The position numbers were made by a program, and so were the translations under genes. Positions 1 through 64,000 of a stretch of DNA of 64,000 nt are shown here, one piece after another (position 1 is the first letter of the stretch; each line of letters opens with the position of its first letter). A model generated the notes under the pieces. It was not told the DNA's origin, searched no databases, and worked only from the letters and a program-made list of their open reading frames with translations. Source of the DNA: Farysia itapuensis (Eukaryota; Basidiomycota; Ustilaginomycetes; Ustilaginales; Ustilaginaceae); the NCBI GenBank assembly GCA_023212645.1, contig JALBYC010000008.1, forward strand, positions 422,526-486,525, read 5' to 3'.

Positions 1-2368
1 GTTCAAAGATGCGCGTCTGCATCTCGCTAGGTAAAGCAGAGTAGACGGGCAAGATGATGAGCTCTGGCACGCTTGGGCCGAGCGACTTCATCCGTTCGAA
101 CAAAATCTCGCAGCTCGTATCGATCTCCTCCTGTCCGGTCAAGAAGACAAGGATATCACCTGTTGGCTCTGACAGGTGAATCTGCATGACAGTGATCAAA
201 GCAGCGTCTAGATAGTCAGATTCTGGCTCTTTGGTATACAGAATCTCGACGGGGTATGTTCGACCAGGGATAGTGAAGATAGGACATCCGAAGAAATAGG
301 TCGAGAATTTTTCGGCGTCCAACGTGGCTGAGGTGACAATGAGCTTGAGGTCAGGACGTCTCTTTAGTGCTTTCTTTAGCAGTCCGAAAAGCACGTCAGT
401 GGCAATCGTTCGTTCGTGCGCTTCGTCAAGCATAATGACGGAATAATTAGAGACGTCGGGATCCACCAGACACTCTCGCTGGAGCATACCGTCCGTCATG
501 TATTTGATCCTGGTTTCTGGACTTGTGCAGTCTTCAAAGCGGATGGTGTAGCCCACCTCCTGTCCTACTCTGCACCCTACTTCCTCGGCAACGCGTTTGG
601 CAACACTCACCGCAGCAACACGACGAGGCTGCGTACAACCAATCTTGCCTCTGTCAGCAAAACCTTCTTCGGCCAAGTACTGCGTCATCTGCGTAGTCTT
701 GCCAGAGCCAGTGTCACCAACGACAATCAGCACTTGGTTGTCGCGGATAGCCTGCACAAGCTGTTGACGAAGCTTGTAGATGGGCAGACTTTGGCGCTGC
801 TCCTGCATCGACAAGCTGGTTATACGTCCGAACGTCGTCGCCTTGTTGAAAGTTTCCCTCTTCCATGCCGGCCGATCCTGAGCTTTCAGACCCATAAGAT
901 TGCCGCGTCGATCCTGAGCAAATGTACGATCGCCTTGCTGAGCCATTGGGTCCAGCCAGGCTGACGTTGTGTCAGCTGTCTCAGCATCGGCCTCTTCTTC
1001 GGCTTCTTGTTTGCGCAGCTCCCGTCTCTCTTTGGCCAAAGAAGCGCCTGACATGGCAGCGCGATTCAATGTGCCGTCCGGTGCTTTGATGATCTTGACA
1101 GGTGACATGTCAATGGTCGCACTCGTTTGTCCTTTGAGGAATGGCGCTTCCTTTTCGTTGACTTCGATATCGAGATCTTCGTCCTCGTCGTTGTCGCCAG
1201 GCTTAGCGTGTGATGCGGAGAAGTCATGCTCCATCAGCTCGGGGTAATCGCTAGCCTTGGCGACCCCACTGGCAATGAGCTGTCGTAATTCCCATCTTTC
1301 GGGACTGGTGAGACGTTTGATGCTCCTACCTCTTCCGTCATCATTGACCGTGATACCACTTCCAGCGTTTTTGCCGTTGGACGCGCCGCGAGCTCCGCCA
1401 AGAGGAGCGCTGTTGGCACCACTCGCTGAGCGCGCTGCCATGCGATCGCGCTCTTCCGCCATCTCTGATTCGCTCTTGATGCGTATGTGGGGAGTCAGAT
1501 CTCTGCCAGTCGTTTGGTCCACGTCCTTCATGGACAAGCCGATGCGATCGCCGACGATGGACATGACCTTCACCTTTACATTTTGACCTCTTGACAACAC
1601 GTCTGACGGATGATCGAGTCTGGATCCGACAGCGATAGAGCCAATATGCACCATGCCCTCAAAACGTGATCTCAGACCTTGTAGACTGATAAAGGCGCCA
1701 AAGTCGCGCATGTTGCTGACCTTGCCATCGTAAATTTTGTACATCTGCGGCTTGTCGTCGGGCAGGCTTCGAGGCCGTTCATCCCGACCTCGTGGTGATT
1801 GAGAGCGATAGTTGCCGTTTCTGGATGCTGATGGCGGAGAGGGAGAGGTTCGACGAGACCGGTCTGACTGAGCAGGATTGCGGTGTCGTTGTGGTCCAGC
1901 CATCTGCTCAAACTCCTTCATGAAGTCGTCGACGGCATTGCGTGCCTTCTTTGGCTCATCTGGCTCGAGAGGCTGCAGTTCTTGATCCTTGATCGCCAGA
2001 CCAGGGAACATGCGCCTTCTTCGTTCGCGTTCCTCGTCTACCTCTGCTGCCTTTTCCTTGCCTTTCCCATTCACTGTAGTGCCATTGCTGTCGGTCTTGG
2101 TAGTGGGTGCAGTCTTGACATTGTGCTTGGGATGCATTCGCAGGATGAGACGATCCAGACTCGATATGAAGGACTCTGGGAAGTCAGCGCCGACTTCTGA
2201 TAGCTTTGTCTGAAAGTCGGCGACAGAAGAAGCCTGCTCATGCAGCGAGATGATGAACTCTGCCAGTACACGGTCATTGATACCAGTATGATTGACGAGC
2301 TCAGAGGCTACTTTGTTAGTGAGCGAAAGTAGCTCGAGCTGATACAGCTCGTCCTTGCCTGCCGGCAT
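1..2368 (-). CDS. PRP22: Pre-mRNA-splicing ATP-dependent RNA helicase Prp22/DHX8 (C-terminus outside window)
   Basis: DEAH-box helicase that releases spliced mRNA from the spliceosome in the nucleus. The reading frame opens at the ATG complementary to 2366-2368 and is still open at base 1, giving about 789 residues; roughly the last third expected for the family lies beyond the window. An acidic/basic N-terminal region is followed by an S1 RNA-binding domain at about residues 209-286 (starts MYKIYDGKVSNMRDFGAF). Helicase motif I GDTGSGKT lies near residue 552 (about 690-715), the DEAH box is at 416-427, and TSAT (motif III) follows. The last visible part matches the family signature PELIILPVYSALPSEMQTR. 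The S1 domain placed ahead of a DEAH core is what separates Prp22 from Prp2, Prp16 and Prp43. No intron is needed in this part. It is divergent from the acyltransferase at 2629. Confidence 0.95.
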   Translation of the reverse strand, partial: MPAGKDELYQLELLSLTNKVASELVNHTGINDRVLAEFIISLHEQASSVADFQTKLSEVGADFPESFISSLDRLILRMHPKHNVKTAPTTKTDSNGTTVNGKGKEKAAEVDEERERRRRMFPGLAIKDQELQPLEPDEPKKARNAVDDFMKEFEQMAGPQRHRNPAQSDRSRRTSPSPPSASRNGNYRSQSPRGRDERPRSLPDDKPQMYKIYDGKVSNMRDFGAFISLQGLRSRFEGMVHIGSIAVGSRLDHPSDVLSRGQNVKVKVMSIVGDRIGLSMKDVDQTTGRDLTPHIRIKSESEMAEERDRMAARSASGANSAPLGGARGASNGKNAGSGITVNDDGRGRSIKRLTSPERWELRQLIASGVAKASDYPELMEHDFSASHAKPGDNDEDEDLDIEVNEKEAPFLKGQTSATIDMSPVKIIKAPDGTLNRAAMSGASLAKERRELRKQEAEEEADAETADTTSAWLDPMAQQGDRTFAQDRRGNLMGLKAQDRPAWKRETFNKATTFGRITSLSMQEQRQSLPIYKLRQQLVQAIRDNQVLIVVGDTGSGKTTQMTQYLAEEGFADRGKIGCTQPRRVAAVSVAKRVAEEVGCRVGQEVGYTIRFEDCTSPETRIKYMTDGMLQRECLVDPDVSNYSVIMLDEAHERTIATDVLFGLLKKALKRRPDLKLIVTSATLDAEKFSTYFFGCPIFTIPGRTYPVEILYTKEPESDYLDAALITVMQIHLSEPTGDILVFLTGQEEIDTSCEILFERMKSLGPSVPELIILPVYSALPSEMQTRIFE

Positions 2369-2628
2369 GACGTGCAAAGAGAGAGAACAAACCTATTCGA
2401 GTGTGGGAGTGGAAGGCCAACAACCGAAAGTGCTCAGCTGTTTGCCGAACCATCAAAATTTCAATCGGGTCGCAGTCTGCCCGATTCGTTGCGATCTCGA
2501 TTCTCGGGTAGCAGATTCAGGTCGGAGCTGCGATCTGCTTCTGAAAGCCGGGGGATATTATTACAGGCACGAGCCACTTAACCCACTCCCCACGTCAACT
2601 GTCCCTCTGTTTCCCTCGAAAGCATAGG

Positions 2629-3905
2629 ATGCGGGAACATCATCCTGCGTCCCAGACTGCCGGACAGCGGGCTGAGGCGCTCGAACTTCCACAAGAGCAA
2701 CTCGACGATGCGCAAAATGACTCAAAGGAACAGCAAGCGCCATCATCGCAGGCAGAAGTTGATCGCCGAAAGCGAGCAGACATGATCAGGTAGGCATCGC
2801 GCGTTACCCCACAGCGGCTGTATGGACATACGCTCACGTTGGACAGTTGATCCCTTCACAGATTTGCGCCACTATCAATTCCGCGAAGCCGCAGGTTACA
2901 AACACTCGGGGTGTTGTTCTGGGCACTGCTGCTGCCGCTGTGTCTGAGTCTGTTCTTCTTTCTCCTCTCTATACCCCTCTTCTGGCCCATCTTGGGTCCG
3001 TACTTGGTCTGGATCTTTTTCATCGACAATGCTCCCGAGAACGGAGGCCGACGCTTCTCTGCTGTGCGCAAACTTGCTGTGTTTCGCTACTTTGCAGAAT
3101 ACTTTCCCATTTCCATGATCAAGACGACCAACTTACCAGCCGACAGACCTTACATTTTTGGCTACCATCCCCATGGTATCCTGGGTGTCGCTGCTGTGGC
3201 CAATTTAGCAACAGATGCGACAGAGTTCCCAGAGAGCTTCCCCGGCATTACGCCGCACTTGCTCACCCTGGCTACCAATTTTACCATCCCGCTGTTCCGC
3301 GACTGTCTCATGGCGATGGGCATCTGCAGTGTCTCGAAGCGCAGCTGCGAGGCTATCCTTCGCAAAGGCAATGGACACGCCATCGCTATTGTAGTTGGCG
3401 GTGCCTCCGAATCCTTGCATGCTCATCCAGGGACAGCTGACCTGACTCTGCGAAGACGGCTGGGCTTTATCAAAATTGCCATTCGTAATGGCGCCGACCT
3501 TGTGCCCGTCTTCTCCTTCGGCGAGAACGATGTCTACGAGCAGCTGTCAAACGAGGAAGGGACCAAGATCTATTCACTTCAGAAAAAGTTCCAGTCCGTA
3601 TTTGGCTTTACGCTGCCCTTTTTCCACGGCCGAGGTCTCTTTAACTACAGTATGGGTCTGATGCCTTATCGACATCCCATCGTCAGTGTTGTCGGCAAGC
3701 CAATTCATGTCACAAAGAACTTGAATCCTACCAAAGAAGAGCTCAAGGAGGTTCAAGAGCGATACATCGAAGAGCTTGTCAAGTAAGTAGCGTCTTCAGC
3801 GCGGCTCCAGACTCGTTACTGACTTTGTCTTCGCACAGCATTTGGGACACATGGAAAGACGCCTATGCAGCCAACAGGACGAAAGAGCTCACCATTGTCG
3901 CTTGA
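2629..3905 (+). CDS. DGA1: Diacylglycerol O-acyltransferase, DGAT2 family (Dga1-like)
   Basis: Catalyses the last step of triacylglycerol synthesis, acyl-CoA plus diacylglycerol, at the ER and lipid droplets. Three exons are needed: 2629-2789, 2862-3782 and 3839-3905, with GT..AG introns of 72 and 56 nt, giving 382 residues. The first splice restores the family stretch RFAPLSIPRSRRLQTL ahead of the membrane hairpin (LLLPLCLSLFFFLLSIPLFW). The active-site motif is FGYHPHG, followed by VVGGASESL and RLGFIKIAIRNGADLVPVFS with GEND. The second splice restores the conserved C-terminus NIWDTWKDAYAANRTKELTI. The start ATG at 2629 gives a charged, Gln-rich cytosolic N-terminus of about 50 residues. 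Family membership is clear; an exact acyl or substrate preference cannot be read from sequence. Confidence 0.93.
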
Positions 3906-4000
3906 GCACAGTCACCGGGATTGCTACATGAGATTAGCAATTAAAATGCTGTTAGCTATGGCAATAGATTTTGAGTGGGATGTATATATGAGAGTGTCGT

Positions 4001-4784
4001 TTACTTGGTCTCCTCCACGATGGCGGCAGAGTCGGTGGCAGCTTCGTCAGCGGCGTCGTCACCTTCTTCTTCGTCGTCGTCGTCTTCGGCGCCAAAGTCT
4101 GGCATTCCGCCCATGCCCCCCATTCCGCCGGCGCCCATTTGAGCCATCATCTTTTGGAGGTCCATGCCACCCATGCCTCCCATGCCACCAGCACCGCCCA
4201 TGCCCATCATGGACGGGTCCATGCCACCAGCACCTCCCATTCCCATCATGGCAGGGTCCATTCCGCCCATACCGCCGCCCATGCCACCCATGCCGCCCAT
4301 ACCGGCCAGGTCCTCGGCGTCGTTACCGTCCTGCTCGTCTTCGTCCACCCACTTGTCAAAGTCGGTCTTGACGTTATGCAAGCGAACCTTGTCCTTGGTC
4401 AATCGAGGCCAGTACTCTTCGGCAAGCTCCTTTTTACGCAAAACGACGTAAAGGCACTTGGACGTCGTGTGCTGCTTGGAGTTCTCTACGTCCACCTCGG
4501 CGTAAAAGTCGAGCTTAAAGTCGTACTCTTTCGTCTCGATTCCCTTGCTAGAATCTCCCACTTTGGCGTGGAATGTGAAGCCGGACGAAGTAAGGTCAAA
4601 CTTGGTCGCTGGTGGAGCTGCAAGGTTGGGAACGTTGATCGTGAGCATCACGACATTCTGTGTGCCAAAGCAAGGATGTCAGTGCGAGCCTACAGCGAGA
4701 AGAGGGTATTCCGTGACCTACCTTTTCCGGCTCCTCCTTTGAGGATCGCTGGGCCCAAAGGATTTCTGGTGCTACTGTTGACAT
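4001..4784 (-). CDS. SBA1: Hsp90 co-chaperone p23 (Sba1-like)
   Basis: CS-domain co-chaperone that binds ATP-bound Hsp90 and slows its cycle. Two exons on the minus strand, 4784-4722 and 4657-4001, joined across a 64-nt GT..AG intron, give 239 residues. The first exon encodes MSTVAPEILWAQRSSKEEPE, the start of the CS fold, and the splice continues in frame as KNVVMLTINVPNL. The p23 signature EEYWPRLTKDKVRLHNVKTD is at about residues 104-123, followed by the WVDEDEQ segment. The C-terminal third is a Gly-Met-rich run of GGMGGM/MGGAGG repeats and then a long acidic tail. Similar Gly/Met-rich tails occur in fungal and plant p23 proteins. Function by family membership is secure; the role of the Gly-Met repeats is unknown. 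Confidence 0.93.
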
Positions 4785-5059
4785 CGTGGATATGCGGGTC
4801 GATGTTGTTGGTGGTGTCTGGCAAGAAGAAATGACGACAGGTGTTCACTCTGCACTTCCACTGTAAATAGAAGGTTGTGGACTTGTGGAGTTCTCGTCGA
4901 TCAGCCCTTTCGTACGAGACCGCGTCTCGCTCATCTAGTGTCTCCAGAATTTCCGACTTTTTTTTTCCCTTTTTTTTTTGGCGTGAACCCTGACGTGAAT
5001 TTTGCTGTTTTGACGTTCAGAAGACCTTCTTGCCTGTTACTCTCACTGCCTGCCCCATC

Positions 5060-6301
5060 ATGCCACCTAAGAAGACAAGCACGCAAAGTGGCGACAAGCC
5101 CAAAGCGGCATCTAGTGAGAAGGTAGCCAAGTCCAGCAAGGCAAATGCTCAGACCCCTGTAGTCAAGAAAGCGGCAAAAGCCAGCACAGTGGAAGAAACA
5201 GAGAAGCCGAAATCGTCGCGGTCCAAGACGGCGTTGAAGGATGCCACGGCTACCGCAGATGCTGCCTCAGCTGCACCCAGCAACGACACACCAGAAGGTC
5301 CGGTGAGGAAAGGTCGGCGATCGCGCAACCCAGACGTGCAGAAGGAGGCACTCGCCAAAGACGCCGAGTCGACGTCCAACGGCAAGAAGCGTGCTGCTGA
5401 GCCGAAAGCAGCAGCTACATCTGAGACAGGGTCCAAGAAATCACAGGCCAACGCTGAGAAGGAGACTACAGCTGCTCCCAAGGCCAAGAAAGCAAAGGCG
5501 ACTCATGACGTTGCTCCTAAAGCTGCGTCCAGTCAGGTTCTCAACGAGCGCGAAGTTATCGCCTCACTGTCAGATGTGTCAGACGATGAAGAAGACGAGG
5601 AAGAGGACGAGGGAAACTCGAGCGACGAAGACGAAGAAGACGACAAACTAGCGCAACGCTCCAGCATGGCATCCATCAAGCTGCCCAACTCTAAAGACGA
5701 TGCCGTCGTCAAGCAGCGTCTCGACAAGCTGAAAAAGTCCAAAAAGAACTCCAAGAACGCATCCACGCCGGGCACATTGTATGTTGGTCGCCTCCCCAAA
5801 GGCTTCTTTGAGGATCAAATGAAGGGATATTTCACCCAATTTGGCGACGTCACCCGTCTTCGAGTCAGTCGAAACAAAAAGACAGGTGCATCCAAGCACT
5901 ACGCCTTTGTTGAATTCGCCGACAAAGACGTAGCCAGCATTGTGCAGGAGACGATGAACAACTACCTGATTGATGGAGCCTTGTTACAGGTGCGATTGGT
6001 ACCGAAAGACAAGATTCACCCCGAAATGTGGATTGGTGCCAACCGAAAGTACCGGCCGATCCCTGGCGCCCGAATGGAGCGCCTCAAGCGGGACAGAAGC
6101 AAAACGGAAGACGAACAAGAAGTGACCATTCAGCGCGCTTTGAGCAGACAGGAGAAACGTAAGGCAAAGCTTGCCGATGCTGGCATTGACTACGATTTCC
6201 CCGGTTACACACGCGATGCTATTTCCGCCGACGCAGAAGCGGAAGCCGTCGCAAAGCCGGCCAAGAAGTCATCTGCAAAGAAGGCCAAGATCTCCGCATA
6301 A
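5060..6301 (+). CDS. NOP15: Nucleolar RRM protein, Nop15/NIFK-like (60S ribosome biogenesis)
   Basis: Putative nucleolar assembly factor of the large ribosomal subunit. The start is the ATG at 5060 (MPPKKTSTQSGDK); 413 residues. The first 230 residues are disordered, Lys/Ala-rich, with an acidic run (DEEDEEEDEGNSSDEDEEDD) around residues 185-205. A single RRM spans about residues 240-325, with RNP2 LYVGRLPKGF and RNP1 KHYAFVEFAD. The segment after the RRM, KDKIHPEMWIGANRKYRPIP, followed by basic residues, is the part that resembles the Nop15/NIFK family and distinguishes it from generic RRM proteins. The C-terminus is again Lys/Ala-rich and looks like a nuclear/nucleolar targeting tail. A T-rich tract precedes the gene at about 4960-4980. 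Alternative: another single-RRM nucleolar protein. Confidence 0.85.
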   Translation: MPPKKTSTQSGDKPKAASSEKVAKSSKANAQTPVVKKAAKASTVEETEKPKSSRSKTALKDATATADAASAAPSNDTPEGPVRKGRRSRNPDVQKEALAKDAESTSNGKKRAAEPKAAATSETGSKKSQANAEKETTAAPKAKKAKATHDVAPKAASSQVLNEREVIASLSDVSDDEEDEEEDEGNSSDEDEEDDKLAQRSSMASIKLPNSKDDAVVKQRLDKLKKSKKNSKNASTPGTLYVGRLPKGFFEDQMKGYFTQFGDVTRLRVSRNKKTGASKHYAFVEFADKDVASIVQETMNNYLIDGALLQVRLVPKDKIHPEMWIGANRKYRPIPGARMERLKRDRSKTEDEQEVTIQRALSRQEKRKAKLADAGIDYDFPGYTRDAISADAEAEAVAKPAKKSSAKKAKISA

Positions 6302-6348
6302 TTTCAATATCGGTTTCGTTGTACAATTGCATGTTGTTTGGTGCTGTG

Positions 6349-7269
6349 TCACAAAGTGTCTTGCTGTTGTTGTCCGATGTCATGATCTAGGTCGACACCT
6401 TCAAAAGTTTCATATGTTTCGCTGCTCCCTTGTGCATCACCACTCTCGCCATCACCCCATCGTTGCTCGGGTCTTTGGTTGGGATTGATATATCTTTCCA
6501 CCATGATACCTACCATATCTTCCCATGTCCTTTGATTTGGGGCAGTCACTTGATACTTTGGCTGTTGACCATACGCGTCGCTGGCTACCGATATGAGCAC
6601 ATCAGCTGTCAGACCTTTAATAAGTTGCTTGTGAGAGCGAAAGCGATGCAGACGATAGTGAGAGCCCAGCCAAGGCACGTCTGTGTATGTGCGGTACACT
6701 GTCTGTGGAGGACGATGCTTGTCCACAGACGCTGGGTCTGCCAGTACGAGATCAGGTGCGGCAACACTGGAGAGAAAGGCGGCTAGGGGATAGGACCAGA
6801 TGTCTGACACTTCCGACGGACTCGCCACCAGTCTCCTGATCTCCTTTTCCCCGTCACGAAGAAAAAAAACCACTGGATGCACGAGCAGGCCAAGTTTGCT
6901 TAGGAAGGGATATCCAGTGTGAAGCCAAACTGTCTTCTTTGCTGGTAACCGTATCTCTTCGACACTCTCGCGCAATGCAGTCTGCACGACATCCCGATCC
7001 GAGCTGTCCATCTTCCCTCCTGGAAGCGAGGCCTGACCCGGGTGAGACCGAAGGTGCAGGGCGCGAGTTGACATGATCACCCTAAGCTGACCCGAATCAG
7101 ATTCGTACAGAATTGCGGCCACCGCCGCCTGCTTCCGTTTCGGCACATGCGAGAAAGATGGAGCTTTGGGCGCTGCTTCTAGTCGTCGAATGCATTCCTG
7201 TGTCGTGGGAGACAGCGCGTCTCGCCAGACTGAAGCCCTAGCCGAGTCAGTTGCCATCTGTGCCGTCAT
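6349..7269 (-). CDS. Nudix hydrolase, coenzyme A diphosphatase type (Pcd1/NUDT7-8-like)
   Basis: Predicted to hydrolyse CoA or CoA esters to 3',5'-ADP and phosphopantetheine, often in peroxisomes or mitochondria. Single exon of 306 residues; the ATG complementary to 7267-7269 is used, and an ATG 12 nt further in (MATDSARAS) is also possible. The Nudix box reads GGKMDSSDRDVVQTALRESV followed by EEI, and it is preceded by LHLRSHPGQASLP. That upstream stretch is the extra signature of the CoA-pyrophosphatase subfamily (LR.H.G...PGG), which is why this call is preferred to a general ADP-ribose hydrolase. The C-terminus does not end in a clear peroxisomal SKL-type tripeptide (ends QQDTL), so location is open. 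The gene ends 47 bases from the end of the convergent NOP15-like gene. Confidence 0.85.
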   Translation of the reverse strand: MTAQMATDSARASVWRDALSPTTQECIRRLEAAPKAPSFSHVPKRKQAAVAAILYESDSGQLRVIMSTRALHLRSHPGQASLPGGKMDSSDRDVVQTALRESVEEIRLPAKKTVWLHTGYPFLSKLGLLVHPVVFFLRDGEKEIRRLVASPSEVSDIWSYPLAAFLSSVAAPDLVLADPASVDKHRPPQTVYRTYTDVPWLGSHYRLHRFRSHKQLIKGLTADVLISVASDAYGQQPKYQVTAPNQRTWEDMVGIMVERYINPNQRPEQRWGDGESGDAQGSSETYETFEGVDLDHDIGQQQQDTL

Positions 7270-7510
7270 GTGGCAAAAGTGTCACTTTCAGCTCCAGAAG
7301 GTTCGTGGCTAAATAACACCTCGGCTCTTCCGATACCCGCAGATGCATCGATAAATTATTGGCCAGGAAAGGTGAGACCAACACCGCGAACGGACCAGCT
7401 TTCCGAACACGAAACTGTCACTTCTCATGCCAAGAGAGGAGTGTCATTGTGCAAGCACCTGATGCCGTTTGCGAGGCTCACAAGGCTGCACGAAGTCTGC
7501 TGTCACAAAC

Positions 7511-10500
7511 ATGTCGGCGGTGCCTCCGTCTGAGGTTCATAGTGCCGAAGGTCGACCAGCTCTATCATCGGTATCACCCTCACTTGTGACATCAGCGAGC
7601 TCGTCGTCACTCCGGTCTCGGACTGCATCCGAAACCGAGATCGTACCGTCTTTGTCAGTGTCAATTGATGGTAGCTCTGTCCGCAGAGTCGCCAGCCCTC
7701 CTTTGGGGTCCACATCCCCGTCATCTCGCAGAGGCGAGGCTGGCCTTTCCAGTCCAGCCACAAACACAAGAGCAGCTCAGCGAAGCGAACTTTTATCCGT
7801 CCTAGAAGCACTTCATCGATGCGGTCCCGAGAATGTCAAAGATCGCCTTCACCTTGGTGCTCGATTGCATCGTATGCTTGTCGAAAGGTCAAGCGCCCAA
7901 GATGATTTTCGTGAAGCCGGCGGCTTTCTCGTCGTTGTGCATCTGCTGTCATCATTAGAGGTCAAGAAACCAATCACTGACAGCAGCTCTAAGCTCGAGA
8001 TCTTTCAGCTGGCTTTAACGATTTTGTCCGACTCCATGGCTGGACACCCACTGAATCTCACAGCGTTCGAGAGGAGTGTCGGCTGGGATCACCTGGCCGC
8101 TTCCGTTCATGTTTCTGCGGTGGACAACCTACCGCCAAACGACCTATTCGGAACACTTATAGCGCTCTCACTCGGGAACGTGCCAACATATGCAAGCCGG
8201 ATTGCTCCTCTGCTGTCGGATGAGGACGCCATCGCTCATAAGGATGCTGTTGCAGGCAAAGTCAATGCAGAGCTGGGTCCGAACCTTGTCTTGGCCTTCC
8301 CAACAGTTGTGAGCCTTGCCCTGCAGCTGTTACAAGGAACCTCAAGATCTGAAAGCGGCTTGGGTTCCATGGTCCTGATGGTCGTATTGCGGCTTGTCAC
8401 TGCCAACAGGAAGAATCAGATTGCTCTGAGCGACGCAGGGCTCTCGTCACTACTTTTTCCATCATGTTTCCCAAGAACGTCTCCGACTTTGTCAGCTGCT
8501 CACAATCAGAGTTTTAAGGCTCAAATTGTCCGACACCTATACGCTGCAAGAGGTGTACCAGATCAGGATGCACGCGAGATCCTCAGCAGACTATGCAGAT
8601 CCTCCCAAGACGCCTCGTACGATGACCTGGTTGATGTGCTTCTTCAATCTTCGAAAGCAACGCAACAGCCGAACCATGTCTTACTCAACATGAGTGCGCA
8701 TGGTCATGCTTCAATAGCTTTCTCTGCCTTGAGACGACCTTTTCCTCCCACTGGTGTCTCTCGGGGCTTTACCTTTGCTACCTCCTTTACGATCGAACGT
8801 ATCGAGCCTAGTATGCCCTTGCAGATGCTGACCATCTTCGACGCACACCAACATTTCAAGGTTCAGCTCAACATAGAGCCCGGCACTGGATTGCTGACGT
8901 ACAGCAGCACACCCGTTCCTCCTCCGACCAGGTTCAATGATTTCTGCTTCTCTACAGGAAAACGGTATCACCTGGTCCTAACCCACGCACGGCCTCGAGG
9001 AGGAGCTAAGGTGTCGTCGGTACAGGTCTTTGTTAATGGCGTCCTGATTGGCGAGAAGCTTGCTCCATGGCCTGCCTCTGCTGGCAACGCCAATGAAAAC
9101 CCTGTTCGAGCTGTTCTTGGCTCACCTCCGGGGCCTGCGAAATCAGACTTACATGGCAAAAGCGCCTTGAATCGGCTAGTATGGTCAATTGGCCCGACCA
9201 TTTTGTTGGACGACACGCTTCCGCCCGATCTGCCGTTGGTGTTGTTTGAGCTTGGAGCTCGTTATGCAAGCAACATGCAAGACTCATTAGGTCGGTTCCT
9301 GACTTACAAGGCTAGCGCAAGCATTAATCTCAGGCTCGATGCCATCGCGAAACTGGCTGAAACTAGTAGCTCGATCACAGAGAAGGAGATCTCCAGTCTA
9401 CCTCTGGTCACAGCGATCGCTGGAAGATCATGTGACCTGATTCCAGAGGACCGTTTGTATTTCGTTGTTAACGCCGCGAACTCTGCCACGTTCAATAGAC
9501 CAACAAGGCGGCAGGTCTCGACTGGCACTGTCGAATTTACGTCGTCCCGCGATATCGCAAAACCCTCCGACAACATGGTTCTTCTCAATCAAGCTATGTC
9601 ACATAATGCTGAAGCGGCAGTTATTCCCACTGGAGCCGCTAGACTGTACGGCGAGCCGACATTGATGGTGCCGAGACCGCTGGACGAGGCCGTATGGAAG
9701 CTCGGTGGAAGCGCACTGCTTCTGAAAATCGTAGAGGTGGCTGATACTACGGATCGACTGACGCAAGCACTTTCCCTCTTGCTGGAACTTGTCTCTAATT
9801 CGTGGCGCTTAAGCGAAGACATCGAGCGGTGCAAGGGTTATGAAGTGCTAGGATATTTACTCCGTCGTAAAGCTCAGCTTTGCAACCCTGACACTTTGCG
9901 GATCATCTGTCTGGCCGTCGGCATTGACGAGGAGAGGCCAGAACAAGCCACGTTGATCAATCCGTTCCTTTATCGTGTAGTTCTCCTAGACTTTGATCTC
10001 TGGACACAGACCTCAATTGAGGTGCAACGCAGCCATCTTGGGCATATCAAAGCGCTGCTGCGCACGTCACGGAATCGAAAGTTTAACGTGAAGCGCATGG
10101 CAAAGATGCAAATGGTCAAGAAGCTGACCCACGCCATGCGCTCGGGCATCTATGAAGAGCAACTCTACCCAGCTCTCACCAGTGCGCTCAAACATGTGCT
10201 GTCGTCTTCGTTCTCTGAAGGCTCGCTTCGCGTTATCACTTCATTCTTGGCTTCGAAGCTATGCCAGAATGCTGAAACAAGGCCGACACCCAGGAGGACT
10301 GTTTTGAGATCTGCCACTCTCGACGCCAAAGCGCTTCCGACACTAGCAACAATCTCGGCGCATCCCACCGCGACACACACGGATTCGGATGAATCTCCTA
10401 AATCGAAGACGACTTTAGCTCTGGCTGTCTTTGACATGCTGTCTGAGCTGCTTGCAGAGCGACGAGCCTTCCTGTTCAAATTTGCCGATGCAATCAATGT

Positions 10501-13500
10501 CAAGTGGCTGCTACTTTTCTTCCACCCTCGAGCCGAAGAAAAGGCTGCAGAGATCTCTCTGGAAATCTTAGTCCGCCTTCTGCTCGTGGCGGAGGCTAAT
10601 TATGCCTACCGTCTAAATACGTCTGGTGGGTTCAAGGTTCTGGACCGCCTTTTACCACGCTTTTGGGCGGTCCCCTCGATCATGTCTCTACTGTGGTCAG
10701 CGCTTCTGGGTTCAAATATGTCGTCTGAACGCCCTAGCACACAGCATTTGCCCGCTGTAGGTCAAATCAGACAGATACATTGTCCACCTGTCCTCCGGGC
10801 GATACTTTCTTGTCTCAAAGAGGCTTTCCGATCGCTGAGCCAGCGAGGCACTGGCAAGCAACGTGACCCTGATGCGATGAGCAGGCCTTCTCCGTTCGAT
10901 GGATCTACCGCTTCTAGAGGCCAGCGCATCAAGCGGAGCTATTCCATAAACGGCCGCATTGATGACCTAAAGGGCTCTGTGAAGGTCTCGAACGATTTTT
11001 CGTCTCTCAAAGACTCTGTCAATTTACTGAAGAAGTACGCTCTAGGGTCAGAGAAAGTCAAGGAGCTCGTGTTCTCGCCAACAATCCTGCGAGGCTTAAT
11101 CGACTGCATCTTTCCGTATATTGACACGGACAAATCACAAGCAATCAACCTCAAGAACGAAAGCGACTCTAGCAGTATCGCCGCTGACGTCGACAATCTT
11201 GCAAGATCATTGCTGGCCACACTCGCAAGCTTAGCCACAAAGTATCTACTGGAAACGAAGTCAATTGCGGTATTGGCGACAATCGAGCGTGCAATGCCAC
11301 CCACGAACCTTTCCCAGCAAGCCATCTTTCGGTCTTGCTTTTTCTGCGATATGACTACAGAGCTGCGAAAACTTACAGGTCAGATACCAGAGCAGCTGCT
11401 CGCAATGTCGGAGAGTCTTGAAATGTTCTTCGAAACAGCATCGGAAGATCTTCGCGAGGGCAGCGTTCTGGAGGAAGAATTGCTGAACTCAATCCTGTCC
11501 ATACTGCAGCTTATGATGCAAGCCCCTACAAGGAGCGAGCCTCGATCCCCTGTGAGACTCTTTCACAGCCTAAACCGCATCATCCTTCAGCGACTAGCTG
11601 CAAAGAGTGACATTGGTCCAACTCTGGCGGTCATCATCGAACACCAAACTACGATTCTGAGACCCGAGAATCAGGATCCCACATTTTTGCAGTGCTTAGT
11701 AAATCGTGCGCTCAGCGTGATGCGCGATCCTGCGCACTCGCAGAAGTCGAAGGAGAATGCTTCCACTCTGTTCAGCCTGCTGACGCTAGCGTCTCCGAGT
11801 GTAGTCGAAGGAGCTGCGATGTTGCAATTCACTGCGCTTTCGATGCCAGACAGAAATTCAACATCACCTGATACTTCGAACAAGGGCGCTATCGAGAACA
11901 CACCCATGGCCTACGAGAATGCCTGGATCAATTTCTCGAAAAGTCAGGAGACGATTCGCTCTGCAGCACACATGGAACGGTTGCAGCAACTGCATGATTC
12001 GCTACGTCGAGTCGACAATCACGAGCAAATTGTTCACAACACTGAGAAGCGTATGGCTACCTGGCACACTAGTCTCGTCGAGGCCGAACGAGTACGTGGC
12101 GTCAAGTTTGTCAATGACCTGCGCGAAATCAACCAATTCGCGGCTCTTGAATGGGCAAAGCTCTGCTGCGAATTGGAGCGAGAAAGGGCGCTCCTTGGCC
12201 CTTCACACGACATGACCCAGTCGAGTTGGAGACTTGACTCTACAGAAGGACCCGGACGTATGCGCTTGAAGATGCAAAGATTGACGCCGTTGGACGCAGC
12301 AAGAGACATCGCGCCGCAACTGACCGAGTCTCTCGTAATCGAAGCAGCGACTGACAACGACGCATGGGTCGACGCAGAAGTCCTTCCTGACGAGGTTACG
12401 TCCCCAAGTACGCTGAAAGCTCATACGGCTTCGTCCAAACATTCGGCCGAGTCTAGTTTTGACGGGCCTCGTCCATCTGCGCCTGACGAGCCTGAACATG
12501 GGGATGGTGTGGAGTCATATCACGAAGACAAGTATCGTCGTGTTCTACGCTCACTGGAAAGGGGTGATGTGATCGAGGCCGTCTTCAATACTTCTCGAGT
12601 TGTCGGTATTGAGTCTCGAGGGTGTCTCCTCATCTTGGGCAAAAAGTCAGTATACCTGATGGACGACTACTTTCAACGACCGAACGGTGAGCTCATCAAC
12701 GTCTGGGAGGCGCCGTCCGAGGAACGCGATGCAACGGTTGTAGCGACGCTTTCGTCTGACGCATCCAAGCCCTCTGACCTAATTGCTCAACTAGAAGGCG
12801 AAGCTCGAACACGCAAATGGGCTTGGGATGCGCTCAGAATCTGTTACAGACGATCTTGGCTCCATCGACGAACCGCTGTTGAGATCTTTTTCGAGGACGG
12901 ACAGGCGTGTCTGCTTGTTTGTCCAGACACTCAAGCAGCAAGCAGGATGTACCAAGAATTGCAGACCAAGGCGCCCTCGGCGATAGCATCAGCAGAAATG
13001 ATGCTGGACGGAGTTCGAGAAAAAGCTGTGAGCAGCACATCACATCGGTCCGTCAGTATAGGCTCCCGACTCGCCGGCGCCGTTCTGGGCAGGTCGTCAA
13101 CGTGGGGAACGACCACAGCCGCGTGGCGGGATGGCAAATTGAGCAATTTCGATTACCTGATGGAGCTGAACACACTCGCTGGCAGATCCATGAACGATTT
13201 GACGCAATTTCCGTGCTTTCCCTGGGTCCTTGCCGACTACACGAGCGAGCACCTGGATCTCACTAATCCGGCCTCGTTTCGCAAGTTGGAGCTTCCTATG
13301 GGAGCCCAGACGCCGGCCAGACGCAAAGAATTTGAAGATCGCTACGTTCAATTGCAAGAAGTCGAAATGGACCCTTTTCATTACGGTACGCACTACTCGA
13401 CGGCCTCGACAGTCTGCGGATTCCTGATCCGAACGCGGCCATTCGAGCGGTTATTGATCGCTTTGCAGGGAGGAAATTTTGATCTGGCTGACCGCACTTT

Positions 13501-15199
13501 TGCGTCGATCGGAAAAGCCTGGCGATCCGCTTCCGAGCTCTCGCGGGGTGATGTTCGTGAACTCATACCGGAGTTCTTCTATTTACCAGACTTTCTGTGT
13601 AACAGCAATCGCTTCGACTTTGGTGTCACGCAGAGCGGCGAAGCAATTGACGATGTGGAGCTGCCACCCTGGGCCAAGGGTGATCCCCGGCTGTTTGTTC
13701 AAAAACATCGGGAGGCTCTCGAGTCCGAGTTCGTGTCTCAGCGCCTCCATCACTGGATCGATTTGGTCTTTGGGTACAGATCCCGTGGAGCAGACGCCGT
13801 GGAAAGTACCAATGTCTTTCACCCACTCAGCTATGAGGATGCCATTGATCTCGATGCGATTGATTCGGCCATAGAAAGACAAGCGACAGCGCAGGTGATT
13901 CACAATTTTGGACAAACGCCATCTCGTCTCTTCCAGCAACCTCATGTTCAGCGACTGAAGCGTCCGGTGCATTCACTGCCATCAGCAGAACGGTTCGGCC
14001 TACTTGAACATCCGCGGCTGATTGTGCAAAACATTGCTCCAATTCGAACGCTGAAGGATGCCGTGCATTTCATCTATCCTTTTCACCCACAGCGAGCCTT
14101 TGCATCGCCGCGAGACTGCCTCATCTTTCCCAAGCTGAGTGTGTCGCTTACTGTCGGTCACCTGGACGGCAGTTTGCGCATGTTCAGCGCCAAAGATCCC
14201 AAGAAGGCGATGGCAGTGATCGAGCAATTGGTTCCCGACCGAATCACGTGTATTGCACAAACGGGACCAAATTCCCTCGGGGCTGGGAGCTCGGACGGCG
14301 TTGTAAGTCTATGGCAATTCGACGTTGCCAAGAAAGATGCAACACTGTCTCATATCCTCCGCGGTCACGACCAAGGGGTGCTCTGCCTGGCAGCTTCATC
14401 AGCTTGGAGTGTTGTAGTAAGCGGATCCAAGGATACGACTGCCATCATCTGGGATCTGAATCGTGGCGAATATGTTCGCTCTCTGCGCGGTCACGAAGGT
14501 GGAGTACACTTGGTCGCTGTCGACGACAAGACAGGCTACATTGCCACTGGCTGCGGACCCGAGGTTCGACTATGGTCGATCAATGGCGAAATGCTCAGCT
14601 GTTTGGCGACGAGTGCAAGTCTGCTCGAACCTGTCGCTAGCTTGGCGTTCATGGAGCGCGACTACCACATTGGACGGCTGGCTGTCGTCTTGACCGGCCA
14701 TCGCGGCAAAATCATTGCATGGGAAGCTGTCTCGGCACACACCGAGGCTTTCCACAAACTTTCTGCCTCAAAATCGTCCTCATCGCTGCGCCTACACAGC
14801 AGGGGCGTATCAGCGACGGATGCAAGTGCCTCACTGGCTTGGAAGCTAAAGGCACTGCATGTATTTGAACACCACGATCGACTGGGATCCGACACAGACC
14901 GTCCGCTCGTTACTGCCATCGCCTCGACCGACCGCATGCTATTGAGCGGCGATGAAAACGGACGACTCTACCTGTGGACCCTTATGGGTGAGGCAGTTGG
15001 CGTACCAGACTCGTTTTCGTCTCACTGCATGAACGGGAGCTGTCACCGTCGTTTTGGCATGCTAGAAACCCGGCGGTCGTGCGCCGGCTGCGGTGGACTT
15101 TTCTGCAACGCATGCGTCGCCACTCACCGCGAATTTGGTAGTCAACGCTTCTGCTCTGCCTGTCAAACGGCTCTCGAAGCATCAGATCACTTTGTATAG
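7511..15199 (+). CDS. Giant BEACH-WD40 protein with C-terminal FYVE-like zinc finger
   Basis: 2562-residue scaffold of the BEACH family (yeast Bph1, animal WDFY3/ALFY, LYST), proteins that act in vesicle traffic, autophagy or lysosome-related events. The ATG at 7511 (MSAVPPSEV) is the first in frame. After a Ser-rich start comes an Armadillo-like helical region; a concanavalin-A-like fold is suggested at about residues 413-523 (from GFTFATSFTI). A PH-like domain precedes BEACH at about 1670-1860, the BEACH domain lies at about 1875-2130 (LSNFDYLMELNTLAGRS, FPCFPWVL), and WD40 repeats follow at about 2210-2490 (SKDTTAIIWDLNRGEYVRSL). The last 55 residues hold paired cysteines (RRSCAGCGGLFCNACV, RFCSAC) like a FYVE finger but without the basic RKHHCR core. 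No intron is apparent over 7.7 kb. It is divergent from the Nudix gene. Confidence 0.93.
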   Translation: MSAVPPSEVHSAEGRPALSSVSPSLVTSASSSSLRSRTASETEIVPSLSVSIDGSSVRRVASPPLGSTSPSSRRGEAGLSSPATNTRAAQRSELLSVLEALHRCGPENVKDRLHLGARLHRMLVERSSAQDDFREAGGFLVVVHLLSSLEVKKPITDSSSKLEIFQLALTILSDSMAGHPLNLTAFERSVGWDHLAASVHVSAVDNLPPNDLFGTLIALSLGNVPTYASRIAPLLSDEDAIAHKDAVAGKVNAELGPNLVLAFPTVVSLALQLLQGTSRSESGLGSMVLMVVLRLVTANRKNQIALSDAGLSSLLFPSCFPRTSPTLSAAHNQSFKAQIVRHLYAARGVPDQDAREILSRLCRSSQDASYDDLVDVLLQSSKATQQPNHVLLNMSAHGHASIAFSALRRPFPPTGVSRGFTFATSFTIERIEPSMPLQMLTIFDAHQHFKVQLNIEPGTGLLTYSSTPVPPPTRFNDFCFSTGKRYHLVLTHARPRGGAKVSSVQVFVNGVLIGEKLAPWPASAGNANENPVRAVLGSPPGPAKSDLHGKSALNRLVWSIGPTILLDDTLPPDLPLVLFELGARYASNMQDSLGRFLTYKASASINLRLDAIAKLAETSSSITEKEISSLPLVTAIAGRSCDLIPEDRLYFVVNAANSATFNRPTRRQVSTGTVEFTSSRDIAKPSDNMVLLNQAMSHNAEAAVIPTGAARLYGEPTLMVPRPLDEAVWKLGGSALLLKIVEVADTTDRLTQALSLLLELVSNSWRLSEDIERCKGYEVLGYLLRRKAQLCNPDTLRIICLAVGIDEERPEQATLINPFLYRVVLLDFDLWTQTSIEVQRSHLGHIKALLRTSRNRKFNVKRMAKMQMVKKLTHAMRSGIYEEQLYPALTSALKHVLSSSFSEGSLRVITSFLASKLCQNAETRPTPRRTVLRSATLDAKALPTLATISAHPTATHTDSDESPKSKTTLALAVFDMLSELLAERRAFLFKFADAINVKWLLLFFHPRAEEKAAEISLEILVRLLLVAEANYAYRLNTSGGFKVLDRLLPRFWAVPSIMSLLWSALLGSNMSSERPSTQHLPAVGQIRQIHCPPVLRAILSCLKEAFRSLSQRGTGKQRDPDAMSRPSPFDGSTASRGQRIKRSYSINGRIDDLKGSVKVSNDFSSLKDSVNLLKKYALGSEKVKELVFSPTILRGLIDCIFPYIDTDKSQAINLKNESDSSSIAADVDNLARSLLATLASLATKYLLETKSIAVLATIERAMPPTNLSQQAIFRSCFFCDMTTELRKLTGQIPEQLLAMSESLEMFFETASEDLREGSVLEEELLNSILSILQLMMQAPTRSEPRSPVRLFHSLNRIILQRLAAKSDIGPTLAVIIEHQTTILRPENQDPTFLQCLVNRALSVMRDPAHSQKSKENASTLFSLLTLASPSVVEGAAMLQFTALSMPDRNSTSPDTSNKGAIENTPMAYENAWINFSKSQETIRSAAHMERLQQLHDSLRRVDNHEQIVHNTEKRMATWHTSLVEAERVRGVKFVNDLREINQFAALEWAKLCCELERERALLGPSHDMTQSSWRLDSTEGPGRMRLKMQRLTPLDAARDIAPQLTESLVIEAATDNDAWVDAEVLPDEVTSPSTLKAHTASSKHSAESSFDGPRPSAPDEPEHGDGVESYHEDKYRRVLRSLERGDVIEAVFNTSRVVGIESRGCLLILGKKSVYLMDDYFQRPNGELINVWEAPSEERDATVVATLSSDASKPSDLIAQLEGEARTRKWAWDALRICYRRSWLHRRTAVEIFFEDGQACLLVCPDTQAASRMYQELQTKAPSAIASAEMMLDGVREKAVSSTSHRSVSIGSRLAGAVLGRSSTWGTTTAAWRDGKLSNFDYLMELNTLAGRSMNDLTQFPCFPWVLADYTSEHLDLTNPASFRKLELPMGAQTPARRKEFEDRYVQLQEVEMDPFHYGTHYSTASTVCGFLIRTRPFERLLIALQGGNFDLADRTFASIGKAWRSASELSRGDVRELIPEFFYLPDFLCNSNRFDFGVTQSGEAIDDVELPPWAKGDPRLFVQKHREALESEFVSQRLHHWIDLVFGYRSRGADAVESTNVFHPLSYEDAIDLDAIDSAIERQATAQVIHNFGQTPSRLFQQPHVQRLKRPVHSLPSAERFGLLEHPRLIVQNIAPIRTLKDAVHFIYPFHPQRAFASPRDCLIFPKLSVSLTVGHLDGSLRMFSAKDPKKAMAVIEQLVPDRITCIAQTGPNSLGAGSSDGVVSLWQFDVAKKDATLSHILRGHDQGVLCLAASSAWSVVVSGSKDTTAIIWDLNRGEYVRSLRGHEGGVHLVAVDDKTGYIATGCGPEVRLWSINGEMLSCLATSASLLEPVASLAFMERDYHIGRLAVVLTGHRGKIIAWEAVSAHTEAFHKLSASKSSSSLRLHSRGVSATDASASLAWKLKALHVFEHHDRLGSDTDRPLVTAIASTDRMLLSGDENGRLYLWTLMGEAVGVPDSFSSHCMNGSCHRRFGMLETRRSCAGCGGLFCNACVATHREFGSQRFCSACQTALEASDHFV

Positions 15200-15535
15200 C
15201 CTCTAGACACTGCGTGTAACCAGCGGTACCGCAAGCGCGCAAGCGATGTCGACAAAATTGCCCGATCTAACAGACTGGAATTGTCGAAGCGAAAGAATTT
15301 TCTAGCATTCGCCACATGTTTCTAGCCTGGCTCAGCTGCTCAGCTGACCATGAAGGGGCCGCAGATGGATGACTACCACACACTTGATCATTTGAGCGAG
15401 CCAGTGTTCTAGACTGTGGTAGAAATGTCTGGAACCCGATCGGTTCCTCTATCCTGAGCTGAGTTCTGCCCTCCCTCGAAGATATATAAATCGCAGGACC
15501 TTGACTGGGGAGTGTAACGGCACCAACGACTCTAC
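15200..15535 (+). promoter_or_regulatory. Promoter of small heat-shock protein gene with heat-shock-like elements
   Basis: No gene is seen here. Inverted GAA/TTC units resembling heat-shock elements occur: GAATTTTC at 15295-15302, TTCTAGAC at 15407-15414 (one mismatch), and direct GAA units at 15422-15424 and 15432-15434 spaced ten bases apart. The first two are near-matches to the Hsf1 nTTCnnGAAn pattern. A TATA box (TATATAAA) lies at 15483-15490. Regulation by Hsf1 is inferred from these near-matches and from the product of the next gene. Confidence 0.45.
15483..15490 (+). promoter_or_regulatory. TATA box of HSP20 gene
   Basis: TATATAAA lies 46 bases before the ATG at 15536, in the spacing expected for a strong, inducible fungal promoter. 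Confidence 0.6.
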
Positions 15536-16291
15536 ATGATGCGACCTAGTATTCGACTCGACTTGGCAAGCCCTGCGATTACACGTGCCACTTTGCGCCC
15601 GTATGCGCTTGGGCGAAGTGTACTGCCTACGCTGACACGAGGACTGAGCTCGAGCACTGCTCCGCAGATGCGATCGAGCCTGTTCAGCTCGCCGTTTGAC
15701 GATCTTGATCCCTTTTCTTCTTCGTCGTCGCCGCTGCATGATTTCTTCCATCCTTGGGGCGGGTTGGTGGCGCGTCCGCGCTTGGGGGATGTGAGTCGCA
15801 ACGAGCGACTCTGGTCCGTAGGTCCGCGCATTGACGTAGTGGAAGAGGCGACCAAGTTTGTCCTCTCTGCCGAACTCGCCGGTGTGAAAAAGGAAGACGT
15901 CAACATTCAGGTAGACGCCGACCGACGACGCCTCACCATTGAAGGCCAGATGAGGAGCGAGTACTCTTCCACAGCTCCACCCACCACTGCCACCGAAAGC
16001 GAAGCACCCACACCAGACGGCGCCCAGCCCACCGAATCGTCCGACTCACACGAAGTGGCGGCGCAGCAAGACCCAGCTCAGCACCAAGTACAGCGAAACG
16101 TGGGGCACGCTCTCATGTCTGAGCGCGTCTTTGGCTCCTTCTCCCGCACCTTTACCCTGCCACCGACGGCGGATCTCTCGCAGGAATCTGCGCTGAAAGC
16201 CCGCTTTGACAACGGCCTGCTGCGCATTGAAGTGCCCAAGAAGGTGGAACAGCACGCAAAGACGCGCAACATTGCCATCCAAGATGCTTAG
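15536..16291 (+). CDS. Small heat-shock protein (HSP20/alpha-crystallin family), possibly mitochondrial
   Basis: ATP-independent holdase chaperone. Single exon of 251 residues from the ATG at 15536. The N-terminal 45 residues are Arg- and Ser-rich with almost no acidic residues (RATLRPYALGRSVLPTLTRG), like a mitochondrial presequence; this targeting is inference. The alpha-crystallin domain starts near residue 95 (PRIDVVEEATKFVLSAELAG, VKKEDVNIQVD) and ends with the conserved FDNGLLRIEVPKK near residue 232. It is interrupted by about 50 acidic, Pro/Thr/Ser-rich residues between RRRLTIEGQ and SERVFGSFSR, an insertion also seen in other fungal HSP20 proteins. The ATG is preceded by a TATA box and heat-shock-like elements. 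Confidence 0.92.
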   Translation: MMRPSIRLDLASPAITRATLRPYALGRSVLPTLTRGLSSSTAPQMRSSLFSSPFDDLDPFSSSSSPLHDFFHPWGGLVARPRLGDVSRNERLWSVGPRIDVVEEATKFVLSAELAGVKKEDVNIQVDADRRRLTIEGQMRSEYSSTAPPTTATESEAPTPDGAQPTESSDSHEVAAQQDPAQHQVQRNVGHALMSERVFGSFSRTFTLPPTADLSQESALKARFDNGLLRIEVPKKVEQHAKTRNIAIQDA

Positions 16292-16504
16292 TTAGTATGG
16301 AATGACCTGGTGCAATATATTTTCAGATGTATATAAATTGACCTCGTGGTGTGAGTTGCGCGCGTCAAGCTCGGCGGTTTGGGCGCTGACGATGCCGAGA
16401 ACGGTCGAACCCTGAAAAACACAAAGAACAACAAAACACCGCCTCACCCACGCCGGCCGCCCCCCTTTCCCCTTCCTGCCACACAACCACCCACGACCAC
16501 AAAG

Positions 16505-17713
16505 ATGAATCCCAACCTACTCCGTCTGGCGCTGGCGCTGGCTGCCGTGTTCGCATCTAGCGTAGTGGGACTGCCTTCCGTTGTGCAGAGAGCGAGCACG
16601 AGCTGTAATGGTGATTCTTCGCTGTGCAGCAAAATGTATTCCAACGTGACCTACGTCGGCGCACACAACAGCTACGCCATCGGCTCCATCAGTCAGGCTA
16701 CACTGGGGTACAATCAGCAACGCTCCGTCGTCGATCAGCTCAACGACGGCATTCGTCTGCTGCAGATTCAGGTACACACCTCATCTAACTCCTCCACCAC
16801 CGGTTCCGGCTTGGACCTCTGTCATACATCGTAAGTTTCGCAGTACTGGACGTGGTGAGCCGAAATGAAAAAAAAAAAAACCCCACTGACCTTCCTTGTG
16901 GGCGTTTTGTTCAGATGTTCAATTGTGAATGGTGGCAGTCTCGAGTCGTACCTGTCCAACGTGCGCACCTGGCTGAACAACAATGCCAACGATGTAGTCA
17001 CGATTCTCATGGTCAACTCTGACGACCAGGCCGTGTCGAAGTTCGCCACCGCCTTTCAGTCCACCAATCTGGCCAGCGTTGCATACACGCCCTCGAGCGC
17101 GGCCACCGCACGCGATTCCTGGCCGACACTCGGTTCCATGATCGACAGCGGCAAGCGTCTCGTTGTCTTTATCGACAACTCTGCCGATACCTCCACCGTG
17201 CCCTACATCCTGCCCGAGTTTCAAAACATCTGGGAAAATCCGTACGACCAGACCACTACGCCGTTTAACTGCTCCGTCGACCGTATCAACACGGGCTCGT
17301 CGGCGTCCAACCTCATGTACCTCGTCAACCACGATCTCGACACCAGCTTCAACCTCTTTGGCACTTCCATCACCGTCCCCAACACCAACCAGCTCAACAC
17401 GACCAACTCCCAGTCCTCTGTCCTCACAGACGTCAACAATTGCGCACGTCTCCACTCCAACGTCTACCCCACCTTCATCCTCGCTGATCTCTACAATACC
17501 GGCAGTAACGGCCTGTTCAAAGCTGCTGCGCAGATGAACGGCATCACGTACGTCGCCAGCAGCTCCTCCAATTCTTCCTCCTCCAGCAGCAGCAGTACTT
17601 CTTCCTCCGGCAGCTCGTCCAGTGCCGTAGGCGGAATGCATGCATCCCTCACTAGTCGGTTGGCACTTGCTCTCCCCGCCATCGTAGCAGCTCTCACACC
17701 CTTGCTTGTATAA
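16505..17713 (+). CDS. Secreted GPI-anchored PLC-like phosphodiesterase-fold protein
   Basis: Two exons, 16505-16830 and 16915-17713, joined across an 84-nt intron containing a run of 13 A's, give 374 residues. The splice rebuilds LCHTSCSIVNGGSLESYL, a conserved block of fungal PLC-like phosphodiesterases. A signal peptide is clear (LLRLALALAAVFASSVVGL). The X-domain-like start is YVGAHNSYAIGS with the first catalytic-type His, and LLQIQVHTSS follows. A poly-Ser stretch at about 320-345 and a hydrophobic C-terminus (LALALPAIVAALTPLLV) suggest a GPI anchor after a Ser-rich stalk. The protein should be on the cell surface or wall. Enzymatic activity is uncertain: most residues of true bacterial PI-PLC are not traceable by eye. 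Confidence 0.85.
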
Positions 17714-17854
17714 ATCCCCTCGGGCCCCTCTCTACGGAACTCGAGGAAGTCTCGCATCCCCCTTCCTTGGTACCGCTCATGTCGCAATAGATCGAACAAT
17801 GCCTCTTTCCTTTCTCTCTTGCATGTGTACTGCTTGCATTCTATTGACGTGAAT

Positions 17855-20419
17855 CTAATCGTCGCTGCCGAATTGAATCTTGCCTCCCGGAAAGGCGCCC
17901 CACTGGGGCACAGGAGCTACTTTGGCAGGCAGGCCTGGACTGTCATGTACCAGGGCGTCGTTGTTGTCATCATTAATAGCAGTAGAAGCGGCTGCTTGCT
18001 GCTCTTTGGTCTTGCGCGGTGTTCTGCGCGGCGTAGGTCGCACGGTCGGTGGAACTTGAGTCTGTGTCTCGTTCATGTGCGTACTGTGCAGCTGGTCGAT
18101 GAGGTAGTGCAGGTCAGTCTGCCGCGCCCGTGCCCACTCTTTCACCTGATCACGAAAGGCGCCCAAGATCTTGGCCAGAGAATTGTAAAACTCCAGCCCT
18201 TCAACCAGGTTGCTCGACAGCTCCCTGTACTTGACAAACGCAATGTCCAGATTCTGCAGTGCCTTTTCGCGACGGTGAATGGTCGGGTCAGATCGTCGGG
18301 CTTGCACGAAAGCCGTGTTCTTCTCCCCAATTCGGTCCAGAAGCTGAGCCTGCTGTGTAGCCGATTGGTCGATTTCTTGCTTGAAGCGTGTGTACTTGTC
18401 CATTTCCTGGGCGAACAAGTCCTCAAACTCAGCCGCCGTGATAGTGTTGCTGGAACTCGGGCTTCCTGTCCGCCTCGAAATGGCAGCAGCTTCCCGCATC
18501 ACTAGAGGTCGAATGTCGTCAGAGGTCGCCAACGCTTTGGCTTCCGTCAAGCACGCCGCTCTCGAGTCCAGCATATCATCCAGATTCTCGAGTTCAACTC
18601 GGAGAGCGCGAACACATTGCACCTGTGCGTCAGATGTCTGAGCCGAGCTCAGAGATGGATTCGACGATGGCACAAACGCCTCTAAGGCCGGGACACCGCC
18701 AGACAAAACCCCCAAGAGGTCTTCCCAATCCTCAAGCTTCTGTCGGACTATGTCGTCCGAGGCTGCTGCCTTGATTAGCGTATCGTGGTACTGACTGGCT
18801 TGTGCTTTCAATTCCTGATTCACCGCTCGACTTGCTGGCCGCGTCCAGCCACTGCGTGCATACGACTCGCGCACCGACTCGTCCTCTCTTTCCTCTGCAT
18901 CAAGTAACGCTAGCGTCTCGGACAAGACCTGACGGTCAGAGGCAGCGATCCTTGCCACGTCACTGGCGATTCGGTGTAGACGATCTACGCCGCCCTGAGC
19001 AGCGATTTCTTCGTGCTTTCGCAACAGCGTGGGTGGGAGACCCATGGGCTGCTCAAGAGCCTGCAGCGATCCGGGCAGATTTAAGCTCTGCAAAGTACTG
19101 CTAGCGATGGCGTCCAGCTCGTCGCGTCGACTGGCAATAGTGTCGCGCACAAAGCTGTCTTTACGGTCGTCATAAATACTGATAGCCAAATGAACGCCGT
19201 ACGGCACCAGCTCGGCAAAGAATGGCCTGCCCAGGGCCGGCGTAGGAGTTTCCCGGAGCAGCGGGATGGGATCAGCCACTTCGACTGGTATGACGGGCTT
19301 GACCATAGCTGCGGCGGGTATCGGCGCCAGATTGGTCGAATTGGTGACGGGCTCAAGATAGATCAGATCGTTGTCACGGGTCCCTCTTGCAATGTTGGTG
19401 ACAATGATCTGCTGCAGACTTTTGAGGTCACTCGTGATGGCTTCGCTGACGCCGCGTCTGGCTGAATCGAGCGCCTTCTTCACCAGCGTTTCTGCGAGCT
19501 TGAGACGGCCAAGCTCATCGCCGTATCGATTGGCTGCCAGATCCTCGCACGCCTTTCTGTACTGGGCAGCAGCAGCAAAGTGCCATTTCTTGACCGTAAT
19601 ATGGCTCGCCCAGCCAGAAGCCAGAGTGACTTTGGCCTCGATGGCGGTAGATGTCTCTGTGGCTTCGAGAGCGGAGCTGTAGTACGTCGAGACCTGTTCG
19701 GCAAGCTTGGCAATGGTGCCGTCCTTGAGCTTGGTCATGACCGCCTTTTGCCAAAAGCATTCCTGCGCTTGGGCCAGCATGAGATCCCGGAGACACTTGA
19801 GCAGACCTTCGCTCAGATCTGAGCATGCTGGCTTGAGTCGGTGTAGCTCGGGCACCAGCTGATCAAGAATATGTTGCAAGACACCGGCAGCGTTTTGGAA
19901 CCAGGCTGTGGCTCGCTTGATGGATTCATTGTCCGACCTCGCCTCGGCACAGCCCAGGCTGGAATAGAGGCTGGCCAGATTGAAGAGTACACATGCCCTC
20001 TCGTAGTTGACATCTGGGTGGGCCACCGTGTCCGAGGTAGCATAACTCGTACCTGATCGGGGACCCGACTCGGCAGCATGAATGGCCTCCATCGCACCTG
20101 AAATGCTGCCAGTCCAGGACGGCATGGACGGAGGACATGCGAGCGTCCAAGGGAACGAGATCCCTACATCACTGGGAAACTTTGTGGCGAAGAAGACAAG
20201 CTGAGCATGATAGCGCAAAACATGGTCCGTGGCGGAGATGTGCGTGTCGAGCGAGGCGATCTGATCTCGCAGACGGCCGAATTCGCGAATGTCGTTGGCA
20301 AAGGCTTCGGGATGCGTGTCTGTATAGTGTTGGCTGATATAGTCGCGGATGGCACTTGACAGCGCACTGGAAAGCGCTGCGGTACGCTTGCGCGGTATTG
20401 AGAGTATATTGGACGGCAT
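17855..20419 (-). CDS. RIM20: BRO1-domain pH-signalling scaffold Rim20/PalA
   Basis: Scaffold that links ESCRT-III to the pH transcription factor Rim101/PacC and its protease Rim13/PalB. Single exon of 854 residues; the ATG complementary to 20417-20419 gives MPSNILSIPRKRTAALSSAL, the start typical of PalA rather than Bro1/Alix (which begin differently and end in a long Pro-rich tail). The BRO1 domain covers about residues 1-370 (NYERACVLFNLASLYSSLG, WHFAAAAQYRKACEDLA), followed by the V-shaped coiled-coil domain (about 390-730; FFAELVPYGVHLAISIYDDR, LLRKHEEIAAQGG). The C-terminus is short and basic/Pro-containing, ending PQWGAFPGGKIQFGSDD. It is convergent with the PLC-like gene and divergent from the PH-domain gene. 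Confidence 0.88.
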   Translation of the reverse strand: MPSNILSIPRKRTAALSSALSSAIRDYISQHYTDTHPEAFANDIREFGRLRDQIASLDTHISATDHVLRYHAQLVFFATKFPSDVGISFPWTLACPPSMPSWTGSISGAMEAIHAAESGPRSGTSYATSDTVAHPDVNYERACVLFNLASLYSSLGCAEARSDNESIKRATAWFQNAAGVLQHILDQLVPELHRLKPACSDLSEGLLKCLRDLMLAQAQECFWQKAVMTKLKDGTIAKLAEQVSTYYSSALEATETSTAIEAKVTLASGWASHITVKKWHFAAAAQYRKACEDLAANRYGDELGRLKLAETLVKKALDSARRGVSEAITSDLKSLQQIIVTNIARGTRDNDLIYLEPVTNSTNLAPIPAAAMVKPVIPVEVADPIPLLRETPTPALGRPFFAELVPYGVHLAISIYDDRKDSFVRDTIASRRDELDAIASSTLQSLNLPGSLQALEQPMGLPPTLLRKHEEIAAQGGVDRLHRIASDVARIAASDRQVLSETLALLDAEEREDESVRESYARSGWTRPASRAVNQELKAQASQYHDTLIKAAASDDIVRQKLEDWEDLLGVLSGGVPALEAFVPSSNPSLSSAQTSDAQVQCVRALRVELENLDDMLDSRAACLTEAKALATSDDIRPLVMREAAAISRRTGSPSSSNTITAAEFEDLFAQEMDKYTRFKQEIDQSATQQAQLLDRIGEKNTAFVQARRSDPTIHRREKALQNLDIAFVKYRELSSNLVEGLEFYNSLAKILGAFRDQVKEWARARQTDLHYLIDQLHSTHMNETQTQVPPTVRPTPRRTPRKTKEQQAAASTAINDDNNDALVHDSPGLPAKVAPVPQWGAFPGGKIQFGSDD

Positions 20420-20504
20420 ACTGTGATGGTCACTCACTAGCCGAACCAAGTCACATGCGTGATATGGTGGAGGCGTAAATTTGTCGGCGTCGAGCCGAAC
20501 CTCT

Positions 20505-20540
20505 GGTTGCGTTGCGTTGCGTAGAGTTGCGTAGCGTGAA
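20505..20540. repeat. Short GTTGC-type tandem repeat in a divergent promoter
   Basis: Three to four copies of a GTTGC/GTTGCGTA unit lie between the Rim20 gene and the PH-domain gene. It is low-complexity sequence; no function is evident. Confidence 0.5.
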
Positions 20541-20681
20541 GCGGCGGCTAATTTTTAGGGGACAAGGCGGGCTGTGCACTGGGCTCTATTTGATAGTCAA
20601 AATTTGGTCGGACCTTCCGTCATTCACACTGTCTTTGTCTCTGTCCACGATCACACCCGCAATCATCACCTTTCCCACGCC

Positions 20682-23600
20682 ATGAATCCTTCGGCTTCCT
20701 TTCCTGATCGACTGGGTCAGTCTCAGCCTCAACCTTATCTCAATGCTCAACAGGCACGCGATCCTGCTCGTCGGCCATCGCCAGGTGCAAGACCATTTCA
20801 GCCAACTCACTCTCACTCGCAGTCCACGAGCGTTCTTTTGAATTCTTCAGCGAGGCAGATGCAGCAACAGCAGCAACAGCAGCAGCAGCCAGGATCGCTG
20901 AGATCTACCAGCATGCGTCCTATCTCGGCGTTTCAGCCGTTGGACAACCCAGAGTACTACTCAGGAGGGCCTCAACGTCCCCCTTCGCCTACCGGGTCCG
21001 TAGCCAGATCTGTCCGATCTTCGCAGGCACCGCTGACATTCAAGAGTCAGGATCTTCGCAGCGCTCTTTCGCTTCAGGAAGCTCAGCAGAAAAAGCTCTA
21101 CATGGAAGGCTACCTTCTCAAACGCGATGATCTGGGCACCGACGGCAAGGCGATTCACGCTAGTGACGAAAAAAGACAATGGACAGAGTGTTTTGTGCAG
21201 CTTTCTGGCACAGTCCTCAGCTTATGGAATGTTGAGCAGATGGAACAAGCCGCCAAACAAGGCACCGAAGTACCCCCAACCTACATCAACATTACCGATT
21301 CCTTTGTCGACTTCATCGGTCTACTCATCGAAGATCCAAAGCAAGTTCCTGGAAGTCGCGGCCGCTATCATCATGCTTTTGCTATCAACTCAGCAGGCAA
21401 CAATCGCACCCTTTTCTGTTTCCGGGACCCACCTCCATTTCCCCCCGATCAGATAGAGCAGTGGCTCGCTCCCGAACAGCGCCAGAGGCCCGAACATCGG
21501 ACAGTCATCGGCTGGCTCAATCTCGGACATCGATATCTTCAAGCTTGGATCAACGCAATACGCCTAGCTTCATGGGAAAAGGTCCGCCTTGAAGAAATAT
21601 ATACAGGCGCTCTTGTTCGCGCTCGTCTAGGTGGAGCTCCTAGCGCACCCGGTGCTGATGCAGCAAAAGACTCTAGCTCAGACACAGTGGTCAAGTCACC
21701 CCTCGTCAAGGGCAGGATGGAGGGCTGGGTCAAAGCTCGCTTCATGGGTACCACGGAATGGAAGAAAGTCTGGCTCGTGCTCACAGATCATAGGCTAGAC
21801 GAGTCCGATACAGGAACCAAAAAGAAATTTTGGAAGCTCGGCGGAGCCGGTGATCGATCCAGTGTAATGAGCACCAGCGGTAGCAGAGGTGTTACCTCGC
21901 CGGGTCCTCCAGGCGTTGCAGATCTACCGCCGCCCCCTGGAGGAAATGGTGCGCCAGGGATCGCCAATTTCTACGAGACAAAGAAGGCTAAGAAACCCTT
22001 TGCTAGCCTCATCTATGGAGCCCACGCCTTTGCCGTCTACCCATCTCGACCTGAGCTTGTCGAAGGCTCAAGTCTGTTCAAGGTGGAGGGTGTGTTTCCT
22101 GCCAGCTCCGTGCTGTCCGCTACTCACCGGGTAAGAACAACAGGTTGGGTCATGCTGATGCCAGAACTCGAAGGCACTGGGAGCAAAGGGGCCAACGCCG
22201 AAATGATGAAATGGATCCTTGCCTTTATGGACTCGTTCAAGCTGTATGGGCGACCAGAGAACTTTATCTGGGATGCTCGCAATCCTGTTTCTCCCTTCTT
22301 TGCTTACCCTATCGGACCGTTCAAAGACCGGCTATTCCTGGACAGAGAGCTCGCCGAGTTCCTTGAGATTGCCCGCGAAGACCACCTCACCACCAGATCC
22401 TCTCTCCATGGCATCATGTCCGCAAGAATGCGAGGGGAAAAGACCAAGATCCTACAGCCACTTCCACCGCCCGCATTGGCGGAATCTGTTCAGCGTACCG
22501 CTGCAATCAATGGCAGTACTCCTCAAGCAAGAGAGGCTGCAGATCTGCCTCAGAATGGCAGGACCTTGCCTCCCCTCGACCTTTCTTCAGGCCAAGGCAA
22601 GCAGACTTTCGCAAGAGACGCGCGGGGTGAGACTCTGAGATCTCCGGACTCATACAATCAGCCTACACAGGAACGGGGGGATATTGGAGACAGAGCAAGC
22701 AATGGACCAAGGTTCATGGGTCCAAACTATGGTGGTCTGAAGCCTCTGCAAGAACCAACAACCGGTTTTGCAATTTCGCAGGGTTCCCACTCGACTCATG
22801 GTGATCCGCGGGGTTCCGAATCGCATTCAGATGCGTATCCCAACACGGCCTCGCGGGCACTTCCTGCCACACCACAAGCTCATTCTGCGCAAACGCATCA
22901 AGGCAATCCTGCAAATGCGCCGCGCACGGCGCCAGGTGTCGATCCGACAAATCAGACGCAAATCGCGGGCGTCACGCGTTCATCTCCCGCCGTTGCAAAT
23001 GAACCTCTGCCCTCGTACCCCAACGCTTCCGCCGATGCAAAAGATTTGTCTACACAGCCCACCAATGACGCCAACCCGCCTACGTCCAATACGTTTGGTC
23101 CGTCCGGTCGTGGCCTTGACGTGGCATCCGGAGACAACAGGCGCGAATCAATTGTTCCGTCCAATTACGACGAAAGTGCTTTGTTCTACATGGCTTCCAT
23201 CTCGGATCAGCTTCCTGCCTCCGCCTTGCAGTCGAATACTTCACGTGCCCCTGTCCAAGCTCAACCTGCTGCACTCAGCTCTCAAATCTCGCAGTCACAA
23301 GGGCTTGATCGCAGTTCCAGCGCTGTATCAGCCGCTCCCTCAGCAAGCACTTACGCCACCAAGGTCTCTCTTGATCCATCGCAGCCGGCTAGAGCTACTG
23401 CCATGGACAAGCCAGACCAGCAACCTCCTACGCGATCGGGCACTGGGCCGGATGACAGTATCAACGATGATGCACTGGCTGCTTACTCTTACCTGGACCA
23501 GCCCCCTTCCCCTGTCATTCATACCAAGAGCAGCTCCTTTGAGTCGGTCGACCCTCCTGTCACCACAACTACTAATACAAACGTCAACACGGACACGGCT

Positions 23601-25061
23601 CGCGACGCAAATACTGGCAATTCCACCTTTAGACCTGTTGGATCGCAATACCCCTCTACCTTTGGGCAGAACAAACGATCAGTAGAACGCAAGACTGCCG
23701 CTCAGCTTCAGGCCCAGGCGCACCAAGAGGCTCTATCGCGACCTGGCCGCGCTGGAGGAAAGAAGACCAAAGGATCTCGGGCAGCCGACTGGGCGGACGA
23801 CAGTGACGATGACGAGGACGAAGAAGATGACGAGGAGGAGGACGAAGATGCAGCAAGGCCAATTCGCAGTGTTCAGCCTGCAAGTAGCTCTGCTCGAGGC
23901 ACTGACTCGCCAGCAGCGAACATGTCTGATTCGATTGATAGCCTTGCTCGCTCGCATGAGTCTGGAGCTGCTACCGCCGCCCAGGGTCCGAGACAGCTAC
24001 CGCCATCAGCATCTAGTTATGGACAGAATTTGGCTGCCCGTGGTGCTGATGTTAATGGCTACCAGAGGTCGATATCTCCAGGACAAGGTGGTCAGACTAC
24101 GCAGGCATCCAACCGCCAGTCGATGTTCAACAACCACTTGACGGCAGCACACGGAGATGAGTCACGATCCAACACGCCTCAAAGCGGTGGCAGCCGTGAC
24201 CGCCAAACGTTCCTACAGCTCAACCCAGACGAGCAACCAGGTGCGATGACGACTGTCTTTACGCCGCACGGACTGGTGCAGGCAGGTGCACAGGACAAGG
24301 CGGACCGCTCTGCCAAGACTCAGGAGGCGACGGCACGTGCTTTGGGCAGCAACCTGGTGAACGTGCCCAACAAGCCCCCACCGCCTCAGGCTGGTCTTTT
24401 GGGAGCAATTACTGCGCATGAGCGAGATCGCAAGGGCGCGGGAGGGCTCGGAGCCACACTGACCGAACGCGAGCGAGAGAGGGTTTCGGCCGAAAGACGC
24501 CAGCGAGAGGAGGATGTTGTGGGTCAACAGCAGCAACAACAGCAACAGCAGATGCAACAGTACCAACAGCAGATGCAGCAGATGGCCTACTTCAACCCGA
24601 TGATGTACCAGCAAATGATGATGGGCGGCATGATGCCCGGTATGATGGGTATGGGTGTGCCGCACATGGGCGGCTTTGGTGGATCGCAAATGGGCGGTGG
24701 TAGCCAGATGGGAGGATTTGATCCGATGATGGCTCAGCAGCAGGCGATGCAGGCAGCGCAAATGGCCTACATGAACGCATTGTCACAAGCACATCAAGAG
24801 GGTTCCGTTGCGGGACATGGATCGGCGTCTGGCCACCAGTCGCCGCCCATGGGGATGCCAGCGTCGAGCATGGGAATGCCGTTTGGCAGCATGCCGTTCA
24901 TGTCGAGCCCGCATCTGAGCATGATGGGAGCACCTTATTCTGGATTCATGGGCGTACCTGGAATGGGCAGCCCTGGCTCAGAGCATGCGCCGAACCCTCA
25001 CTCGAGACCAACGTCTGCCAGACCGGGCCAATATGGACAAGCCAACACCGACAGGAACTAG
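20682..25061 (+). CDS. PH-domain protein of the Caf120/Skg3 type, with polyQ and Met-rich tail
   Basis: 1459 residues, single exon, from the ATG at 20682 (MNPSASFPDRLG). A disordered N-terminus with a Q10 run (20860-20890) precedes a PH domain at about residues 120-310 (MEGYLLKRDDLGTDGK; WTECFVQLSGTVLSLWNVEQ; YINITDSFVDFIGLLIED; YLQAWINAIRLASWEK). A second PH-like module follows at about 345-530 (GRMEGWVKARFMGTTEWKKV). This paired arrangement resembles yeast Caf120/Skg3, linked to Ccr4-Not and to growth-site localisation. The remaining 900 residues are disordered, with an acidic run (about 23800-23855), a second polyQ tract (24525-24580) and a Met/Gly-rich end. Function is inferred from the PH region only. 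Confidence 0.75.
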   Translation: MNPSASFPDRLGQSQPQPYLNAQQARDPARRPSPGARPFQPTHSHSQSTSVLLNSSARQMQQQQQQQQQPGSLRSTSMRPISAFQPLDNPEYYSGGPQRPPSPTGSVARSVRSSQAPLTFKSQDLRSALSLQEAQQKKLYMEGYLLKRDDLGTDGKAIHASDEKRQWTECFVQLSGTVLSLWNVEQMEQAAKQGTEVPPTYINITDSFVDFIGLLIEDPKQVPGSRGRYHHAFAINSAGNNRTLFCFRDPPPFPPDQIEQWLAPEQRQRPEHRTVIGWLNLGHRYLQAWINAIRLASWEKVRLEEIYTGALVRARLGGAPSAPGADAAKDSSSDTVVKSPLVKGRMEGWVKARFMGTTEWKKVWLVLTDHRLDESDTGTKKKFWKLGGAGDRSSVMSTSGSRGVTSPGPPGVADLPPPPGGNGAPGIANFYETKKAKKPFASLIYGAHAFAVYPSRPELVEGSSLFKVEGVFPASSVLSATHRVRTTGWVMLMPELEGTGSKGANAEMMKWILAFMDSFKLYGRPENFIWDARNPVSPFFAYPIGPFKDRLFLDRELAEFLEIAREDHLTTRSSLHGIMSARMRGEKTKILQPLPPPALAESVQRTAAINGSTPQAREAADLPQNGRTLPPLDLSSGQGKQTFARDARGETLRSPDSYNQPTQERGDIGDRASNGPRFMGPNYGGLKPLQEPTTGFAISQGSHSTHGDPRGSESHSDAYPNTASRALPATPQAHSAQTHQGNPANAPRTAPGVDPTNQTQIAGVTRSSPAVANEPLPSYPNASADAKDLSTQPTNDANPPTSNTFGPSGRGLDVASGDNRRESIVPSNYDESALFYMASISDQLPASALQSNTSRAPVQAQPAALSSQISQSQGLDRSSSAVSAAPSASTYATKVSLDPSQPARATAMDKPDQQPPTRSGTGPDDSINDDALAAYSYLDQPPSPVIHTKSSSFESVDPPVTTTTNTNVNTDTARDANTGNSTFRPVGSQYPSTFGQNKRSVERKTAAQLQAQAHQEALSRPGRAGGKKTKGSRAADWADDSDDDEDEEDDEEEDEDAARPIRSVQPASSSARGTDSPAANMSDSIDSLARSHESGAATAAQGPRQLPPSASSYGQNLAARGADVNGYQRSISPGQGGQTTQASNRQSMFNNHLTAAHGDESRSNTPQSGGSRDRQTFLQLNPDEQPGAMTTVFTPHGLVQAGAQDKADRSAKTQEATARALGSNLVNVPNKPPPPQAGLLGAITAHERDRKGAGGLGATLTERERERVSAERRQREEDVVGQQQQQQQQQMQQYQQQMQQMAYFNPMMYQQMMMGGMMPGMMGMGVPHMGGFGGSQMGGGSQMGGFDPMMAQQQAMQAAQMAYMNALSQAHQEGSVAGHGSASGHQSPPMGMPASSMGMPFGSMPFMSSPHLSMMGAPYSGFMGVPGMGSPGSEHAPNPHSRPTSARPGQYGQANTDRN

Positions 25062-25202
25062 GCTGTCAAATGATTGCCATTTTCCTTGTCTCAAATTCAT
25101 TTCTCTTTTTTTTTTTTTTTTTCTTTTCTTTCTTGCACATCATGTAACGGACTTTGCTTTGTCTATCTATTTGCTTATGACGGTATGGTGAGGGCTAAGT
25201 GT

Positions 25203-26075
25203 TCACTGTGCGACTTTCCAGGCGGCAAAGGCGACAAAGCCTTTATCGAAACGCTGTTGGAGGGAGACGAGTCGCCAGGTGGGATGGCTAGTTGTCCAAC
25301 ACTGGAGGAATTCGGCTAGAGATTCGTCGCTTCGCATCTCGCATGTCATGAGGACCATGGTATGTGCAGGCTGTGTAAAGGCGTTGATCGTGGCGATGAG
25401 GGGTTTGAAAAGGGCTGGATTGTAGACGCAGTCACAGCAGATGATTAGATCGGGGATTTTGCCGTTGAAATGGGCGAGTATGGCGTTGGTGCCGAGTTGG
25501 GTCTGACGAGCGGATGGAGGAGCGAGAAAGTCGAGCCAGTCTAGTGGTGCTGTTGAGCAGGTTGCGACATTGCGAGTGTTTTTTTGCAAAAGCGGGAGGA
25601 GGGGGTGTTGGTCGGTTGCTAGCCAAGCAGCGGTATGAGATGCGACCAGGGCGGGTAAAGCACCTGTCCCAGAGCCTAGTTCGAGCACGTTGGCATGGCG
25701 AAGCGCGGTCAGGTCCAACAAATTGTCCTGCAAGATCTGGATAGCAAGATGGACGGTGGACCTCCATAGCACGCTTCCGGTGTTTCCGCGGGAAGAACGC
25801 AAACTGGTCACATCCTGGTATATCGGCACCACGACCGAGCCAGACAGTTCTCGATCGCTGTCCGTAGCTGAAGACCAGCTGGATCCATCTATAGCAATCC
25901 AAAGGCTGTCGGAGCTGTGGTTGACGTATCCCAAGCCGCCATCGTTTTGTGCGGGTGCGTGGAGCGTGTACAGCAGGAAAATTTCTTCGTCAACATCATT
26001 CACCGTGCGTCCGGGCAGGAGACGGATCAGAGATGTGGGAGGCTCAGGTAACACATCCTCGTCGCCGTCTTCCAT
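25203..26075 (-). CDS. Family-16 (METTL21/Rkm5-like) protein methyltransferase
   Basis: SAM-dependent methyltransferase of the seven-beta-strand family 16, which methylates lysines of ribosomal proteins, elongation factors or chaperones. Single exon of 290 residues from the ATG complementary to 26073-26075. Motif I is VLELGSGTGALPAL, preceded by GNTGSVLWRSTVHLA, the W-R/Q-S block that sits ahead of motif I in this family; motif II/post-II appear as DLIICCDCVYNPALFKPLI. The final segment FDKGFVAFAAWKV matches the last strand. The GNTGSVLWRS block is closest in style to Rkm5-type proteins, but the substrate cannot be decided. It is convergent with the PH-domain gene, 141 bases apart, with a poly-T run between. 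Confidence 0.8.
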   Translation of the reverse strand: MEDGDEDVLPEPPTSLIRLLPGRTVNDVDEEIFLLYTLHAPAQNDGGLGYVNHSSDSLWIAIDGSSWSSATDSDRELSGSVVVPIYQDVTSLRSSRGNTGSVLWRSTVHLAIQILQDNLLDLTALRHANVLELGSGTGALPALVASHTAAWLATDQHPLLPLLQKNTRNVATCSTAPLDWLDFLAPPSARQTQLGTNAILAHFNGKIPDLIICCDCVYNPALFKPLIATINAFTQPAHTMVLMTCEMRSDESLAEFLQCWTTSHPTWRLVSLQQRFDKGFVAFAAWKVAQ

Positions 26076-26720
26076 ACCTCGTGTGAGGTGAGGAGTCTCG
26101 GGCTCAAGGAACGGCGTCTCAGGGATGTGAACGGTCTTCCAACGGTCGAACGGCGCGAACGGCGAACGGCCGGATCAAATTTTGTAGATTTAACATGAGA
26201 TTGTCTCTTCCGAATTCCGAATTCCGCGATAGCACATAGAGCGATAGCATGTGAGCATGCTATCTTACTTCTTGAGCCTGGAGATCTTTTAGGGTTCTTG
26301 GCCCATGATTGGGTTGTAACCTGACGAATGGCGAGGTAACGTGGTGCCGGGCACTAAAGTGTTGCCTCTGTAAGCATGATAGCGAAAGTTGATGCAAGGT
26401 ACAAAGGAGTGGGGTGGAGGCTTGGAGACCCCACGGGATATGCTAAACGACGCAGAGGTGCATTTGGAATCAGAGAGTCAGAGAATTGGGCAGCTGGCTG
26501 AGCGCTTATCGATGTGATATCTGTGTAATGATTTTTTGTTACTCTGTGGAAATGACGCGCGAATGCGAATAATGCGATCGTCGTTCTGACGCTCTCGGTT
26601 ACGGAGCAAAGCCGTGCGCAGACACAATCGCCCATTCCTCGCATCCTCGTCGCCTCGCCAAACTTCTTCTTCTTCTTCCCTTTCCCTTTAGCCATTCAGC
26701 CACCCCCTGAGCAGTCACGA
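26076..26720. other. Gene-free divergent promoter with GAACGGC repeats and a perfect hairpin
   Basis: No coding sequence is supported. The stretch contains direct GAACGG repeats at about 26140-26172, a short TTCCGAA repeat at about 26207-26225, a 9-bp perfect inverted repeat at 26243-26264, and a CT-rich tract at 26655-26695 just before the ATG of the GH63-like gene. Confidence 0.6.
26243..26264. repeat. Perfect 9-bp inverted repeat with 4-base loop
   Basis: GATAGCATG, loop TGAG, CATGCTATC. It could be a dimeric protein-binding site or an RNA hairpin in a leader; nothing in the sequence decides between them. Confidence 0.7.
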
Positions 26721-29700
26721 ATGGCATCGCAGCTTCGCAAGGTCTTTGGCTCCAACCGCACAAAGTCTTCTGGCTCTGGCAATTCAGACAACACCACTTC
26801 CACCCCCCAGTCCCCCGCTGCTTCCATCGGTCGGGCTGCTTCCCAAGTCTTTAAGAAACAGTCGAGCAATAACTCTCCTTCCTCTCCTGCCGCCACCCCA
26901 ACCACCTCGGACAACAACCCTGTCGAAACCCTCGCAGCCCCCAAGTCGGCTTCCCAGACACCCACGCAGGAATCCGTCCCCACCTTTGCCCCCCTGACCC
27001 AGGTCAGCAAGCAACCCGAGCAAAGTGGTCGAGACACTCCTACGCCCTCTGCATCCGATAACCCTGCCAAGATGGTCGATCCCAACCTCAGCATCAACAT
27101 TCCCGCTGCCAATGCAAACCGCTCTCCCGCTCCTGTCGCCACCGACTTGCCTCAAAAGTCCAAGCCCACTCCCAAGCAAACGCCTACCGAGCAAGAAGAA
27201 ATGACTCCCATTGCTCCCAAGCTCAACTCGAAGCAATCCTTCCATTCCCGCACCACTGCCGGAGGCTTCAAGGCAGAGTATCACCCAGACAACTCCAACA
27301 AGTATGCCAACCCCAATCACTACTCGGCCCGTCCCGATACTTACCACCGAAAGTCGTTTAGTGCCGCTCCTTCGGTTGCAGCAGCTTCTTCCGCTGGAGA
27401 TCCCACACCTGCTGGCTCCCGACGACCTTCGGGAAGCGAGTACGATCTCGGACATGTTCGAGCCACATCCGGAAACCTCAGTCAGGTCATTGAATCTGGC
27501 AATCATCACCAGCACTGGGTCTCGACCGAAGAACGCAGACTCGAGGAAGACGCCGAAAAGAAACGTCACTGGAAGCGATGGGGTCCTTTCCTCAGTGAAC
27601 GTCAGTGGGGCACCGTTCGAGAAGACTACTCGGCCAACGGTGACGCCTGGACTCACTTTCCACACGAACTCGCCCGCTCCCGTACCTATCGCTGGGGTGA
27701 AGACGGTCTCGCCGGTCTTTCCGACAACCACTGTCGCATGGGCTTCAGTCTGGCCCTCTGGAACGGCAAAGATCGCATGCTCAAAGAGCGACTCTTTGGT
27801 CTCGCTAACAACGAGGGCAACCACGGCGAAGACGTAAAGGAGCTCTACTGGTACCTCGACAGCACTCCTACCCACAGCTACATGAAGATGCTTTACAAGT
27901 ATCCTCAGGTCTCTTACCCATACGAGCTCTTTGTCCGCGAGTCTCGAAACCGAAGCAGAGACGTAGCCGAGTTTGAAATTACCGACACCGATCTCTTTGA
28001 CGACGACAAGTACTGGGACGTCTTTGTAGAATACGCCAAGGACGAAAACGAGGAAAATGCCATCTCGATCCGAATCAGTGCCTACAACAGAGGCCCTGAA
28101 CCCGCCGATCTGCACATTATTCCTCAGCTCTTCTTCCGCAACTACTGGTCATGGCCCAAGGAGGAACCCAAAAAGCCTCTGATGAAGCAGACCGGTGACT
28201 ACGTAGTCCAGGCCGAACATCCCGAGCTCGGCAAATACAACCTCTACTGCTCTACCAGTCCCGCTCCTAGCGCTCCTCCTGCTAAGCGAGGACAGGCTCC
28301 GGAGCCCGTCTCCGACGAAGAAGTGGTGCCCACATTGCTATTCACAGAGAACGAGACCAACTTCGAACGTCTCTACGACGGCAAGAACCGCAACACATAC
28401 GCCAAGGATGCATTCCACGATCACATCATCCCAGGTCACCGTCTCGAAAAGGACCGACCTAAAGCGATTCAAAAGACACGAAAGATCAAAAAGACAGTGG
28501 TCAAGACAGAGCGAAGACCCATCAACCGCGAGCAGGCAGCTGCCAAGGCCGCTCCCCAGCCCGATGCTCCGAGCAAGGCAAAGACTGCAGCTGCTCAAGA
28601 GGAGCAGTTCGGTAGCACTGCGCCCAACGGCAATCTGCCAGACTACGAAGAGTACGATGTAGAGACCGAGATTGAACAAGAAGAGACTTACTTTGAAGCT
28701 CCCGACGAGAGCCGACCGCCGCGTGACTATGTCAACCCCAACAAGGAAGGAACAAAGGCTGGTGCTCACTACGTCTTCCAGCAGGTGCCTCCTTTCGGTG
28801 GCTGCGCTGTCGTCCGTATGAAACTCACTCCGCGAACTCCCGCACAAGACTCTGCCATCGACGACGACGAGCAGTTTGACGGCACTGTTGAAGCTCGACG
28901 ATCCGAAGCCGACGAGTTCTACGGCAAATTTATCAGCGGTCCCATGTCAGAGGATATGCGCAACGTCATGCGTCAAGCGCTGGCCGGCATGCTATGGAAC
29001 AAACAATTCTACATGTTTGTGCAGCCCGAGTGGATTCGCGGCGATCCTGGACAGCCTCCCCCGCCTGCGGAGCGAAAGCGTATTCGCAACCACGACTGGC
29101 GACATCTGCACATGGAAGACATTCTCTCCATGCCAGACAAGTGGGAGTACCCCTTCAGCGCCGTTTGGGATAGTGCTTTCCACTGCATTCCTCTTGCCAT
29201 GATTGACCCTACCTTTGCCAAGAAACAGTTGGACCTCTTCACTCGAGAATGGTACATGAAGCCCGACGGTGCTCTTCCCGCCTACGAGTGGAACTTCTCG
29301 GATGTCAACCCTCCTGTTCACGCCTGGGCCACCTTCCGCGTATTCAAGATCGAGCGAAAGTTGTTTGGACGTGAAGATCTCGACTTTTTGGAGCGCGTCT
29401 TCCAGAAGCTGCTAATCAACTTTACTTGGTGGGTCAATCGAAAAGATTCGAGCGGATCCAACGTGTTCGAAGGAGGTTTCCTGGGCCTTGATAACATCGG
29501 CCCCTTCAACCGTTCCGAGCCTTTGCCCACAGGTGGTTCCTTGCGCCAAGCAGATGGCACGGCATGGATGGCTTTCTACGCACTCAACATGCTCAACATG
29601 GCCCTGGAATTGGCCAAGCACAACCCGACGTACGAGGACATTGCATCCAAGTTCTTTGAGCACTTTATCTTTATCTCGGACGCCATGTCGTTCCACAACG

Positions 29701-30683
29701 CTGACGATGACGAGGGCATCAGCCTTTGGTCGGACAAGGATGGCTTCTACTACGATGCTATCCAATGGGGACCGGGCAACAGTCAAGTGATTCCCGTCAA
29801 GAGTTTGGTCGGATTGATCCCACTCTTTGCCACTCTGACCATCGAGCCTTCGGCACTGAAGCGATTCCCTAGCTTTGCCAAGCGTATGCAATGGTTCCTC
29901 GACAACCGTCCCGAGATGTCTGGGCGAAACATTGCCAACATGAAGGTCGGTGGACGAGGCGATCGCCGTCTGCTTTCCATGGTCAGCCGAGAACGTCTGG
30001 AGCTCATTCTGAAGCGTATGCTGGATGAGAACGAGTTCCTGTCGCCCTTTGGTGTTCGATCACTGAGCAAGGACCACAAGGAGAATCCCTTCCACGTCAA
30101 CGTCGGCGGTGAAGAGTTTGGGGTCGGCTACTGGCCAGGCGACTCTCACAGCCCCATGTTTGGCGGAAACTCCAACTGGCGAGGACCGATCTGGATCTGC
30201 GTCAACTTTTTGCTGATCGAGAGTCTGCAGCGCTTCTACCAGTACTATGGTGACAGCTTCAAGGTCGAATGCCCTACTGGAAGCGGCGACTTTATGCATC
30301 TGGGACACGTAGCAGAGGAGCTGTCTCACCGACTTCTCAGCATCTTCCTGCGCGATGATCAAGGACGACGTGCTGCCAACGGCGGTATCCCCATGTTTGA
30401 TTATGCGCCCGAGTTCCGCGACCTGGTGCATTTCTACGAGTTCTTCCACGGCGACACGGGCAAGGGACTTGGTGCATCACACCAATGTGGCTGGACCGGT
30501 CTGGTTGCCTACACGATCTACTCGACCGGCGCGAGCTATGGTCTAGCTCAGACGCCCCGAACCCCCAAGTCTACGGCTGCTCACTACTTTGACGAACATC
30601 TCACCGAAGATGGTCGATCTGACGCTGGAAGCGTGCCCTACTCGGCTGCCTACTCGCGACCCCCCTCTCCTGACGAGCTTTGA
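26721..30683 (+). CDS. GH63-like cytosolic glycosidase homologue (yeast YMR196W type)
   Basis: 1320 residues, single exon, ATG at 26721. The first 250 residues are disordered, Pro/Ser/Thr-rich. The conserved body starts near residue 270 (EERRLEEDAEKKRHWKRWGP; QWGTVREDYSANGDAWTHFP; RWGEDGLAGLSDNHCRMGFS). The (alpha/alpha)6 barrel of GH63/mannosylglycerate-hydrolase-like enzymes lies at about 750-1260 (WEYPFSAVWDSAFHCIPLAM; YEWNFSDVNPPVHAWA, carrying the acid Asp; NWRGPIWICVNFLLIESLQR). A basic/acidic linker of about 100 residues interrupts the N-terminal beta-domain. No signal peptide, so unlike ER glucosidase I it should be cytosolic. The substrate of this YMR196W-like family is unknown. Confidence 0.85.
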   Translation: MASQLRKVFGSNRTKSSGSGNSDNTTSTPQSPAASIGRAASQVFKKQSSNNSPSSPAATPTTSDNNPVETLAAPKSASQTPTQESVPTFAPLTQVSKQPEQSGRDTPTPSASDNPAKMVDPNLSINIPAANANRSPAPVATDLPQKSKPTPKQTPTEQEEMTPIAPKLNSKQSFHSRTTAGGFKAEYHPDNSNKYANPNHYSARPDTYHRKSFSAAPSVAAASSAGDPTPAGSRRPSGSEYDLGHVRATSGNLSQVIESGNHHQHWVSTEERRLEEDAEKKRHWKRWGPFLSERQWGTVREDYSANGDAWTHFPHELARSRTYRWGEDGLAGLSDNHCRMGFSLALWNGKDRMLKERLFGLANNEGNHGEDVKELYWYLDSTPTHSYMKMLYKYPQVSYPYELFVRESRNRSRDVAEFEITDTDLFDDDKYWDVFVEYAKDENEENAISIRISAYNRGPEPADLHIIPQLFFRNYWSWPKEEPKKPLMKQTGDYVVQAEHPELGKYNLYCSTSPAPSAPPAKRGQAPEPVSDEEVVPTLLFTENETNFERLYDGKNRNTYAKDAFHDHIIPGHRLEKDRPKAIQKTRKIKKTVVKTERRPINREQAAAKAAPQPDAPSKAKTAAAQEEQFGSTAPNGNLPDYEEYDVETEIEQEETYFEAPDESRPPRDYVNPNKEGTKAGAHYVFQQVPPFGGCAVVRMKLTPRTPAQDSAIDDDEQFDGTVEARRSEADEFYGKFISGPMSEDMRNVMRQALAGMLWNKQFYMFVQPEWIRGDPGQPPPPAERKRIRNHDWRHLHMEDILSMPDKWEYPFSAVWDSAFHCIPLAMIDPTFAKKQLDLFTREWYMKPDGALPAYEWNFSDVNPPVHAWATFRVFKIERKLFGREDLDFLERVFQKLLINFTWWVNRKDSSGSNVFEGGFLGLDNIGPFNRSEPLPTGGSLRQADGTAWMAFYALNMLNMALELAKHNPTYEDIASKFFEHFIFISDAMSFHNADDDEGISLWSDKDGFYYDAIQWGPGNSQVIPVKSLVGLIPLFATLTIEPSALKRFPSFAKRMQWFLDNRPEMSGRNIANMKVGGRGDRRLLSMVSRERLELILKRMLDENEFLSPFGVRSLSKDHKENPFHVNVGGEEFGVGYWPGDSHSPMFGGNSNWRGPIWICVNFLLIESLQRFYQYYGDSFKVECPTGSGDFMHLGHVAEELSHRLLSIFLRDDQGRRAANGGIPMFDYAPEFRDLVHFYEFFHGDTGKGLGASHQCGWTGLVAYTIYSTGASYGLAQTPRTPKSTAAHYFDEHLTEDGRSDAGSVPYSAAYSRPPSPDEL

Positions 30684-30832
30684 GCTTGCTTTCCCCCCCT
30701 TTTTTCGCAAGCCGCACCCCGCGACATCACTTTCCTTTCTCTGCTTTCTAGAACACTACAATATGGTTTCGCAATGATGAATACGATTTCTTTCCCATGG
30801 CACTACTCTGTGTGTGTTTCTGGGAAAATTCT

Positions 30833-32278
30833 TTAGCGTGTGCGGCGAGCGTCACGTTGACGTTGATGTTTGTCGGGGTAGGTGCGTCGATTTTCGACCC
30901 AGTCGCGGCCTCGTTTGCCGTTGGCAGCGCTGGCGTTAGCGGTGGCGGTGGCGGTGGTGGTGGAGTGTTCGCGCGGGTCGAGAACTTCATAGTCTTGCAC
31001 ACTGTACTTGTCCTTACCGGCGATCGGTTGTCCGCCTGCGTCGAGTTTGTGGTCCCGCCAGTCGTGGTCGTCGTCACTGGCGCCGTACTCTCGCTCCTCT
31101 TCTTCGTCGTCCTCGTCGTTGTCGGTGGCGGTTGGGCGCAGCGTTGGGGGGTTCGATCGTGGCTGGGTGGTGGTGGTGGTGAACGACCGCATGCGCTCTT
31201 GGAAGGAGAGCAGCGCAGCGTACGCGTCGGCTTTATCCCGCTTCTGCGTGGCGGTGTACTTGCTGCGTGCTTCTGCGAGATAGTCGCGTCCCCGAGAGGC
31301 TGGTTTGGATTGATGATGACGGACGTTTGCATCGCGCTTTGCGGAGGTACTTGGGCGAAGTTCTGCTTCAAGCGCCTTGATTCGCTCCTCGGTGCTGCTC
31401 GACGCACCTCGGTCAACGCTGCTCTTCTTGACCGCGTCTTTCGCGCCAATAGCCGTGGCCGAGCTGGGTTCTTTGGCAACATTGGCCGGCGTGGATGTGA
31501 CGACCGCCGGCGTGCGTGTCGCGACGGACTGTTTCGAGAGCTTCTTGTCATTGTGCAGTAAATCGTGCGAGCTTTTGGGCCCCTTGAGCGAGAGCAAGTC
31601 TCCCTGCGGCTCTGTCTCCTCCTCCTCGTCGCCAAAGGAGAGCAGCGCCGTGTTTTTCTTGACTTTGGGTCTGGCCTGCTTCTCTTTCGCAGCAGCCGCC
31701 TGTTTGCGCGCGGCTTCCTGCAGCTGTCGACTTTCCTTGGTGAAGCGGGGCTGGAGGTCCGGGAAGGGGTGGGATTGCACCTTGATGCGGAGCAGTTTGG
31801 GCGGGTAGCGTGGTCGATCTGGGTTGTGTGGATCTGGTTCGCACTGCGCGAGTTCGAGCAAGTTGTAGATGGTTTTACCCACGACGCGGCCGATGACAGT
31901 GTGTTTGCCCTGTAGTTCAGGCGCAGCGTCGAGGGTGAGGAAGAACTGACTCTCGTTGAGCCCATCTTCAGCGGCCATGGCTACGATTCCACGTCGGTTG
32001 AACTTGAGTCGTGAGTGGGGCTCCACCGCATACGGCTGACCATACACCGACTCACCCCCCATCCCCGTCCCACTCGGATCGCCCGTCTGAATCACAAACC
32101 CAGCCACCAGCCGGTGAAAGAGCTGGTCATCGTAAAAACCCTCGAGCGCAAGCGTCAAGAGGTTCCGACACGCCCTCGGCGCCTCTTTCGCCCACAGCTC
32201 CACCTCAATCTCGCCCTTGGATGTCACGAGGACAATCTGCCCGCTCGTAGGCGGTTCTGTGACATACTGCGATGTCAT
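30833..32278 (-). CDS. CWC27: Spliceosomal cyclophilin-like protein Cwc27
   Basis: Component of the activated spliceosome. Single exon of 481 residues from the ATG complementary to 32276-32278. A cyclophilin domain covers about residues 10-175 (GEIEVELWAKEAPRACRNLL; LFHRLVAGFVIQTGDPSGTG; GGESVYGQPYAVEPHSRLKF). At the position of the active-site Trp of cyclophilin A there is Glu (DAAPELQGKHTVIG), as in other Cwc27 proteins, so isomerase activity is probably lost. The C-terminal 300 residues are charged and disordered, with a conserved-looking segment (RDYLAEARSKYTATQKRDKA) and the acidic end region (DDEEEEREYGASDDDHDWRD). The domain order and the Glu substitution together identify Cwc27. Confidence 0.92.
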   Translation of the reverse strand: MTSQYVTEPPTSGQIVLVTSKGEIEVELWAKEAPRACRNLLTLALEGFYDDQLFHRLVAGFVIQTGDPSGTGMGGESVYGQPYAVEPHSRLKFNRRGIVAMAAEDGLNESQFFLTLDAAPELQGKHTVIGRVVGKTIYNLLELAQCEPDPHNPDRPRYPPKLLRIKVQSHPFPDLQPRFTKESRQLQEAARKQAAAAKEKQARPKVKKNTALLSFGDEEEETEPQGDLLSLKGPKSSHDLLHNDKKLSKQSVATRTPAVVTSTPANVAKEPSSATAIGAKDAVKKSSVDRGASSSTEERIKALEAELRPSTSAKRDANVRHHQSKPASRGRDYLAEARSKYTATQKRDKADAYAALLSFQERMRSFTTTTTQPRSNPPTLRPTATDNDEDDEEEEREYGASDDDHDWRDHKLDAGGQPIAGKDKYSVQDYEVLDPREHSTTTATATANASAANGKRGRDWVENRRTYPDKHQRQRDARRTR

Positions 32279-32491
32279 ATACCACCCCCCCGGACAAGCC
32301 TGTAGACAGCAAGACTACTATGAAATCCATGAATCCACACTCACCTTTGACACTCTCGAAATTCTTGCTCGGATTTCGGGAAATGAACACTCGCGGCCGC
32401 CCTTATTGGCAATCATTGTCTTGTGGTTGCAAGTACTACTCTAGGCGAATGAATCACTGACATCTAGAATGTGCGGCAGGCTGGTGCAGAT

Positions 32492-35400
32492 TTAGCGTCG
32501 GTAGCCTTGTCCGGGCTGGTGACCTGATCCGCTCTGTGGTGGGGTGTAGAAGTGCTCCGCTCCAGGCGGAGTCTGTTGGTGCTGGCGCTGCGGGTAGTAG
32601 TCGTGAGGAGGCTGTTGTTGTTGCTGTGGTGGGAACTGCGACTGTGACTGCTGATAGGGGTAGTCGGCCGTAGCTTGTCGCACGGGGGCACCACCTCGAG
32701 TAGAAGCAGGCGCCGCGTACGGGCCGGCCGCGTACTGGACAGGAGCACCGATCATGGTTCCAGGCGAGATCTGCTGAGCGCCGGCTGGCGAGATGTTGCG
32801 CGAACCGTACGGCGCCTGGGCCGGAACCATATGTGTGCTAGGCGCAGCAGCACCACCGGCATTGTACAGCATGTTGGAGTAAGATCCAAGACTCGTCTGA
32901 CTTGCCTGGGCCGAATGGTGGGCACCCATACCCGGTTGATAAGAGCGGGGTGCAACCGCTTGGCCATACGGATCCGTGTACTGAGCGTACTGAGGCATGA
33001 CCCCTTCGTACCCAGGTGTCTCGGCGCCGTTGTACCCGTACTGACCTTGGTATCCAAAGCTCTGATCAGGGGAGCTTTTACCGGGATAGACCACTCCAGC
33101 AAGCGTGCCGGCTTCGCTGTACATGCTGCCTTGACGTTTTTCCAGCAGATTGTCGCGACTGTCGCGAGCTGTGACGTTGCCCATTTCGAATTCCTCGCCC
33201 TGTTGAGTGCCGCTGGCCATATAGTTGGCATACTGATCTCGGAACGCTCCCGGTGTACCGCCTTTGGCAGTCGAAAAGGCGCCCATGGTTGTGCTCGACA
33301 TGATGGACCTGTTGTCCGAATCCTTGGAAGGGTCGTATTCCAGCTGATCTTCCTCGACCGCGGCAATCTTGAGGCCGCCTGCGACCTGTTCGGTTTCCAT
33401 CTTACGACCGTCGACAGTGGCAACACCCGCTTCGATACGCCCTTTGTACACCTGGGGAAGCAGGTGCTTGACCTTGGCGTGAACCATGGGTGTAAAGAGT
33501 TTCGAGTGCAGCGTGGGGTGACCGAATCGTCGTTGCAGACGATTGTGTCGTGCATCGCCTCCGTGAATTTTGGACGCAGCCATCTCTGCTTCGTTGGGCA
33601 GGTACCAATCAAATTTGCTGTCAAACGTTACTCGACAGTAAATCTTGAACACAATCAGCATGAGAATCGGAGGTGCTGCCGCAATCGCTTGGTAATAGTT
33701 GTTCGAGTCCAATACGACAGCCAGAATCAGGATGATTTGCATAAAACCAATGCAGAAGAGGAGGCGATTGATGATTGGCCGCCAGAGCATGCCTCCTGTC
33801 TCGTGCTTGGTGACAAAGACGTACATCAACTGGTACTTGTAGATAAAGGAGCTCATCCAGAACACGACGGCGGCAAAGATGACGACCAGAGGTGCCAGCG
33901 GCGCATAGATCATCGCAACAGCGGCAAGGAAGAGATAGTTTGCGTAATACATCCAGTAGTCGAACACCGGAGGCTTGGTGTACTCGCGCACGTCTCGCGG
34001 CGTTCGTCCAAAGAATGCTTTCTGGATCCAGACCAAGAGCAGCTTGATCACCTGAGCCAGGTCAAAGACGGCGGCATAACCGCGCAGAGGCATCCACGTG
34101 AGCCAATAGTTGGACTGGTTGAGGTACTGCTGCTTAATTGCATAAGCGGCAGTGCGACCAAGCTTCTCAATAATGCTGAGGGCGCTGTCGTGGTTGATGT
34201 AGGTCAAAAGCTGACTGATCGTGGACAGAGCCACACCGATGAGCGAGAAGAGCAGGAATTGCGAGAGGACCAAGAAGCCAAACAGCTGACCCACGAGCAA
34301 TCGGTCCAACTTGTAGCGCGTCTGAACACCACGGTACTTGGCAATTCTTCGCATAGCCAGCGGAAAGAAGAAAGAGGCGATACCCATGATAATAGGGGCG
34401 GCTAGACCAGAGACGGCAGCGAACGTGAAAGAGCTGGCATCTTGCCAGTCCTTGAGCCAGCTCAGCCAGCTGATGGTAGTGAGGGAGGACATATTGCTTA
34501 GTAGCGAAACAAGGACCAAGGGGAATGTGTTGACAAAGATGAGCAAAAGGAGAAGGAAGAAGCCAAAGAAGCTGCTTCGAGCGCGACGACTTCGGGACAA
34601 GGTGAGGTTCTTCCAGATGATACCAGAGGGCGGAGGTGCGAGAGCAATTCGAGCTCCGTGAATCCTTTTGCCACGAAGTGATTTGGCCGCGGCATGAGCA
34701 TAGGGCACTGCGGCGAGAGATGCGAATCCGTACATTTCTGGTTGCTTGTCCTGAATAGTCTCGCGCTGATGATTGACGGCCGATTCGACGCGATTAATCT
34801 GGTCGGTGAGGTAGTCAATGGCATCCACTGTTTCACCTCCGCATCCCATGAAGCCGCCGACACGCTTGGTGGGACGCTTTGATGGCACGTGCTTGGGATC
34901 TTTGAGATGCTTTGCCAACACACGTTCGAGCTCGCGAACGAGGTCGTTGTGCTTTTCGATGAGGTCTGGAAGAATTCCGACGCGTCGACCGATGTGCACT
35001 TCGGTCAGAGGGTATGGCATTTTGGTCTCTGAGAGGACCGCGCCAAGTGCTTGGTCGGACTGATAGCGCTTGTCGACATCGGTCATCATGAGGGTTCGAG
35101 CGTGGAAGCTTGTCTGGTACTCTTCGGAACGGAAGTATGCCCACCGCAAGCGAACCATTTCGCGGTAGTGGTACCAGATAAAGGCAAGAGCGACCATGGT
35201 GCCAACATAGCTCATGCCGACGTGCGCCCAGAGATATGTGCCATGGACGTTGGACATGTTGACGTAGTTGAGCTTGTTTCGAACGAGTGTCGAGCCGCCG
35301 GCTTTGACGTTGTAAGCAATGTCGACCGGCATTAGAACGCCGGCCATGAGGACAGCGATGGTGGTCATCATCCAGCGCATCATGCGGATAAAGCGAAGAA

Positions 35401-35737
35401 AGGTGACGCCGTCGAGACCAATGAGGGGGAGCAGATCGTGCTCTTTGTACTTGAGGATGGGGGGCAGCCAGCCAAAGAAGCCTTCCGAGGCTTTGGGCGG
35501 TGCCTTGCCATCTTCGGCATACTTTGCTCTTGGGGCGTACACGATCTTGTTGTTGGGACGAAGGATCTGAAAGGCAATGACGGTGACCAGACCGAACACG
35601 ACAAAGACGACCAAGTTGATGAGCACCTTTTGTGGATCTGTGCTGCCTGCCGAGTTGAGCTGGTCTATGAGCGTGGAAGGGATAGGACCACTGCTGCTGT
35701 CGCTGCTTTGCCTCGCGAAGAGGATTGGGGTAGACAT
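32492..35737 (-). CDS. CSC1/OSCA-like calcium-permeable channel family protein (Phm7/Rsn1 type)
   Basis: Multi-pass membrane protein of the DUF221/TMEM63/OSCA family, osmosensitive cation channels or lipid-scrambling-related proteins. The ATG complementary to 35735-35737 (MSTPILFARQ) gives 1081 residues. N-terminal membrane segments (LINLVVFVVFGLVTVIAFQI; TTIAVLMAGVLMPVDIAY; HVGMSYVGTMVALAFIWY) are followed by a cytosolic RNA-recognition-like domain (about 190-370; SFHARTLMMTDVDKRYQSDQ) and then the conserved pore region with at least seven helices (FFGFFLLLLLIFVNTFPLVL; LLVGQLFGFLVLSQFLLFSL; LFLAAVAMIYAPLAPLVVIF). The last 350 residues are cytosolic, Gly/Tyr/Gln/Pro-rich and disordered. Yeast relatives include Phm7 and Rsn1; which subtype this is cannot be told here. 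Confidence 0.9.
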   Translation of the reverse strand: MSTPILFARQSSDSSSGPIPSTLIDQLNSAGSTDPQKVLINLVVFVVFGLVTVIAFQILRPNNKIVYAPRAKYAEDGKAPPKASEGFFGWLPPILKYKEHDLLPLIGLDGVTFLRFIRMMRWMMTTIAVLMAGVLMPVDIAYNVKAGGSTLVRNKLNYVNMSNVHGTYLWAHVGMSYVGTMVALAFIWYHYREMVRLRWAYFRSEEYQTSFHARTLMMTDVDKRYQSDQALGAVLSETKMPYPLTEVHIGRRVGILPDLIEKHNDLVRELERVLAKHLKDPKHVPSKRPTKRVGGFMGCGGETVDAIDYLTDQINRVESAVNHQRETIQDKQPEMYGFASLAAVPYAHAAAKSLRGKRIHGARIALAPPPSGIIWKNLTLSRSRRARSSFFGFFLLLLLIFVNTFPLVLVSLLSNMSSLTTISWLSWLKDWQDASSFTFAAVSGLAAPIIMGIASFFFPLAMRRIAKYRGVQTRYKLDRLLVGQLFGFLVLSQFLLFSLIGVALSTISQLLTYINHDSALSIIEKLGRTAAYAIKQQYLNQSNYWLTWMPLRGYAAVFDLAQVIKLLLVWIQKAFFGRTPRDVREYTKPPVFDYWMYYANYLFLAAVAMIYAPLAPLVVIFAAVVFWMSSFIYKYQLMYVFVTKHETGGMLWRPIINRLLFCIGFMQIILILAVVLDSNNYYQAIAAAPPILMLIVFKIYCRVTFDSKFDWYLPNEAEMAASKIHGGDARHNRLQRRFGHPTLHSKLFTPMVHAKVKHLLPQVYKGRIEAGVATVDGRKMETEQVAGGLKIAAVEEDQLEYDPSKDSDNRSIMSSTTMGAFSTAKGGTPGAFRDQYANYMASGTQQGEEFEMGNVTARDSRDNLLEKRQGSMYSEAGTLAGVVYPGKSSPDQSFGYQGQYGYNGAETPGYEGVMPQYAQYTDPYGQAVAPRSYQPGMGAHHSAQASQTSLGSYSNMLYNAGGAAAPSTHMVPAQAPYGSRNISPAGAQQISPGTMIGAPVQYAAGPYAAPASTRGGAPVRQATADYPYQQSQSQFPPQQQQQPPHDYYPQRQHQQTPPGAEHFYTPPQSGSGHQPGQGYRR

Positions 35738-36670
35738 GACGAGCTCGCTCGCCTCTGCCACACTGGAGACGCCAAGGATGCAAGTACCGTTGGCGAAAGA
35801 GACAGGCGGAGTGAGGTTGACCTTGAGCTGAGCGTGTAAAGAGGTAGAAGGGGCAAAGGATTAGATGAGCGTACTCTGAGCGAGTGAGGTGGGAGAAGGA
35901 AGGTCGTGTGGAGCAGTCACAGTCACAACTCACAACTCACAAGTCACAGTGAGTGACAGTGTTGGAACACCCAAAACTGAACTAAAGTTACGCCCAAATC
36001 TGGACTGACAAAGGGGGGTTCACTCCATTGTGCACCTGTGGACAGCAGAGCTCGGCACGCTTCTCTTCTCAAAATCGCGAACTCAGACGACAGATTTGCA
36101 ATCGCTTCCAACATGACGATATCATGCCGCCGTCTGGTAACGCGAAGGAAAAATTTTAGGGTGCCCGCAAACCAACACTTTTTTTGGTGGCGCTTTGATT
36201 CCTGCATGAACAAGACTGTGACGCTCGCATCGACAAGAAGAAGCATTCACCTCGCAATTCCTCATCGACCCTTTGCCTTTGTTCTGCCTGCTGCACGCTT
36301 GTGATATTTTCATGTACCCCAGCTCAAAGCGCAGCGAGTGCCATGCGCTAGTAGCTTCACTTGTCTCAGATTTACGTTCACAGAGTTCGATTTCCGGTGG
36401 CTGTGCTGCACCGTGACCAAAATGCACACACCGCTAGAAAAGGAACACGACTCCAAAAAATGAAATTTGGGCGATGTTAGGGTAGACTGACTCCTCATAC
36501 GTACGAATAATCGATCACGCCTGGCTGGCACGCCACGAACTCACTCAGAGAACTCAGAGAACTCACGCGCGCACAGCGAGCAAAGCGCATCCATCCTTGC
36601 TTCCATATCTTTGCCATCCCGCCACCTCCTACCTTCTTATATACCTTGACTATCAATACGCTGATTCGTC
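35738..36670. other. Gene-free divergent promoter region (933 bp)
   Basis: Between the channel gene and the ALY gene. It contains TCACAAC-type tandem repeats at about 35916-35950, GAACTCAGA repeats at about 36539-36566 and a TATA-like TTATATAC at 36637-36644, just before the ALY start codon. No open reading frame with protein-like composition is seen. Confidence 0.6.
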
Positions 36671-37863
36671 ATGAACATCGACAAGCGTGAGTAGCGCCAC
36701 TCTACGAAAGTGGAACAGATGGGACAGAGCAACGCAATCACGCAAACCGGCCGCATCCATGCACGATTCGCATCGAGCGCGCCTATCGCACGTCGAACAT
36801 GCAAGCGCATCGCAATGAAGTCCAGCATAGCATCTACCAGCTCCTTTTCTCCTCTGTTATACGAATCCAGCTGAACGACTCGCCCTGCTTGTCCACCACT
36901 TTGCGCCTTTGGCTCTCTCCCTCTTTTTCTTTGGATCCTCCCCATTTCTTGGGACTGATCTGCCGTTCCAAATACAGCTCTCGAAGAAATCATTGGTAGC
37001 CGACCCAAGAGGGGTGGACGTACGGGCTCAAGGTCGCGTCGCGGTGGTCGTCCCGGTGCCAAGGCTGGTGCCATTGGTGGCGCCGCTCAATCCGCTGCTG
37101 TGATTGCTGCTTCCAACCGCAACAAGCCCCTCGTCATCCCCGGTCGCAGCGCCAACACTGGCAGCAAGATCATTCTCAGTAACCTGCCCTTTGATGTTAC
37201 CGAGGCTCAAGTAAAGGTTCGTCACTCTTTCCAGTTCGCCTAGGCGATCCTGCTGGCGCTTGGATCCAACTCGATCCAGCCCGTTTGTGTCAGAGAATGC
37301 GATATACTGAACTGGCCCCATTCCCCCAACGCCGTAATGTGCATTTGCACGCCGCTCTTGTCCTTTGACTCGATCTTTCCACAACAGGAGCTGTTCTCGA
37401 CCACTATCGGTCCGCTTCGCAAAGTGGCCATGAGCTACCGTGCCAACGGCACCTCCACCGGTGGTTGCACAGTCGAATTCCAGCGCGCTGACGACGCCGG
37501 ACGAGCCTACACGCAATACAACAACCGATTGATCGATGGAAGTAAGTAGACACCAATCAAACTCGACGCAGGCTCTCCTTCTCACATTTTACTGCCCACT
37601 TTACCCAAACTGCAGAGAAGCCTCTCAAGGTCGAGGTTGTCGTTGACCCATCCAAGGTGGCCGCTGCCCCTGCTGCAAACGGCAAAGGCGCCGCAGCTAC
37701 CGCTTCCGGCTCCACGCGAACTCGAGGAGCTGCCCGTGGACGTGGTCGCCGAGGCGGCGGACGCGAAGGCCGCCCCAGAAAGACGGTCGAGGACCTGGAT
37801 GCCGAGATGGAAGACTACAACAAGCAGTCCAACGCCGATGCTCCTGCACCTGCCGCCGCATGA
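36671..37863 (+). CDS. YRA1: mRNA export adaptor ALY/REF (Yra1/Mlo3-like)
   Basis: TREX-complex RNA-binding adaptor that hands mRNA to the Mex67 export receptor. Four exons are required: 36671-36686, 36978-37216, 37388-37541 and 37616-37863 (introns 291, 171 and 74 nt, all GT..AG), giving 218 residues. The first exon encodes only MNIDK plus one base; the splice gives MNIDKPLEEIIGSRPKRG, the conserved N-terminal export-factor-binding box. An Arg/Gly-rich segment (SRSRRGGRPGAKAG) follows, then one RRM at about residues 65-145 (KIILSNLPFDVTEAQVKELF; STGGCTVEFQRADDAGRAY), another RG-rich segment (RGAARGRGRRGGGREG) and a C-terminal box RKTVEDLDAEMEDYNK. Intron number and the large first intron are unusual for this window. 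Confidence 0.93.
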
Positions 37864-38345
37864 GTAAACAACTTCCCTTGTAAATCGAGATGTACGCTTA
37901 TGCACTGCACTCACCCAAGACCCGTCCAATGCCACCCCGGATTTCTTTGTGCTTTGCGTGGATGTGTTTTGATTGAGCTTCTGCGACGTAGCGCCAGCTA
38001 GCCAAAAGATAGCGCAGATGGCGACTTTGCGAAGATGCGAAATTGCGAACATGCGAACATGCAGAACATGCGAACGTGCGAACTTGAGTCGAGCTTGTTA
38101 GAGTACTGAGATCTCAGAACTGCGCCGCGCGCCGGTGAGCCACGCTGCGCCTTGCGCGCTGGCAGACCAACACTATGCCTGGTATTTTACGCGTCACGAC
38201 GTGCATCACGTAAAAAAAAGCTCGCGAATTCGCATTCCGGCTGTCAGCTAAGCAAGATTGCATCTTGCTTCTTTCCCTTGTTCCCTATCTGCGCCGTCGT
38301 ACTATCACCGCTCACAGCACTGTTGGCTTGTCAAGACAGCACAAG
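37864..38345. other. Gene-free spacer with degenerate TGCGAACA repeat
   Basis: Spacer between the ALY gene and the BRCT gene, holding 3' sequence of the first and the promoter of the second. No gene is seen. The only structure noticed is the repeat at about 38020-38085. Confidence 0.6.
38020..38085. repeat. Degenerate short tandem repeat, unit about TGCGAACA
   Basis: Six to seven imperfect copies of an 8-9 base unit (GCGAAGA, GCGAAAT, GCGAACA, GCGAACA, AGAACA, GCGAACG, GCGAACT). Copies differ by one or two bases, so it is an old or fast-changing microsatellite. Confidence 0.7.
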
Positions 38346-41019
38346 ATGATGAGCAAGCCCCATCTTCGGGTTCCAGCGAACCTGTTCAGTGAGGTCGAAT
38401 TCGTCTTGAATGACGATGTGGATACGACCACAGCATCCGAGGTAAGCACGGGACTTCAGGATTGGCAGTGGCCTTGTGCTAACCTTGACGCTACGTAGAT
38501 TCGAAACCTTCTCTTGCAGGGAGGTGCCGTGGAGTCTGAGCAACAAGCGACTCCGTCCAAATCTGGTTCGCAAGCGCGCTTCTCTCTCGACGGCGTGACC
38601 CACGTCATTGCAAAGACCGACGACTTTCCCGAGTACCGCTTTTGCATTGAACCTTCTGCCCACGACGGAACAGAGTCAGAACGGCCCATTGCAGTAACTG
38701 TAAGTTCCACGTACCACCAGTCGATCTAGACAAGCAATGCTGACTTTGAGGTTTCAACAGCCGGAATGGGTCCGACGCTCTGCGCATCTAGGCTTGCTGC
38801 AAAAGGAACGTCACTATTCCTGTCTCAGCAGTATGATTTTCTCCGGGCTTTGTATCGCCGCGCTTGCGTCTAAGATGGCTAGAGCGGATCGCGAGGTGAT
38901 TGGCAACGTGGTCCCTGCCTATGGTGGCGTATGGCGCGAAGATGTCTATGGAGATGTCAACGTCCTGCTTACAACATCTCTGGCCAGCAAGAGGATCACT
39001 GCTCTTCTCAAGCAGAGCAGCAATCTCATCCTCGCCGCTCCGAACTGGATCAACGACTCCTGGCAGGCTCGCAAGCTTCTGCCGCTAGACGACTACCAGT
39101 TCCATCCTCAGTCCGGTCAGTTGCCGCCGTGTTTGGCCTCCGCGAGTCTCGCCTCTTCCAGCTCGGCTCGCTCATCCGCAGCAGCTTCACCGGCACCGGA
39201 CAAGTCAGCTCTGAAGAACAAGTGCATCCTGCTTTCTAGGGACATTGGACGTGCTAGCGTACAGCAGATCCGCTCGCTGGAACACTTTATACGTAGCTCG
39301 GGTGGCACCGTTCGACGTGCTCCAGACGAGCTCAAAGGGATTGCGCAGGCGGTCCGCAATTCTGACTATGTTGTTTGTCGCTTTCGCGACGTACAGGAGT
39401 ACCGCGAAGCCATTCGACAAAAGAAGACGGTCGCCAACCTTGCTTGGCTCATTGCGGTTATCTCAAACGATGTGATCACCGATCCCAAGGACGAGCCACT
39501 TCACTACCCGGTCCCGCGAGCAGAAATCCCTGACTTCAAGGGGCTCACCGTCACAGTCACCAGCTACCGCGGCGAACAGCGAGCGTATATCGTCAAATTG
39601 ATCAAATTGCTCGGAGCTACCTTTGACGGCACACTGACGCGCGACACTGGCCTATGTGTCGCGGCCAACCTGCAGAGCGAAAAGACGTTGAAAGCTCGCG
39701 ACTGGTCTGTGCCCGTGGTCAACCATCGATACATTGTCGACTGCTTTCTCGCCTGGACGACAGTGGAGCGTGACAATCTCAGATACATTGACTTTCCCGA
39801 CGGTGTCGATTATGGTGACGAGGTTGGGTCTGCCAGAGTGACGGAGGAGAGTCTTGGACCGTGGATCCACGATGCGCTCGAGGCAGACGAACCATCCGAT
39901 CTGCCAGCAAGTGAACCTGGCATGCATCCATCCAGTACTTGTGTCCCTTCTTCTACAAATGAGGCCGACTCCATCCGCAGACCGGCCATCAAGCCGCAAG
40001 CTGAAGCAGTCACCGCGCAACGTCCCATCTTGGCGGAAATCGACGCCTCCCTCATCAATCAAGACACACCTTCCAAGCAGAGTCCAAGGAAGCGAAAATT
40101 GGCTAGTCCAGAATCTGAGCACGAAAAGGCTTCCACACCGAAGGTCGCCCGTCGTGAAGCGGAGAGCAGTGATTCATCGCCCGCAGAAGAGCCGACGCCA
40201 CTGGCTTCTGATGCAGAAGACGAAGTTGACGAGCAACTTGCACTCAAAGACGGCCACGCAACCCCGGCATCGTCTGCCACCAAGACAGAGGGACGTAAGG
40301 TCAATATTGTGACCTCCAACTACCCGCTGAAACGTGAGGATGTGGGCAAGCTGCGCCGAATTGGGATCTACGTTGTGGAGAATATGGAAGAAGCCGATGT
40401 GCTGGTGACGCCGAAACTGTCTCGGACGCCCAAGATGCTGTATGCAATTGCCAAGGGTGTGATTGGAATTGTCGAGCCCAGCTGGGTCGAGGCGTGTCTG
40501 CAGACAGACTCAATCGTACACAGCGATCAACACAGTCTACACGACAAGTTAGGGGAGAAGTCGTACGGCATCAAGCTGGCAACCATCCTGGAACGTCGGG
40601 CCACTTTCCCACGGGGACTGTATGACGGACACCACTTCTGGCTGGCGCGGGGGGTGGATGAGGGCGGATCCTTCCGCACGCTCATTCTCGCGGCTGGTGG
40701 CAAAGTGCTCAGCGGCTCGCGCGACGAAGAACTGCTGCTGTCCGACCCGGAACACTACCATTTCATCGTCGACGAGAGTCACAAGGTGGAGTGGAAGGAC
40801 TTGCTCGGCCAATCGACGACCAATGGCGAGCCAGTACGGCTGTACAAACGCGAACTCATCTCGGACAGCATTTTCACACAGCAATTACGGTGGGATCACC
40901 AGTACATTGATCTCGAAAACAACAACGGTCCCCTCACGCCCAAAGCCAAACCACGACAGGGTCGGACCTCGCTCTCGAACAGTAACAGCAAACGAGCTCG
41001 CGGTCGTCCTACCATGTAA
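38346..41019 (+). CDS. BRC1: Six-BRCT DNA-damage scaffold, Brc1/Rtt107-like
   Basis: Scaffold that binds phosphorylated histone H2A at stalled replication forks (family knowledge). Three exons, 38346-38441, 38499-38699 and 38761-41019, with introns of 57 and 61 nt, give 851 residues; the first intron has a GCTAAC branch sequence. Six BRCT-like units are recognisable: about residues 7-125 (VTHVIAKTDDF; EWVRRSAHLGLL), 127-217 (VNVLLTTSLASKRITALLKQ; APNWINDSWQARKLL), 255-340 (CILLSRDIGRASVQQIRSLE), 355-450 (FKGLTVTVTSYRGEQRAYIV), 612-705 (KVNIVTSNYPLKREDVGKLR; VEPSWVEACLQTD) and 720-810 (FRTLILAAGGKVLSG). A disordered acidic linker separates units 4 and 5. The 4+2 layout is that of Rtt107 and Brc1. 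The C-terminus is basic. Confidence 0.82.
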
Positions 41020-41057
41020 CGGTCGATGCTGAATATGACATTGATGTAGGGACTATT

Positions 41058-42578
41058 TTAGACAATGCCGCTCTCGAACTCGACGGCTCCACACTCGGAG
41101 TTGTCCAAGTGACGGAGGACGCTTGCGAGGCTGGAGTATTTTGCGAAGCAGGTGGGACAGCGGGTGCTTGCGGGGTTGGATTCGGAGCGGGTGCGTGAAG
41201 TGCGACGGTCGCGGGACTGCGATGATGCGGCCGATGGACTTGCGGGGGACAGGGGCAGCGGGAAGTTGGCAAATGCGTTGGACGGCGTTCTGGGCGTCGA
41301 CGGAGACGCAGTCGGACTGCGGGGTGGAGAAGAGACCAGACTCGGCTGGGAGGGCAAGGTAGAATTCATCGACAGCCAAGGCCTTGCTTGCGACCGGGAG
41401 CTACTGATGCTGCTGTTGGCCAATTCGCTGCTCAGCTGGTCGTCGAAATGGGCAGATGCGAATTGCACTGGAAAGGAAGGTAGAGGGTGCGATGTTGCCC
41501 ATGCTTCGCCGAGATCGTTGGAAGTGACGGCTCGTGTGCGGGAGGACAACCAAGGTCTCGGACCAGAAGCCAAGGGTGACGTCGGAGCTGACATTGCCGT
41601 GACGCTAGGCATGTTGAATGGGTCAGAATCGCCGTGCAAGTCGTGGTATGAGGGCGGCGGAGCTTCAGAATGATGCGTCGGCGTGGACAGGAGCAGGTTG
41701 CCTTCGCTGGCGTGCCGAGGTCTGCTCTTTGCAGGACGCACGCCTTTGCTAGAGACCGACTTTTCACTGTCCTTGTCAGAGGCAAGCAGTCGATCACTGT
41801 GCTTGCTGCTTTTGGAATCAAACTGGGCATAGCGAGCGGCTATACGGCTTTTCTCCGTGGTCAGCTCGTTCGAGCTCGCAGTGCGGAAACTAGAGTCAGA
41901 CTTGACAGACTTGACTTCGACAGCTTCTTCCTCCAGCAAGGACGTGGGTGCTTCTGCGAGGGGAAAGGACCCTGACGCTAAGGTGCGAGGGGCCGAGTGT
42001 TCGTCGTCTGAATTGACCTGGGTGAACCCGGTATCTTCTCTGCGAAGTTGTGGGAAAGCTCGAGCTCTACCCTTGCCCTTGCTTTTGGAAGCGGCTTCAG
42101 TGGGACTGGCTTCGTTCGGATCGGTAGCAACAAGAGGCGTGCTGGTGAGGGTGGAGAGCTTGCGAAAGAAAGTAGGCTTATCCTGCTGTTCTTTGTCCGG
42201 GCTCTGAGGCTGATAGAAAGCGCTAGAGTCGCTGAAGCTGGAGGGCGACTTGAGCGGGGATTCGAGTGGAGAAGTCAGAGAGGCCGAAGAAGGACTGGGA
42301 GCAAGTGCCGGATCTTGATCGCGATTCGAGCGTCGGCGACTGGTCTTTGCGCGGACAAAGGAGTCGTAGTCGTGACTGTCGCCATAGTCGGAATGTTCTG
42401 GGAGGAGGTTGAAGTGACGATCGAGCTCGAGGATGTCCCTGAAGCGGTTACCGCACCTACGGCAGGTGAGGGAACGGTCTTTGAACGTGCCATTGGGAGG
42501 TGCATCAGGAATAGCTCCGGTGATGGTGTCCAGAATACTGTTGGTCCTTGACCTGAATGCAGCAAAGCGAGGCGGCAT
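41058..42578 (-). CDS. Uncharacterised protein with two zinc-finger-like motifs and Ser-rich middle
   Basis: Not recognised as a named family. 506 residues, single exon, from the ATG complementary to 42576-42578 (MPPRFAAFRSRTNSILDTI). Near the N-terminus a C2H2-like motif reads CRRCGNRFRDILELDRHFNL (Cys-X2-Cys, then His-X6-His). At the extreme C-terminus is a second CPTCFAKYSSLASVLRHLD motif that ends in Cys instead of the final His (C2HC). In between lie about 400 residues of Ser/Pro/Thr-rich, probably phosphorylated, disordered sequence (PSPSSASLTSPLESPLKSPS). Two zinc knuckles at opposite ends of a long disordered chain suggest a nucleic-acid- or protein-binding regulator. The gene is convergent with the BRCT gene, 38 bases apart. 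Confidence 0.6.
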   Translation of the reverse strand: MPPRFAAFRSRTNSILDTITGAIPDAPPNGTFKDRSLTCRRCGNRFRDILELDRHFNLLPEHSDYGDSHDYDSFVRAKTSRRRSNRDQDPALAPSPSSASLTSPLESPLKSPSSFSDSSAFYQPQSPDKEQQDKPTFFRKLSTLTSTPLVATDPNEASPTEAASKSKGKGRARAFPQLRREDTGFTQVNSDDEHSAPRTLASGSFPLAEAPTSLLEEEAVEVKSVKSDSSFRTASSNELTTEKSRIAARYAQFDSKSSKHSDRLLASDKDSEKSVSSKGVRPAKSRPRHASEGNLLLSTPTHHSEAPPPSYHDLHGDSDPFNMPSVTAMSAPTSPLASGPRPWLSSRTRAVTSNDLGEAWATSHPLPSFPVQFASAHFDDQLSSELANSSISSSRSQARPWLSMNSTLPSQPSLVSSPPRSPTASPSTPRTPSNAFANFPLPLSPASPSAASSQSRDRRTSRTRSESNPASTRCPTCFAKYSSLASVLRHLDNSECGAVEFESGIV

Positions 42579-42902
42579 ACCTGGGATATGGAAGGGGACT
42601 CGACGAGGATCAAGAAGTAGCAGCTCCCCCAGGCGCTTTTGCTGACTCCTGGATCGAGCTGCGAGCCGCGTGGTTGAAAGCAAGGGTCCACGGCATTTGC
42701 TTTGCTTTGCATTTATTGTGATTCCTGCGCGCGATTCCAGATTCGAATATCAAACAACCGGGGAAATGAACGTAAAAGCGAGCTTCTGCGAATTAATTGA
42801 ATTAAAGGTCAAAGCACTGTTAGACTGCTAAACGGCACGTGATGCAGTCAACGTTTGCACTCTCTCGTCTTCCCATCTCTCTTCCCTCATTGTCCTGACA
42901 AC
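42579..42902. promoter_or_regulatory. Divergent promoter with CACGTG E-box before the SmB gene
   Basis: AT-rich spacer (AATTAATTGAATTAA around 42791-42805). A palindromic CACGTG followed by AT is at 42836-42841, 62 bases before the SmB ATG; this is the core bound by Cbf1/bHLH factors in fungi. Use of the site is inferred. Confidence 0.4.
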
Positions 42903-43612
42903 ATGCCGCCGACAAAGAATAAGGGCGGCAAGCTCATGTCGCTCATCAATTACCGCTTACGCATCACTCTCAATGACTCTCGCCAGATTGTAGGCCAGCT
43001 GCTGGCCTTTGACGCTCACATGAATCTCGTTCTTGCCGATTCGCAAGAGTATCGCAAACTCAAGACTAAGAAGAGCAAGGCACGCGCAGCTGCTGGCGAT
43101 GGCGAAGATGACCAAGAGTCAGGTACAGCAACAAGCGCTCCGGAGCAGAAGCGAACATTGGGTCTGCTCATCTTGCGAGGTGAAAACATTGTCAGCATGG
43201 CCATCGAAGCTCCTCCACCCGCTGAAGATCGTAGCAGTGCCGTCATGCCGCCTGGTCCTGGCCGAGGTGCTCCTATGGGACGTGGGATGGGGCTGGCAGT
43301 ACCGCCTCAGGGAGGTGCTCCTCCAATGATGGGTAGACCCATGCCATATGCGCGACCACCTGCACTTGGCATGCCAGGAATGCCTCCACCGCCCGGCATG
43401 CCCTCCGGACCACCTCCCGGCTTTCGTCCACCTGGCTTCGCAGGAATGCCTTCCGGCCCACCCCCGGGCTTTTCCGCACCTCCAGGTGGATTCCCTCCCC
43501 GTCCCCCGCCTGGGTAAGTACCATCGATCGCCACAAACAGTTCCATCACTTACTGATCGCTTTTCTTTTCTCCCCCTTCCACAGTTACGGCATGCCTCCA
43601 CGACCACAATAA
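42903..43612 (+). CDS. SMB1: Small nuclear ribonucleoprotein SmB
   Basis: Core Sm-ring protein of U1, U2, U4 and U5 snRNPs. Two exons, 42903-43513 and 43585-43612, with a 71-nt intron near the stop, give 212 residues. The Sm1 motif is LMSLINYRLRITLNDSRQIV followed by GQLLAFDAHMNLVLADSQEY; the Sm2 motif is LLILRGENIVSMAIEAPPP. A basic stretch KLKTKKSKARAAA lies between the two motifs, as in SmB. The C-terminus is a Pro/Gly/Met-rich tail with repeated PPPGF and GMPSGPPPG units, ending in the spliced-on GYGMPPRPQ. The Sm2-plus-proline tail combination identifies SmB rather than other Sm proteins. Confidence 0.94.
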
Positions 43613-43737
43613 GACTGCACATCACCGTCCAAAATGTATTTCATAGCTCGCGCACATCATGTCAGACATAAACAAGCCCCACGGGATCGATTGAGAAAGA
43701 AACACCTTAAGAGTACAAATGTGGAAAAAAGCGCGGA

Positions 43738-45327
43738 TCAGTAGATGCTCACCATCTTTTGGGCTCGACGAATCTTGCCGCCAAAGAGGATCAGTCCGAC
43801 TGTGACAATGATGGTCAGGGCTGCCGTGACGACAGCCTGGACAATATAAGCCTTTGTGAAGCCCTCGAATGCCCATTCCGGGATAAAGAAGGGGGCCGAA
43901 AAGGCAAGACAGCACTTGACAAAGTTGAAGAGCGCAATACCGTGAACGGCCTTGGTGATGTACGACTCGATAATGTAGGTTTGGATGATACCTCCCGTGG
44001 CCGAGTTGCTGACGTAGTAGAGACCAAAGCCACCAACGACCTCGGTAGGCCAGGACAAGCCTTTGGCGTATCCGATTCCGTACAGAAGCAGACTGAGTGG
44101 CATAATGATAATGTGAGGTGCCATGGCCCACAATCGGTACTCGGGCACACGACCGCCTTGACCCAGTCCAGCGCTCTTCGACGAGTTACGGCGCACAAAG
44201 TACGAGACAGTGGCATCGGCCACCCAACCACCGGCAAATTTGCCAATCAAAGCTCCCACGGCAGCAGCCAAGAACGAGGCGCCCACAGCAATGTTGGAAA
44301 AGCTCCATGGTGGTCGAGGGAAAACTTGAGGGGAGACAACGGTGAAACCGACGGACCACATGAAAATGACTCCGTACAGGATCGAAGGCACGATGATGGG
44401 AATGTACATGGCCATCTTGAGCGGAGCAATCATCTCTCCCAGGAAGCGGACAGGCTCTTTCCACGGGTACCAGGCGATGCCGACGTGTCCGTATGCTCCA
44501 CTCTCGAGCGAGTGTGCAAGAGAATGGTCGGGTGGTGAGCTGCTCCTTGCGGGTGATGAGGACCTTACATCCTTTGCTGAGGCCAGGTCCTTTTCGGTAT
44601 CGGCGTCGATGGCCGTGGCCTCGGCTCTGGCAGTTGCTTGTTCGCTAACAATGTAGTGCGTTTCCGGCACGAAGAAGAGAATCATGAACCAGAGTACACC
44701 GGCGAGGATGATTTCAAAGTAGTAGATCCAGCGCCAAGTAGTTGCAGTAAGAATGCCAGCGCCGATGACAGGGGCACAGACAGGTCCAAGCACGAGAAGC
44801 ACAGTCCATGCCGCGACAGCGGTACCTCTGTGCTCTGGGCTGAACGTCTCGGAAATGATGGATGCAGGCACTGTCTGCGAGACGGAAGCGCAGAAGCCGG
44901 CAAAGAATCGAGCAGCAGCAAAGCTGTTGTAGCTAGTAGCAACCGAGAGCCAGATGGTGCAGGGAATGTACAGAGTCCATGCGACCAAGTACGCTGGCCT
45001 GCGACCGAGCGATTCTGCTATAGCGTTCCACAACAGGGGACCGGTACCAAGGCCAAGGATGGAGATACCGATTGAGTTGGCTACGGCTGCGATGCTACGG
45101 TGCAGACTGGCAGAAACTTCGGGAAAAGCCTGGAAAGGGTGAACGAGGTCAGCTTACGGTGTGGCAAGCTGAGTGGATGCCGGCAAACTTACCGTCAAAT
45201 GGGCTGCAGCCATCTCGTTGGCAGCAAAGGCTGTCATTGAGATGGTGGCCAGCATGAGCATCTTGCGCCATGTTGGTAAATTGGAAGGATGCTTCGGGTC
45301 TGGGTGGTGGTGAAGAGGGGGCGTCAT
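43738..45327 (-). CDS. MFS drug/polyamine transporter, DHA1 family
   Basis: Proton antiporter of the drug:H+ antiporter-1 type in the plasma membrane. Two exons on the minus strand, 45327-45193 and 45129-43738, joined across a 63-nt intron, give 508 residues. The first exon carries the start of TM1 (MLMLATISMTAFAANEMAAA); the splice leads into LHRSIAAVANSIGISILGLG. Motif A-like LGRRPAYLVAW follows TM2, and the antiporter motif C-like block is VLGPVCAPVIGAGILTATTW. Twelve membrane segments are plausible. A charged, Ser-rich central loop (about residues 200-240) separates the two halves. Substrate is unknown. The gene lies just before the catabolic cluster and may not belong to it. Confidence 0.85.
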
Positions 45328-46687
45328 GGTCGCGATGGGAGGAGGGGATGGAAGAGCAGAGCTGAGCAGGTCTTTATGTCTCAACGCTCAAGAGGGTTGC
45401 AAAACAAATTCGAGGTCACGACCTCGGCTGGAAGCTCATGCTTCCTCGCCAAAAGACAGACGTCGTGCCTGAAGCATGAGGACAGCGCGACACGGGGAGG
45501 AGGTGGAGTGCATACAATTTCTTACGACAACGGGCCCATCTGAGTGGCTGCTGCACCCCGCACGACGCTAAGTCATCGCCCCCACATTCACGGGGTCCTG
45601 TGGCGGCAGTCGGGGTTCTCGTTTGTCGTCCAAGCGCAGGCGGGCGGGCGGTCTGATTTTTACTTCCGCGGCATGTGCTCGGTCATTTCCATCCGTCCAA
45701 CTTGGCGTGCACATGTGCCATTTTCTCTGCCTACGGAACGGGCGGCACATTTTCTCGCGCGACAAATTTGCCTTTTCTCCGTGAATTCCTGCGCCACCAA
45801 GAACAATCGTGCGAGACCCTTAGCGCAACAGCCAACGGCGCAACGCCCAACAGCCCAACGCCCCAACGACGTTTACCCCGCTTTGCACATCCTTCCGCGA
45901 CCTCACGTGGCATCGTTCCTGGCGGCCCAGGTGGGCGCGATTTCCGACCCGTTCTTGGTAGCTCGCGGCCGAGACGCTTGCCCGTCATTGCAGAAGCAAG
46001 CAAGGCCGAGCTTCTTATCTTACCGCCATGACTCGTGCGCCAAGGTTTCTCGCTCCGTGCACCGAGAGACTTCACTTCAACACAATCAGGTCTGGAAGCT
46101 TGATTTGGTGTGCACCAGACATGCTGGATCGCAACGGATAGAGAGCGGCCCTATGGCGGCATGTGTTCGTTAGTGGCAGAAGATCGAGCATAACGGGGAC
46201 GGGTGCGCCAACACGCTGCATTTAAGATCGTAGCTACGCAGCCAGTAACTGTCAACGCTTCTCAACAGCAGTTGTGTTGCGAAAGAAGCGAGGTCACAAC
46301 TAGTCAGTAACAGCTCGCGCGCAAATGTGGAAACGGCTTTCAAGCGGACGATTGCGTGCTCCTGCTTGGGGATTGTCACACAAATTCCCCGACGTGGAGG
46401 TGTCAAAAAGCGCCTTCTTGAAGCAATATTAGCACGCCATATCTCGCACGCCTAATCAGCAATCGGAAAGCAGCTGTCCGCCAATGCGCACTCTATCCAA
46501 TGGCTACCGCCGCTTCCACCGACTTGGCCACGATGCCCATCACGTCAACTGCTTGCAGGCAATCGTCCATTGGTGCCTGACCCTGGCGTGCAACTGCAAG
46601 TGTCTCGATAAGGCATCGCTAAAAGCTATAGATATATAAGCAGCCCTTGGCGCGACACCCTTGCGCATCTCTCTACGTGTAGCTGCG
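45328..46687. other. 1.36-kb gene-free stretch between housekeeping genes and the catabolic cluster
   Basis: Separates the DHA1 transporter (minus) from the ACS transporter (plus). It contains a short CAACGCCC-type repeat at about 45830-45865 and a CACGTG at 45904-45909. An open frame at 45544-46173 has no protein-like composition and was not accepted. No transposon ends or repeats longer than about 30 bases are evident by eye. Confidence 0.6.
46633..46640 (+). promoter_or_regulatory. TATA box of ACS-family transporter gene
   Basis: TATATAAG, 48 bases before the ATG at 46688. Confidence 0.5.
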
Positions 46688-48229
46688 ATGATCTCTTTAT
46701 TCTCGCTGCTGCCGAAGGACCTGCAGGTCAGTCTACGTAGCAGACATGCTGGCTTCTCCCAAGGGGAAGCAGAAAAGAAGCTGTCCAACCACATCGAGGT
46801 TGAGCCCTTCACCTACACCGAGGCCGAAGAGCGAGCCGTGGTCCGCAAAATTGACTTGACCGTAATGCCTATCTTGACCCTTTTGTACTTGCTTTCCTTT
46901 CTCGATCGAAGCAACATTGGCAACGCTCGGATCGAAGGTCTCGTCACCGATTTGGGCATCACCGACTACCCTTCGCTGCTTACCATCTACTTTGTTGGCT
47001 ATGTTCTCTTTGAAATTCCAGCCAACCTGGTTCTCAAGAAGACCAACCCGACATTTTGGTTGCCTACCTTGACCCTCGTTTGGGGTATCGTCAGCGTTTG
47101 CATGGGTCTCGTTCACAACCAGGCAGGCATGTTTGCCGTTCGATTCTTCCTCGGTGTTGCAGAAGCTGGCATTTTTTGTGGGACGACGTTGACGTTCAGC
47201 TTCTTTTACAAGCGGGACGAACGTACGGCTCGTGTTGCTTTTTACTTTGGTGCTGCTGCAGCTTCGGGAGCCTTTGGTGGCATTCTGGCCTATGGCCTTT
47301 CCCAAATGCGCGGCGTCGGTGGCAAGCCAGGCTGGGCTTGGATCTTTATTATCGAGGGCTTGCTCACCATCGTAGTTGCCACCATTGCATACTATATTGT
47401 GCCAAATCACCCGCATCTGTCGACAAAGTTTACCGCACGCGAAAAGAAGATCATCGCTGCAAGAATGCGCACCGATTCCGACGCTCTCGATGTTGAAGAC
47501 TTCCAATTTTCCGAAGTCAAGCGAGCATTGCTGTCGCCAACGGCCTACGGCTATTGCATGCTATTTCACGGCTACTCGTTCGGACTATACACCCTCTCTC
47601 TTTTCTTGCCTACCATCATACAGGGACTTGGCTTCAGTAGCTGGCAGGCACAGCTGTTGTCCACCCCACCCTACATCTTTGCATTCCTTGTCACCATGGG
47701 TGTGGCCTACGCAACACACCGAGTCAAGCTGCGTTCGCCTTTCATCATCGGATGTGCTTTTATTGCCATCATTGGTTACATTGTGCTCATCACTAGTCCC
47801 ACAATCGCCGGAAAATATCTTGCTGTTTTCCTCTGTGCGGGTGGTGTCTACTCTGGCAATGCTGTCCTTCTCGCTTGGCCTTCCGAAAATTGCATGGGAC
47901 AAACGTATCGTGCTACTGTCTTGGCAATGCAGATCACCATTGGCAACATTGGTGCCATCATTGGTACACAATTATACCGTGTGCCTCTCGGCGGTGTTCG
48001 CAACCGGAACTACAAGGTTTCGTTCGGATTGACCATTGTTTGGCTAGGTATTGCCATGATCACGGCTGCTCTCATGTATGTTGGTCTTGCCCGAGCCAAC
48101 ACAAAGACTCTGGCCGCGCGGCAAAAAGATACCGAATCTGCACAGGACAGCCAGACCACGTCGGATACTGGTTCCCGTCTCACCTTGGACAACGGACAAT
48201 GGCGCAAGAACTTCCTGTACCAGCTCTAG
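46688..48229 (+). CDS. MFS anion:cation symporter (ACS/Dal5-like), probable carboxylate uptake
   Basis: Plasma-membrane symporter of the ACS family, which carries organic anions such as allantoate, nicotinate, tartrate or aromatic acids. Single exon of 513 residues from the ATG at 46688. The N-terminal cytosolic block EERAVVRKIDLTVMPILTLL and the TM1-loop signature YLLSFLDRSNIGNARIEGL are diagnostic. Further marks are YVLFEIPANLVLKKTNPTFW, RFFLGVAEAGIFCGTTLTFS and PGWAWIFIIEGLLTIVVA. The second half has AYATHRVKLRSPFIIGCAF and ENCMGQTYRATVLAMQITIG. About 12 membrane helices. As first gene of the aromatic cluster it is a candidate importer of an aromatic or alicyclic acid; that substrate is inference from position. 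Confidence 0.85.
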   Translation: MISLFSLLPKDLQVSLRSRHAGFSQGEAEKKLSNHIEVEPFTYTEAEERAVVRKIDLTVMPILTLLYLLSFLDRSNIGNARIEGLVTDLGITDYPSLLTIYFVGYVLFEIPANLVLKKTNPTFWLPTLTLVWGIVSVCMGLVHNQAGMFAVRFFLGVAEAGIFCGTTLTFSFFYKRDERTARVAFYFGAAAASGAFGGILAYGLSQMRGVGGKPGWAWIFIIEGLLTIVVATIAYYIVPNHPHLSTKFTAREKKIIAARMRTDSDALDVEDFQFSEVKRALLSPTAYGYCMLFHGYSFGLYTLSLFLPTIIQGLGFSSWQAQLLSTPPYIFAFLVTMGVAYATHRVKLRSPFIIGCAFIAIIGYIVLITSPTIAGKYLAVFLCAGGVYSGNAVLLAWPSENCMGQTYRATVLAMQITIGNIGAIIGTQLYRVPLGGVRNRNYKVSFGLTIVWLGIAMITAALMYVGLARANTKTLAARQKDTESAQDSQTTSDTGSRLTLDNGQWRKNFLYQL

Positions 48230-48585
48230 GTCACTCACGTAAAGAAACATGAAGCATGTCCTCCATCGTTATCACCGAACATGCTGTTGCGATGTGTGGA
48301 GGGTGCAAAGATAGTGGAGCGGCCTCTTTGAGAGTTGTGGGATTCACATGTCCGTGGATGCTTGAGAGTTGGGAAGCGTCGGGATCGCGTCGCAGCATAA
48401 ATGTGGAGTCGGGTACACGTCCGCGGAAATTGTGAATGCTATATTGACAGGGTGTGTGTGTATGTATGTTGCTCACGACAATCAATGCTGCTCTATGCTC
48501 GGCTCTCAAAGGCATAAATACAGCTCGTCGACAGCTCAGCGATGGGGCCATCATCCTCTACTCGCAAGAAGAGCTTCTGACAATC
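48230..48585. other. Intergenic promoter region of SDR gene
   Basis: No gene. Contains a GTGTGTGTGTATGTATG run at about 48453-48469 and a TATA-like CATAAATA at 48513-48520. Confidence 0.5.
48513..48520 (+). promoter_or_regulatory. TATA-like element of SDR gene
   Basis: CATAAATA, about 66 bases before the ATG at 48586. Confidence 0.4.
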
Positions 48586-49485
48586 ATGCACGTTTTCGTT
48601 ACTGGCGCTTCTGGTATGGTGGGCAAGGCCCTCATCCCCCAGCTCGTGGCAGCCAATCACACTGTCACCGCCCTTGTTCGCTCGGACAAGTCCGCAGAGA
48701 CAGTCAAAGCCCTCGGCGCACACGACACTGTCAAGGGCAGTACCGAAGACGGTCAAGTTCTCGCTGACGCTAGTCGCAAGGCAGACGCTGTCATTCATCT
48801 CGCCTTTGACCACGATCTGGCCTTCAAGGAGAACAAGTTCGCGGAAGCATGCGCCAAAGACAGAGATGCCATCAAAGCCATGTGTGATGCGCTGGCCGAG
48901 TCCGGTGCTAATAAGACTTTCCTCTACTCGTCCGGCCTGCTGAGCATTCTTGGCACCGACGAGAAGAGCGAGAGAGACAAAAACCCTGATTTCCCCCGAT
49001 GGAAGTCGGAGGACCTCACCTTCTCCTACGCAGACAAGGGTTTGCGTACGCTGATCGTCTGCCTACCTCCTGTTGTGCATGGACCGGGAGCCGAGCATCC
49101 TTTCATATCCGCGCAAGTTGCAGTAGCCAAGAAAGTCGGCTACGTCGGGTACATTGAAGGCAGTACAGTCGAATGGCCTTCGGTCCACGCCAAAGACGCA
49201 GCCAAGATGTACGTCCTTGGCCTGGAAAAAGGCCCATCTGGATCTCTGCTTTTCCCTGTACACGAAGAAGGCATCTCGACAAAGAAGATTGCTGATTACA
49301 TGGCCAACAAGATGAACCTGCCCCTCAAGAGCGTCCCCGCAGCAGACGCAACCGCGCTCTGGGGAATGACGGGCTTTATTCTACAAATGGGCCACAGAAT
49401 CACTCCCGTCTACAGCAAGCAGTGGACTGGATGGGAGCCAACAGAGTATGGCCTGTTCCAAGAGCTCGAGAACTACTCCTTCTAG
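48586..49485 (+). CDS. NAD(P)-dependent epimerase/dehydratase-like extended SDR
   Basis: Rossmann-fold oxidoreductase of unknown substrate. Single exon of 299 residues from the ATG at 48586. The nucleotide-binding motif is at the very N-terminus (MHVFVTGASGMVGKALIPQL, the TGxxGxxG pattern of atypical/extended SDRs), followed by a basic residue after strand 2 (ALVRSDKSAETVKALG), which favours NADP. AVIHLAFDHDL fits the strand-4 motif, and FLYSSGLLSILG supplies the catalytic-type Ser. The usual YxxxK is not obvious; the FSYADKGLRTLIVC segment (Tyr-X2-Lys) is the nearest match. It lies between the transporter and the SnoaL-like gene, so a role in aromatic or alicyclic acid metabolism is inferred from context alone. 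Confidence 0.78.
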   Translation: MHVFVTGASGMVGKALIPQLVAANHTVTALVRSDKSAETVKALGAHDTVKGSTEDGQVLADASRKADAVIHLAFDHDLAFKENKFAEACAKDRDAIKAMCDALAESGANKTFLYSSGLLSILGTDEKSERDKNPDFPRWKSEDLTFSYADKGLRTLIVCLPPVVHGPGAEHPFISAQVAVAKKVGYVGYIEGSTVEWPSVHAKDAAKMYVLGLEKGPSGSLLFPVHEEGISTKKIADYMANKMNLPLKSVPAADATALWGMTGFILQMGHRITPVYSKQWTGWEPTEYGLFQELENYSF

Positions 49486-49985
49486 GCTGCAATGAGCGCA
49501 GCTTTGCCATACCCAGTGTTCGCGTCAAGTATTCCCCACAGATCTCGGAATGTTATCTCCCTTATTCTCTCGAACTTTGTGCCAGTCGCGAGACGTGTGG
49601 GTCTGCTTTCGAGTGACAGGCGCTAGGGAGTCCTTGCCGTGATTTAAGGTTGTAGGTAAAAGGTCGCGTGCATCTGAAGGACACCATACTCACAGCTTCG
49701 GCTGGATCAAAACGCCGCTGATAAACACGCCGGTCTGATCTGCTCTGGAATGTGGGGGCAGAAAGATTATCCAAGACGCGGGGAACAGCCGAAATTTGGG
49801 GAAGCTGTGAGTAGTGTCCTCCGCCCGGATATTATTTGAGTGCAGTACGACAGCGTTCGGAGATGACGAGAGGGCCGGAGCCGGTCAGGGAGCATCGGAG
49901 GAGAAATGCCTCGTCGGAAGGATAAAGACTGACCTTGTCCTCCCCCTGTCCCCCTCTCCACCACCACCATCATCATACAACAAGC
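49486..49985. promoter_or_regulatory. Promoter region of SnoaL-like gene, with four TCGGA motifs
   Basis: No gene. TCGGA occurs at 49545-49549, 49857-49861, 49895-49899 and 49914-49918, three of them within 62 bases. A GATAAAG at about 49921-49927 may serve as TATA element, roughly 60 bases before the ATG. Binding by a Zn2Cys6 factor is a hypothesis. Confidence 0.35.
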
Positions 49986-50714
49986 ATGTCCGTTGAGCAG
50001 GTTCCCCTATCCGGTTTGCCGGCCAACACGCGCCCTGACCGTGCTATCCGCAACAATGGTCCCGTCGAGCTGGCGCTGGAACGGTGGCGCATTGTCGAGT
50101 TGGCGCAGGGATGGCCAATGTACCGCGATGCACGCGAATGGGAAAACTTCCAGACGATCTTTCATCCAGACGGTGCCTACGTCTACACGACCTGGACCGG
50201 CAAGACCCACATCAATGACTTTATCCAGGCCAGCAAAGCCGGCATGGAGGCAGGCGCTTTCATCATGCACCGTATCCATGGCACTTCGGTCGACATTCTC
50301 GACAACCGTGCTATTTGCAAGATGAAGGCAACCATCACCCAACGTTTCTCGCTGAACGGTATCGAAGTCGATGCAGAGTCCGACTGCCGCTTCTGTTTCT
50401 TCTTCGAGAGGTACACTGCCGCCGACGGCACGCCCAGTTGGGGTGCCAGATTGGTCCGCCACTGGTACGAGAAGGACAAACTGATTCCCGTTGACCCTCG
50501 CAAAGTGCCTGAGCTGGACGACAAGCTGCTTGACACATTCCCAAGCGGATATCGCTACCTGGGATACTGTCAAGAGATCACGATGAAGAGCAAGAGTGAC
50601 TCTCCGCTTAAGGTCAAGCGTGACATGCCAGGACATCGTGGTCCCGAGCACGACGCTCTGCTACATGCCGCCAAGACCTGGCTCGATGGTGGTCTGCCCG
50701 ACGATCTCAAATAA
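49986..50714 (+). CDS. SnoaL/NTF2-fold protein of the aromatic cluster
   Basis: 242 residues, single exon, from the ATG at 49986. The fold is suggested by the helix [20 protein letters not shown], then [40 protein letters not shown] and the strand-rich half ([49 protein letters not shown]). This is the pattern of SnoaL-like/NTF2-like alpha+beta barrels with a central pocket. Conserved-looking polar residues (R, Y, D, H) line the expected pocket, but no catalytic set can be assigned. SnoaL-fold proteins include cyclases, hydroxylases, dehydratases and decarboxylases. It sits between the SDR and maleylacetate reductase, so action on an aromatic or ring-cleavage intermediate is plausible. Confidence 0.7.
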
Positions 50715-51094
50715 GCAACCAGCCAGACTGCTCCGTCCTCTTTTCCAGTGCACAGATATGTAAACATTTGTACATTAGTCTACATTCAGTGAGAATCGCT
50801 CGTCTTGCAATATCGTTTATGCCCATGGAAGCTTGTAGTAGCAGCGATCAGGTCGTGTGGAGCTGATTGGCAACTAGCGAGCGATAGGGCGTGTTCTCTC
50901 TCGTCCAACATCTGCAGTCAGGAAAGCCTGTGCTTTGACGTCTGCGTGCTCGGAGTTGAATGAGCCGTATCTCGCACAGTTCGGAGCTAAACGAACAAAG
51001 GGTTCACGCTTTCGCGCCGCCATGGTTCCAGTTTTGCTTTAAAACCGCCCGGAAGATTCGCATGCTGATGTGACCTCCTCCTACATCCCCCAGA
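50715..51094. promoter_or_regulatory. Promoter region of maleylacetate reductase gene
   Basis: No gene. TCGGAG occurs at 50950-50955 and 50981-50986, and a TATA-like TTTAAAA at 51038-51044, 51-57 bases before the ATG. Confidence 0.35.
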
Positions 51095-52273
51095 ATGCGT
51101 TCCTTCGAGCACGAGACCAAGCCAGCGCGTGTCATCTTTGGCAAAGATACGCTACAGAGCAAGCTCAAGGAGGAAGTACAACGGCTCAGCGTGCGTCATG
51201 CTCTGGTACTCAGTACTGCCTTCCAAAAGGATCTGGCCCAACAGACAGCCCAGCTGCTCACTCACAGCGACAGCAGCATCAAGGTCTCAACCTACACCAA
51301 TGCCACAATGCATACTCCTGTCGAGGTGACTGAAGAGGCGATGCGCTCTATGGGTGACGCCGACTGTCTGATAGCAGTGGGGGGCGGATCCACCACTGGT
51401 CTGTCCAAAGCGATTGCGCTACGTCGTCCCGGTATGCCGCAGATCATCGTTCCAACCACCTATGCTGGTTCCGAGGCGACACCAGTAGTTGGACAGACCG
51501 AGAATCAGAAAAAGACCACGGTCAAGAGCAAGGACATTCTCCCAGGCACCATTATCTACGATGTAGGCCTGACTTTGACTTTGCCTGCTACCATGACCTG
51601 CACGTCGGGCCTCAACGCCATTGCACACGCAGTTGAAGGGCTTTAGTGAGTACTCGTGTTCTCTTTTTGGGACCTCAACATTGTACTAAACTTTCTCCTT
51701 TACGCATTCAGTGCGACCGATGCCACGCCGATTACCGATATGTTTGCCGTGCGAGGCATTCGTTCCATGCTGACCGCTTTGGAGGCATTGCAAAGTACCA
51801 GCGAGGGCGACAGGGAAGCCATCATCGACGCTCGTGCCAATGCTCTAGAAGCTAGTTGGCTCTGCGGCACAGTTCTGGGTGGCGTTCACATGGGTCTTCA
51901 CCACAAATTGTGTCATACCATCGGCGGGATGCTCAACACGCCTCACGCCGAGACACACGCCATTCTGTTGCCCTTCACTCTGCTATACAATTACGCCAGC
52001 CTGACTGCAGCACAAAAGACATGCTTTGGTCAGGCATTTGATACGCAAGACGGCTTGCAGATCGCCCAGCGCCTACGAGCCGTTCTGACCAAACAAAGCG
52101 GCGTGCCGCTCTCGTTGAAAGACGTGGGTGTCAGCGAAGAGGACCTGCGCAAGGTGGCAAGTCAGGCTGCATCAGCCCCATATCCCAACCCACGCCCCTT
52201 GTTGGAGGACAAGCTGTTGGTTCTACTGCGCTGTGCCTGGCAAGGTACGCTGGACAGTTCGATTCAAGAATGA
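51095..52273 (+). CDS. Maleylacetate reductase (iron-type alcohol dehydrogenase family)
   Basis: Reduces maleylacetate to 3-oxoadipate with NAD(P)H, the step after hydroxyquinol ring cleavage. Two exons, 51095-51645 and 51712-52273, with a 66-nt intron; the splice gives HAVEGLYATDATPITD and 370 residues in total. The N-terminus FEHETKPARVIFGKDTLQSK and the nucleotide-binding GGGSTTGLSKAIAL (usual GGGSxxGxxKA) are typical. PTTYAGSEATPVVGQTEN, GLNAIAHAVEGL and GGVHMGLHHKLCHTIGGMLN match the maleylacetate reductase subgroup, where the metal-binding His set of other iron alcohol dehydrogenases is reduced. Its partner, a hydroxyquinol-type dioxygenase, is the next gene (convergent, 52472), which strongly supports the assignment. 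Confidence 0.92.
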
Positions 52274-52471
52274 GCAAGTTGCGTTCCCACTCTGTCTCTC
52301 GGTTACGCAGCACCATCATCGAGACACAGCAACAATACAATTCATCCACTGAGCACTCATCCGATTGCTTTCGTGGTCTCTCTCGCAGTTGCACATGAGA
52401 TTAGATGGTGTAAAAAACATATGCGGTGGCACAAGATAGTTGATCGTCTGCTATATTTCAGAAGTGTGATA

Positions 52472-53446
52472 CTATGGGGATGTACGTGCCTGTGCTGCTT
52501 CTTGAACAGTGGGTAGTACTAGATCGTAGGGACAATGCCAGAACGGCTCTTGGCTACGTGCAAAGCCCAACGCCTTTGCACGGGCAGGATCTTGAACTTG
52601 CTTCAGGTCCAACACCAAGGATGTCTTGACGCCAAAGACGGCATCGGAGCGAAGAAAGTCGTCTCCTTCGAAGTAAAGTGCCGTGGTCAAGGAAGCGTAG
52701 CCTGGAGCGGTAACCTGGAGGTGCAAGTGAGCTGGACGAAAGACGTGGCGACCAAGACGTTGAAGCAGCTTTCCGACAGGACCATCGCTGGGAATTGGAT
52801 AAGGCACGGGGCGGACGGCACGAAAGTTGTAGACGCCAGCAGGACCGCTACGAATTCGACCACGACAATCTGCCTTTGTACGACCGTCGTACTGAACGTC
52901 ATAGAAGCCTTCACAATCGGTTTCCCAAGTCTCGATGAGTGCGCCTTCGATCGGTTGGCCGTTGATCCCTTTAACCGTTCCTTCGACGTACATGTATTCA
53001 CCCTTGCCTTCAGAGGCAATGCTCTCTCCAAGATTGATCTCCGTAGCATCAGAAGTTTGAAAGGGACCCAAGATGGTCGGTTCCGTGGCACCTTGCGGCA
53101 CCTTTTTGGCTTGGGAATCGACCAGGGCAGACAGGCCGAGGATATCAGATAAGAGAATGAACTCCTGTCGAACGGGGGAGCAAATTTGACCTACTTGAGT
53201 GAGAAAGAGTAGAGAAGACATCCATTCAGCCTCGGTCAGCTTGACCTCACGAGCAAAGTCGTGCAGGTGTTGTACCAGACTCGCCATGACCTCTTTGAGG
53301 CGAGCATCAGACGAGCGGGCATTGCATTGTTGGACAATGTCGGTGATGGTGTGCTCGTTGAGATCGATAGGCAAGGAGGGGATGTCCGCTTTGGTAGGCT
53401 GTTCTGGCTTGAAGGGTAGGCCTTGATCTTGCTCTTTGATAGCCAT
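52472..53446 (-). CDS. Intradiol ring-cleavage dioxygenase, hydroxyquinol 1,2-dioxygenase type
   Basis: Non-heme Fe(III) enzyme that opens the ring of hydroxyquinol (1,2,4-trihydroxybenzene) or catechol between the hydroxyl-bearing carbons. Single exon of 324 residues from the ATG complementary to 53444-53446. The N-terminal dimerisation helices (REVKLTEAEWMSSLLFLTQV; RQEFILLSDILGLSALVD) are the kind found in catechol/hydroxyquinol dioxygenases, not in protocatechuate 3,4-dioxygenase. Predicted iron ligands are Tyr182 (GFYDVQ), Tyr216 (VPYPIP), His240 and His242 (RPAHLHLQV). The loop GPFQTSDATEINLG is also family-like. Hydroxyquinol is preferred as substrate because maleylacetate reductase is adjacent; catechol remains possible. 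It is divergent from the Zn2Cys6 regulator. Confidence 0.9.
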   Translation of the reverse strand: MAIKEQDQGLPFKPEQPTKADIPSLPIDLNEHTITDIVQQCNARSSDARLKEVMASLVQHLHDFAREVKLTEAEWMSSLLFLTQVGQICSPVRQEFILLSDILGLSALVDSQAKKVPQGATEPTILGPFQTSDATEINLGESIASEGKGEYMYVEGTVKGINGQPIEGALIETWETDCEGFYDVQYDGRTKADCRGRIRSGPAGVYNFRAVRPVPYPIPSDGPVGKLLQRLGRHVFRPAHLHLQVTAPGYASLTTALYFEGDDFLRSDAVFGVKTSLVLDLKQVQDPARAKALGFARSQEPFWHCPYDLVLPTVQEAAQARTSP

Positions 53447-53844
53447 GTTGTCGCGTACTCTGTGTGTGGTATTAGCAAGGAAAGCGTGAGGAGCGGTCTA
53501 GATATGTCCAGGCACTGAGAGCTGCATCGGTCTTCCCCACATCTGTTCCATCAGCTCCGAGACGTACGGAAATGATTCCGATCCTTGTCAATAGATCTTC
53601 GCCGGATCTCCATCTGAGGCGAATGTTGCTCCTCGGCGATGAAGTTGACATGGAGAAGGCGTTGAACAGGTCCGAACTCAATTTTGAGCGAGCACCGCGT
53701 CTCGACCCGCGGCCGTGCGCCGAGCAACGGAGATGAAGCAGAGCCGCGCTCACTTTTGGCATTTTCCGATCTCTCCACTCCAGTCGCATACCCCACGTTA
53801 CGGGACACAAGCCGGTATCCACTCCTCGTTAAGGTTCCGAATCG
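53447..53844. promoter_or_regulatory. Divergent promoter between dioxygenase and Zn2Cys6 regulator, with five TCCGA motifs
   Basis: No gene. TCCGA occurs at 53556-53560, 53577-53581, 53671-53675, 53765-53769 and 53836-53840, all in one orientation. Chance would give about 0.8 in this length (both strands counted). CGG/CCG triplets are the usual contact of Zn2Cys6 proteins, so autoregulation or cluster control is a reasonable guess. Confidence 0.35.
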
Positions 53845-56087
53845 ATGACGGAGCCCAGGATGGCTGCCCCATCACCGACTGCCAGCCCTGACAAGGGCTC
53901 TGCAACCCCTGCGAAGAAGAAGAGAAAATCACCGGTATGTGCAGCGATGAAAAGTTGTATGACAAAGTTCAGGCTCACTGATCCATCCATGCATCCGTAT
54001 CCCAGCTCGTCTCCAAAGCCAAATCGTGTGCTGGATGTCGCAAAGCCAAGCTTCGCTGTAACATGATATGGCCTTGCGCCAATTGCGTCAGACGAGGGTT
54101 GGCACATGCATGTCCTGGATTTATACCGCAGGAACAAGATGTGATGTCCGATGACCATCTACCGCATGTTTCATTCGACACGGCACACGCGTTGGCTTCC
54201 CTAGCTGACGCCGCGACTGCTGAGTCTCGCCAAGTCGGCATAGCCCAGGTCGAGGGCCTTTCCCAGGACGTGACGACGCCGTCTCCGTTACAACGTCAAG
54301 CGGACACATTGCCACGCAGTGGGCCGAGCTCTTTTGGCGGATGGCCTCAGTACTATGGCCAATCGGCACACAGCAGCTACCTGGCAACTAATTTTTCGGA
54401 AACGCCACCACCATCAACGTCAGAAGATAGGACAATCGCGGCGAAACCAGGGCAAGCTCGCAGGGCCACTGAAGATGCTTGGGTCCAACTCGATACAGAC
54501 TACAAGTTCTTTCTGGATAATGTTCAAGATGGCCTGGATGAATCTGTCGTGACAGACTATGAGGCATCCATTGCCTGGATGTTCTGCCCGATCGAAGCTG
54601 CCGAACTCAGATTCTTGTTCACCGGCTTGGACGACGACTCGTTGGCACTGTGTCTCGTCGCCAAGGTCATCATGTTTGATTGGCAGAAGGCGTTGCATCA
54701 AGACCCGCCAGCGGGACAGGATCGCGTTCGAGACGTGGCCTTTCAGCAGTGCTGGAGAAAGTTGGACAAGGCTCAGTGGAGTCGATGCAACTCATTGACG
54801 ATCCAGCAGGCACTGTTCCTGCTCTGTGTCTTTCTGCTCAATTTTGAGGGCGGTCGGATGTCCGACAGGTTCTCGTCGATCTTTGGTATATGCGTTGCCA
54901 AGGCGATCGAATCGGGCCTCTACACCGATGCAAAGGTGGGCAAAGGCGACAATGAAGCTGTTCAGCGTCAACGACAGAGGCTATTTTGGGAGCTGTACTC
55001 ATTGGATGCTTTCCGATCGCTGGCCTACTGCAGACCATGCTTCTTTCAAGACAGCACAATCACAGCGGCCAAGCCAAGCATGTTGACCGACGATGATGCG
55101 TTCCACGCCATCAAGTACGAGAACGCACAAATCATCAATCGCTTCATGACGCATTACCTACATTCATCTCGCACTGACTTCGAAGAGACCATGGATCTCG
55201 ACCTTCAAATTCGCCAGCTGTTTGAGCGGATCCCATCCCAACTGCGCGTGGGCAGAGCCAATCGGCTTAGTAGTGGCCGACAACAGACCACTCGCCACAT
55301 CTTGCAAGGCTGCACAATTGCACTCAACATTCACCAAACTTTACTGACGCTCTACCGCCCCTGGTTCGTCTCCATCACCTTGGAAGAGGCTCAGGAAAAG
55401 GGCAAGCGACACTCGCCACAGTTCCAGCGCGCTAAGCTCTGTATTGGCGAATCAGCCAGCGCCATGATCGATCTATGCAGTCGTGCTTATGCCGTCGACC
55501 CGCAGACTACCATGCATTGGGCCTTCTTTCTCCATCACACCTTCAATGCTGGCGTTTGTCGCGCCATGCAGGCCATCTATGGCAACGTTAGCGATCCTCT
55601 TTACTACAGCGCTGTTGACGACGTCGACGAAGCCATGGCGCTGCTTGAAAAGACACAGGAACATGGCCGCGGTCGCGTGTGGCTACCCAAGGCTAACGTA
55701 TTGAGGAAACTGCGTCAGCGAATCGACAGGGTAGCCAATGCCACGGCTCGCACTAACGGAGGGGACCGGTCTCGTCGAGCCAGCTACTTTGGTCTGTTGG
55801 GAGCCAGCGTACCAGTAGCACCTAATGACGAATCAAGTAGCGCCGGTCGCCATCAGCTACAGCCTGCCACGGAGTCATCCTCAACAGCACTCCTAGGCGG
55901 TGAAGGTGTTGCAACTGCTACGCCCGACGATCTCAGCTCAGTGTCGGGATGGCTCGAGCTGCTCAACACTGATGCTTTCACACTTCCCATGGCCGATCTT
56001 TGGAGTGCTTCTGGTCTTCCATCGTTCGACCCACCTCCCAATGTCGCTCAGCCCTCCGACTCGACTTGGACCACGTCATTGAGCTAG
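53845..56087 (+). CDS. Zn2Cys6 transcription factor, probable cluster regulator
   Basis: Nuclear fungal binuclear-zinc regulator. Two exons, 53845-53934 and 54006-56087, joined across a 71-nt intron, give 723 residues. The splice is needed to reach the DNA-binding domain, at about residues 38-65: CAGCRKAKLRCNMIWPCANC, then VRRGLAHAC, i.e. Cys-X2-Cys-X6-Cys-X5-Cys-X2-Cys-X8-Cys with all six cysteines. Basic residues (KKKRKS) precede it. The middle homology region of fungal-specific factors is seen at about residues 200-500 (FLLCVFLLNFEGGRMSDRFS; GICVAKAIESGLYTDAKVG; RQRLFWELYSLDAFRSLAYC). It does not look like the AROM-derived quinate activator QutA/QA-1F. Control of the surrounding genes is inferred from its central position. 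Confidence 0.88.
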
Positions 56088-56148
56088 TAGACAATTGTCA
56101 TGTCCTCAAACACATTCGATGAACACAGTACGAATGGTGATTAGGTCT

Positions 56149-57162
56149 CTATAGTGACAATGGTTCCGGGATGCCGTTCACGTTGAGTTCGTCCCGGGTT
56201 GCGGCCTGCTTCCATAGCTCGTCCTGAGCCGTCTGTGCCTGCTGGTCAGTCAGATCGACGCCACTAAAGAGGCGCCACACTGTCTGGACTTGCTCGGCAA
56301 TGACATGAATGCCTTCAATCACACGCCATCCGTGTTTCTGCGCCAAGCTGAAGGTGCGAGTAATCCGAGGCTTGTAGGCCATTTCTAGCAAGGTGCCGTG
56401 AGTTTGCTTCAACACGAGGTCCAGTACGGCGCTGGCACGTTTTTCTGCTTCTGACTTTGGCTCCAGATCTGGAACGCAGCTGACGGCTAGCAACTTGGCT
56501 GGCTGATTCGGGCCAGATGTTTGAGCGAGGATGGTCTCGGCCTGATCGAGGGTCTGGAGGTGTGTGATGGTAGGCATGTCCATCGAAACAGCACCGAAAC
56601 CTTTTTGCACGTCTTTGACTAAGCCTTTCACCTCGTCGTCGTCACGATTGATGATGAAGATGGTACGACAGCCCAACTTAGCCAATGCGTAGGCAGCTGC
56701 TCGACTGGCCCCACCTGCTCCAATGATCAAACCGTTGCGCCCGTACCCTGCCTGAGGTGAGGCCTGCACATCTTGTAGCATCAGGTCTTTCTGCAGCGGT
56801 CGCAAGATGCCGATCCAGTCAGTGTTGGCACCCATCAGCTTACCGTCCCGCTGATAAACGTTGTTGATAGCGCCAATTGCCCGAGCAGCTGCATCGACCT
56901 CATCGACCGCATCCAATAGTTGGATCTTGAAGGGCATTGTCGGAACGCATCCTCTGAAATCCGGCCGACGAATGTGTCGCAGCGCTTCTTCCTTGGTCTG
57001 TACGTCGAGATTGCTGAAATGCCATTGGGAACCAAGCTGTTGTGCGACGCTGTTGTGAATTACGGGAGCCATGGCATGGCTGACACCTGTACCAACCAAG
57101 TAAAGCTGGCCAGGATCTTGCAGAGAGGGAGGTGCGCCTTCTTGTGCTGCAACTAAGCCCAT
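56149..57162 (-). CDS. Shikimate/quinate dehydrogenase-like protein lacking the SxS substrate serines
   Basis: Single exon. The ATG complementary to 57160-57162 (MGLVAAQEGAPPS) gives 337 residues and starts just before the domain; a TATA-like element sits 60-70 bases before it. An upstream in-frame ATG at 57324 would add 54 residues of unlike composition. The protein has the catalytic-type Lys in TMPFK, the Asp in GANTDWIGI and a nucleotide-binding GAGGASRAAAYALAKLG. Where true shikimate dehydrogenases have HSxSP, this has HAMAPVIHN, so both carboxylate-binding serines are replaced by Ala. It resembles the N-terminal half of the fusion protein encoded at 58187-60319 (HNxVAQQLG, TMPFK), suggesting duplication. 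Activity on quinate or shikimate is uncertain; another ring acid or alcohol may be the substrate. Confidence 0.75.
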   Translation of the reverse strand: MGLVAAQEGAPPSLQDPGQLYLVGTGVSHAMAPVIHNSVAQQLGSQWHFSNLDVQTKEEALRHIRRPDFRGCVPTMPFKIQLLDAVDEVDAAARAIGAINNVYQRDGKLMGANTDWIGILRPLQKDLMLQDVQASPQAGYGRNGLIIGAGGASRAAAYALAKLGCRTIFIINRDDDEVKGLVKDVQKGFGAVSMDMPTITHLQTLDQAETILAQTSGPNQPAKLLAVSCVPDLEPKSEAEKRASAVLDLVLKQTHGTLLEMAYKPRITRTFSLAQKHGWRVIEGIHVIAEQVQTVWRLFSGVDLTDQQAQTAQDELWKQAATRDELNVNGIPEPLSL

Positions 57163-57553
57163 TATGGCGACGACGTCTGGTGTGAACGGATGGTGTGAAG
57201 GTTGCGAGAGGGAGATCTGATGCTTTTTATCGCGCCGGACAAGGCCAGGCAGGCGTATAGCTCGCGGCTCAATCGGACTTGTGGCTTGGGCAAGTGTCAA
57301 ATTACACTGCGTACTCCGAAGCATTCTAGCATTATTTGGCCCTTGTCGCCTACAAACCCTGCATCGGACTTAAACAGCTGCGTGCCGAGCACACCGCCAA
57401 TAGCTCTTTTCACTCTGCCCACCACGCTGCATTTCGGAATAGGGACGAGTCTTCCAGCTCTGCTCCACCCCTGGCCAAGCAGAGCTCGGTCCGCGATGAG
57501 CGCCTTCATCGTCAGTCTGAAATGCTTTCCTCCATCTCTTCTACGCTGTCAAG
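57163..57553. promoter_or_regulatory. Divergent promoter between dehydrogenase-like gene and dehydroquinase gene
   Basis: No gene. TCGGA/TCCGA occurs at 57273-57277, 57315-57319, 57364-57368 and 57434-57438; two of these share the longer form ATCGGACTT. On the minus strand a TATA-like GATAAAAAG lies at 57223-57231, 61-69 bases before the start at 57162. Confidence 0.35.
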
Positions 57554-58101
57554 ATGCTGTCCTCTCCCAATACTGATCATCCTACCGTACTGGTACGTCT
57601 AGCCGTTGCTGTGGCAAAGTGATGGTACTACGAGAAAGAAGCTGACAACTCGTTGTTGCGAATGGCTAGCTGATCAATGGTCCCAACCTCAACTTGCTGG
57701 GCACCCGCGAACCGGACAAGTATGGTAGCCAGACGCTGTCCGATGTGGTTGCGCAAAGCGAAAGCGTGTGTACCGAGCTAGGTCTTTGCCTCGAAACCTT
57801 TCAGTCCAATCACGAAGGACATATCGTTGATCGTATCCACAGCGTGCAGGGCCGAGCTCACTCGACCGTGTTGATCATGAACCCAGGTGCTTTCACTCAC
57901 ACATCAGTCGCCATCAGGGACGCCATTAATGGCGTGCAAGTGCCCGTGATTGAAATTCACATTACAAACGTACACAAACGAGAACCGTTTCGTCATCACT
58001 CGTACATTTCCGACATTGCCGTTGGCGTGGTCGCTGGATTTGGTACTTATGGTTACGAAGCGGCCATTCGTCTTGCTTCTCAACTGCTCAAGCCAAAGTG
58101 A
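57554..58101 (+). CDS. Type II 3-dehydroquinate dehydratase (catabolic, qa-2/QutE-like)
   Basis: Converts 3-dehydroquinate to 3-dehydroshikimate. Two exons, 57554-57592 and 57670-58101, with a 77-nt intron, give 156 residues. The first exon encodes only 13 residues ([13 protein letters not shown]), and the splice continues into the family signature [20 protein letters not shown], containing the catalytic Tyr (residue 31). Other marks are [15 protein letters not shown] and [20 protein letters not shown] with the catalytic-type His and Arg. The length is normal for a type II enzyme. In fungi the biosynthetic activity sits in the pentafunctional AROM protein, so a free type II enzyme points to quinate catabolism. 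It ends 85 bases from the convergent fusion gene. Confidence 0.94.
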
Positions 58102-58186
58102 ACTGTCTTCCAGCTCGCTTAGTAGGAACACATATTCATGTTTGTCAATCAAATTTTGTCTTCTGAATCAGTGTATTTGGCGCAGG

Positions 58187-60319
58187 CTATGCGTCACTAG
58201 AAAGCATGTCCTGGCAGCGTTTCCAGCCCAGCTGAGCACGTTGAGCTTGACGGAGTGGCATAGCATCGTCAGCCTGCTTGAGCTCCGCGTTCATTATCTC
58301 GGCACTGACAGTTCCGTCAAAGCCAATGTCCTCGAAGATGACGCGTAGCAAGGGCAGCAAAGGGAGGTATCCTTCGCAGGCAAAATTGCGACAGGATCTG
58401 TTCCATGCCATCTTGCTGTTTGCATGCATGCTAGGATCGAACAAGGAATGGTCGAGGCTCAAGGGTGGGGTCATACGTTGAGCATCACCCACTTGAATGT
58501 AAAAGATCTTTTGCCGATTGACCGTCTGCTTGGCGAGATGACCAGCAAAGGTGGTACGCAAATCGTTGAGGCAGTTTTGCAGGCGAATCTCCGCATCGTA
58601 CCGCATGCCGTCGGTGCTTGCCGGATCGGCCCAGCATTCTCCCAGGATCTGGAAAGTGTCGAGTACGATACCAAAGTTGGGCAGGTCGACCGCCTCGACC
58701 TCCTTCCAGGCATCCTGCCATCGGCTGGTCCAGGCACCAAACGCCATAGCCTCATAAGCAAAGCGGATTCGTGGCTTGCCCTGCTCTTGCCGTCCAATGA
58801 GACCAGCCTGAGCTATAGCACGCAAGTCAGCAATCACGATCTCGGGATCGGCAACGGAGAGCTTCTTGAACATCATTGAAGGAACCTGGATCAGGTCCGT
58901 CCCTAGAATATCCGCCACCTCGAACCAGAGCGGCAAGACATCCTGTACTCGACGGTCGCGCTCCTGCCGATCACGCAGACCCGCGTAATTAAGCCATGGT
59001 TGTAGGCAAATGACGCTGAGTCGATGGCTGTCGCAGAGCTGGCGTATATATTGAGCACCGGCCAGAATCTCCGCATCGGTTGGCGTCTGCTCGATCGGCT
59101 TCTTGGCCAGTCGCAGCGAAGCTACACGTACGCATTCGTAGAAGATCTCGATGCCGTCAAAACGCTCGGCTGCCGCTGCTGCCACCTTTGCCTCGATTGT
59201 ATGGGCTTCCGCATAGCCCAAGGAAGCGGACATGACACCATGCGGCATGGCGCTGAGTCGTTCCGCCAAAGACCGTGTGGTAGCGCTTGAAGATTGCAAC
59301 GCCAAGCTTTGGGAAGCTAGTTGACGCATCTTGTCGCGCACCTGCCCCTGGGGGATTGAGTTAAATAAGGAGGATCCTGTACCTAACCAGATGCGCCACT
59401 GTTCGATCAATTGCGCCCCTAGAACCTCGATACCGGACAGCGTTTGCCAGCCATCGGCGTGTGCGATGCGCATGATGCGAGTGACCAGCGGCTTGAAACA
59501 CATGTCGATCAACATGCAGGGAGTCGTCTTTGCTTGATATCGATGTAGACGTCCGACCAACAAGAGGTCGAGCACCTCATGCATCCTATCCTCGGCTGCA
59601 GACAGCTCCTTTGTTGCGTCTGATGAATTTTGCTGCATCATGGCGACATCGGGAATGCAATTGACGGCCAACGAGGGGCTAATTCCCTGCGCGAGCAGCC
59701 GTTCTGCCTGGCTCGGAGAGGTGACGTGAAACACAGATTCTGCCAGAGGAACCTTGCTGCCTTGTGCTTGCACAGCGGCTTGCAAGTCGTCGATCATTGT
59801 CTGCACTGCGCTGGCTGAGCGGGCCACGACCAAGACCGTGGGACAGTGCAACATGAAGATCATCGCCCAGATGGCCGCCCGGGCAGCCCCACCTGAGCCG
59901 ATGACGAGACCGATCCGTTGCGGAATGCGCTGCAGTACGCTATCATTCTCTAGAAATACCTGAGCAATACCAGCTGCGTCCGTGTTGTGGCCGTGGTATT
60001 GAAGCACGCCATCTTGCTGTCCTTTGAGCACGCTGATGGTGTTGACCGCGCCGATAGCCTTGGCGTCCGCGTGGATGTGATCCAGGCGGGCCATGATGGT
60101 CGATTTGAACGGCATCGTGACCGCGCCAAATCCAAATTCAGGTCCTTGCATGTGTTGCCAGACCTGTTCCTCTTCTGCGTACTCGCCATGGTGAAAAGTC
60201 CACGGTAGGCCTAGCTGTTGTGCCACAAAGTTGTGCACGGCCGGTCCTACGCTGTGCTTGATTGGGAAACCAAAGGTTGCGCCCTGCAACGGCTCGCCGA
60301 TACGATCAATGAGCGACAT
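58187..60319 (-). CDS. Bifunctional quinate/shikimate dehydrogenase - 3-dehydroshikimate dehydratase fusion
   Basis: Single exon of 710 residues from the ATG complementary to 60317-60319. Residues 1-300 are a shikimate/quinate dehydrogenase: FGFPIKHSVGPAVHNFVAQQ, TMPFK, HNTDAAGI and the nucleotide site GSGGAARAAIWA. The first substrate Ser is kept (HS), the second is Gly. Residues from about 360 on form a xylose-isomerase-like TIM barrel of the QsuB/qa-4 dehydroshikimate dehydratase type. Putative metal ligands are Glu523 (FAYEAMAF), Asp554 (VLDTFQ), Gln609 (FYIQVGDAQR) and Glu674 (SAEIMNAE); the 31-residue Glu-Asp spacing is what I expect for QsuB-type enzymes. One chain could take quinate or shikimate through its oxo-acid towards protocatechuate, with dehydroquinase acting between on the quinate route. 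Confidence 0.88.
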   Translation of the reverse strand: MSLIDRIGEPLQGATFGFPIKHSVGPAVHNFVAQQLGLPWTFHHGEYAEEEQVWQHMQGPEFGFGAVTMPFKSTIMARLDHIHADAKAIGAVNTISVLKGQQDGVLQYHGHNTDAAGIAQVFLENDSVLQRIPQRIGLVIGSGGAARAAIWAMIFMLHCPTVLVVARSASAVQTMIDDLQAAVQAQGSKVPLAESVFHVTSPSQAERLLAQGISPSLAVNCIPDVAMMQQNSSDATKELSAAEDRMHEVLDLLLVGRLHRYQAKTTPCMLIDMCFKPLVTRIMRIAHADGWQTLSGIEVLGAQLIEQWRIWLGTGSSLFNSIPQGQVRDKMRQLASQSLALQSSSATTRSLAERLSAMPHGVMSASLGYAEAHTIEAKVAAAAAERFDGIEIFYECVRVASLRLAKKPIEQTPTDAEILAGAQYIRQLCDSHRLSVICLQPWLNYAGLRDRQERDRRVQDVLPLWFEVADILGTDLIQVPSMMFKKLSVADPEIVIADLRAIAQAGLIGRQEQGKPRIRFAYEAMAFGAWTSRWQDAWKEVEAVDLPNFGIVLDTFQILGECWADPASTDGMRYDAEIRLQNCLNDLRTTFAGHLAKQTVNRQKIFYIQVGDAQRMTPPLSLDHSLFDPSMHANSKMAWNRSCRNFACEGYLPLLPLLRVIFEDIGFDGTVSAEIMNAELKQADDAMPLRQAQRAQLGWKRCQDMLSSDA

Positions 60320-60987
60320 GACTGGTATGTTTGACTATCTTCAGGGTATGAGCGAGAGCTGGCAGCAGACGTTTTGCAGGGACATATATGATCGAAGTCA
60401 GCCGAGCGGGAAAGGTGCAAGTCCAGAGCCGAGCTGGGCTTTCAGAGGTACAGCTCCGATTCATGTCCGGTCGCCTTTTGTGTCAGGTCCGATCTGATCT
60501 TCCACGATATCCAGTCGCGCATGCTCCGTACACATGTGCCCCTTGTCGTACAAAGACGTTCTGTTTGCGAAGAGACGGTCTGACTCGAAGATGCCAATCT
60601 ATCCCAACACTTATCCTTTCCGTCCCTTGCTTTCGCGTCAAATTGCCGAGAGCGAGATTACAGTTTTCCGATTTGCGCCGCCCTTGCTTGATTCTGTAAG
60701 TCAACTGGGCTCTGCTTCACAGACGATCTTCGGCCTAGACACCGGCTATCACAACTGCTCTGTCACAGCCAGTCGACCAATACAAGCGCACATGCTTAAG
60801 CTGACAATTGCCAAAGTCCAAGTCGATCTCGAGCTCTAAGAACATTGTCTATGCGCTGTGAGACCTGTGCTCTTGGTCCAAACCACACTCACTCACATTC
60901 ACGCCAGTAAGAGTATGATACAGAAGCTTGCGTGTCAACCACATTGTGATAGATCTTCGAGGGATATTGCTTAATGGCAGAGTTCGT
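60320..60987. other. Intergenic region upstream of fusion gene (668 bp)
   Basis: Holds the minus-strand promoter of the fusion gene (TATA-like ATATAT at 60384-60389, about 65 bases from the start) and the 3' end of the next gene. TCCGA occurs at 60455-60459, 60488-60492 and 60667-60671. A small plus-strand open frame (60591-60839, 82 codons) has no recognisable homology. Confidence 0.4.
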
Positions 60988-62310
60988 CTACACCTTGATA
61001 TCCATCATAGCTTTTGCCATGTTTCTCGCCTTCTCTTCCACTTCCGCACCTATTGGGCCTTCATCACCCGCTTTGACCGCATATGGAATCGGATCAAAAC
61101 TTGTCTTGCCCTCTGCGAAGGCCTTTGCTGTTGCAGCCCACATTCTTGCTTGTGCCAGACCCTGTTCTACCATGGCTTCTACGCCTCCAATCGCTGACCA
61201 ACCGAGAGATTCTGCCATCGTTAGTAGAGGAGTTTGCCGCGGCTTGTAGCACATGTCCAAGAAAGGCCGTTTTGGAGGCAGCGGCAGCGGAAGAAGCATC
61301 TCGCCGTTCGCCTCTCTGCGCAGGGAAGACGATGAGTGCGCAGAGGAAGTCCGTGGACCTGGAGTGGAGAAGAACTTTTCTGCAAGAGTGTAGACCATCT
61401 GTTCCGACTCGGTCTGAGGCGTAAACGCTGGTATGGCCCCAACTGCACATGCGATTGCACCGAGCTCTCCGCTGACTCGCTTCCTCTCTTCTACCTCGAA
61501 AGCTTCCACTGAGCGAAGCGGTCGAAGGTCAAGAGATGCACCAAAATGGTCAACGACCGCCTTCGTCTCTTCTGCATCTCGGTTCAAGAGGTAGATAGGC
61601 GACAAACCGAGCTGAGAGACAGCATAGACAGCAGACCTGCAGGTACCGCCTGAGCCGATGATGAACGCAGAGTAAGGTTTTCCGTCGTCGTTGTTGGGAA
61701 AGACGAATCTAGCTTTGTAAGAAGTTTGAGGATCCAGATATTTAGTGATCCTGTCTTCCTCGTTGCAATCCGCGATACCTCGAAGAAGAGCGTGAGCGAT
61801 ACCGAGATAGTCTGTGTTGGTACCAATCATCTTTCTAGGCTTGCCTGCTGGCTGCGGTGTAGGAATGATCGTGTTGACGGTCTGTGTTGCTTTTCCTGCA
61901 TCGCTGAGTTCGTCGATCACTCCTTGTGATCCTATTTGAGCAGTGACGGCAACTTTGAGCGGCATAGTGACCCCAGCGCCTGCAAAGAGAGGATCCTCGC
62001 GGACAAGTGATCGAAAATGATATGCGTCGACGGTCTCCGTGTCTTTGAGCGAATACGTTGGGTGAAATGACTGAGGTCCGGTTCCGGGGAAACTGATGGG
62101 TGCGATGGACTGCAGCATCACATTCTGAAAGGCAGGGCTGGCAGAGTGCGAGATGGGATAGCCAAATAGATAGTATCGTCTAGCAGAAGCTGCGATCTGG
62201 TCAGGTGTCGGATGAGGCGGTGGTGTGATCACTGCATTTCGCGAGGTAGGCATCGCTTTGTCAGCAGCAGAGATGTGTACGCCGTTCGCTGTCGTGGTCG
62301 CAATGGACAT
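60988..62310 (-). CDS. Quinate/shikimate dehydrogenase (qa-3/QutB-like)
   Basis: NAD(P)-dependent oxidation of quinate to dehydroquinate or shikimate to dehydroshikimate, first step of the pathway. Single exon of 440 residues from the ATG complementary to 62308-62310 (MSIATTTANGVHISAA). Of the three related proteins here this one keeps the most typical substrate motif, YLFGYPISHSASPAFQN. It also has TMPLK with the catalytic Lys, GTNTDYLGIAHALL with the Asp, and FIIGSGGTCRSAVYAVSQLG for the nucleotide. It has insertions relative to bacterial AroE (an extended N-terminus of about 45 residues and a Pro/Ser-rich loop near residue 330), as fungal enzymes of this family do. The C-terminal part has PFLDMCYKPRQTPLLTMAES. 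It is divergent from the permease gene. Confidence 0.88.
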   Translation of the reverse strand: MSIATTTANGVHISAADKAMPTSRNAVITPPPHPTPDQIAASARRYYLFGYPISHSASPAFQNVMLQSIAPISFPGTGPQSFHPTYSLKDTETVDAYHFRSLVREDPLFAGAGVTMPLKVAVTAQIGSQGVIDELSDAGKATQTVNTIIPTPQPAGKPRKMIGTNTDYLGIAHALLRGIADCNEEDRITKYLDPQTSYKARFVFPNNDDGKPYSAFIIGSGGTCRSAVYAVSQLGLSPIYLLNRDAEETKAVVDHFGASLDLRPLRSVEAFEVEERKRVSGELGAIACAVGAIPAFTPQTESEQMVYTLAEKFFSTPGPRTSSAHSSSSLRREANGEMLLPLPLPPKRPFLDMCYKPRQTPLLTMAESLGWSAIGGVEAMVEQGLAQARMWAATAKAFAEGKTSFDPIPYAVKAGDEGPIGAEVEEKARNMAKAMMDIKV

Positions 62311-63426
62311 CTTTGTATGTGACCGCTTTGTGCGGGGTACACGCGTGAATGGACACGATGAGGGGGTATATGAGGAGGCATCACGGCCGAGAGGCACAGC
62401 ATTGATTGACAGGCAGCATCACTGGCGCCGACAGAGACCCCGAGTGCAGCACGGACAGTGCACGTTGCTGTCTGATCCCGAGCTGCATAGCAAAGGTACA
62501 AGCCCTCGCTGGTCTGCACCGCACGGCAAGTGACGCCGGTTACTGTGGAAAGAACAGAGGATGCGCTGTCCAAAGCCTCCGGACTTTAATCGGACATGGA
62601 GTTCGATTCGCGCACAAACACTGCGACGGAATATTGGAAAAGCCCGGCTCAAGAATCACATCCTGCTCAATGCTCACAAGTGCCCGTTTGCTTTGCCGTA
62701 AACACGCCAAGCATCCGGCAGAAACCAGCGTCTGCGCTCAGATGCCGCGAAAAGTATAGCCGAGCTCTTCGATCAATTGGCTTGCGTAGTCAAGGCATAG
62801 GCCCCGGAGTTGAAGCAGCCGAGAACATCCTGCAATTCGGCTCACTTGAAGGGCTTTTCCCCCTTTCTCTCGGTTCCACCACAGCTCGCCTTTCCCTTGA
62901 TGTCCGATGTCCTGGTCGGTCAAGACGAGAGCCACTCAATGACACGCAGTAGGGCGGTGTAAGCCGAGCTTACCATTTTCCACAGCCTGGGTTCCACACC
63001 AGTCTCGTGTCTTGCATTTGCGGGGCCCCCGCCTGTCGGCCTTCCGCAAAGCAAAGTCTCTGGTGCGCTACTGCAATGGTCAGCTGTTCTAGTCGATGTA
63101 GTGCCGTGTGGGTCGACTTGGTTCCTGCTTTTTCGCTTCACTCGCTGCTCGCATGGTTTTCGTATCTGGCATAGCATTCAGCAGCGTTGTTCAGTTCTGC
63201 GTTTCGCATTACTTATAGAGCAGGTCGCCATCGCCCTTTCCCCACACCCCACATTCCTCCCATCGCCCTTCCTCCGCCTTTCGCCACTTCTGCACGGAGA
63301 ACTACAAGACAAGGACCACGCAACCTCGACTTTCGCATTGACTGTGACCATTTCGTGGCATTCCACCGACACGCGAGTCTCAGAGTCGTCACACGTCAAG
63401 CGTGCCAAATCTCGCCACTTTTCATC
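62311..63426. promoter_or_regulatory. Divergent promoter (1.1 kb) between quinate dehydrogenase and permease
   Basis: No gene. TCGGA at 62590-62594 and TCCGA at 62903-62907. An almost perfect GC palindrome, GCGGGGCCCCCGC, lies at 63020-63032. A TATA-like CTTATAG is at about 63211-63217, more than 200 bases before the permease ATG; the rest is a CT-rich leader. Weak TATA-like CATATAC on the minus strand at about 62366-62372. Confidence 0.35.
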
Positions 63427-63952
63427 ATGGGTCTTTTAAGCAGGAACGAAGACAGGCCTACGCCAAAGGCCATCTACAACTGGCGCCTTTGGGCTCTGGC
63501 CTACCTCGCCTCATTTGCCTCAATCATGATCGGATACGACAGTGCTTTCGTTGGCGGCACTCTTGCGCTCCCCTCTTTCGTAAAGTCATTTGGCAAACTC
63601 AGCCCCAGCGTTTCTGGAAATCTTGTTTCCACTTACCAAGCCGGTGCTTTCTTTGGTGCCTTCTTCGGTCATCCTCTCGGTCACTTCTTGGGCCGTAAGA
63701 AGGGACTCGGCATCACTGCCTTCATCTTCGTCGTCGGTGCTGTCATTATGTCTATTGCTTCTCCCGAGACACATTTGACCCCCATCTACGTCGGTCGGGC
63801 TATCGCAGGTATTGCCATTGGAGCTGCTTCCAATCTGACGCCGATGTATATTTCCGAGATCGCTCCCGCGCCCGCACGTGGTCAAGTGATTGGCCTCTGG
63901 GAGATCGGCTGGCAGACGGGTGGAATTGTCGGTTTCTTCATCAACTACGGCG
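63427..63952 (+). pseudogene. Quinate permease-like MFS sugar porter, truncated by the telomere
   Basis: Start of a sugar-porter-family permease of the qa-y/QutD type. The ATG at 63427 opens a frame of 175 native codons. TM1 (LWALAYLASFASIMIGYDSA), TM2 (STYQAGAFFGAFFGHPLG), motif A FLGRKKGLG, TM3, TM4 with GRAIAGIAIGAASNLTPMYI and SEIAPAPARGQ, and the start of TM5 (WEIGWQTGGIVGFFINYG) are intact. TM5 is the segment that quinate permeases continue as INYGV. After codon 175 (GGC, 63949-63951) the sequence is telomere, so about two thirds of a normal permease (roughly 530-550 residues), including the whole second half, is missing. The frame is open through the repeats, adding Val then Gly-Leu pairs, with no stop codon. 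It cannot be a working transporter. Confidence 0.9.
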
Positions 63953-64000
63953 TAGGGTTAGGGTTAGGGTTAGGGTTAGGGTTAGGGTTAGGGTTAGGGT
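63953..64000 (+). repeat. Telomere, eight TTAGGG-type units
   Basis: 48 bases of perfect TAGGGT units (TTAGGG family, the repeat of most fungi), G-rich strand running 5' to 3' towards the window end, as at a right chromosome end. They begin directly after permease coding sequence; no subtelomeric repeat lies between. Confidence 0.95.

Follow-up and report, generated by a model that had tools for sequence, protein, structure and literature searches.

Chromosome ends that were lost and then healed by new telomere repeats are already documented in Plasmodium, Pyricularia, and Cryptococcus, and the chromosome end of the smut yeast Farysia itapuensis described here (C52R, on contig C52) is very probably a new example of that kind, which overturns no accepted idea. 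The comparisons that follow draw on portions of the cited reports. In Plasmodium falciparum 3D7, healing is described at 5 of 28 chromosome ends, four of them within var genes (PMC5550746), and the repeats are fused straight into a truncated coding region, as they are at C52R. The P. falciparum genes encode variant antigens, however, and the events were confirmed by long reads and induced breaks (PMC5550746), whereas ours is a catabolic permease seen in contigs alone. In Pyricularia/Magnaporthe oryzae, seeds of 1–4 nt were reported for 19 of 24 new telomeres at rDNA ends, and a single T seeded one MoTeR2 truncation (PMC7367193); the authors prefer erosion to internal breaks as the source of new ends (PMC8381367). 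Poorly conserved telomere junctions and short seeds are common to that system and ours (PMC7367193; PMC8381367). The Pyricularia work, however, rests on many strains and on sequencing reads, while we have a single assembly, and at C52R the permease abuts the repeats, with no intervening reverse-transcriptase element of the MoTeR type.

Two further basidiomycetes offer partial parallels. In Cryptococcus progeny, an event ~17 kb from the tip of a chromosome deleted four genes, one of them for an MFS transporter, and the terminal loss was healed by repeats, as we propose for C52R; those progeny came from crosses with mismatch-repair mutants, however, and the portion of the report available does not place the junction inside the transporter (PMC7846113). 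Sporisorium scitamineum is, like F. itapuensis, a smut, with assembled telomere arrays of 32–140 bp, carbon-catabolism genes near chromosome ends and three quinate permease genes; it differs in having 35 helicase genes at its 22 ends, and the corresponding portion of its genome paper mentions no telomere-cut permease (PMC4466345). Among the matches listed in our literature searches on F. itapuensis and on telomere-cut fungal genes, mostly outside subscription journals, nothing concerned the C52R locus.

The assembly of F. itapuensis CBS 10428 was made with SPAdes 3.13.1 from 150-bp Illumina pairs and is reported, in the portion of the paper available, to comprise 13.8 Mb in 71 scaffolds with 14 gaps, an N50 of 473,075 bases, a GC content of 54.4% and a BUSCO score of 98.2% (PMC10262431). 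Our searches covered 53 contigs totaling 13.70 Mb, very probably 53 of these 71 scaffolds. A PalA/RIM20 protein encoded in the window had its best match in a metagenomic sequence (88%) and its best named match in Testicularia cyperi (69%), with other smuts next among the 120 of 1097 matches listed. As a check of gene content, we counted 17 proteasome hits, which were grouped as 14 loci, and 10 Cpn60 hits, nine of which were taken as CCT/HSP60. The expected set is 14 proteasome loci and nine CCT/HSP60 genes, and the gene space of the 53 contigs looks complete. The window, meaning the whole stretch of DNA analyzed, comprises 64,000 nucleotides (C52:422526-486525); C52 is 486,525 bases long, and the end of the window is therefore the end of the contig.

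The outermost gene of the window is a truncated quinate permease on the forward strand (63427..63953), identified from a Pfam profile and from an ungapped alignment to an intact paralogue on contig C28. Its ATG at position 63427 opens a 176-codon frame that reaches the telomere array, so the intact start claimed for this gene in the original prediction is borne out: the cut falls after 175 whole codons and the second base of codon 176. The frame meets no stop before the contig ends and reads Val-(Gly-Leu)n through the repeats. In Pfam, the stump corresponds to positions 2–161 of the 452 in the PF00083 profile (Sugar_tr; E 7.7e-39), so that roughly two thirds of this domain are absent. Smut proteins annotated as quinate permeases are 72–82% identical to it across the retained part, and it clusters with them. 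The four membrane segments and part of a fifth that had been predicted find support in homology. Of the transporters with a solved structure, GlcP and XylE are nearest in sequence; stump residues 25–175 align with GlcP 9–153 and residues 21–174 with XylE 10–183, a span which we take to be TM1–TM5. A Kyte-Doolittle scan at a threshold of 1.4, on the other hand, called two segments in the stump, and it undercalled the intact C28 paralogue as well. At 176 of ~550 residues the stump falls short of a full-length, 12-segment transporter; with ~5 of 12 membrane segments, it cannot be a working one.

The telomere array (63953..64000, forward strand, TTAGGG-type) runs up to the contig end as 8.0 perfect units, and Tandem Repeats Finder (TRF) gives a period of 6, 8.0 copies and 100% matches, in line with the perfect TTAGGG units originally read from position 63953 onward. 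The 14-base repeat pattern TTAGGGTTAGGGTT had 69 exact matches in 13.70 Mb, all 69 at 12 contig ends, compared with two matches in the same 13.70 Mb for the reversed pattern used as a control, and we therefore dismiss a chance match to the repeat. Interior arrays, for which exact matches alone were considered, were absent from the 13.70 Mb. At C52R, the repeats directly abut non-telomeric, single-copy sequence, with the gene/repeat boundary at 63952/63953. The C28 paralogue reads GGCGT and then TATCC at this point, and C52 reads GGCGT and then AGGGTT; in a longer stretch beyond GGCGT, C28 reads TATCCAG and C52 reads AGGGTTAGGG. The T at 63953, the second position of codon 176, fits both the gene and the telomere, which makes one shared base as measured against the C28 paralogue rather than the lost allele, and agrees with the expectation of at most a base or two. 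The 48 bp of this array should not be taken as the true telomere length: the arrays at 11 of the 12 telomeric ends measure 45–57 bp, and an assembler limit is the likelier cause.

An intact paralogue in the same genome serves as a reference for both the lost part and the junction. The C28 protein has 548 amino acids and is 80% identical to the stump over 176 residues without gaps; in all, we aligned 13 homologues, of which 10 are full length (542–556 aa) and three are short (283, 140, and 110 aa). When the 372 residues distal to the cut in this paralogue were searched against the 53 contigs, 27 matches were obtained, of which C28 itself was 100% identical and the next 35%. The intact permease that was to be sought in the same assembly is the C28 paralogue, and no other close copy of the distal 372 residues occurs among the 53 contigs; the missing part of the gene may lie on one of the other ~18 of the 71 published scaffolds. 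The last 2951 bp of C52 likewise had three matches, one of them the query and the others two segments of C28 (67% and 72%), and we conclude that this end was not recently copied from elsewhere in the 53 contigs.

Terminal deletion followed by de novo telomere addition, as had been suggested from the original reading, is very probably the explanation, judged against the C28 paralogue in the contigs of a single assembly. The right tip of the chromosome would have been lost, by breakage or erosion, with the deletion extending inward into the permease gene, on the outer margin of its cluster; the new end, ...GGCG(T), would then have been capped by telomerase, the terminal T probably serving as a one-base seed. 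This reading accommodates the absence of the remainder of the gene from the 53 contigs, the single-copy nature of the end, the one-base T and the presence of TERT, whose RNA-binding domain we found in a 1394-codon frame (E 1.2e-40). Telomerase is thus the presumed capping agent at 63953, and C52R would be the end carried by most of the sequenced cells.

It is conceivable that telomeric reads were joined in the library or by the assembler to an interior contig end that happened to lie inside the permease. The assembly is a short-read SPAdes product, one locus elsewhere in it was probably misassembled according to its own authors (PMC10262431, in the portion available), and the narrow 45–57 bp range of the arrays hints at the assembler rather than at biology. 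However, a graph assembler requires reads that span such a junction, and an intact path, if common, should have forked the graph; the distal half of the gene is missing from the 53 contigs, and exact repeat arrays never occur in the interior. We therefore regard such an artefact as highly improbable. Recombination, in which a broken end captured the telomere of another chromosome without telomerase acting at 63953, or in which the end of the cluster was copied onto a failing telomere by break-induced replication, is in our estimation the least probable of the alternatives. Internal sequences are indeed captured at failed ends in Pyricularia (PMC8381367, again in part), but at C52R the gene passes into the repeats with no intervening subtelomeric sequence of another end, and a second close copy of the end is absent from the 53 contigs.

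A different question is that of age and frequency, where an alternative overlaps with tip loss and telomere addition instead of replacing it: the truncation may be real and yet have arisen in the laboratory stock, or be confined to part of the culture, in which case it would not characterize the species in nature. In both Pyricularia and P. falciparum, fresh truncations often arise in culture, as described in portions of PMC7367193 and PMC5550746, but intact chromosomes, if common, should have yielded an assembled distal half, which was not found in the 53 contigs, and we consider an origin in the laboratory stock or in part of the culture unlikely.

Tip loss followed by telomere addition can also be set against the other ends of the genome. 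Repeats are present at 12 ends on 11 contigs (both ends of C1, and one each of C8, C9, C10, C13, C16, C26, C35, C45, C50, and C52), and the junctions differ at all 12. The 500 nt adjoining the 12 arrays showed no mutual similarity, and the phase in which the repeats start, read by eye at the 12 ends, showed no clear preference. C52R is accordingly not an exceptional end, as each of the other 11 has a junction of its own. When 10 kb was compared at each end, C1L, C13L, C16L, C35L, and C50R were found to have an element in common (~75–89% identity in the longer pieces), the outer edge of which lies 0.2–2.8 kb from the repeats, and C10L had short matches to it. Those of its frames that we tested had no Pfam match. 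C52R, C1R, C8L, C9L, C26L, and C45R matched no other end over the same 10 kb, so that the shared element can be rejected for C52R.

Domain evidence for a gene or element cut by the repeats was obtained at 4 of the 12 ends. Besides the permease at C52R (PF00083), these are C13L, where an OrsD domain halts at profile position 89 of 114, and C9L and C16L, where integrase frames (51–1025 and 51–1478, respectively) begin at the repeats and read inward, with the upstream part of a putative Gypsy-type pol absent. Frames of 236–594 codons are open to the repeats at C1L, C10L, C26L, and C50R, which by itself does not prove a loss, and nothing comparable was seen at C1R, C8L, C35L, and C45R, where the open runs are 37–117 codons. 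The OrsD-domain (PF12013) frames at C10L, C13L, and C50R run directly into the repeats at differing points, and several of the eight OrsD matches in the assembly are close to contig ends. A 1324-codon OrsD frame on C15, considered as a possible complete version of the cut frames, was abandoned, as C10L alone matched it (26–32%). The arrays at C13L and C16L each contain one TTAAGGG variant unit, toward the chromosome side.

An open frame at a telomere is not improbable in itself. At 7 of the 12 ends the junction is reached by an open frame of at least 200 codons, compared with 56% of 1000 random cuts, which were placed in positions 6000–62000 of our one 64-kb window, and the lengths of the open runs did not differ between the 12 junctions and the random cuts (Mann-Whitney, p 0.34). 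An open frame alone is therefore no proof of truncation, and the case for C52R rests on the loss indicated by homology. By the same comparison, the telomeres are placed where arbitrary breaks in gene-dense DNA would fall.

The permease is the outermost gene of a quinate/shikimate cluster as it stands on C52. Next inward is a gene similar to shikimate/quinate dehydrogenases on the reverse strand (60988..62418; PF08501, E 1e-07), followed by a 715-codon reverse-strand frame (58187..60334) that joins a shikimate-dehydrogenase N domain (PF08501) to an AP_endonuc_2 barrel (PF01261) resembling dehydroshikimate dehydratases. This frame may encode a bifunctional enzyme; the barrel is a separate frame on C28. 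Further in are a type II 3-dehydroquinase on the forward strand (57670..58098; PF01220, E 1.1e-55), a second shikimate/quinate dehydrogenase-like gene on the reverse strand (56149..57369; PF08501, PF01488), a Zn2Cys6 regulator on the forward strand (53982..56087; PF00172, PF04082), and an intradiol, catechol-type dioxygenase on the reverse strand (52472..53497; PF00775, PF04444). A second, diverged block, in the order barrel, dehydrogenase, intact permease, lies within C28:14000-23999. Its dehydrogenase is 67% identical over 404 aa to that at 60988..62418, and the barrels are 29% identical.

This second block bears on two of the consequences foreseen in the original prediction. As the second copy of the cluster contains an intact paralogue, it is doubtful that quinate uptake was strongly affected, and the predicted C28 permease probably buffers the loss. 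The notion that further cluster genes lay beyond the cut is unsupported, as the frames past the C28 permease within that 10-kb stretch of C28, judged by inspection of their translations, do not look pathway-like.

Comparison of the stump with C28 over 175 codons (Nei-Gojobori) gave a dN of 0.16 and a dS of 1.84, from which we conclude that the permease was under purifying selection for most of its history. Synonymous sites are near saturation, and a recent duplication of the cluster can be rejected. When 14 sequences were placed in an unrooted tree over the 176 retained columns, the stump paired with the metagenomic fragment P0097 (110 aa) with an ultrafast bootstrap of 99, the other nodes having values of 31–97. 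Residues 7, 154, 158, and 164 are private to the stump, and those remaining smut-group sequences that have a residue at these positions agree with one another. All four lie outside the part covered by P0097, and they may therefore be either a property of the P0097 clade or a sign of early decay.

C52R is a natural chromosome end inside a gene, resolved to the base. Together with 12 differing junctions and their random-like placement, it makes this small-genome smut yeast convenient for studying the turnover of chromosome ends and its effect on end-proximal catabolic clusters. The cut has also left the start and promoter of the permease ~0.5 kb from the telomere and reading outward. The divergent intergenic region of 1,008 bp delimited by the flanking genes (62419..63426), within which the permease promoter should lie, is now ~0.5–1.5 kb away from the repeats. 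A qa-1F-like palindrome was considered as a promoter element and rejected, being absent from the permease promoter of both the C52 and the C28 copies. In Ustilago maydis, RNA running from subtelomere into repeats was detected and was strongly raised upon depletion of pot1, according to the portion of the report available (PMC9119445), which shows that smuts can make transcripts of this type. We consider it decidedly unlikely, all the same, that C52R yields a quinate-inducible, TERRA-like telomeric RNA that would tie telomere transcription and stability to the carbon source. Frames reading outward and open to the repeats are also found at C1L, C10L, C13L, and C50R, that at C1L being a 594-codon frame (55–1836) without a Pfam match, and on that same reading the turnover of ends may repeatedly create gene-driven telomere transcripts.
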